A stretch of 34,645 nucleotides of DNA from Chthonomonadales bacterium (GTDB lineage Bacteria > Armatimonadota > Chthonomonadetes > Chthonomonadales > CAJBBX01). Made by a program: the position numbers and the translations under genes. The notes beneath the pieces were generated by a model. That model worked only from the letters and a program-made list of their open reading frames with translations. It was not told the origin of the DNA and made no database searches. Shown in pieces: positions 1 to 34,645 of the stretch. The DNA is taken from NCBI GenBank assembly GCA_020849275.1, contig JADLGO010000039.1, forward strand, positions 1 through 34,645, in the 5' to 3' direction. Each line of letters begins with the position of its first letter. The stretch's first letter is position 1.

Positions 1-7
1 CCCCGCG

Positions 8-126
8 TCTCGCTACCTACTGCGAGCAAGGGCGCGGGGGCAGTGGGGGCCGGAGCGCCGCTTACACCAACCACCCGCGGACATTATCGCTGAGCAATAT
101 GTGGACATTATCGCTGAGCAGGAACA
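8..126. mobile_element. Left end: 119-bp terminal inverted repeat, probably the end of an insertion sequence
   Basis: Positions 8-126 are the exact reverse complement of 34527-34645; identity stops at 126/127. Read outward, the repeat starts TGTTCC and then carries two copies of an 18-bp motif. A TG...CA boundary followed by several short subterminal repeats is the known pattern of IS21-family ends, so I infer that this is the tip of such an element whose body lies outside the window. No transposase is visible here. A perfect 119-bp match is longer than normal IS inverted repeats, so it more likely represents the same IS end in two oppositely oriented copies, where an assembly would break. 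Positions 1-7 continue past the point where the right arm stops. Confidence 0.6.
79..120. repeat. Two direct copies of an 18-bp motif in the left IS end
   Basis: GGACATTATCGCTGAGCA occurs at 79-96 and again at 103-120, a 24-bp period separated by ATATGT. Such tandem subterminal motifs are usually transposase-binding sites. The mirror pair lies at 34533-34574. Confidence 0.85.
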
Positions 127-325
127 CCGCACGCTCCGGCGCCCGCTCCGGCGCTGCCCGGCGCCCTGGCGGGCTGGCGCGATCGCCCCATGCGGTCAAG
201 GATCCGCTGGCGCACACCGCGAACTCGTGCGTGTCGCGCATAGCACGTCAGGATGCGCCCCGCGCCCTTCGGCGCCCGGCCGCCACAGACCACGTGGGCG
301 CGAACGACAGGGGGAGGGTGACGCC

Positions 326-1621
326 ATGTCCCGATGGCTGTTGGCGGCCGCGGCCGCGCTCATTCTTAGCGACGGGCCGACTCACGCACAGAACGGCCAG
401 GCGCCGCCGGCGCAGGAGACTACCGCGATGGACGAGATGCGCCGGTTCGGAGTGAGGGCGGACGGCAAGACGGACGATACCGCGGCCATTCAGAAGGCGC
501 TCGACGCGGCGGGAGACGCGGGCCGCGCCGTGCAGTTGCCGGCCGGACGCTACCTGGTGGCGGGCAGCCTGCGCATCCCGAAGGGCGTGGCGCTCGTCGG
601 TGAGGCGCGCGCGCCGCTCTACATAGAACCGCTCGTCGGGACCGTGGTCCTCGCGACCGGCGGCCGCGACAAGGAGGACGCGCCGGCGCTGTTCGAGCTT
701 GGCGACTCCGCCACGGTGCAAGGCCTCACCGTGTTCTACCCGGAGCAGAAGCCCGATGACATCCACCCCTACGCCTGGACCTTCCACCTGGTCGGCGGAG
801 ACAACACCGTGGAGAACGTCACGCTTATCAACAGCTACAACGGCGTTCGCGTCGGCCCGGAGAGCAACGTACGCCACCGTATCCGGAGCGTCGTCGGGTG
901 CGTGCTCCGCCGCGGGATACTGGTCGACAACACGACTGACATCGGCCGAATTGAGAACGTGCAATGGCACTGCCACTGGTGGTCGGCGGCTAGCGTGGGC
1001 GGCAACTGGGACCGCGTCTTCGAGTACATGTGGCGCAACTGCGAGGCGTTCGTGTTCGGCCGGACCGACTGGGAGTACGTCACGAACACGTTCGTCTTCC
1101 CGGTGAACATCGGCTATCGGTTCATCGGCACCCCGAACGGCGCAATGAATGGCCAGCTATCGGGCATCGGCGCCGATGCCGCCCAGCGGTGCATCGTGGT
1201 CGAGCACATACAGCCGATGGGCCTGCTGATCACCAATGGCCAGTTCGTCGCGTTCAGCGGCCCGAACCCCATCGAGATCGTCGTCGAGAAGACGAGCGCA
1301 GGCTCCGTTCGGCTCGTCAACTGCGCGTTCTGGGGTCCGGCCGTGCAGAACGTCGTGTTCCATGGCCAGGGCTACCTGTCGCTGAGCGACTGCTACTTCA
1401 GCAGCGGGATGCCGAAGCACCCCGGTCGGCCGCTCATCGAGGCCGACAACGGCCGCATCCAGGTCCGTGGCTGCACCTTCGCCACGGGGGAGCCCTCGAT
1501 CGAGTTGAAGCCCGGCGTCGTCCACGCCATCGTCTCCGAGAACAACGGGGCTGGCGGCGTGCGCATCAAGAACGACATCGGCGAAAAGGCCATCATCGCG
1601 AACAACGAACCGGCTGGGTAG
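326..1621 (+). CDS. Secreted right-handed beta-helix protein (pectate-lyase-3 / GH55-like)
   Basis: A 431-residue protein with an N-terminal signal peptide (hydrophobic stretch at about residues 4-16, then T-H-A-Q). After it comes the typical opening of the pectate-lyase-3/GH55 superfamily: F-G-V-R-A-D-G-K-T-D-D-T-A-A-I-Q-K-A-L. The body is rich in short beta-strand repeats with N-x-T/V steps expected of a parallel beta-helix. Family members bind or cleave polysaccharides outside the cytoplasm; the substrate cannot be told from sequence. The ATG at 326 is chosen because GGGGGAGGGTG lies just upstream and the signal peptide starts there; the open frame upstream to about 101 has no such support. 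The UroD-like gene follows after 24 bp, suggesting co-transcription. Confidence 0.8.
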   Translation: MSRWLLAAAAALILSDGPTHAQNGQAPPAQETTAMDEMRRFGVRADGKTDDTAAIQKALDAAGDAGRAVQLPAGRYLVAGSLRIPKGVALVGEARAPLYIEPLVGTVVLATGGRDKEDAPALFELGDSATVQGLTVFYPEQKPDDIHPYAWTFHLVGGDNTVENVTLINSYNGVRVGPESNVRHRIRSVVGCVLRRGILVDNTTDIGRIENVQWHCHWWSAASVGGNWDRVFEYMWRNCEAFVFGRTDWEYVTNTFVFPVNIGYRFIGTPNGAMNGQLSGIGADAAQRCIVVEHIQPMGLLITNGQFVAFSGPNPIEIVVEKTSAGSVRLVNCAFWGPAVQNVVFHGQGYLSLSDCYFSSGMPKHPGRPLIEADNGRIQVRGCTFATGEPSIELKPGVVHAIVSENNGAGGVRIKNDIGEKAIIANNEPAG

Positions 1622-1645
1622 CCGCCCCGTCGGATGGAGACCGCC

Positions 1646-2797
1646 ATGACCTCGCGCGAGCGCCTGCTGGCCGCCCTGGACCACCGTGAGCCCGACCGCG
1701 TGCCGCTGGACATCGGCAGCACGGCGGTCACCGGCATCCACCGAGACGCGCGAACGTCCCTGCGCGCGCACCTCGGCCTGCCGGCCCGCGAGGCCGTTAC
1801 CTGGCATCGAATGCAGCAGCTCGCCCGCGTGGACGACGACCTGCACTCCGCGCTCGGCACCGACGTGCGCGGAGTGCGTTGCGCCGCCGGCGCCGGGTGG
1901 GACGCGCAGGAGACCGAGGACGACGGCTACCGTCTTTACACAGACGAGTTCGGCATCGTCCGGCGCATGCCGCGAGCCGGCGGCCAGTACTACGACCTGT
2001 GCGGCTCACCACTCGCCGGAGCGTCCGGGCCGGCCGACGTCGCTGCCTGCGCGTGGCCGCGGCCAGACGGCCACGAGCGGTTCGCCGGAATGCGCGATCA
2101 GTGCCTGGCGGCGCGCGAGGCAGGGTTCCCGGTGGTGCTGGGCAGCGTCTGCTCCGGAATGATGGAGATGGGCGAAGCGATGCTCGGCTTCGACCGCTAC
2201 TTCACCGAGCTTGCGGCGAACCGCCCGCTCATCGAGGCGCTGGCCGACCGGGTCCTCGAGCTCAAGACGCGCTACTGGCGCGCCGCGATGACGCAGGTAG
2301 GCGACCTGGTGGACGTGGTGCAGGAGGGCGATGACTACGGCGGCCAGCGCGGGCTGCTCATCTCGCCGGCCCTCTGGCGCGCCGTATTCCGGCCTCGCCT
2401 CGCGGCGCTGTTCGCGGCACTGCGCAAGGCCGCGCCGCGTGTGCGCGTGCTGTTCCACTCATGCGGGGCGATCCGGCCCATTCTGCCCGACCTGATCGAG
2501 GTCGGCGTGGACGCGATCAACCCGGTGCAGCTCTCCGCGCCCGGCATGGAGCCCTCGGAACTCAAGAAGGACTTCGGCGCAAACCTCACCTTCTGGGGCG
2601 GCGGGGTGGACACACAGCGCGTGCTTCCGCGCGCCTCGCCCCGGCAGGTGCGCGAGGCGGCGCTGCGGAGCATTGAGGCATTCGCGCCGGGCGGCGGGTT
2701 TGTCTTCGCGGCCGTGCACAACATCCAGCCAGACGTGCCGCCGGCAAATGTCCTTGCGATGTGCTCGGCGATCCGCGAAACCGGTACTGGCGGCTAG
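1646..2797 (+). CDS. Uroporphyrinogen decarboxylase-family protein (MtaA/CmuA-like), copy 1
   Basis: A 383-residue cytoplasmic protein of the UroD/corrinoid-methyltransferase superfamily. It starts with the characteristic T-S-R-E-R-L-L-A-A-L-x-x-x-x-P-D-R-V-P and carries H271-S-C273-G, the H-x-C part of the zinc site of methylcobamide:CoM methyltransferases. Near the end is H-N-I-Q-P-D-V-P-P-A-N, common in the non-haem branch. Heme-pathway UroD is unlikely because no heme genes are nearby and the H-x-C motif is not a UroD feature. A likely role is methyl transfer or breakdown of a small substrate, but no corrinoid protein is seen in the window. The ATG at 1646 follows a GGAGA site; an in-frame ATG at 1634 is less well placed. 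Confidence 0.8.
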   Translation: MTSRERLLAALDHREPDRVPLDIGSTAVTGIHRDARTSLRAHLGLPAREAVTWHRMQQLARVDDDLHSALGTDVRGVRCAAGAGWDAQETEDDGYRLYTDEFGIVRRMPRAGGQYYDLCGSPLAGASGPADVAACAWPRPDGHERFAGMRDQCLAAREAGFPVVLGSVCSGMMEMGEAMLGFDRYFTELAANRPLIEALADRVLELKTRYWRAAMTQVGDLVDVVQEGDDYGGQRGLLISPALWRAVFRPRLAALFAALRKAAPRVRVLFHSCGAIRPILPDLIEVGVDAINPVQLSAPGMEPSELKKDFGANLTFWGGGVDTQRVLPRASPRQVREAALRSIEAFAPGGGFVFAAVHNIQPDVPPANVLAMCSAIRETGTGG

Positions 2798-2822
2798 CCA
2801 GATTCGCCGTCGAGCCCGGATC

Positions 2823-2838
2823 TGGCACGCCATGTGCA
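2823..2838 (+). promoter_or_regulatory. Sigma-54 (-24/-12) promoter of PEP-CTERM gene 1
   Basis: TGGCACGCCATGTGCA matches the RpoN consensus TGGCACG-N4-TTGCA at every fixed base except the first T of the -12 box. The invariant GG (-24) and GC (-12) have the required spacing. It lies 26 bp after the UroD stop and gives an untranslated leader of about 40 nt before the ATG at 2888. Confidence 0.75.
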
Positions 2839-2887
2839 ACTGCTCCGACCTGAGGATCCTCGCGACGGATCCCGAAAGGAGCAACGG

Positions 2888-3592
2888 ATGCAGAGAGGAC
2901 TCGTTGGCCGGTTCAAGGTTCTTGGCGCCGCCCTGGCGCTGGCATCGCTCGCCCTGCCAGCAGCGGCCCAGACGACGCTCGGCGCCTTCACGTTTGACGA
3001 CGCGCTGTTCGGCAACACGCTCGTGGAGAGCGATGGTGGCGCGTTCTCGGCGGTTAACTGGCTGAACGTCGTGAACGTCGATCCGGGCAACCCGGGCTAT
3101 CTGACTGGCCTCGGATTCGATACCGGGGTGGCCAACATCGGTGGCACCCCGGACTACACAATCGGATACTCGACGGCGATCCTGAACGCCGCGGGCGATG
3201 ACCTGGGCATCGTCGCCGCCCGCTACAGTTCGGACACGTTCACGTTGTCCGTGAGCGCCGACGGCGTCACCTTCTCCGGCCCGCTCGCGTTTGGCCCCGG
3301 GGTCGGAGTTGCCACTGGCGATACCCGCTCGTACTACTACGGGGGCGGCGGGCCCTACCCTGCCGACCTGTTCGTCTATCCGATCGACCTGTCGGCGTTC
3401 GGAATCGCTTCCGGCGGGAGCATCGTTGCCGTCAAGGTGACCGGCGCGCCGCAGGCGGACCTGATCCGCGTGGCCGGCTTCCGCGCGGCTACCCCGGCGG
3501 TGCCGGAGCCGGGCGCGGCCGCGATGCTCGTCGGCGCGGGAGCGGTTGGGGGCCTCGGCCTCCTGCGCCGGGGTAGCCGCGCCAGGAGGTAG
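2888..3592 (+). CDS. PEP-CTERM sorting-domain surface protein 1
   Basis: A 234-residue exported protein. Residues 1-27 form a signal peptide ending A-A-A-Q. From about residue 205 it has the tripartite PEP-CTERM tail: V-P-E-P-G, a hydrophobic helix rich in Ala/Gly/Val, and a basic end (R-R-G-S-R-A-R-R). The middle is a low-charge, beta-rich region without a recognised catalytic motif. PEP-CTERM tails are recognised and cleaved by an exosortase in the inner membrane, delivering the protein to the surface or matrix; no exosortase is in this window. The ATG at 2888 has AAAGGAG upstream, whereas the in-frame ATG at 2834 falls inside the sigma-54 promoter and is rejected. A strong hairpin follows at 3618-3645. 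Confidence 0.85.
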   Translation: MQRGLVGRFKVLGAALALASLALPAAAQTTLGAFTFDDALFGNTLVESDGGAFSAVNWLNVVNVDPGNPGYLTGLGFDTGVANIGGTPDYTIGYSTAILNAAGDDLGIVAARYSSDTFTLSVSADGVTFSGPLAFGPGVGVATGDTRSYYYGGGGPYPADLFVYPIDLSAFGIASGGSIVAVKVTGAPQADLIRVAGFRAATPAVPEPGAAAMLVGAGAVGGLGLLRRGSRARR

Positions 3593-3617
3593 CGCCACCA
3601 CGCGCCAGGTGCTGCCC

Positions 3618-3645
3618 GACCCGCCCCGGCGCCCCGGGGCGGGTC
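3618..3645 (+). terminator. Strong hairpin after PEP-CTERM gene 1
   Basis: A perfect 12-bp stem, GACCCGCCCCGG with its complement, closes a 4-nt loop 25 bp after the stop codon. There is no clear T-run, so termination is inferred from stem strength and position. Confidence 0.55.
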
Positions 3646-3699
3646 GTTCACTCCACGACACAGGTGGCGCCACGAGCGAGCCATGCGGAGGATGTGGCG

Positions 3700-4164
3700 A
3701 TGCTGGCACCGACGCTGTGCGAACAGAGAGCGTTCCAGGTCCTGGGAATCCAGGAGCGAATCGACCCGACGCGGGCCGACTACCGCGCGCTATGGGGCCG
3801 ATTCGAGCGGCGCGCCAAAGAGGTGCGCGCGCTCGCCACGGAGGAGGCCGGCTACGGGGTCTACTTCGACTGCGATGAGAGCAGTCGCAGCGACTTCGTC
3901 GCCGGGATGGCGGCGGCCCGGCGGGAGACGGTTCCGGCCGGGCTGGTGCTCCGCGAGGTGCCCGCGGGCACCTGGGCCGTGTTCGAGTGCACGATGGCCA
4001 CGATCGGGGCGACGTGGGAGGCCATACTCGGTCAGTGGTTGCCGGCCTCAGGCATGGACGCGGCCGAGGGCAAGCCGGCCTACGAGCGGTTCCCGCCGGG
4101 CTGCCACGAGGGCGCGGCGCCGGTCACCATCCACCTGGCTGTCGTGCGGAGGCCCGTGGGCTAG
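3700..4164 (+). CDS. Stand-alone GyrI-like (effector-binding) domain protein 1
   Basis: A protein of 154 residues that is entirely one GyrI-like/AraC effector-binding fold: an N-terminal strand ending G-I-Q-E-R-I, a long helix around Y-R-A-L-W-G-R-F, then Y-G-V-Y-F-D, and V-P-A-G-T-W-A-V-F near residue 105. There is no DNA-binding helix-turn-helix. The fold binds small hydrophobic ligands, and some stand-alone members are reported to hydrolyse cyclopropanoid compounds; which applies here is unknown. The ATG at 3700 follows GGAGG by 8 nt; an in-frame GTG at 3694 is too close to that site. It converges with the lactonase gene, only 7 bp away. A second relative is encoded at 5402-5854 on the other strand. 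Confidence 0.7.
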   Translation: MLAPTLCEQRAFQVLGIQERIDPTRADYRALWGRFERRAKEVRALATEEAGYGVYFDCDESSRSDFVAGMAAARRETVPAGLVLREVPAGTWAVFECTMATIGATWEAILGQWLPASGMDAAEGKPAYERFPPGCHEGAAPVTIHLAVVRRPVG

Positions 4165-4171
4165 CGCCGCG

Positions 4172-5365
4172 TCAGCGCGGAGCGCCGACCGGCGCGAACC
4201 TCAGGCAGACCGGCGCGCCGACGCGCGCCGAGCGCCCGGTGGATTGGAGGGCGCCGGTCTGGCGGTCGACGCGGAAGCTCACGACGGAGTCGCTCTCCTG
4301 GTTAGCCGCCAGCAGCCAGGCGCCGGTCGGGTCGAGCACGAAGTTGCGCGGCGTCCTGCCACCCGTGGGCACATGGGCGGCCGGCGTTAGCCTGCCCGTG
4401 CGCGCATCCACGCGAAAGACGGCGATCGAGTCGTGCCCCCGGTTGGAGCCGTACACGAAGCGCCCGGACGGGTGCGCCACGATCTCGGCCGTGGTGCTGA
4501 CCGGGCGGGCCCCCGGCGGCAGGGTCGGCACCACCTGTTCGCGCGTCAGCACGCCGCGCGCGTCGTCGTACCCGAACACCGTCACCGTGCTGTCCAGCTC
4601 GCCAATCACGTAAGCCCATCGCCCCGTCGGATGCCAGGCCAGATGCCGCGGCCCGGCGCCAGGCTCGGTGGCCGCGAAGGGTGGGTCGTTCGCTACGAGC
4701 GTTCCGCGCGCGGGATCGAAGCGGTAGACCATCACTCGGTCGAGGCCGAGGTCGGCCACGAAGGCGAACCGCCCGGCGGCGTCCAGGTTGATGGAGTGCG
4801 CGTGCGGAGCCTCCTGCCGCTGCGCGTTGACGCTGGAGCCGTGGTGCTGGACGAGGGCCGTGGCCGCTCCGAGCCGCCCGTCGGGTCCAATCGGCAGGAT
4901 GACGACGCTGCCACCCCCGTAGTTGGCGGCCAGCACATGCCGCCCCTGGCGGTCGACGGCCAGGTGGCACGGATAGGCGCCGCCCGAGGACTGCTGGTTC
5001 AGCAGCGTGAGCTTGCCGTCCGAGCGCCCGATCTCGAACGCACTGACCGCTCCCGAGGCCGCCCCGCCGAACTGGCCGAGCTCGTTCACCGCGTACAGGA
5101 AGCGGCCGCCAGGATGCGGCGCGAGGAACGAGGGGCTCGCCGCTCCAGCGGCGAGCTCCGGCTCAGAGAGCGCACCCGTCGCGGCGTCGAGGGTCATTCG
5201 ATAGATGCCCTTGCTTGCGCCATCGGTGTAGGTGCCAACGTAGACCATCGCCTTGCCCTCCGCGGCCATCGCGCCGCGCGCCCTGCCGGCGACCCCGCCC
5301 ACGAGCGCGGCGGCGACCAGGCCGAGCACGGCTCGGCGCGACGGCACACGTTCGCTTTCCGTCAT
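4172..5365 (-). CDS. Tat-exported lactonase-family seven-bladed beta-propeller (6-phosphogluconolactonase-like)
   Basis: A 397-residue protein with a twin-arginine signal (S9-R10-R11-A-V-L-G followed by a hydrophobic stretch to A-R-G-A). It then shows the lactonase-family pattern: V-Y-V-G-T-Y-T-D at the first blade and repeated blades with H-P-x-G-R-F/W-x-Y-x-x, for example A-P-H-P-G-G-R-F-L-Y-A and A-H-P-S-G-R-F-V-Y-G. Length matches the YbhE/Pgl propeller family. Cytoplasmic Pgl hydrolyses 6-phosphogluconolactone, but the Tat signal puts this one outside, so a different lactone or sugar derivative is more likely (inference). The ATG at 5365 directly begins the Tat peptide. The GyrI-like gene at 5402-5854 is upstream, 36 bp away, possibly in the same transcript. 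Confidence 0.85.
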   Translation of the reverse strand: MTESERVPSRRAVLGLVAAALVGGVAGRARGAMAAEGKAMVYVGTYTDGASKGIYRMTLDAATGALSEPELAAGAASPSFLAPHPGGRFLYAVNELGQFGGAASGAVSAFEIGRSDGKLTLLNQQSSGGAYPCHLAVDRQGRHVLAANYGGGSVVILPIGPDGRLGAATALVQHHGSSVNAQRQEAPHAHSINLDAAGRFAFVADLGLDRVMVYRFDPARGTLVANDPPFAATEPGAGPRHLAWHPTGRWAYVIGELDSTVTVFGYDDARGVLTREQVVPTLPPGARPVSTTAEIVAHPSGRFVYGSNRGHDSIAVFRVDARTGRLTPAAHVPTGGRTPRNFVLDPTGAWLLAANQESDSVVSFRVDRQTGALQSTGRSARVGAPVCLRFAPVGAPR

Positions 5366-5401
5366 GGCTCCACGTTCCGCCGAATCCGCGCGCGCGGCCG
5401 A

Positions 5402-5854
5402 TCACCCGGTCGGCATCCAGATCGGGAAGGCATACCCATCGCTCAGCGGCTGCCGGGTGTCGTACTCCTCGAGCACCGGCGCGGCCACGTGCGGCGTCCC
5501 GGTCTGCTCGAACCACTCCTCCAGCGCGCGGAAGGTCTCACCGATGCGGCCGATGTTGCCGCGGTGCCGGAGCACCGCGTAGCGCCCGGCCGGCACGTGG
5601 ACGGAGAGCAGGCCGGGCGGCGCCGGGGTGCCGGGCCGCACCTCGACGCCAACGACGTAGGACGAGGGTGGGCTGTCATCGTGGTGGTTCCAGACCCCGT
5701 AGAGCGTAGCCGGCCGCACCTGGCCGCGCACCTCACCGAGGCGCGGCGCCAGCGCGATCCAGGCGTACATGATCAGGTATGGGCGCTCGGTGGCGAGCGG
5801 CAACTCCATCCCGATGACGTCGAGCGCTTCGCGATGGGCGATCTCAGGCTGCAT
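5402..5854 (-). CDS. Stand-alone GyrI-like (effector-binding) domain protein 2
   Basis: 150 residues, one complete GyrI-like domain. It shows V-I-G-M-E-L-P near the start, then Y-G-V-W-N, V-P-A-G-R-Y-A-V-L-R-H-R-G-N near residue 90, a helix ending W-F-E-Q-T-G, an E-E-Y-D-T-R motif, and a terminal I-W-M-P. These match the family better than the copy at 3700-4164. No DNA-binding domain is attached, so it is a ligand-binding or small hydrolase-like protein rather than a regulator by itself. The start at 5854 has GGGAG six bases upstream; the frame stays open further upstream only as a high-GC shadow. It sits between the PhyH gene (101 bp away) and the lactonase gene on the same strand. Confidence 0.75.
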   Translation of the reverse strand: MQPEIAHREALDVIGMELPLATERPYLIMYAWIALAPRLGEVRGQVRPATLYGVWNHHDDSPPSSYVVGVEVRPGTPAPPGLLSVHVPAGRYAVLRHRGNIGRIGETFRALEEWFEQTGTPHVAAPVLEEYDTRQPLSDGYAFPIWMPTG

Positions 5855-5955
5855 GTGGCACTCCCAACGGGCGGCGCGTCCCCGGACCGGCCCCTTGCCG
5901 GGTCGACGCGCTGTACCGACAGTTCGGCACCCAGGGATGCTGCTCCTCCCACCGC

Positions 5956-6747
5956 TCAGGCCGCCGCCGCGCCTCCCCCCGCCGGAGGGCGGACGCCCCG
6001 GACCATCCAGCCCGGCCGGTCCAGGCCGAACCCGCCGGTCTGGATGCACCGCGGGTCGCGGTATCCGAGGCGCACCAGGCGGCGCACGGCACCGGTGCGG
6101 TTGATGTCGGAACCGTGCACCGTGTAGATGCTGAACAGAACCACGTCGCCGGCCTGCGCGGGACACTCGAGAGTGTCGATCAGCCGGTAGCGATCCGTGG
6201 GTAGGTGGGGCGAGCACGGCGTGCCGTCCGGCTCGCGCGTGATGTGCTCGAGATGGCCGCGGCGATGGCTGCCGGTCAGGAAGCGCAGGCAGCCGTTCTC
6301 GCGCGTGGCGTCATCCACATGCACAACCGCGTCGACGTAGGCCGCGCCCTCGTGCCGGTAGAACGGCGAGTCCTGGTGCATCGGGAACGGCATGCCCGTC
6401 TCCGGCGGCTTCGCATGAAGCGTGGAGTGGTGCAGTTCAACCTCGTGCGAACCGAGCAGGCCACCCACGAGGTCAACGAGGTCCGCGTGGGCTGCGGCGC
6501 GCAGCCACGCGCCCGAGTGCAGATGGAAGTCGTTGATGTGCGTGAGCTTCGAGCGTCGTTCGAGGTCACCGTCCATGTAGGCCCGCCGCCAGGGCCCCGT
6601 CCATCCCTCGTTCGTGGTGGCCCACACGGCGATCACCGCGTCGAGCTCCGCCGAAAGAGCGCGCACCTCGGCAGGCGAGAAGACGCCCGGCACACGCAGG
6701 TACCCGGTCTCCTCGTAGAAGGCGGCCTGCTCTCTCGTCAGCATCAT
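5956..6747 (-). CDS. Phytanoyl-CoA dioxygenase (PhyH) family Fe(II)/2-oxoglutarate oxygenase
   Basis: A protein of 263 residues. The N-terminal F-Y-E-E-T-G-Y-L-R-V-P is the classic PhyH opening. The iron-binding facial triad can be read as H124-Q-D126 and H211, with an arginine at 222/223 to hold 2-oxoglutarate. The family hydroxylates small substrates with O2 and 2-oxoglutarate in the cytoplasm; environmental members are diverse and the substrate cannot be predicted. Two tandem ATGs at 6747 and 6744 both follow a run of seven G; the first is taken. A -10-like TATAAT on this strand lies at 6864-6859, shared with the divergent pepF promoter region. Confidence 0.85.
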   Translation of the reverse strand: MMLTREQAAFYEETGYLRVPGVFSPAEVRALSAELDAVIAVWATTNEGWTGPWRRAYMDGDLERRSKLTHINDFHLHSGAWLRAAAHADLVDLVGGLLGSHEVELHHSTLHAKPPETGMPFPMHQDSPFYRHEGAAYVDAVVHVDDATRENGCLRFLTGSHRRGHLEHITREPDGTPCSPHLPTDRYRLIDTLECPAQAGDVVLFSIYTVHGSDINRTGAVRRLVRLGYRDPRCIQTGGFGLDRPGWMVRGVRPPAGGGAAAA

Positions 6748-6857
6748 CGGTACCCCCCCCTGCGGCCGGCCCGGGTCCCGGCAGGTCTCTCCTCCCATAC
6801 GCTCCGCGTCGGCGAAGCGATCCCGCTCGTGGGCGGACGCGACATGCCGCGCGCGGG

Positions 6858-6864
6858 TATTATA
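6858..6864. promoter_or_regulatory. Overlapping -10-like elements between phyH and pepF
   Basis: In an otherwise GC-rich gap, TATTATA reads TATTAT (5/6 to consensus) on the + strand toward pepF and TATAAT (6/6) on the - strand toward phyH. Neither direction has a recognisable -35 at 16-18 bp, so these are candidates only. Confidence 0.3.
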
Positions 6865-6927
6865 CGCTGGGCCCGCGGTCGCCGCGTGGTAGCGCGAATC
6901 GGCGGGCCAGCACGGGGAGGTGCGAGC

Positions 6928-8733
6928 ATGACCGAAGGCACGATGACGCTGCCGCGATGGGACCTGGAGAGCGTCTTCACGTCCATCGAGTCGGAGGAGT
7001 TTGGGACCGAGTTCGAGGCGATCTGCGCCGGGATCGACGAGTTGGTGGCCCTCTTCGATGCCCGGGGAGTGCGACGCCGGGACCAGGAGGATGTGGATGC
7101 CGCGTTCGCCTGCGCGTTCGACGAGGTGACCGGCGCGTTCAACGCGCTGCAGGAGCGCCTGTGCACGCTGGACACCTACCTCGGCTGCCTGGTCACCACA
7201 AACGCGGCGGACGACGCCGCCCAAGCGCGCAGCTCGGAGCTCGAAGCCCGCTGCGTGGCCCTCGATCAGCTCGGCACGCGCTACGTGGCATGGGTCGGCA
7301 CCAGCGATGTGGACGCCCTGCTGGGGATCTCGGAGGTGGCTCGCGCTCACTCCTACCCGCTGCATCGCGCCCGCGAGGTCGCGCGGTACCAGATGTCGGA
7401 GCCCGAGGAGAACCTCGTGGCCGAGTTGCGTCCGAGCTCCATGTCCGGCTGGGCGCGTCTGCACAGCGACCTGACGGCGCTGCTCTCGGTGAGCGTGCCC
7501 TCTCCCGACGGCAGCGTGCGCGAGCTGCCGATGAGCGCCGCGCGGTCCCTGGGCTCCGATCGCGAGCGCGCCGCGCGGAGGCTGGCCTATGAGGCCGAGA
7601 TCGAGGCGTGGCGGCGCAATGCCCTGCCGCTGGCGGCCGCGATCAACGGCATCAAGGGGATGCAGCGCACGCTGCGCGCCCGGCGCGGCTACGCGGACGA
7701 CGTGGAGCCAACGCTGCTGCGGAACGGAACCGACGCGGAGACCCTTAAGGCCATGCAGCGGGCGTGCGCCGAGTCGTTTGCCGACTTCCGGCGCTACATG
7801 GCCGCCAAGGCGCGGATGCTCGGCGTCGAGCGGCTTGCGTGGTACGACCTCGGAGCACCCGTCGGCGCCGAGGGCAAGAGATGGACCTGGCCGGAGGCCG
7901 AGGAGTTCGTACGCCGCAACTTCCGCGCTTACTCGACACGCATGGCCGACTTCGCGGATCGCGCGTTCGGCGAGCGCTGGATCGACGCGGAGCCGCGCAT
8001 CGGCAAGGTTGGCGGCGCCTACTGCGCCGGCATCCGGCCCGGCGAGTCGCGAATCCTGATGAACTTCGATGGCTCGTTCACGAGCGTAAGCACGTTGGCG
8101 CACGAGCTCGGCCACGCCTACCACAACCTGAACCTGGCCGGCCGCGCGCCGATGCAGCGCAGCACACCCAGCACTCTCGCCGAGACGGCCAGCATCTTCT
8201 GCGAGACGCTCGCGTTCGAGGCCGCGGCGCGCGAGGCCGATCGGCGGGAGCGCGCCGCGCTGCTGGACACGGTGCTCGCACGCGACCTGCAGGTCGTCGT
8301 CGACATCCACTCGCGCTTCCTGTTCGAGAAGGGGGTGTTCGAGCGCCGGGCCGCGCGCGACCTGGCGGTGAGCGAGCTCACCGAGCTGATGCTGACCTCG
8401 CAGCGCGCCACCTACGGAGACAGTATCGAGCCGCTGCACCCCTTCATGTGGGCGGTCAAGGGGCACTACTATGGGCCGACGTTCTACAACTACCCCTACA
8501 CCTTCGGCCTGCTGTTCGGTATAGGGCTCTATGCACGCTACCGCGACGATCCAATCGCCTTCCGCGCACGCTACGATGCGCTGCTCTCCTCCACCGGCCT
8601 GGCCGACGCGCACACCCTCGCTGCCGGCATGGGGATCGAGTTGCGCGACATCGCGTTCTGGCGCGCAAGCCTGGACGTGATCCGGGGCGAGATTCGGCAG
8701 TTCGAAGAGCTTGCGCGCGGCGCCACGCCCTGA
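6928..8733 (+). CDS. pepF: Oligoendopeptidase F-type M3 metallopeptidase
   Basis: A protein of 601 residues, the usual size of PepF/M3B peptidases. The opening P-R-W-D-L-E-S-V-F matches the family. The zinc site is H392-E-L-G-H396 with the third ligand E419 in S-T-L-A-E-T-A-S; further on are the family's H-P-F-M-W-A and G-P-T-F-Y-N-Y-P-Y-T-F-G-L-L-F-G. The enzyme cleaves short peptides in the cytoplasm. All catalytic residues are present. The ATG at 6928 follows GGGGAGG at a good distance. The sulfatase gene downstream may overlap its last codons, so the two may be translated together. Confidence 0.92.
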   Translation: MTEGTMTLPRWDLESVFTSIESEEFGTEFEAICAGIDELVALFDARGVRRRDQEDVDAAFACAFDEVTGAFNALQERLCTLDTYLGCLVTTNAADDAAQARSSELEARCVALDQLGTRYVAWVGTSDVDALLGISEVARAHSYPLHRAREVARYQMSEPEENLVAELRPSSMSGWARLHSDLTALLSVSVPSPDGSVRELPMSAARSLGSDRERAARRLAYEAEIEAWRRNALPLAAAINGIKGMQRTLRARRGYADDVEPTLLRNGTDAETLKAMQRACAESFADFRRYMAAKARMLGVERLAWYDLGAPVGAEGKRWTWPEAEEFVRRNFRAYSTRMADFADRAFGERWIDAEPRIGKVGGAYCAGIRPGESRILMNFDGSFTSVSTLAHELGHAYHNLNLAGRAPMQRSTPSTLAETASIFCETLAFEAAAREADRRERAALLDTVLARDLQVVVDIHSRFLFEKGVFERRAARDLAVSELTELMLTSQRATYGDSIEPLHPFMWAVKGHYYGPTFYNYPYTFGLLFGIGLYARYRDDPIAFRARYDALLSSTGLADAHTLAAGMGIELRDIAFWRASLDVIRGEIRQFEELARGATP

Positions 8734-10147
8734 GCCGCCCCGCGCGCCGCCCACGGGGGACAAGCCACTGATTCGCGAGGCCGCGGCGGACAGCCGCCGG
8801 AACCTGCTCGTGTTCCACTGCCACGATCTGGGGCAGCACCTTCGGTGCTACGGAGTCGCCACCGTGCGCACGCCGCACCTGGACGCGTTTGCCGCGTCCG
8901 GGATCCGGTTTGCGCGCTGCTACTGCGCCGCGCCCTCCTGCAGCCCGTCGCGCGCGGCGCTCTTCACCGGCCGCTATCCGCACACGAACGGCGTCATGGG
9001 TCTGGCACACTCGACCTTCGCCTGGGACCTGCACCCCGGCGAGCGTCACCTGGCGGCCTGTCTGCGCGACGCCGGCTACGCCACGTGCGCGGTGGGCGTG
9101 GTGCACGAGACGCACCGAAGCCCGCTGGCGCTCGGCTATGAGGAGCACGTTCCGCAGGGCTACGCGGCTCAGGCGACCGACGCGGCGATCGCTCGGCTCC
9201 CAGGCCTGAGGGCGAGCGGCCGCCCGTTCTATCTGTACGTTGGCGCCATCGAGCCGCATCGGCTCGGCTACCCGGCCGCGCCCGGCCGCACGCCCGGCGA
9301 CAGCGGGTTTCCAGGCCCGCACCTGGAGCCTGACGACGTGGACGGCGTGCAGGTGCCCCCGTACCTGATGAACACGCCGGGAACGCGCGCCGAGATGGCC
9401 GGCCTGCAGGGTGCGGTGCGGCACGTGGACGCGCAGTTCGGCCGTCTCCTCGCCGCGCTGGAGGCCGAGCATCTGGCGGACGAGACGCTGGTCGTCTTCA
9501 CGACCGACCACGGCATCGCCATGCCGCGCGCCAAATGCAGCCTCTACGAGCCGGGCCTTCTCGTGGCGCTCATCTTGCGGCTGCCGGGGCGCGCCGGGTG
9601 GCAGGGCGGCGGCGTGCGCGCCGAGATGACGGAGAACATCGACCTGCTACCGACGGTGCTGGAGGCCCTGGAGGTGACGCTGCCAGACGGTCTCCAGGGC
9701 CGGTCGCTCGCTCCGCTCCTCGACGGCCGGGCGGCCGCGCACCGCGACCTGGTCTTCGCTGAGATGACCTATCACGACTACTATGACCCGCGACGCTCGG
9801 TGCGCGACGCCAGGCACAAGCTGATTGCGAACTTTACCACGGCGCCCGCGTTTATGGACCCATCGCAACAGTGGCGGCCGGTGTCCGACACGGTGGTGCC
9901 CACCAACCACGCCACGGCATATCACCCGCATCTGGAGCTCTACAACCTGGACGAGGACCCCTGGGAGCAGCGCGATCTGGCGTCCGACCCGGCGCACGCC
10001 GCCGCGCGCGATCGGCTCGCCGCCCAACTGTACGCCCACATGCTCGAGACGGCCGACCCGCTGCTACTCGGCGCAGTCGTCTCGCCGCACCACGATGCGG
10101 CGGTGGCGGCGCTCCGCTCTGCCGCGGCGAGCGCGCCCGGCGAGTGA
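8711..10147 (+). CDS. Sulfatase-family hydrolase
   Basis: Up to 478 residues. The sulfatase signature is C77-S-P-S-R81-A-A-L-F-T-G, where the Cys would be matured to formylglycine; T-T-D-H-G later in the chain is the second metal-binding segment. The first segment reads F-H-C-H-D-L-G-Q-H instead of the usual D-D, a variant of unknown effect. No signal peptide is visible, so a cytoplasmic location is likely. The start is uncertain: there is no suitable ATG. TTG 8711 overlaps pepF by 23 nt; a CTG at 8769 behind GGGGGA, or a later GTG, would shorten the protein by 19 or more residues. The substrate (sulfate ester or phosphonate) is unknown. Confidence 0.85.
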   Translation: MRAAPRPEPPRAPPTGDKPLIREAAADSRRNLLVFHCHDLGQHLRCYGVATVRTPHLDAFAASGIRFARCYCAAPSCSPSRAALFTGRYPHTNGVMGLAHSTFAWDLHPGERHLAACLRDAGYATCAVGVVHETHRSPLALGYEEHVPQGYAAQATDAAIARLPGLRASGRPFYLYVGAIEPHRLGYPAAPGRTPGDSGFPGPHLEPDDVDGVQVPPYLMNTPGTRAEMAGLQGAVRHVDAQFGRLLAALEAEHLADETLVVFTTDHGIAMPRAKCSLYEPGLLVALILRLPGRAGWQGGGVRAEMTENIDLLPTVLEALEVTLPDGLQGRSLAPLLDGRAAAHRDLVFAEMTYHDYYDPRRSVRDARHKLIANFTTAPAFMDPSQQWRPVSDTVVPTNHATAYHPHLELYNLDEDPWEQRDLASDPAHAAARDRLAAQLYAHMLETADPLLLGAVVSPHHDAAVAALRSAAASAPGE

Positions 10148-10208
10148 GCGGGCCCCTGGCGATCCCTACGGGCCCCATGCGAACGCCCGGGTCGCGCGCT
10201 GAGGGCCA

Positions 10209-10655
10209 TCATGGGGCCGCGTCGCGCAGCTTCGGGTTGGGCCGAACGTTGACCTGGGGCAGCACGCGGCGCAGGTGGCTCACCCACTGCCTGGCTAGCG
10301 GCAATGGCTTCGAGTAACTGTACCGCGCCGTCCGCGGGTCCACCGTCACGAGAAGCCGACCGTTTACATAGATCGCGGCCGATCGGCCGCTCGGCCGCGC
10401 GGCTATGTCCGCCGGCGTCAGCGTGGGATCCGACAGGATCACGCGCAGCCGCTCCGTAACGGCGTCGGCGCGTTCCTTGACGGTCATGCCGGCCGCGGGG
10501 AACCGGATCGCCAGGATCCTCTCGCCGCCGACGGCTACCTCGCCGGCGTCAGCGCTCGCCGCACTCGACGAGCCGCCGACCAGCGCGAGCGCAGCACACG
10601 CGGCGACAGCCGTCAACCATCGGCCCCGCACATGGACGCCGCTCGATGCTCGCAT
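10209..10655 (-). CDS. Small exported protein of unknown function
   Basis: 148 residues. Residues about 10-35 form a signal peptide (hydrophobic core L-T-A-V-A-A-C-A-A-L-A-L-V-G-G ending A-S-A-D-A). The mature part has strand G-E-R-I-L-A-I-R-F, then M-T-V-K-E-R-A-D-A-V-T-E-R-L-R-V-I-L, and I-Y-V-N-G-R-L-L-V-T-V before a final helix. This resembles the small periplasmic domain, with an ERA-x-x-V-x-x-R-L helix, seen in front of some MscS-type channels and in short Armatimonadota proteins; this is a recollection, not a search. No catalytic motif is seen. The ATG at 10655 has AAAGGAG upstream. It converges with the sulfatase gene (61 bp gap) and diverges from the deaminase gene. Confidence 0.65.
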   Translation of the reverse strand: MRASSGVHVRGRWLTAVAACAALALVGGSSSAASADAGEVAVGGERILAIRFPAAGMTVKERADAVTERLRVILSDPTLTPADIAARPSGRSAAIYVNGRLLVTVDPRTARYSYSKPLPLARQWVSHLRRVLPQVNVRPNPKLRDAAP

Positions 10656-10870
10656 ACCCAGCTCCTTTCGGCCGGCCTCCACCCGGCGGGCCCGGCCACG
10701 CGTACAAGACGCCTCTGGATGGCAGGGGGTTGCGCGGCCACAGGAAGCAGCAGGGCCGGGAGCCACCCGCACCGAAGAACGAGACGCCGGGCCCGCGCGG
10801 TGGCCGCATCGGGACCCGGCAGCCTGGAGGCGAGCTTCACTTCGGCGCGCAGCCGCAACCTGCGAGGGCC

Positions 10871-11299
10871 ATGCCAATGCCCGCCCTTCCGTCCAACGCC
10901 AGTCGCCTGATGGGCCGCTGCCGCGAGCTCGCGGCAGCGGCCCGGGATCGAGGCGACCCGCCGGTGGGCGCTGTTATCGCACGAAGCGGACACATCATTG
11001 CGGAGGCGGGGGAGCAGGTGGTCACCCGATGCGACGTGACGGCCCACGCAGAGCTTCTCGCCATCCGCCTGGCGTGCCAGGCGCTCGGCGCCACCGACCT
11101 CTCCGACTGCACCCTCTACACCTCGGTGGAGCCGTGCTGGATGTGCTCCTACGCGATCCGAGAAGCCCGAATCGGGCAGGTGGTGATTGCCGAGCCGATC
11201 GAGGCGATCGGCGGCGTCACGTCGCGCCACGCGATCCTGCTGGACGATGGGGTGGCGGAGTGGGGCCCGCCCCCATCCATCGCCTGGTGGGGTCGGTGA
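10871..11299 (+). CDS. Cytidine/deoxycytidylate deaminase-family protein
   Basis: A 142-residue zinc hydrolase. It has H59-A-E61 (zinc ligand and catalytic Glu) and P88-C89-W-M-C92 (two zinc ligands), with P-V-G-A-V-I-A before them, as in the nucleoside/guanine deaminase and TadA branch. Length fits a guanine- or nucleoside-deaminase; TadA is possible, but the tRNA-contacting C-terminal helix is not evident. It acts in the cytoplasm in purine or pyrimidine salvage. The ATG at 10871 has GAGGG only a few bases upstream; an in-frame ATG at 10877 is also possible. The frame is open to 10646 upstream, but that stretch is the leader between divergent genes. It converges with the MFS gene. Confidence 0.82.
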   Translation: MPMPALPSNASRLMGRCRELAAAARDRGDPPVGAVIARSGHIIAEAGEQVVTRCDVTAHAELLAIRLACQALGATDLSDCTLYTSVEPCWMCSYAIREARIGQVVIAEPIEAIGGVTSRHAILLDDGVAEWGPPPSIAWWGR

Positions 11300-11386
11300 G
11301 GCGCCGGCCGCCGAATGCGGCTGTCACGGCCGCCGCAAGGCGGGTCGATGCGCGCGCCACCCCGCGACTGGCGGCGCGGCCGCTCG

Positions 11387-12730
11387 TCAGGCCTCGTCCG
11401 GCGGCTGCGGCAGGATGCCGATGCGCACGTACACCGGGCGCAGGGCCTGCCGCAGCGCCGGCAAGCGCCATGCGAACGCGGTCGCGGCGAGCACGCATCC
11501 AAGCCCGCCGAGGACGAGCGTGAGCGGCGCGCCGATGCGGCTGGCTGCTACGCCGGCCAGGAGGCTCCCGAACGGCGCGGTGCCCATGAAGGCCATCGCA
11601 TAGAAGCTCATCACCCGCCCGCGCTTGTCCTCCTCCACGAAGGTCTGCAGCAGCGTGTTGCTGGAGGCCATCTGAACCATGAAGCCGAAGCCCGTCACCA
11701 CGAGCAGCAGGATCGAAAGCCACAGGACGCGGGAAAGGCCGAAGGCGACGAGCCCGACGCCGAACAGGGCTGCGGCGGTCGGAATGACGCGCCCAAGGCC
11801 GAGCACCGATCGCCGCCCCGCGAGGTAGAGAGCGCCCATCAGGGCGCCGACACCGGTGGCGGCCATGAGCAGGCCGAGCGTGCTCGGGCCGCCGTGCAGG
11901 ATGCGTGTGGCGAAGACCGGCATCAGCACGGTGTAGGGCATGCCAACCAGGCTGACGAGCGCCAGGAGAAGCAGGATGCTGCGGATCGGGGCGAAACCCG
12001 AGACGTACCGCCACCCCTCGACGAGCTGGTGCAGCGCATGCGGGCGATCCTTGACCGCCGATGCCCCTCCCGTCGCCAGTCTCATCAGCAGCAGCGATGC
12101 GATCACCGCCAGATAGCTCATGCCATCCAGGACGAAGCACCATCCCTCGCCGACGGCAGCGATGATCACGCCGCCGAGGGATGGCCCGATGAGCCTCGCG
12201 CCGTTGACCATCGAGGAGTTCAAGGCGATCGCGTTGCCGAGGTCCTCTCGGCGCTCCACCATCTGCAGCACGAACGCCTGCCGGCCCGGCATGTCGAAGG
12301 CGTTGATGAGTCCCTGGAAGACGCTCAGAACGATGATGTGCCAGAGGGCGATATGGCCGGAGAGCGTGAGCACGCCGAGCGCCAGCGACTGCGCCATGGC
12401 GAGCGTCTGCGTCACGACGAGGAGGCGGTGCCGGTCCACGCGGTCCACGACCACTCCGGCGACGGGCCCCAGAAGGAACGCGGGAAGCTGCCCGGCGAAC
12501 CCGACGGTCCCGAGCAGCAGGGCGGAGTGCGTGAGGCGATAGACCAGCCAACTCGTGGCGATGCGGGTCATCCACGTGCCGATGAGCGACACGCTCTGAC
12601 CGGCGAAGTACAGCCGGTAGTTGTGATATCGCAGCGCCCGGAGCACGAACGGCAGTCCGCCGATGGGCTCCTCGAGGTAGGGCTGATCGCCAGGACCCGT
12701 TTCGCCGCCCGGCCCCTCGGTTTGGCCCAT
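11387..12730 (-). CDS. MFS transporter (EntS-like, MFS_3 group)
   Basis: A 447-residue inner-membrane protein with about 12 hydrophobic helices. The start of the membrane domain, L-R-Y-H-N-Y-R-L-Y-F-A-G-Q-S-V-S-L-I-G-T, is typical of the EntS/MFS_3 branch. Between helices 2 and 3 is the MFS motif-A equivalent G-V-V-V-D-R-V-D-R-H-R. Members export small molecules such as siderophores or drugs by proton antiport; the cargo here is unknown. The start at 12730 is supported by GGGAGGGG upstream; the longer frame to 12835 lacks this. It is the last gene of a same-strand series after the serine hydrolase, but a 227-bp gap makes separate transcription likely. Confidence 0.85.
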   Translation of the reverse strand: MGQTEGPGGETGPGDQPYLEEPIGGLPFVLRALRYHNYRLYFAGQSVSLIGTWMTRIATSWLVYRLTHSALLLGTVGFAGQLPAFLLGPVAGVVVDRVDRHRLLVVTQTLAMAQSLALGVLTLSGHIALWHIIVLSVFQGLINAFDMPGRQAFVLQMVERREDLGNAIALNSSMVNGARLIGPSLGGVIIAAVGEGWCFVLDGMSYLAVIASLLLMRLATGGASAVKDRPHALHQLVEGWRYVSGFAPIRSILLLLALVSLVGMPYTVLMPVFATRILHGGPSTLGLLMAATGVGALMGALYLAGRRSVLGLGRVIPTAAALFGVGLVAFGLSRVLWLSILLLVVTGFGFMVQMASSNTLLQTFVEEDKRGRVMSFYAMAFMGTAPFGSLLAGVAASRIGAPLTLVLGGLGCVLAATAFAWRLPALRQALRPVYVRIGILPQPPDEA

Positions 12731-12957
12731 CCGCACCCCTCCCGCCGCCGCGGCGCGCTCCTGCGCCACCGTAAAGACGGGCCGCGCCGGGGCCCGGTTA
12801 CCGTAATGGCGCGGACGACACCACTCGCGCCGCACCGAGCCGCGAGGATTCCCACAGGGCGGGTTGGCGACGTGGTGGGCTCGGGCAGGGGCGGCCGCGG
12901 AGCGCGGAGCGGCCCCGGGCCGCGGCGGCGCGACACGGGGCCGGATGCTCCTGCCGG

Positions 12958-14496
12958 CTACGCGCGATAGCCGACCAGCGTGGGGCGCTCCGTGGGACCA
13001 AACCCGACGTTCGTGCGGCGAGTCATGGTCAGCCGATCCCCGGCGAACGCGAACCTCGTGGTCTCGACGAACGGGGTCTCAAGGAAACAGACGGTCAGGG
13101 TGTAGGTATCGCCACCAGACCATGCCCCGCGCGCGGCAACGCGCGTGGGCGGCTCGCCCGGGGCGTCCGTCGCCGTGGCTTTGGCCCAGGAGCCGTGGGG
13201 TGCCTCGACGGCGTGGTCTCCTCGTGCGTCGCGCAGAGTCACCCGACTGCGTCCGTCCTCGAAAGTGAGCGTCACCCCCTCGATCTTCTCCTCGTTAGCG
13301 TCGAAGCGGTAGGTCGCTCCCGACACGTCGGCCGCCGTAGCCGAGGTGCGCGCTCCATCGGGCGCCGCCACGCTCAGCGAGGCCAGGCGCGCCTTGAGCG
13401 CCGACGCGCCGCGGGGATCCGACACCCTGCCCGGCCGCATCGCGGGCAGCAGGTGGTCCCATGTCGCGTTGAGCACCGCCTGCATGTCGGCCACCCCGCT
13501 GGTGATCGCGAGCACGGCGTCCTGCGCTGGCATCACCACGCAGTACTGGCCAAAGGCCCCGTCCCCGCGGTACCCGCCGTGGCGGCAGCGCCAGAACTGG
13601 TAGCCGTAGCCCTGGGTCCAGTCGCTCGCGTCGCCGGTCCCGTTCGCGATGTGCTTCGCCGTCGCCTCCTCGATCCACGACTCCGGCACGAGCTGCTTGC
13701 CCTCCCAGCGCCCGCGCTGGAGGTAGAGTTGCCCGAAGCGCGCGATGGCCTCCGTCGTGATGCTGAGGCCCCACCCTCCGGTGTTCACGCCACGCGGGCA
13801 GCTCTCCCAGGTCGCGCCGGCGACTCCCAGCGGCGCGAAGAGGCGCGGGGTGAGGTACGCCAGAACGGACTGGCCGGTCACCCTCTGCACGATGGCCGAG
13901 AGCATGTAGGTGGCCGCGCTGTTGTAGACGAACAGGCTACCCGGCTCGCGCTCGACGGGCAGCGCAAGGAAGCTCCGCGCCCAGTCGCCATCGGGCGCGC
14001 TCACCGTGGAGCCCGTCGCGTCCTTCTCGTGACCGGTGGACATGCTCAGCAGGTGTCGCACTCGCATCGCCCGGAGGTGCTCGCTCCGCTCGGCCGGAGC
14101 CTCGGCGGGGAAGAAGGCCAGCACGGGGTCGTCGACGGTGAGGCGCCCCTCCGCCACGGCGAGCCCGACGGCGGTCGACGTAAAGCTCTTGCTCAGCGAG
14201 AAGAGCATGTGCGGGTACGCGGGCGCGTAGGGGTCCCACCAACCCTCGGCCGCGACCTGGCCGTGGCGTAGTAGCATGAAGCCGTGCAGGCCGCCGACGG
14301 AGCGCTCCACGGCCTCGATGAACGCCAGAACGGCCGTCGGCTCGATGCCGGCGGCCTCGGCGCCCACGCGCCGGAGCCGGCGCGTGGGCGCTGGCTCCGC
14401 TCCGGCGGCGGTCGGCCCCACCGCGCAGGCGGCGGCGCCGAAGGCAAGGCCCTTGATGACGGTTCGACGGGTGGTGCCTGGCTTCTCGGGTGGCAA
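12958..14496 (-). CDS. Tat-exported serine hydrolase of the class C beta-lactamase / DD-peptidase family
   Basis: 512 residues. A twin-arginine signal (T9-R10-R11-T-V-I-K-G with a hydrophobic core) precedes a penicillin-binding-protein-like domain. The nucleophile motif is S100-L-S-K103; Tyr191 in V-Y-N-S is the general base; H-G-G-Y-R-G-D-G stands where K-T-G normally lies. The last 130 or so residues form a separate beta-rich domain. Such proteins are esterases, D-amino-acid peptidases or amidases more often than true beta-lactamases, and the long insert argues against an antibiotic-resistance role. Translation starts at TTG 14496, placed by AAGGGA upstream and by the Tat peptide. It follows the glycosidase-like gene by 118 bp on the same strand. 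Confidence 0.85.
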   Translation of the reverse strand: MPPEKPGTTRRTVIKGLAFGAAACAVGPTAAGAEPAPTRRLRRVGAEAAGIEPTAVLAFIEAVERSVGGLHGFMLLRHGQVAAEGWWDPYAPAYPHMLFSLSKSFTSTAVGLAVAEGRLTVDDPVLAFFPAEAPAERSEHLRAMRVRHLLSMSTGHEKDATGSTVSAPDGDWARSFLALPVEREPGSLFVYNSAATYMLSAIVQRVTGQSVLAYLTPRLFAPLGVAGATWESCPRGVNTGGWGLSITTEAIARFGQLYLQRGRWEGKQLVPESWIEEATAKHIANGTGDASDWTQGYGYQFWRCRHGGYRGDGAFGQYCVVMPAQDAVLAITSGVADMQAVLNATWDHLLPAMRPGRVSDPRGASALKARLASLSVAAPDGARTSATAADVSGATYRFDANEEKIEGVTLTFEDGRSRVTLRDARGDHAVEAPHGSWAKATATDAPGEPPTRVAARGAWSGGDTYTLTVCFLETPFVETTRFAFAGDRLTMTRRTNVGFGPTERPTLVGYRA

Positions 14497-14614
14497 GATC
14501 GGGTCCCTTTCTGGCTCTGGCAGCGGATGCGCGGCGCGTGGCGCCGGCTTCCATCTTGTTCGAGGCCGCGGCGCGCCGCACCTGCGGAGGCCATGTCGCG
14601 GCGCGGCGCGCCGC

Positions 14615-17600
14615 CTACCGCCAGCTCAGGCGCGTCGTGCTGGACAGCCAGGGTTGCGGTGCGTGGAACGGAGGACGGAAGGTGAGGACGATCTCCGCTT
14701 CGCCGGGCTTGGAAGGAGCGACGCCGCGCAGCTCAATCACGGCCGTCTCGCCGTAGGCCACCGGCCGGCCCGTAAGCTCGCGACGCGCCGGCAGGCCGAG
14801 CCGCGCCGCGTCGCCGGCGAGCTCCAGTCGGTAACCGGGCTCCGGCATCCACGGGCAGACCCCGTCGTTGCGCATCCGCACGGTCAGCGTGAACGGCTCC
14901 CCGGCTTCGAGCGCGACGGCTGAGGCTTCCAGTGTCCCTCCGAACTGCGGCGCCTCGCCAGGCCGTGGCTCATGCATTCCGTACGCGCCGAGAGACCATT
15001 CGCCGTAGGGCCGCATGAACCCACCCGCACGCGTCCGCGCCATCATGCTCCCTGGAACCTGAGCCGCCACGCCGTCCAGCACCTCGGCGTCAACATACAT
15101 GGCGCGCTGAAGGGCGAGCAAGCGCGCGCGCTCGGCGGGCGACAGGCCACCTCCCGAGCGGCGAGCGGCCTCGACAACCTCGCGCATCAGGTCGAAGCGT
15201 TCCAGGAACCGCAGATGCCGCTCGAAGAACCTCCCGTAGAGGCCCACGTGCGCGAACCACGCGGACTCCCGCCCGTCCGCGACCGCACGCAAGCGTGACA
15301 GCGTCGCGCGGAAGCGCCGCAGCCACTCCCGCGACTCGATGCTGGTGGCGCGCCGCTGCTCCCGCGCAAGGCGAGTCCATTCGTTGGGGTAAAGAGGCAC
15401 CGCGAACAGGTCCCACAGGCGTTCGTAGGCGGCGCTCATGCGCACGAACGGCAACGCGCCCGCCTCGCCGAACGTTCGGCGGCCCCACTCGTACCGGGCC
15501 GTGTTCGGTGTGGCCGTCGGCTCGCGGCCGAACCTGCCGATGGCCTCCCACGGAAGCTCGGTGCCGCGGTACGCGCCGCCGATCCAGAAGCTCCCGCGGT
15601 CCGCGAGTAGGCGGCGCATGCGGGCGGTCGGAGCCAGCCGGAAGCTTGCCATCAGGTTGTCGAGCCAGGTATCGCCCATTGGAGCCACGCTCTCGAACGC
15701 CCGCGTGAGCACGCCGAGCCCCGCGCCGTGGCCCACGATCCGCAGGTCGCCCGGCAGAAGTGGCTCCAGACTCGGCTCGTAGTGGTCGAAGTACGGGTAC
15801 ACGGCAACGTCGCCGCCAAACCCCTGCTTGCGGAGCGCGTCGTAGAGGATCAGGTACTGCTCCCAGACGGGGCTGTGCGTGCGCGAGGCTTTCAGGTAGG
15901 TCTGGCAGCGATCGCAATCACAGATGCCGCCGTTGTCGTCGCGGATCATCACGACGCCATCGATCGGGTAGGTCTCCAGCGATTCTCGCAGGAACGCGCG
16001 CAGGTACTGGCCGTAGAGCGGATGGGTGAAGCAGGGGTAGCGCTCACTCCTGGGCGACATGGCCTCGGGATGCGCCCGTGCGTACGTGGTTGGGACGGCG
16101 CCGATGGGCAGCCACAGCCATACGCGCACGCCGCGCTCGTGCAGGAAGCGCAGCAGCTTGAGGCCGTGCTCGCGGTGGCTGGCGAAGTCGGCGAAGCGCG
16201 CACCGCTCACCTCGTCATAGGCGTCCGGCGCCTCGGAGCGGAGCTCGGGCATGTAGCGGTAGGAGACGGGCATCTTCCAGTTGCCCCACATGCCCAGGTC
16301 GCCCATCACGTTCATGCCACTGGCGACCAGGCGATCGAGCACGCTCTCCCACTCTGCGTCGTCTCCGTACGGAAAGTCGACCTCGAAGTCGCCACCCCCG
16401 AACCCCCCGGCCCGCAGGTCCACCACCGGATTGGCGGCGATCAACGGGACGCGAACCGGCGCGCCGGGTCTCGTCAGCGCGATGCGCTCCGCCAGCCGAT
16501 GAGCCGCCTGCATCAGGCCGAACGGAGTCGCGGCGAGGACGGCCACGCCCCCGTCGGGCGCCGGCCGCACGGCGAAGCCATCGCCGGAGATCCCCACGGC
16601 CTGGCCGTCGCCGACGAGTTCCATCGCGATCGCTTGCCCGCCGCCCGGGGCCCCTGCCGACACGGATACGCCGGCCTGCTCCAGCGACTTCTCGAGCGTT
16701 CGCATGGCCGTGCGCGCCGGTGGTGGTCCTGTAAGGCGGGCGGCGCGGGCCAGCCACGGTACCGCGAATGGAGCCGGATCGACGATCAGCCCCTCATCGG
16801 CCAGGGTGGCAAGCTCGCGCGCGTTCGCGGCATCGCCGGGCGCCGCCGCCAGGAGATTGCGGGACCAGCGCCGCCCGTTCGCGAACTCCTCGCCCAGGAC
16901 GACCAGCGCCGCGCCGTTCTTCCGCCGGATCTCCGCCGGAAAGTGGACGGCGGCGGCGTACTCCTTGAACCCGTAGTACGGCGCGCGGTTGGCGAGGCGC
17001 GAGAGCGGCTCCGCCTCGCCGGCCAGGTCCAGCCGAAAATGGGCGGCCCGGCCGATCCACGGCGATGCGCCAGTCCAGGGGCGCTCGTCGGCGACCACCT
17101 CGACGCGCCCCGCTCGGTGGACGCGGTAGGTGAGCGCGAGAGCCGGAGCGTGGCGATGCTCGAGGACGAAGTGAAGCTCCGTCATGGCCGGTGTGGAGGA
17201 GGAGGCCACGAGGCGCGCGCGCGGTGCGCCAAGATCGCGCGTGCGCTTGATCTCGTACGTGGGCCGAGCGAGGCCCGCCGCGAACTCGCTCGGGCGCACG
17301 CCGCGCGGCTCAGCGCGCCAGAGCACGAGGGCCATCGGCTCCCGGAGCATCTCGACGCCGTGCGCGCGCAGGGCGCGCAGCATCGCGCTCTCCGCGTCGA
17401 AGGTCACGACGAGGCCGGGGTAGGAGACGATCAGCGCGCCGTCGCGCCGCCGGAGCGCCGAGCCCGCGGGCGGCGAGCCCGGCACAAGGTCCAGGCGCAG
17501 CCAGCGTCCCGGCGTCACCGCGCAGGAAAAGACGAGCAGGTCCTCGGCCCGAGGGTCGCGCACCGGCGCCACGAGCGCGGCGGCGGCATGCCGGCGGCCC

Positions 17601-17818
17601 TCGCGAATGGCAAACGGCACGTCGTGCCCGGCTGCGATGAGCCGCAGCCGGCCCCAATCCACCAGGCCAGGGGTGACCAGGCTGCCGACGGGAACCTCGA
17701 CCACCGTCGGGCCGCTCCAGCGAGTCGGGTTGAACAACCGCACCGAGGCGATCGGCGCGGCGCCGCGCGCGGGCGCGGCCGCGACGAGCGTTCCGGCCAA
17801 CAGAGTCAGAACGGTCAA
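14615..17818 (-). CDS. Large secreted glycosidase-like protein (alpha-glucuronidase / hexosaminidase-type barrel)
   Basis: 1067 residues. Residues 1-20 are a signal peptide (hydrophobic core ending A-P-A-R-G-A). A beta-sandwich of about 350 residues follows. At about 372-460 is a region like the N-terminal domain of GH20/GH67 enzymes (V-G-D-G-Q-A-V-G-I-S-G-D-G-F-A-V). From about 465 comes a TIM-barrel-like part with R-D627-D-N-G-G-I-C633-D-C-D-R-C638, resembling the D-G-x-x-C-x-C-x-x-C segment of DUF4838/GH67-like proteins; the final 100 residues look Ig-like. It probably removes uronic acid or hexosamine residues from a glycan outside the cytoplasm, but the family assignment is tentative. 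TTG 17818 is the preferred start: GGAGG lies upstream and the signal begins there. It follows the dehydrogenase gene by 43 bp. Confidence 0.7.
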   Translation of the reverse strand: MTVLTLLAGTLVAAAPARGAAPIASVRLFNPTRWSGPTVVEVPVGSLVTPGLVDWGRLRLIAAGHDVPFAIREGRRHAAAALVAPVRDPRAEDLLVFSCAVTPGRWLRLDLVPGSPPAGSALRRRDGALIVSYPGLVVTFDAESAMLRALRAHGVEMLREPMALVLWRAEPRGVRPSEFAAGLARPTYEIKRTRDLGAPRARLVASSSTPAMTELHFVLEHRHAPALALTYRVHRAGRVEVVADERPWTGASPWIGRAAHFRLDLAGEAEPLSRLANRAPYYGFKEYAAAVHFPAEIRRKNGAALVVLGEEFANGRRWSRNLLAAAPGDAANARELATLADEGLIVDPAPFAVPWLARAARLTGPPPARTAMRTLEKSLEQAGVSVSAGAPGGGQAIAMELVGDGQAVGISGDGFAVRPAPDGGVAVLAATPFGLMQAAHRLAERIALTRPGAPVRVPLIAANPVVDLRAGGFGGGDFEVDFPYGDDAEWESVLDRLVASGMNVMGDLGMWGNWKMPVSYRYMPELRSEAPDAYDEVSGARFADFASHREHGLKLLRFLHERGVRVWLWLPIGAVPTTYARAHPEAMSPRSERYPCFTHPLYGQYLRAFLRESLETYPIDGVVMIRDDNGGICDCDRCQTYLKASRTHSPVWEQYLILYDALRKQGFGGDVAVYPYFDHYEPSLEPLLPGDLRIVGHGAGLGVLTRAFESVAPMGDTWLDNLMASFRLAPTARMRRLLADRGSFWIGGAYRGTELPWEAIGRFGREPTATPNTARYEWGRRTFGEAGALPFVRMSAAYERLWDLFAVPLYPNEWTRLAREQRRATSIESREWLRRFRATLSRLRAVADGRESAWFAHVGLYGRFFERHLRFLERFDLMREVVEAARRSGGGLSPAERARLLALQRAMYVDAEVLDGVAAQVPGSMMARTRAGGFMRPYGEWSLGAYGMHEPRPGEAPQFGGTLEASAVALEAGEPFTLTVRMRNDGVCPWMPEPGYRLELAGDAARLGLPARRELTGRPVAYGETAVIELRGVAPSKPGEAEIVLTFRPPFHAPQPWLSSTTRLSWR

Positions 17819-17861
17819 CAGCAACTCCCTCCAGGGCGTACCCGACAGGTCGCGCGCAGCC

Positions 17862-18863
17862 TCATGTGTTCCAGTCGAGCGCCACGGCGAGCGAGCGGTC
17901 CGGACACTCGGCCAGGCGCGCGTATGCCTCGGGCGCACGCTCGGCCGGGAACCGGTCCGTGATCAGCCGCGAATGCGTGACCAACCCCGCCGCGGCGAGC
18001 GCCAGGTAGAGGCGGGCGTCGCTGTGGCGCGTCCATCGGTTGTGCTCATTGGGCACGCTGGCGTGCGTGAAGTTGTGCGCCCCGATGATCACGGTACCCC
18101 GCGCGTTGACCAGGTCGTGGAAGTCCATCGTCGTCGGCCCGCGCGGGCTGCTCAGGATCACCTGACGGCCGAGCCTTCGCAGCCAGGCGATCTGCCGCGG
18201 GATAGCCGCCGGGTTGCCGGTCACCTCGAACACGACATCGGCCATAAGCCCATCTGTCGCCCGCGAGATCGCCTCGGCGGCGGTGTCCGGGTGCGCCACA
18301 GCCGACGCGCCACCAGCAAGGGCGGCTTGGCATCGCGAGGGTTCGACGTCGACGCCGATGACCGGCCAGGCGCCCGCAAACCGCGCGAACGTTACCGTAA
18401 GCTGCCCGAGCAGCCCCAGGCCGCACACCACGGCACTCTCGCCGAGCGTGATCGCGGCGCGGCGCACTCCGTGCATCACGATCTCGGCGATGGTGGCGAA
18501 CACGGCCTCCTCGTCCGGCAGGCCGCCCGGCACCGGCCGCAGCGCGTCCTCGGCCATGGTGTAGATCGAGGCGTGCGGTCCCTCGGACGCCACGCGGTCG
18601 CCCGGCTTCAGCCGCCGCGCGTCGAGACCGACCTGCTCCACGACGCCGACGTTGCAGTAGCCGGCCTGCCAAGGAAACCGCCCGACGGCCTCCCAATTGC
18701 TTCCCGGCGCATGGCCCCCGCGCAGGATGGTCAACTCGGTGCCCGTGCTGATCAGCGTCGTCGTCGTCCGCACCAGGACCTCGCCCGCACCCGGCGCGGG
18801 GACCTCGCGATCCTCCACCTCCACGCGCATCGGTGCCGTGAACACGACCTGCCGGGCTTTCAT
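17862..18863 (-). CDS. Zinc-type alcohol dehydrogenase (MDR) family protein
   Basis: 333 residues of a medium-chain dehydrogenase/reductase. The N-terminal catalytic domain contains I-S-T-G-T-E and P-G-D-R-V; the NAD(P)-binding domain has G-L-G-L-L-G-Q. The segment S-T-G-T-E replaces the C-G-x-D catalytic-zinc segment of classic enzymes. This subgroup includes bi-domain sugar oxidoreductases and sorbitol- or theronine-type dehydrogenases. It likely oxidises a sugar or polyol in the cytoplasm; the substrate is unknown. The ATG at 18863 lies behind GGAGGGAG, and its first four bases are shared with the stop of the upstream UroD-like gene (ATGA), strong evidence for translational coupling. Confidence 0.82.
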   Translation of the reverse strand: MKARQVVFTAPMRVEVEDREVPAPGAGEVLVRTTTTLISTGTELTILRGGHAPGSNWEAVGRFPWQAGYCNVGVVEQVGLDARRLKPGDRVASEGPHASIYTMAEDALRPVPGGLPDEEAVFATIAEIVMHGVRRAAITLGESAVVCGLGLLGQLTVTFARFAGAWPVIGVDVEPSRCQAALAGGASAVAHPDTAAEAISRATDGLMADVVFEVTGNPAAIPRQIAWLRRLGRQVILSSPRGPTTMDFHDLVNARGTVIIGAHNFTHASVPNEHNRWTRHSDARLYLALAAAGLVTHSRLITDRFPAERAPEAYARLAECPDRSLAVALDWNT

Positions 18864-19858
18864 CGTGCTCCCTCCTGCCCCGCGGCGGGCTCGCAGGCCG
18901 AGGCTGACGCCGCGAGCCGATTCGCCTCCTCGACCGCCTCGACGAAGGCGACCACGTTGGCCGGCGGCGTGTCGGGCTCCAGCGTGTGCGCGGGCGCCAC
19001 GATCAACCCGGTGCCTGGGCCGAACAGCCCGGTCAGCCGAAGCACGGCTGCGCGCACCTCCCGCGGCGTACCGCGCGCCATCGTGCTCTGCGCCCCGATG
19101 CCGCCCCAGAACGCCAGTTGGTGCGAATGCGCGCGCACCAGTGCCGGAACATCGTTGCACTCGGGCTGGATCGACTCGAGCACATCGACTCCGCACGCGA
19201 TCAGGTGCGGCACGAGCGGCTCGATGTGCCCGCAACTGTGGTAGGCGATGGTGACGTCCGGCCGCACCTCGCGCGCCGCCGCGACGATGCGCTCCAGCGG
19301 CGGCCGGAAGAAGGCCTGCCACGTCTCCTCGCGCACAAGCAGCGCGCGCTGCGAGCCCATGTCGTCGCCGATGAAGACAATGTCGACGCCAGCGCGCGCA
19401 TAGCCGGCCGCGATGCGAGCCTTGTTCGCCGAGATACGATCCAGGAAGCCGCGCGTCTCGGCAGGCTCGGTCATCACATCGACGAGCAGGTCCTCCAAGC
19501 CGCGCTCCTCGTGCGCCTGCTCGAATGTGCCGCACTCGTAGCCGGAGACCACGGCCAGCCCGGCGGCGCGCCACGCGTCGGCCTGCCGCGCCACGCGCTC
19601 GAAGTCGAACAGCGCGTCGAACCCGCCCCGCGACAACTCCGCATCGAACGCGAAGCGCCCGGGCCTGCCGCAGTAGGTCCAGCGCAGATCGAGCCCGAAC
19701 CAGGCATCCAGGTCGTCCGATCCGGTCTCACGACGGAAGTGCCGCGCCAGCGCCGGGCTGGGCCGCAGATGGCGCGGAAAGGGAGCGGGCCCGCGCCGGG
19801 CGACCGCGCGAAGCACGCGGTCACGGCCTGATCTCGACGGCTCGACGACGGTGGTCAT
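18860..19858 (-). CDS. Uroporphyrinogen decarboxylase-family protein (MtaA/CmuA-like), copy 2
   Basis: 332 residues, the same superfamily as the protein at 1646-2797 but clearly divergent from it. It carries H207-S-C209-G-H-I-E, the H-x-C zinc half-site, and at the end A-P-A-H-T-L-E-P-D-T-P-P-A-N, parallel to copy 1. F-I-G-D-D-M-G-S-Q in the middle is another hallmark of the non-haem branch. It is likely a cytoplasmic methyltransferase or lyase acting on a catabolite; heme synthesis is unlikely. The start at 19858 has GGGGAGG upstream; an in-frame ATG at 19882 has no better site. It heads an operon with the dehydrogenase (4-nt overlap) and probably the glycosidase-like gene. A PEP-CTERM gene lies divergently upstream. 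Confidence 0.8.
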   Translation of the reverse strand: MTTVVEPSRSGRDRVLRAVARRGPAPFPRHLRPSPALARHFRRETGSDDLDAWFGLDLRWTYCGRPGRFAFDAELSRGGFDALFDFERVARQADAWRAAGLAVVSGYECGTFEQAHEERGLEDLLVDVMTEPAETRGFLDRISANKARIAAGYARAGVDIVFIGDDMGSQRALLVREETWQAFFRPPLERIVAAAREVRPDVTIAYHSCGHIEPLVPHLIACGVDVLESIQPECNDVPALVRAHSHQLAFWGGIGAQSTMARGTPREVRAAVLRLTGLFGPGTGLIVAPAHTLEPDTPPANVVAFVEAVEEANRLAASASACEPAAGQEGAR

Positions 19859-19893
19859 GGGCGGCCTCCCCGGGGCGCTCATCCGTGGCCCTA

Positions 19894-19911
19894 GCCGTCC
19901 CCGAGGACGGC
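19894..19911. promoter_or_regulatory. Perfect inverted repeat in the UroD / PEP-CTERM divergent region
   Basis: GCCGTCC, a CCGA spacer and GGACGGC form a perfect 7-bp dyad 36 bp from the UroD start and about 108 bp upstream of the sigma-54 site at 20019. The position suits an activator-binding site or an operator for the UroD operon. Function is inferred from position only. Confidence 0.35.
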
Positions 19912-20018
19912 GGGCCGGCGAGCGCGTCCGCTGGAGCACTATTCGACGGCAGCACCCAGACCCCTGCCGGCCAGGGCGCCGCCGCGCGTGTCCGGCCCGG
20001 TCTGCATGAACGCGTCAC

Positions 20019-20034
20019 TGGCACGGTTTATGCA
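20019..20034 (+). promoter_or_regulatory. Sigma-54 (-24/-12) promoter of PEP-CTERM gene 2
   Basis: TGGCACGGTTTATGCA matches TGGCACG-N4-TTGCA with only the first T of the -12 box changed to A. GG and GC have exact spacing. The predicted transcript starts near 20045, about 68 nt before the ATG. Confidence 0.8.
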
Positions 20035-20112
20035 CAGGAGCGTACTGACAGGATCGCCGGGGGGGCCCAAGCCAGGCGACAACATCCGACCCGTACGACA
20101 AGGAGAGACGTG

Positions 20113-20796
20113 ATGACGGGACGCATCATGCGCCGAGGAGCGCATCTCCTCGTGCTCGCTGCCGCTATCATCCTGGGCGCCTGCGGGCCGTCCGGCGCCC
20201 AGAACTGGTTCGCGAGCGCCAACGGCAATACGGTGGACGCCTACAGCGCGCTGATTCCGGGGTTCGCAGTCACCGACATGTTCGGCACGACCCTGGGCAC
20301 GGTCGAGGCCGGCAACACGATCTTCGTGGACGGGCTGCCGGAGTTCACGACGCACTACGTCGAGTTCCACACGGCGCAACTGGTCGACATCTACACGGTG
20401 AACCTCTACGCCACCGGCGATGCGGGTAGCAACTATCCCGACTATCGCGACTTCCTGACCTTCAACCTCTACGCTGGCCAGACGCCCGGCTCGCTCACGC
20501 AGTACATCGGCTACTCGCCGGGCCATCCCGAGGTCCCGGAGACGCTGCCGCTGCAGCACACCTTCGGGATCGGGGCGGGCTCGCCGATCACGGCGCAGTA
20601 CTTCCGCGCCGAGTTCCTACAGTACCAGGCGGGAGGGCCCGGCAACGGCCTGGGCGGGCCGCGCATCCTGGAGCTGGAGGGCTACGGCACCATCAGCGCG
20701 CAGCAGCCGGTGCCCGAGCCGGGGGCGCTCGCTTTCGCGGGTGTGCTCACGTTCGGCGGACTGACGCTCGCGCTCCGTGGGCGGCGTACCCGCTGA
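20113..20796 (+). CDS. PEP-CTERM sorting-domain surface protein 2 (with a lipobox-like signal)
   Basis: 227 residues. The signal peptide has a basic start (R-I-M-R-R) and a hydrophobic core (L-V-L-A-A-A-I-I-L-G-A-C24). L-G-A-C resembles a lipobox, so Cys24 might be lipidated; cleavage at S-G-A-Q about six residues later is the alternative. The middle is a beta-rich domain with many aromatic residues and V-E-F-H-T-A-Q-L-V-D-I-Y, reminiscent of discoidin-like folds. The C-terminus has V-P-E-P-G from about residue 200, a hydrophobic helix and R-G-R-R-T-R: a PEP-CTERM exosortase signal. The ATG at 20113 has AAGGAGAG upstream; a GTG directly before it is in frame. It is driven by the sigma-54 site at 20019. 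Confidence 0.85.
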   Translation: MTGRIMRRGAHLLVLAAAIILGACGPSGAQNWFASANGNTVDAYSALIPGFAVTDMFGTTLGTVEAGNTIFVDGLPEFTTHYVEFHTAQLVDIYTVNLYATGDAGSNYPDYRDFLTFNLYAGQTPGSLTQYIGYSPGHPEVPETLPLQHTFGIGAGSPITAQYFRAEFLQYQAGGPGNGLGGPRILELEGYGTISAQQPVPEPGALAFAGVLTFGGLTLALRGRRTR

Positions 20797-20861
20797 ACAG
20801 GCGTTCGGGCACGTCGACCTCCCGCGCCTAAGGGGAGGCGCAGACTTGGCGAGGGGCGCGG

Positions 20862-21602
20862 GTGGGAGGCATGGCCGTCGCGATGGCGCTCGCCGGCGTC
20901 CTGGCGGTGCTCGCGTCGGCGGCAGGAGAGCAGCCTGCCGCGCTCTACAACCTCGACAACTCCGCCGGCTCCTGGCAGACTTACGTAGACCCGCCAGGAG
21001 CGCCCGTCCTTCCGATCCTGCAGAGCGTCACTGGCCCGAGCCTCGATGGACTCGCCCTTCACCCCGGCCGGCTTGCCGCTCCGATCGGACTGCCGGATCC
21101 CTCACCGTGCGGCGCGGCCACGGCCTGCCAGGGTATCGATCCGCATCCCGCCGCCGCGGGGTTCCAGCTCAGCACGCGCTCTGGCGGCCGCTCCACGGCC
21201 AACCCCATCCAGGCCATCGAGTTCACGCAGAGCGGATGGCGGGATGGCCTCCGCTGGGAGCGGGCTGTCCAGTGGCAGAACGTGGGCGACGGCACGCCTC
21301 AACAGGGCGACCCGCCCAACTGGCGGCTCTGGAATGGCGCCGGATGGGAGCCGCTCAGGCGCCGCCAGCTCCTGGCGCCGGATGTGTGGCACACGCTCGT
21401 CGTTTGGGGGACGATCGACGACCAGGGACAGGCGCGGTAAGTGTACCTCGTGTGCGATGGCGTCCTGACGCGGCTCACCCAGGCCTTCCTCCCCGTGCCC
21501 GGGCCCTACGAGCGGCTCAGCATCGGCGTGCAACTCGACGGCGACTTCGCCACCAACCCGCAGGACGTCTACCTCGACAACCTGAGCTTCTACTGGCGGC
21601 AG
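20862..21602 (+). pseudogene. Broken exported lectin-fold protein gene (internal TAA)
   Basis: From GTG 20862 (GAGGGG upstream; ATG 20871 is an alternative) the frame encodes a signal peptide and a beta-rich domain to Gln-Ala-Arg, then a TAA stop at 21438-21440. The same frame continues immediately with [15 protein letters not shown] and [10 protein letters not shown]. This is the normal final strand series of a concanavalin-A-like/jelly-roll domain, so the stop cuts one domain in two. A single base change from a Tyr codon (TAC/TAT) would explain it. The frame has no further stop before glnS, so the original terminator has also been lost or shifted; a TGA in the next frame is at 21703-21705. 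The product is probably nonfunctional unless the stop is a sequencing error. Confidence 0.6.
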
Positions 21603-21872
21603 AGATCGCCGCTCGGCCGTGCTCACCGCGCTCGCGCCGCGTCCGATGGGGTCGCCGCCCGAGGACGACAGGCGGCGGCCTCCGCCACGCCAAACGCCAG
21701 CGTGACCTCTCGCTGTCACGCACCGTCCAACTCCGCGTGCCGCGGCCGGGGTCCGGGTACTGGCCCTCGCGGTATACTTACGTCGGCATCCGACCCCCAT
21801 GCCGGATGGCGTTGCGCCAGCCCATCGGCGGCCCACTCGGCGGGGGTACGCGTTCGAGTGAGCGAGGGACCG

Positions 21873-23600
21873 ATGAGCGAGGCGCGGCACAACACAGCGG
21901 GGTCCATGGCGGGCGCGGGGCATCGCGACGCGCAGAGCGACTTCATCCGTGAGGCGATCCGGGAGGACCTGCGCAACGGCCGGTTCGACCGCGTACACAC
22001 GCGCTTCCCCCCTGAGCCCAACGCGTACCTTCACATCGGGCACGCCAAGGCCGTCTGGATCGACTACGGGATCGCGCTCGAGTTCGGTGGCCAGTTCAAC
22101 CTCCGCTTCGACGACACCAATCCCGTGCGCGAGGATCAGGAATTCGTCGACGCTATTATCGAGGACGTGCGATGGCTCGGCGCGGACTGGGGCGATCGCC
22201 TTTGCTTCGCGTCGGACTACTTCGAGCGCATGTACGACTGGGCGGTCGATCTGATCCACAGGGGAAAGGCGTACGTGTGCGACCTGTCCGCGGAGGAGGT
22301 CAGCGCCGCGCGCGGCACCCTGACGGCGCCGGGCGCCGACAGCCCCTACCGGGACCGCGCCATCCCGGAGAACCTGGAGCTGTTCGCCCGGATGCGCGCA
22401 GGCGAGTTCCCGGACGGCGCCCGAACGCTGCGCGCGCGGATCGACATGTCCTCGCCGAACATGATCCTGCGCGACCCCATAATGTACCGGATCGTTCACG
22501 CAGAGCATCATCGGCAGGGCCGCCGGTGGTGCATCTACCCGACGTATGACTGGGCGCACGGACTGGAGGACTCCATCGAGGGGATCACGCATTCGCTCTG
22601 CTCGCAGGAATACGAGATTCACCGCCCCCTGTACGACTGGTTCCTGGAAGAGCTGGGGATCTACCATCCGCGCCAGATCGAGTTCGCGCGCCTGAACCTC
22701 GCCTACACCGTGATGAGCAAGCGCCGCTTCATCGACCTGGTGAGCCAGGGTTGCGTGAGCGGGTACGATGATCCGCGCCTGCCCACGCTCGCCGGTCTCC
22801 GTCGCCGCGGCTACACGCCCGAGGCGATCCGCGCGTTCTGCCATCGCATTGGCGTCTCGAAGAACGATGCCATGGTGGACCCGGGGGTTCTGGAGGACTG
22901 CGTGCGAGAGGACCTCAACCGGCGGGCGCCACGCGCCATGGCGGTGCTCGACCCGCTGAAGGTCGTGCTCATCAACTACCCCGAGGGCACAGCCGAGGAG
23001 GTGGACGTCGTCAACAACCCGGAGGACCCGGATGCGGGAACGCGACGCGTGCCGTTCGCGCGCGAACTCTACATCGAACGCGACGACTTCCGGCAGGAGC
23101 CGCCGCCGAGGTTCTACCGTCTGGCGCCCGGACGCGAGGTGCGGTTGCGCAACGCCTACTTCATCACGTGCGTGGAGGCCATCACAGACGCGAGCGGAAC
23201 GGTGACGGAGTTGCGCTGCACCTACGATCCTCTGACGCGCGGCGGCGGTTCCCCGGACGGACGCAAGGTCAAGGCGACCCTGCATTGGGTCGCGGCGCCG
23301 ACGGCGGTGACCGCCGAGTTCCGCCTCTATGACCACCTATTCGTGAAGCCCGATCCGGACGACGTGGAGCCGGGGCAGGATTACCTCGCCAACCTCAACC
23401 CCGATTCGCTGCGCGTGGTGCGCGGCCTGGTCGAGCCCGGGATCGCGAGCGCGCCAGCCGGAACGCGCTACCAGTTCGAGCGGCTAGGCTACTTCTGCGC
23501 GGACACCGACACGGCGCCCGGCATACCGGTGTTCAACCGCACGGTGACGCTGCGCGATTCGTGGGCGCGTGCTCAGAGGGCGGAGCGGCCGGGCACGTGA
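21873..23600 (+). CDS. glnS: Glutaminyl-tRNA synthetase
   Basis: 575 residues, a full-length class I GlnRS that charges tRNA-Gln with glutamine in the cytoplasm. [10 protein letters not shown]54-I-G-H57-A-K-A is the GlnRS-type HIGH region and V280-M-S-K-R284 is the KMSKS equivalent. G-Y-D-D-P-R-L-P-T and R-G-Y-T-P-E-A-I-R separate it from GluRS, and the two C-terminal anticodon-binding beta-barrels are present. The ATG at 21873 is chosen with AGCGAGGG upstream. The frame is open far upstream, but that part belongs to the broken lectin-fold gene. A -10-like TATACT lies at 21773-21778 without a good -35. Its cognate tRNA gene lies 117 bp downstream on the same strand. Confidence 0.95.
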
Positions 23601-23678
23601 CGCCGCGGCCACGAGATCGTGGCGCTCCGCGCCCGAGCCGACCTCGTCCGCAACGAACCGCCTGAGCCCGCCCGGGCA

Positions 23679-23707
23679 TTGACATTCACGGCCCGGCACG
23701 GTACCAT
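23679..23707 (+). promoter_or_regulatory. Sigma-70-type promoter of tRNA-Gln
   Basis: A perfect -35 TTGACA (23679-23684), a 17-bp spacer and TACCAT (23702-23707, 4/6 to TATAAT) end 10 bp before the tRNA. The tRNA can therefore be transcribed independently of glnS. Confidence 0.7.
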
Positions 23708-23717
23708 AGCCTCGTGT

Positions 23718-23793
23718 TGCCGGATAGCTCAATTGGCAGAGCGGCTGACTCTGGATCAGCAGGTTCTAGGTTCGAGCCCTAGTCCGGCAGCCA
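23718..23793 (+). tRNA. tRNA-Gln (anticodon CUG), CCA encoded
   Basis: A complete 76-nt cloverleaf. The acceptor stem TGCCGGA/TCCGGCA is perfect, the D stem is GCTC/GAGC, the anticodon stem GCTGA/TCAGC with loop CTCTGGA (anticodon CTG, reads CAG), the variable loop AGGTT, and the T stem CTAGG/CCTAG with loop TTCGAGC. It has the tRNA-Gln identity marks: weak U1-A72 pair and discriminator G73. The 3' CCA is encoded at 23791-23793. It stands directly after glnS and has its own promoter. Confidence 0.97.
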
Positions 23794-23889
23794 TCCCCCT
23801 CCTCGCGCGGCTTCCCCGATGACCGGTCTGCCGGCGACCGTGGCGGCTCCCCCACCTTCCGGTCGGCAGGTCCCCGCGCCATACGCCGG

Positions 23890-25275
23890 CTAGAACTCGC
23901 GGTCGGGCTTGATGCCGGGCTCCGGAACGGGGTACCGGCCATCGGGGCCGGGCTGCAGCGGCGCCGGGGTCTCGCTGGTCAGTTTGTCCAGGCCGGGCGC
24001 GAACTCGTGCGGGCAGTTGAGCATCGCGTCGTAGGTGATGATCTGCCCCGTGTGCGCGGCCATGCGGCCCATGCTCGTCACCAGGCTCGCTTCCACGCCT
24101 CGCTTCGCCTCGTTGTAGGGCTTGTCCGCCCGGATCGCCTGCATTAGCTCGTCCCACTCGTTCTGGTAGGGGTTCGAGCGGTCGGTCGACTGCCAGGCCA
24201 CCTTCGAGGGGTCGGCGTTCTGGTCCCCGCGGTAGATGGCCGAGGGCCCGCCGCAGTCGCCGCCGCGGGAGGCGACGGCCATCCCCTTCGTGCCGTGGAC
24301 GGCGCTCGAGTAGATGCCGACGGTCCCGGTCATGCAGCGCCCGTCATAGAAGAACCTGCTTCCGTCCGCGAAGCTGTACTCCACCGAGTAGGTGTCGAGG
24401 TTCTGATCGATGGCCGGCGCGCCCTCTGGCGTCACGCGGTAGTGGCGACCGCCCAGCGCCTGGGCCTGCACCGGCCACGCATCCTTCATCCAGCAGAGGT
24501 GGTCGATGATGTGGATGTTGAAGTCGCTGTAGCCGCCGCCGCTGGCCCACAGAAAGCTGTGAAAGCGCCGTATCTGGTAGTCCAGGTCGCTGATGTCCGA
24601 GGGCTTCGGGCCGGAGGCGAAGTAGCCGATCGGGCCCTGCATCCGGTACCCGCGCATCAGGACGACCTCGCCGAGCTCGCCGCCGCGGATCCGGTCATGC
24701 AGCTCCTGCAGACCGCGGGCATGGCGCGACATGAGGCCGACACCCACCTTCAGGTTGCTCGCCACGGACTGGTCCGCCAGCTTCAGCATCCGTACGCTGG
24801 TTGGACCGTCGACCGTCACGGGCTTCTCCATGAAGACGTTCAGGCGCTTCTCGATGGCGTGGCCGAAGTGGACCCACCGAAACGCCGGAGGAGTCGTCAG
24901 GATGACGACGTCGCCCGGCTTCAGGCAGTCCATCGCCTTGCGGTACGCGTCGAAACCGACGAAGCGCCGCTCCGGCGGCACGTCCATCTGCGCGCCGAGA
25001 TGCTGGCTCAGATCACCGTACGAGCCCCTCAGCCGATCCTCGTAAGCATCCGCCATGGCCACCAGCTTGATGGGGCCGCCCTTCGTGGCCATCGCGTTCA
25101 TCACCGCGCCGCCGCCGCGCCCGCCGCATCCGACGATCGCGACGCGAATCATGTCGCTGCCGGCCGCATGCGCGCTCGGGAGCGCCGCGCCAGAGAGGGA
25201 CGAGGCCGCGACGACGCCGCCGGCGGCTTTCAGGAACTCCCTGCGTGAGCTGCGTGTGTCTTCTTTCGGGGTCAT
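23890..25275 (-). CDS. Tat-exported Gfo/Idh/MocA-family oxidoreductase
   Basis: 461 residues. A consensus twin-arginine signal (S10-R11-R12-E-F-L-K-A-A-G-G) is followed by a Rossmann domain with V-A-I-V-G-C-G-G-R-G and the family motif E-K-P-V-T-V-D-G. The C-terminal substrate domain contains Y-S-D-F-N-I-H-I-I-D-H, where the catalytic His/Asp residues are expected. Members oxidise or reduce sugars and related compounds with tightly held NAD(P); Tat-exported versions act in the periplasm and are abundant in Planctomycetota-like bacteria. The ATG at 25275 is chosen because the Tat signal begins there, though the ribosome site (AAAGATGG) is weak. The frame upstream to 25362 is not supported. It may be co-transcribed with the PPIase gene 161 bp upstream. 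Confidence 0.9.
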   Translation of the reverse strand: MTPKEDTRSSRREFLKAAGGVVAASSLSGAALPSAHAAGSDMIRVAIVGCGGRGGGAVMNAMATKGGPIKLVAMADAYEDRLRGSYGDLSQHLGAQMDVPPERRFVGFDAYRKAMDCLKPGDVVILTTPPAFRWVHFGHAIEKRLNVFMEKPVTVDGPTSVRMLKLADQSVASNLKVGVGLMSRHARGLQELHDRIRGGELGEVVLMRGYRMQGPIGYFASGPKPSDISDLDYQIRRFHSFLWASGGGYSDFNIHIIDHLCWMKDAWPVQAQALGGRHYRVTPEGAPAIDQNLDTYSVEYSFADGSRFFYDGRCMTGTVGIYSSAVHGTKGMAVASRGGDCGGPSAIYRGDQNADPSKVAWQSTDRSNPYQNEWDELMQAIRADKPYNEAKRGVEASLVTSMGRMAAHTGQIITYDAMLNCPHEFAPGLDKLTSETPAPLQPGPDGRYPVPEPGIKPDREF

Positions 25276-25436
25276 GAGGCCATCTTTCGTGTTGCCGGGT
25301 GTTGGCGCGTCCATTGGACGCGGGGAAGCAGGGGCGCCGGTGCTCTGCTCTAGCGCATGCACGCCCCGGACTCTATACGCTGGCGAGGTAGCCGGGGTGG
25401 CCGGCGCCCGGGAGTGGAGCGGGGTTGGGCGACGCG

Positions 25437-26393
25437 CTAGGATGGCTTGACCGACAGGCCCTCGTAGCCAGGAAGGGTGACGGTGATCGTGGAGGTCGCC
25501 TTGAACCCCTCGATCTTCTGGTTGGCGGCGCCCGCGCCCCCGGCCCGCTCCAGCAGCGCGAGCCGCTCGGCCTGGGGCCGGACCTGCTCGAAGGGCTGCA
25601 TCATGGCCTCCTGCCGCCCGACCAGCCGCACGATCAGGTAGGCCTTCGTCTCGCCGCTCCCCAGCTCGATCGGCTCGGTGTGCTCCCCTAGCTTCAGCTT
25701 CGCGATGGCGTCGCGAACGGGCTGCGCGAGGCCGGGGTCGTTCGGCGCCCAGTACCCCAGGTCGCCCCCCTTGCCGCGCGTTGATGCGTCATCGGACTGC
25801 TGCGCGGCCACCGTGGCGAACGGGGTGCCCGCCTTGAGCGCCTCCATCGCCCTACCCGCGGCCTGCTTGCTTCGCACCCGGATGCCGGAGAGCTGTACGC
25901 GCTCCGGATGACCGAACAGGTCGGGATGCTTGTCGTAGAACGCCTTCACCTCATCTGCCGTCACGCGCTGGTTGATGGTCGCCACGTTGTAGAGCGCCTG
26001 CTGGGCCGTCAGATCGGCCTTGAGCTGCTCCTCCGTGACGAGCTTCCTCTCCAGCGCCTGCGCGATCGCGGGCTGCTTGGTCAGGTTGGCCATCGCCGCG
26101 GAGATCTCGGCATCCGATGGGAGCAGGCTGGTCTTCGCGGCGTACTGCAGCAGGAGCCTCTCGTTGATGAGCGCCTCCAGCGCCACCTGTCCGCCGAGCG
26201 CCGGCTTGAAGCGCACGGGGTTGGCGGAGGCCAGGAAGTCCTGGGCGCGCAGGCGCTGCATACGGCCGACCCACTGGCCCATGGTGATCGGCTCGCCATT
26301 GACGGTCGCGACGGTCGCCGGCTGCGCCGCCGCCGGGCGGGCGCCGACGGCGAGGCCGAGCGAAGCGAGCACGGTGGGCAGAGCATTGCGCAT
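25437..26393 (-). CDS. Exported parvulin-type (PpiC/SurA-like) peptidyl-prolyl isomerase
   Basis: 318 residues. Residues 1-25 form a signal peptide (L-A-V-G-A-R-P-A-A-A-Q). V-N-G-E-P-I-T next opens a SurA-N-like chaperone region. A parvulin domain spans about residues 165-270, with F-A-T-V-A-A-Q-Q-S-D-D, G-G-D-L-G-Y-W and I-K/V-R-L-V-G in the expected order. It would help fold exported proteins in the periplasm, which fits the many secreted proteins nearby. The ATG at 26393 has AAAGGAG upstream. It is divergent from PEP-CTERM gene 3, with the sigma-54 promoter of that gene 98 bp away. Confidence 0.85.
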   Translation of the reverse strand: MRNALPTVLASLGLAVGARPAAAQPATVATVNGEPITMGQWVGRMQRLRAQDFLASANPVRFKPALGGQVALEALINERLLLQYAAKTSLLPSDAEISAAMANLTKQPAIAQALERKLVTEEQLKADLTAQQALYNVATINQRVTADEVKAFYDKHPDLFGHPERVQLSGIRVRSKQAAGRAMEALKAGTPFATVAAQQSDDASTRGKGGDLGYWAPNDPGLAQPVRDAIAKLKLGEHTEPIELGSGETKAYLIVRLVGRQEAMMQPFEQVRPQAERLALLERAGGAGAANQKIEGFKATSTITVTLPGYEGLSVKPS

Positions 26394-26423
26394 TGCGTGC
26401 GGCTCCTTTCGCGGGGCGCTGAC

Positions 26424-26442
26424 CTCCGGCTCTTCGCCGGAG
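26424..26442. promoter_or_regulatory. Perfect inverted repeat upstream of the sigma-54 promoter at 26492
   Basis: CTCCGGC, a TCTTC spacer and GCCGGAG form a 7-bp dyad 49 bp before the -24/-12 element and 30 bp before ppiase translation begins on the other strand. It could be an activator site or part of the PPIase leader; this is inferred from position only. Confidence 0.3.
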
Positions 26443-26491
26443 CCGAACCCTTCTCCTCCCGCAGCCACGCGCGCAGCCGGCGTCCGGACTC

Positions 26492-26507
26492 TGGCACGGT
26501 TCTTGCA
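26492..26507 (+). promoter_or_regulatory. Sigma-54 (-24/-12) promoter of PEP-CTERM gene 3 (perfect consensus)
   Basis: TGGCACGGTTCTTGCA is a full match to TGGCACG-N4-TTGCA, the best of the three sites. Transcription would start near 26518, giving a leader of about 110 nt before the ATG at 26629. Confidence 0.88.
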
Positions 26508-26628
26508 GTGGATGGAGACTGTGCGCGGCGGCCGACGACCCGGCCGACGTTGCGCTCATCCCATGCCCCGACGGCGGCGGTCGGTTCGGACGCCTGCGGT
26601 CGCTCTTCACGAAAGGAAACCGAAACCC

Positions 26629-27261
26629 ATGCGCGTTCGCAAGTGCTCACTCGGCGGCGCGGCGGCATTGCTCGGCGCCACGCTCGCGCTCGGCGCGGGC
26701 CCGGCCGCCGCCCGGACGTTCGACTTCGAGTCCTCGGTCAGTGGCACCACCATCGTCGTGACCGACTCCGGCCTCACCGTCACGCTTTACCGCGCCGACG
26801 GCGGGTCGATCGGCACGTTCGGTCCGACCGGCCCGGCATCTTGGGGTATGGTGAGCCTGCTGGCGTACCCGACCACCATCCCGGGCATCATCGCGGACTT
26901 CTCCGCGCCCGTCTCGTTCGCGTCGATCCAGTCCGGCGACTACAACGCCGACGACGACCTGATAGAGCTAACCGCGTACGCGGGCCTCGGCGCGACGGGC
27001 GCCGTGCTCGATACCGACAGCGTCGTCTACCCGTTCACCACCGACATCTCCAGCGGCGACTCCGCCGTGGTGACCCTGTCGGTCTCCGCTGCCGGCATCC
27101 AGAGCATCCTGTTCACCGAGACGAACGCCGCCCCGGACAGCGTCTACTGGGACAACCTGGTCGTCACCGCGGCGCCGGTCGTTCCGGAGCCCGGAACGCT
27201 GGCGCTCCTGGCCGGGCTAGGCCTGCCGGCGCTCGCGCTGCTCCGCCGTCGCAAGGCGTAA
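26629..27261 (+). CDS. PEP-CTERM sorting-domain surface protein 3
   Basis: 210 residues. A signal peptide (R-V-R-K-C, hydrophobic core, P-A-A-A-R) precedes a beta-rich domain with F-D-F-E-S near the start and Y-W-D-N-L-V-V at the end, the outline of a jelly-roll domain common in PEP-CTERM proteins. From about residue 185 come V-P-E-P-G, a leucine-rich helix and R-R-R-K-A: a clean exosortase signal. The mature protein is rich in Asp, Thr and Ser and has no catalytic motif; a surface or matrix role is likely. The ATG at 26629 has AAAGGAA upstream. It stands alone between a divergent PPIase gene and convergent ppdK, with its own sigma-54 promoter and a strong hairpin after it. Confidence 0.87.
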   Translation: MRVRKCSLGGAAALLGATLALGAGPAAARTFDFESSVSGTTIVVTDSGLTVTLYRADGGSIGTFGPTGPASWGMVSLLAYPTTIPGIIADFSAPVSFASIQSGDYNADDDLIELTAYAGLGATGAVLDTDSVVYPFTTDISSGDSAVVTLSVSAAGIQSILFTETNAAPDSVYWDNLVVTAAPVVPEPGTLALLAGLGLPALALLRRRKA

Positions 27262-27289
27262 CGCGGCTCCACCGCGCGCCACACGGCAG

Positions 27290-27323
27290 CCGGGGCCGGG
27301 GAGCGCGCGCTCCCCGGCCCCGG
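27290..27323. terminator. Bidirectional hairpin between PEP-CTERM gene 3 and ppdK
   Basis: A perfect 16-bp GC-rich stem (left arm begins CCGGGGCCGGGGAG) with a 2-nt centre, or 14 bp with a 6-nt loop, lies between two convergent genes. There is no T-run on either side. It is very likely a shared terminator or transcription barrier. Confidence 0.65.
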
Positions 27324-27349
27324 TCGTCTGCGCACCGAGCCCGAGCACG

Positions 27350-30022
<2,673 letters not shown>

Positions 30023-30162
30023 TGAGCTGCGTCCTCCTTAGGTCATGCTGTCGCGCACTTCTGGCGGCGGCGGGGATCGCCTGATCATTGTACCCGCCGG
30101 CCGTCAGCAAACCCGCGGCGCGGCCGGGCCGCCCGGCGGCCGGCGCATCACCTGCCCGGCTA

Positions 30163-30178
30163 CCTCCGGCGCCGGAGG
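30163..30178. promoter_or_regulatory. 16-bp perfect palindrome upstream of def
   Basis: CCTCCGGCGCCGGAGG is a perfect 16-bp palindrome, 6 bp before a TATACT -10-like box (30185-30190) facing def. It sits where a -35 box would be, which suits an operator; no -35 hexamer is recognisable. It is also within the ppdK divergent region. Confidence 0.4.
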
Positions 30179-30264
30179 ATCGGATATACTCCTGTAGTTG
30201 CGCCATGCCGCCGCGGGGCGCGCCGTGTCGCCGCGTGCCGCCGCTTGCTTCCGACGAGGTGCCC

Positions 30265-30837
30265 ATGCACGTTCACCTGGACCTGCCCGCCGAGGTCGCC
30301 GCGCTATGGGAAGCGCAGGCCGGCCCCATACTGCACTACCCGGACCCGGTGCTCTACCGCGTCGCCGAGCCCGTAGCGCGGCCGGACGCCGCCACGCGCG
30401 AGATCGTGGAGCGCATGAAGGCCGCGATGCGCGACTTTCGGGGCCTTGGCCTTGCCGCGCCGCAGATCGGCGTGTCGCGGCGGATCATCATCTACCAGCT
30501 CCCGGAGGAGGGCTCGGCGCTCCGCGTGATCGTCAACCCGCGAATCGTATCGCGCAAGGGCGAGCAGGTGGGCCCGGAGGGTTGCCTTTCCATCCCGATG
30601 CTGCAGGGCGAGGTCGCCCGTGCCAACGAGGTCGTCGTCAAGGGCATCGACATCCTGGGCCGTCCGTTTCGCCGCCGGGGCACGGAGCTTGAGGCACGGG
30701 TGCTCCAGCATGAGATCGACCACCTCGACGGCATCCTCTTCATCGACCGGGCCGTGCCCGACACGCTGGAGTGGTGCCTGCCGACCGACGAGCCGTCCCG
30801 TGAGCCTCTGCCGCTCAGCGAGGTCGATATTGGCTGA
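30265..30837 (+). CDS. def: Peptide deformylase
   Basis: 190 residues. It removes the formyl group from the N-terminal methionine of new proteins. All three motifs are present: G60-L-G-L-A-A-P-Q67, E105-G-C107-L-S, and H149-E150-I-D-H153, giving the Cys/His/His metal site and catalytic Glu. The N-terminal 20 residues before P-I-L-H-Y-P-D-P-V-L are slightly longer than in E. coli. The ATG at 30265 follows GACGAGG; the frame upstream to 30088 crosses the palindrome and -10 region and is rejected. fmt follows 41 bp downstream in the classic def-fmt order, so the formylation and deformylation enzymes are encoded together. Confidence 0.93.
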   Translation: MHVHLDLPAEVAALWEAQAGPILHYPDPVLYRVAEPVARPDAATREIVERMKAAMRDFRGLGLAAPQIGVSRRIIIYQLPEEGSALRVIVNPRIVSRKGEQVGPEGCLSIPMLQGEVARANEVVVKGIDILGRPFRRRGTELEARVLQHEIDHLDGILFIDRAVPDTLEWCLPTDEPSREPLPLSEVDIG

Positions 30838-30878
30838 GCGCGACCGCCGGCGCTCCACGAGCCGGCTCAGGTGCCCCG

Positions 30879-31814
30879 ATGCGCGTTCTCTTCTTTGGCA
30901 CCTCGGACTTCGCGGTGCCCACGCTGCGCGCGCTCGCCGCCGCGGGCGCGGAGCGGTTCGAGATCGCGGCCGTCGTGACGCAGCCCGACCGCCCGGCGGG
31001 CCGGGGGCGGTCGCTCGCCCGCTCCCCGGTCAAGGATGCCGCCGAAGGGCTCGGCCTGCCGGTGCGTCAGCCCGAGCGCGTCCGCGATCCGGTCTTTCTT
31101 GAGGCCGCGCGCGAGGCGGCCCCGGACGCCATCGTTCTCGCCTCGTTCGGCCAGATCATCCCGCGCAAGCTGCTCGCCCTGCCGCCGCTCGGGCCGATCA
31201 ACCTGCACGGCTCGCTTCTGCCTGCCTACCGGGGCGCGGCGCCCATCCAGTACGCCTTGCTCGATGGCTGCGAGCACACCGGCGTGACCACCATGTGGAT
31301 GGCCCCGGCGCTCGATGCTGGCGACATCCTGCTCCAGCGCAGGGTGCCGGTCGAGCCGAACGACGACGCTGGAACGCTTGCGGCAAGGGTGGCCGAGGCG
31401 GGCGCGCCGCTCATGCTGGAGACGCTCGACCGACTGGCCGCCGGCAACTGTCCGCGAACGTCGCAGGACGACTCGCGGGCGACCTACGCGCCCTCGATCG
31501 GGCCCGGAGAGGCCGAGATCCGCTGGCAGGAGCCCGCCGCGCGATGCCGCAACCGCGTCAGGGCCATGGCTCCCCGCCCCGGCGCTCACACCCTCTTGGC
31601 CGGGCGCCGCCTGAAGGTCTGGCGCGCATCGATGGAGGCCGGCGGGGCCGAGCCCGGGATCGTGGCGCGCGTCGGGCGCGACGGCGTGGCCGTGGGCACG
31701 GGGGACGGCCTGCTTCTTCTGGAGGAGGTCCAGCCGGAGAACGGGCGGGCCATGCCGGCAGGGGCCTGGGCACGCGGCTCACGGGTCGCCCCTGGTGACC
31801 GGCTCGGCGCCTGA
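30879..31814 (+). CDS. fmt: Methionyl-tRNA formyltransferase
   Basis: 311 residues. It formylates Met-tRNAfMet using 10-formyl-tetrahydrofolate. The N-terminus V-L-F-F-G-T-S-D-F-A-V-P is typical; the catalytic N108-L-H110-G-S-L-L-P-A-Y-R-G-A-A-P is complete, with Asp146 in L-D-A-G-D as the third residue. The C-terminal tRNA-binding barrel is present. Its start is the second gene of def-fmt. The stop lies only 12 bp from the end of the convergent cyclase-family gene. Confidence 0.94.
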   Translation: MRVLFFGTSDFAVPTLRALAAAGAERFEIAAVVTQPDRPAGRGRSLARSPVKDAAEGLGLPVRQPERVRDPVFLEAAREAAPDAIVLASFGQIIPRKLLALPPLGPINLHGSLLPAYRGAAPIQYALLDGCEHTGVTTMWMAPALDAGDILLQRRVPVEPNDDAGTLAARVAEAGAPLMLETLDRLAAGNCPRTSQDDSRATYAPSIGPGEAEIRWQEPAARCRNRVRAMAPRPGAHTLLAGRRLKVWRASMEAGGAEPGIVARVGRDGVAVGTGDGLLLLEEVQPENGRAMPAGAWARGSRVAPGDRLGA

Positions 31815-31826
31815 CGGCGCCCCGCA

Positions 31827-32462
31827 CTACGGACGGAGGAGGAGAACGCGCGCGGGGGCGGCTTCGCAGCCCGCCAGGCGCAGCGGCGCGCATACCAGCA
31901 GGTACTCGCCGGCCGTCACACGCGAGAGGTCGCATCCCTCCACGACGAGCACGCCCGCGCCGAGCAGCTGCCGGTGCGCCGGGAAGCCGTCGGATGCGGC
32001 CGGGTCCACCGAGAGGTAGTCCACGCCGAGCAGGCGCACGCCGCGCGCGACCAACCAGGCGGCGCCGTCCGGCTCGAGGGCCACGAAGTCGGGCTCGAAG
32101 GCGGGCCGCGACAACAGGCCGGCGCGCGAGTTGGCGGTTCGCAGCAGGACCCGCTCCGCGCCGGGCGGCACTCCGGCGCGCTCGAGCCGCTCCGCCGGAA
32201 TGCACCCGTCACCATCGACCTCGCAGACGAACGCGGGGCCGACGAGCAGATCCGATGGCACGTCGGCGATGGTGGCGCCGCCCGGCACAAAGTGGGCCGG
32301 CGCGTCGACATGCGTACCGGTGTGCGCGCAGAGCGAGATCGCGCTCACGTCGGAGGCGGCGCCACGCGCCATTCGGCACACGCCGCGCAGGCGCGGGCGC
32401 GGATCGCCCGGCCATGTCGGCATCGGCCACCGGATCTCCATCGATACGTCGTAGACGACCAC
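31827..32462 (-). CDS. Cyclase-family metal hydrolase (kynurenine formamidase-like)
   Basis: 211 residues. The family signature H47-T-G-T-H51-V-D53-A-P-A-H57-F gives the metal-binding residues. The opening D-V-S-M-E-I with P-T-W-P-G-D is also typical. Family members include arylformamidases (tryptophan breakdown) and polyketide-type cyclases; nothing nearby settles the substrate. GTG 32462 is chosen because GGAGG lies five bases upstream and length then fits the family; the frame remains open to 32567 with no supporting site. It converges with fmt and is divergent from the metallopeptidase gene. Confidence 0.82.
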   Translation of the reverse strand: MVVYDVSMEIRWPMPTWPGDPRPRLRGVCRMARGAASDVSAISLCAHTGTHVDAPAHFVPGGATIADVPSDLLVGPAFVCEVDGDGCIPAERLERAGVPPGAERVLLRTANSRAGLLSRPAFEPDFVALEPDGAAWLVARGVRLLGVDYLSVDPAASDGFPAHRQLLGAGVLVVEGCDLSRVTAGEYLLVCAPLRLAGCEAAPARVLLLRP

Positions 32463-32569
32463 CGCGCCCTCCACCGCGGGCGACGGCACCCCGCGAGGTG
32501 ATCCTTGATGCGAACCCGTGCGCCCTGGTACTGTACGCGGTCTGTGGCCGGCATGGCCGCAAGCCAACC

Positions 32570-34429
32570 GTGAGGCCCGGACTCGCCCGCGCCGCGCGGC
32601 CCCTGATCGCCGCGCTGCTCGCGTGCTCCTACTCGGTGCGCATCGCCGGATCGGGCCGGGGCCAGGACGCGACAGAAGCCCTGCGCGCGCTCGAGGCGGC
32701 GGTGAACCGTGGCGACGGCGCGGCGCTGCGGCGTGCCGGTCTCGGTGCCGCGGCCGACCTCGCCTGGGTTGAGCAGCCGGGCCGGCGCGGCCCCGCCCGC
32801 TGGACCGCCTCCCTACTCCGTCCGCCGAAGGCGCCGAGCGCCGACAGCGCGCCTCTCTACGTGGCCTTCAGTCGCTACCAGCTGAGCCAGAGCGGCTGCG
32901 ACCACCTCTACGCCGCGCGCGAGACCCCCGACGGCCTGCGACTGACGCGCGAGGTGCGGGAGACGGAGACCGGCGGCTGGCGCGTCACGCGCCACGAGGC
33001 CGACATCCGCATCGAGCCCTCCTCCCCCTCGGTCGCCATCGTGGACCGTTGCGTGGTCCGGGCAGAGGGCTCCGCGCCGCCGGACGGCCCCATCCTGCGG
33101 CTCAACGCGATCTACCGGGTCGAGTCCGTCCGGCGCAATGGGACGATCATCCCCTTCCGCCAGGCGGGCGGCTTCGTCGCGCTCCCGAGGCCCACGACCA
33201 GCGAGGCCGCGTACACGCTCTCCTACAGCGGGAGCCCGTCGTCCCCCGAGGACTTCGTGCGCGAGTCCGAGGCTGCCCTGACCTCCTACTGGTGGCCGCA
33301 CACCGCGCGGCTCCCCGCCGCGGCCACGATCCGCGTCACCGTGCCCGATGGCTGGGTCGCGATCGCGCCCGGCAACACCGACGGGGTGGTGCGCGCCGAA
33401 CGCACGACCACGTACGCGTGGCGCAATGCTGTGCCGGTCTGCTACCACCCCGTGGCCGCGGGCTCCTACCGCGTCACGACGCGCGACCAGGACGGCATCG
33501 CCGTCAGCGCCTATCTGCGCGCCGACGACGCCGCGCGGGCGCGGCGGCTCATCGATCGCGCGTTCGCGTCGATCCGGTTCTACGCGCGGCGGTGGGGAGC
33601 CTTCCCCTATCGCAGCTATGAAATCGTCGAGAGCTCCACCTTCCCGGGCGGCCTCGAAGGCTACTCGTTCACGCTCTGCGGGCGCGGCACGCTACCCGGC
33701 GTGCTGGCGCACGAGGTGGCGCACACCTGGTGGGGTGGCCTGGTGCCGAACCCCTACACCGCCAGCATGTGGAACGAGTCGCTCGCGACCTACTCCGAGC
33801 GCCGCTTCGGCCGCGACGAGGGCGAGACGGCTCGGACGCCAGCCGCCGCCACCTCGCGTCGCCCGTGGGGATCGACGCTTCTGTCGACTGCGCACGACAC
33901 GATGGTCCGGTCCGATAGCGCCGTGGGGTACGACAAGGGCGGTCAGGTGCTCGCCAATCTCGAGCGAATGATCGGCGAGGAGCGGATGGACGAGACCCTC
34001 CGGCAGTTCGTGTCCGACCACCCGGCAGGAGACGCGGCCGGCTGGCAGGACCTCGCCGACGCCCTCGGGCGCGCGGCCGGCCGGCGATGGGTCCGCTACT
34101 TCGACGCCTGGCTTGGCCGCGCCGACCTGCCGGTGGTGCGCATGGAGGGCGTCCGCGCCGAGCGCGGTCCGAAGGGCTGGGTCGTCAGCGGCACCCTCAC
34201 GCAGGGCGGCGATCCCTTCTGGCTTGCGGTGCCACTGGAGCTGCAAACGGCGGGGACCCCGGTCATCCAGATGATGAACCTGGAGGGCGGGCCAGCGGTG
34301 TTTCGCATCCTCTCGCCCGCCGAGCCGCGGCGACTCCTCGTGGACCCAAGGGGCGAGGCGCTGCGCTGCGCGCCCGAGGATCCGGAGGCAGACACGGTGC
34401 CGCTCGCGGCAGGCGGTCGCGCGCGCTGA
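32570..34429 (+). CDS. Exported M1-like (gluzincin) metallopeptidase
   Basis: 619 residues. A likely signal peptide occupies residues 1-35 (A-R-P-L-I-A-A-L-L-A). A domain of about 300 residues follows, then the zinc site H381-E382-V-A-H385-T-W-W-G-G-L-V with third ligand E403 in W-N-E-S-L-A. In classic M1 enzymes 18 residues separate the second His and the Glu; here there are 17. The usual G-A-M-E-N exopeptidase motif is replaced by G-G-L-E-G. It is therefore an M1-like peptidase of uncertain specificity, perhaps not an aminopeptidase. The start is the weakest call: GTG 32570 begins the signal peptide but has no clear ribosome site. The frame upstream to 31994 overlaps the cyclase gene and is rejected. 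Confidence 0.8.
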   Translation: MRPGLARAARPLIAALLACSYSVRIAGSGRGQDATEALRALEAAVNRGDGAALRRAGLGAAADLAWVEQPGRRGPARWTASLLRPPKAPSADSAPLYVAFSRYQLSQSGCDHLYAARETPDGLRLTREVRETETGGWRVTRHEADIRIEPSSPSVAIVDRCVVRAEGSAPPDGPILRLNAIYRVESVRRNGTIIPFRQAGGFVALPRPTTSEAAYTLSYSGSPSSPEDFVRESEAALTSYWWPHTARLPAAATIRVTVPDGWVAIAPGNTDGVVRAERTTTYAWRNAVPVCYHPVAAGSYRVTTRDQDGIAVSAYLRADDAARARRLIDRAFASIRFYARRWGAFPYRSYEIVESSTFPGGLEGYSFTLCGRGTLPGVLAHEVAHTWWGGLVPNPYTASMWNESLATYSERRFGRDEGETARTPAAATSRRPWGSTLLSTAHDTMVRSDSAVGYDKGGQVLANLERMIGEERMDETLRQFVSDHPAGDAAGWQDLADALGRAAGRRWVRYFDAWLGRADLPVVRMEGVRAERGPKGWVVSGTLTQGGDPFWLAVPLELQTAGTPVIQMMNLEGGPAVFRILSPAEPRRLLVDPRGEALRCAPEDPEADTVPLAAGGRAR

Positions 34430-34526
34430 GCGCATCGAGGCGCTCCAGAGCCCCGCCCGCGCGCCGCACTGGCGCGGTCGAGCCCGAGACTCTGGCAGAT
34501 CGCCCTGCTCGGATGCTGCGGATCGC

Positions 34527-34645
34527 TGTTCCTGCTCAGCGATAATGTCCACATATTGCTCAGCGATAATGTCCGCGGGTGGTTGGTGTAAGCGGCGCTC
34601 CGGCCCCCACTGCCCCCGCGCCCTTGCTCGCAGTAGGTAGCGAGA
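34527..34645. mobile_element. Right end: 119-bp terminal inverted repeat, probable insertion-sequence end
   Basis: Exact reverse complement of 8-126. Read inward to outward it starts TGTTCC and enters the presumed IS at the window edge. It begins 97 bp after the metallopeptidase stop. The intervening 34430-34526 holds no gene or structure that I can recognise. Confidence 0.6.
34533..34574. repeat. Two direct copies of the 18-bp motif in the right IS end
   Basis: TGCTCAGCGATAATGTCC occurs at 34533-34550 and 34557-34574, the complement of the pair at 79-120 with the same 24-bp period. Confidence 0.85.

What the first reader, a model, noticed from the sequence alone, without database searches (positions are those of the whole stretch)
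14615..19858. Tightly coupled UroD - dehydrogenase - giant glycosidase operon
The UroD-like stop and the MDR dehydrogenase start share ATGA (4-nt overlap), and the glycosidase-like gene starts 43 bp later. Translational coupling of a UroD-like enzyme with a sugar-type dehydrogenase and a secreted glycosidase points to one catabolic pathway with an unknown UroD step.
Basis: partly seen in the sequence, partly recalled or inferred. Interest (0 to 1): 0.55.

Follow-up and report, generated by a model that had tools for sequence, protein, structure and literature searches.

The report
Sugar-breakdown operon with odd UroD partner
Three closely packed bacterial genes look like a small kit for breaking down a sugar polymer: a glycosidase of an unnamed family and a matching dehydrogenase form its core, while the protein that resembles a heme-making enzyme is an optional extra that more likely handles methyl groups than makes heme.

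Summary
In detail: on the minus strand a UroD-family gene (19858-18860) overlaps an MDR dehydrogenase gene (18863-17862) by ATGA, and a large glycosidase-like gene (TTG 17818-14615) starts 43 nt later. Such spacing is ordinary here (14 of 166 same-strand pairs overlap by 4 nt). The genome is Armatimonadota. GLYC matches no Pfam glycosidase family, but its model folds like GH138/GH20/GH84/GH115; homologues are patchy in five phyla. In a Chitinophagaceae SusC/SusD locus the closest MDR found (58%) sits two genes after a GLYC homologue, so GLYC+MDR looks like a real catabolic module. The UroD is not HemE: it is MtaA-like with an H-x-C...H motif, one of 35 UroD-family matches in the genome. None of 14 fetched GLYC loci holds a UroD, and two GLYC genomes have only one, HemE-grade. 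Its 72-75% orthologues in three relatives sit in clusters with GH20 and GxGYxYP genes instead. UroD genes do recur just upstream of such MDRs (5 of 60 loci). So the one-pathway idea is partly supported: core GLYC+MDR, accessory UroD. A sugar O-demethylase role is possible but not shown.

The parts
18860..19858 (-). UroD-superfamily protein, 332 aa, MtaA/CmuA-like, not HemE; possible metal motif H207-x-C209...H291
   Evidence: PF01208 82.8 bits; mtaA_cmuA 51.2 bits, hemE 19.2 bits, both far below cut-off; HxC aligned with MtaA 4ay7; motif tables; low-confidence model resembles UroD and MtaA
18860..18863 (-). ATGA overlap of UroD stop and MDR start
   Evidence: sequence
17862..18863 (-). MDR dehydrogenase, 333 aa, BchC-like subgroup without the usual zinc ligands (GHE replaced by GYC)
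   Evidence: PF00107 62.3 bits, PF08240 25.6 bits; BchC model 58.9 of 291 bits; alignment
14615..17818 (-). GLYC: 1067-aa glycosidase-like protein: hydrophobic N-terminus, beta-sandwich about 24-325, alpha/beta domain about 327-450, TIM barrel about 455-780, helical domain, C-terminal Ig-like domain
   Evidence: no Pfam glycosidase family; alignment of 14; AlphaFold2 pLDDT 82, pTM 0.85; Foldseek and VIA-align
17816..17832 (-). GGAGGG ribosome-binding site (17832-17827) and TTG start (17818-17816) of GLYC
   Evidence: sequence
14568..14614 (-). 18-pair G+C-rich hairpin directly after the GLYC stop, possible end of the transcript; no U-run
   Evidence: z -3.7, 0 of 200 shuffles fold as well

Best explanation
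This is a lineage-specific glycan-catabolism operon built from parts that travel separately. GLYC, exported, trims a sugar from a glycan with a GH20/GH84/GH115/GH138-type barrel (likely acidic pair D627-D628). The zinc-free MDR, inside the cell, oxidises or epimerises a released sugar with NAD(P) (inferred). The UroD-family protein is an accessory, most likely a metal-dependent enzyme of the methyltransferase type that removes or moves a methyl group on part of the substrates (inferred, weak). Shown here: gene layout, families, predicted GLYC fold, GLYC-MDR linkage in two phyla, UroD not HemE. Inferred: export, substrates, one transcript, every reaction.
For: GLYC fold: GH138 first by Foldseek (E 8.7e-14, though TM 0.36-0.44 and rmsd 12.6 over the whole model), GH20, GH115, GH84 next; GH20 Z up to 18.2, rmsd 5.5, 430 aligned. 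R626-D627-D628-N629-G630-G631 is invariant in the 14 aligned proteins; D628 falls on the E of the NE stretch of a beta-galactosidase (5e9a) in a weak profile match (E 0.011; that this E is its acid/base is recalled). GLYC-MDR: in L166 SusC, SusD, GLYC, PF07090, MDR, MFS, GFO/IDH/MocA lie on one strand; this MDR is the nearest found (58%, 410 bits against 290 for the next), clade with the window's at 100/100 in a tree of 36; it was the only match at E 1e-60 in 244 genomes of its family and at 1e-85 in 395 of its phylum, its own genome counted. In three relatives GLYC is followed by a GH106 gene, Pfam-confirmed in 3 of 3. UroD: 28 of 38 paralogues match the MtaA-type model PRK06252; the H-C-H motif is kept in the three 72-75% orthologues, which sit in clusters with GH20 and GxGYxYP genes, Pfam-confirmed in 3 of 3. 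In 60 MDR loci other than the window, 5 hold 6 UroD genes, all upstream, on the same strand, within 2.2 kb; one lies in a same-strand cluster GH123, GH29, UroD, UroD, CBM9, MDR.
Against: No UroD at 14 of 14 GLYC loci. Genomes G299 and G295 have GLYC and one PF01208 match each, HemE-grade. No MDR of this kind at 13 of 14 GLYC loci (L155 has a different, zinc-type ADH on the other strand), nor at E 1e-30 in the three nearest genomes that share GLYC and UroD. GLYC and MDR trees disagree. None of the 6 UroD genes found near other MDRs has the H-C-H motif. No corrinoid protein or activator gene was seen in the operon; the genome has 4 B12-binding_2 and 1 RACo match against 35 UroD matches (B12-binding PF02310 was not searched genome-wide). 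UroD neighbours are not enriched for secreted-type proteins.
Confidence: 0.5

Rival explanations
1. Only GLYC and MDR work together; the UroD gene is a hitch-hiker from a 35-match family that ended up upstream and serves another process.
For: Genomes G299 and G295 have GLYC but no UroD paralogue beyond one HemE-grade gene; the UroD orthologue has other partners in three relatives; many copies make chance meetings likely; UroD neighbours are not special genome-wide.
Against: All 6 UroD genes near MDR genes in 60 loci lie upstream on the same strand; the orthologues too are coupled to glycosidase genes.
Confidence: 0.3
2. All three genes are neighbours by accident and have no shared role.
For: No other genome seen has all three together.
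Against: GLYC-MDR linkage with a 58% MDR in another phylum; tight spacing with a ribosome-binding site before each gene.
Confidence: 0.12
3. A tetrapyrrole operon: UroD plus a BchC-like dehydrogenase acting on a porphyrin or chlorin.
For: UroD family name; the MDR gives 58.9 bits with the BchC model.
Against: hemE 19.2 of 303 bits, bchC 58.9 of 291 bits; the nearest MDR lies in a polysaccharide locus; no other tetrapyrrole family among the window genes scanned one by one (not every window gene was).
Confidence: 0.03

Closest known systems
GH138 / GH20 / GH84 / GH115 glycoside hydrolases (PDB 6hzf, 3s6t, 2cbj, 5by3)
   Same: Alpha/beta domain followed by TIM barrel in the same order
   Different: 8-15% identity in the rows listed, no Pfam GH20 match, D-D where GH20 has D-E (GH20 pair recalled), extra N-terminal sandwich and C-terminal Ig domain
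MtaA methylcobamide:CoM methyltransferase (4ay7) and the UroD-superfamily O-demethylases (MtvB, OdmB, VdmB, MtoB as named in PMC13222342)
   Same: UroD superfamily, H-x-C motif as in MtaA
   Different: Third Cys of MtaA replaced by His, curated cut-offs missed, no corrinoid protein seen beside it
Bacteroidota polysaccharide utilisation loci
   Same: GLYC and MDR homologues lie in one, L166
   Different: No SusC or SusD among the window genes scanned
Zinc ADH beside the 6-O-methyl-galactose demethylase of porphyran users (PMC10033563, abstract read)
   Same: A dehydrogenase with an auxiliary role in the use of a methyl sugar
   Different: Demethylation there is by a P450; the window MDR lacks the zinc ligands

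Membership tests
HemE uroporphyrinogen decarboxylase (TIGR01464) | equivalog cut-off 302.95 bits | tested here: not met
   19.2 bits
UroD superfamily (PF01208) | gathering score 23.9 bits | tested here: met
   82.8 bits, profile positions 159-345 of 346
MtaA/CmuA methyltransferases (TIGR01463) | subfamily cut-off 235.4 bits | tested here: not met
   51.2 bits
MtaA/CmuA methyltransferases (TIGR01463) | zinc ligands His, Cys, Cys (recalled) | tested here: not met
   His and Cys kept, third is His
Corrinoid-dependent demethylase system | corrinoid protein and activator encoded nearby | tested here: not met
   none among the window genes scanned; 4 B12-binding_2 and 1 RACo match on other contigs
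MDR alcohol dehydrogenases | PF00107 and PF08240 gathering scores | tested here: met
   62.3 and 25.6 bits
MDR alcohol dehydrogenases, zinc type | catalytic Cys, GHE motif and structural zinc loop (recalled) | tested here: not met
   ISTGTE and GYCN in their place, loop absent
BchC (TIGR01202) | equivalog cut-off 291.25 bits | tested here: not met
   58.9 bits
GH20 (PF00728) | Pfam match | tested here: not met
   no match at E 0.001
GH20/GH84/GH115/GH138 fold group | fold | tested here: met
   predicted model
GH138 | family membership by sequence and catalytic residues | tested here: inconclusive
   best Foldseek hit at 11% identity; no GH138 profile used
Polysaccharide utilisation locus (Sus type) | SusC/SusD pair beside the enzymes | tested here: not met
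   absent among the window genes scanned; present in L166

The most novel reading that the evidence does not exclude
UroD-superfamily proteins with an H-C-H metal site, members of a family expanded to 12-60 matches in 16 of 18 related or GLYC-bearing genomes searched, are O-demethylases or methyl-shuttling enzymes for methylated sugars: GLYC frees an O-methyl sugar, the UroD protein strips its methyl group onto a shared corrinoid or folate carrier, and the zinc-free MDR then oxidises the bared sugar.
Probability: 0.17. Interest if true: 0.75.

Novelty: new variant of a known kind. Interest (0 to 1): 0.42.

Why it matters
It points to an undescribed glycosidase-fold family with a linked dehydrogenase in two phyla, both ready to assay, and it offers a concrete test bed for why genomes of Armatimonadota, Planctomycetota and Hydrogenedentota carry so many UroD-family genes (12 to 60 matches in 16 of 18 genomes searched, one in the other two). 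If the sugar O-demethylase reading held, it would help explain that expansion and add a non-P450 route for methyl sugars.

Tried and rejected
HemE or tetrapyrrole reading: rejected on model scores and context. A general rule that UroD genes sit beside secreted enzymes: not found (11 of 32 against 36 of 127, p 0.52, a crude hydrophobicity rule). Pfam tallies of direct neighbours: pectate-lyase-like domains in 3 of 39; that family is not among the 25 of 84 families shown for 60 control genes, so this is weak (60 of 88 control genes were given, mostly the short ones left out; all 39 neighbours were given). The total of UroD genes in the 60 MDR loci (6 in 596 kb) is about what genome density predicts (35 in 4.8 Mb); only their one-sided position is striking. 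Two of those loci (L148, L194) had caught my eye earlier through, but both belong to the full set of MDR matches; MDRs at contig edges may hide further partners. UroD structure: a two-sequence alignment gave pLDDT 56, too weak to read the metal site. Planctomycetota search for the close MDR: 0 of 392, without a positive control. Promoter and terminator scan empty. In the rows listed by paper searches (most lists were cut at 6-20 rows) I saw no report of a UroD-MDR-glycosidase operon or of a UroD-family sugar demethylase; only listings were seen except PMC13222342 (passages) and PMC10033563 (abstract and outline). Rows dropped: L165 (GLYC broken in two frames) from alignment A1; fragment L167 from the GLYC tree; the MDR tree holds 36 of the 62 MDRs (L106 fell under 140 bits; L148, L171-L194 were fetched for and not added).

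Full report
What is there. The three genes lie on the - strand as described: UroD 19858-18860, MDR 18863-17862 with an ATGA overlap, GLYC from TTG 17818 (or 17824) to 14615, 43 nt after the MDR stop. A purine-rich ribosome-binding site stands before each start, so coupling is possible but not required. Codon use supports all three in a model trained without them. A hairpin of 18 pairs follows the GLYC stop. In 166 same-strand neighbour pairs called in stretches of this genome 14 have a 4-nt overlap, so the overlap alone is weak evidence.

Where it comes from. The window is contig 39 of a 4.8-Mb genome, 99.9% complete. The genome gives 35 PF01208 matches, 34 over the cut-off; my own profile finds 38 UroD-family genes in the fetched stretches.

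GLYC. Pfam gives only a weak Ig-like domain, NCBIfam nothing. Among 291 genomes of the phylum 6 match, the window's own included, one of them weakly. A scan of GTDB contigs gave 14 loci in five phyla as the records name them: Armatimonadota, Hydrogenedentota, Planctomycetota, Acidobacteriota, Bacteroidota, 40-56% identical. R626-D627-D628-N629-G630-G631 is invariant in the 14 aligned proteins (no column before 523 can be, since fragment L167 starts there). AlphaFold2 on this alignment gave pLDDT 82, pTM 0.85. Foldseek ranks GH138 first, with GH20, GH115 and GH84 next; VIA-align gives GH20 Z up to 18.2. I read it as a glycosidase of a family not held in Pfam; whether CAZy has a number for it was not testable.

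GLYC and MDR. In L166 (Chitinophagaceae) SusC, SusD, GLYC, a PF07090 protein, MDR, an MFS carrier and a GFO/IDH/MocA enzyme lie in line on one strand. This MDR is 58% identical to the window's, against 48% or less for the 58 other matches in 101 genomes. The two form a clade at 100/100 in a tree of 36 of the 62 MDRs at hand. Apart from L166's own genome no match was found in 244 genomes of its family at E 1e-60 or 395 of its phylum at 1e-85 (at most 8 and 5 candidates per genome were scored). The GLYC tree instead puts the window with Armatimonadota. Either the pair is old and often broken up, or it came together twice; both favour a shared task. Against this, 13 of 14 GLYC loci lack such an MDR, some on short contigs (L156, L157, L161, L167) or at a contig edge (L158). 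In the three nearest relatives GLYC is followed by a GH106 gene (3 of 3). The MDR belongs to a BchC-like group without zinc ligands.

UroD. It scores 19 bits with HemE and 50-56 with three MtaA-type models, all below cut-off. Aligned with MtaA 4ay7 its His-x-Cys falls on MtaA's, and a His stands where MtaA has Cys. In 49 UroD-family proteins (38 of this genome, 11 of relatives) 15 have H-C-H and 2 H-C-C, as far as the alignment of so diverse a set can be trusted. Of the 38, one matches the HemE model, weakly. The best PF01208 score here is 214 bits, while 12 of 18 other genomes have a gene above 400 bits. Corrinoid machinery exists elsewhere: a UroD gene beside a RACo gene (L021), and three UroD genes with a homocysteine methyltransferase and a B12-binding end (L022).

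UroD and partners. The 72-75% orthologues in three relatives lie on other contigs than GLYC, in same-strand clusters with GH20 and GxGYxYP genes, Pfam-confirmed in 3 of 3. In L144 and L143 the UroD overlaps the GH20 gene by ATGA; in L142 one gene lies between. None of 14 GLYC loci holds a UroD. Genomes G299 and G295 have GLYC but one PF01208 match each, of 461 and 427 bits, HemE-grade. So UroD is not needed for GLYC or the GLYC-MDR pair there. Yet in 60 loci around 61 MDR matches (the 58 matches other than the window's, plus 3) 5 hold 6 UroD genes, all upstream on the same strand within 2.2 kb. If side and strand were random this would be about (1/4)^5 = 0.001 for five loci (my arithmetic). 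One is a same-strand cluster with GH123, GH29, two UroD, CBM9, MDR and a sugar-isomerase-like gene (L148); another holds an enolase-superfamily gene (L194). None of these six UroD proteins has the window's H-C-H motif.

Mechanism. Shown: layout, families, predicted fold, the GLYC-MDR link. Inferred: export of GLYC from a hydrophobic N-terminus; glycoside cleavage; sugar oxidation; methyl transfer by UroD. UroD-superfamily O-demethylases and dehalogenases are known (PMC13222342, passages), and a dehydrogenase gene is needed for good growth of Zobellia on 6-O-methyl-galactose (PMC10033563, abstract). These make a methyl-sugar role thinkable, not shown: no corrinoid gene was seen in the operon, and the genome has few by the two families searched.

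Verdict. Observation confirmed; interpretation partly supported. The finding is a new variant of a known kind: a glycan operon with a GLYC-MDR core and an accessory UroD.

Noticed in passing
L039:5777-6703 (+) (G000:C15): A UroD-family gene (PF01208 62 bits) lies between two genes of the proton-pumping NADH dehydrogenase/antiporter family and overlaps the first by 4 nt; an odd place for such a gene.
   Followed up: partly
window 1634-2797 (+): A second UroD-family gene (H-C-H motif) directly after a pectate-lyase-like gene (326-1621); two other UroD genes of this genome also adjoin such genes (L023, L027).
   Followed up: partly
G000, whole genome: No HemE-grade UroD found: best PF01208 match 214 bits, although the genome is 99.9% complete and three relatives (G006, G009, G011) have one at 447-450 bits.
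   Followed up: no
window 20110-20796 (+): Divergent neighbour ends in a VPEPG...RGRR tail like a PEP-CTERM sorting signal (motif recalled); no Pfam match.
   Followed up: no
window 12958-14496 (-): Serine-hydrolase-type protein (PF00144) with 296 bits to the 3-succinylated cholic acid synthase model (cut-off 800), downstream of the operon.
   Followed up: no
L022:6327-10931 (-): UroD, homocysteine methyltransferase, UroD, UroD and a B12-binding end at a contig edge: looks like a corrinoid methyltransferase set.
   Followed up: partly
L154:7514-9595 (-): A glycyl-radical enzyme gene (PF02901, PF01228) is divergent from GLYC in a relative.
   Followed up: no
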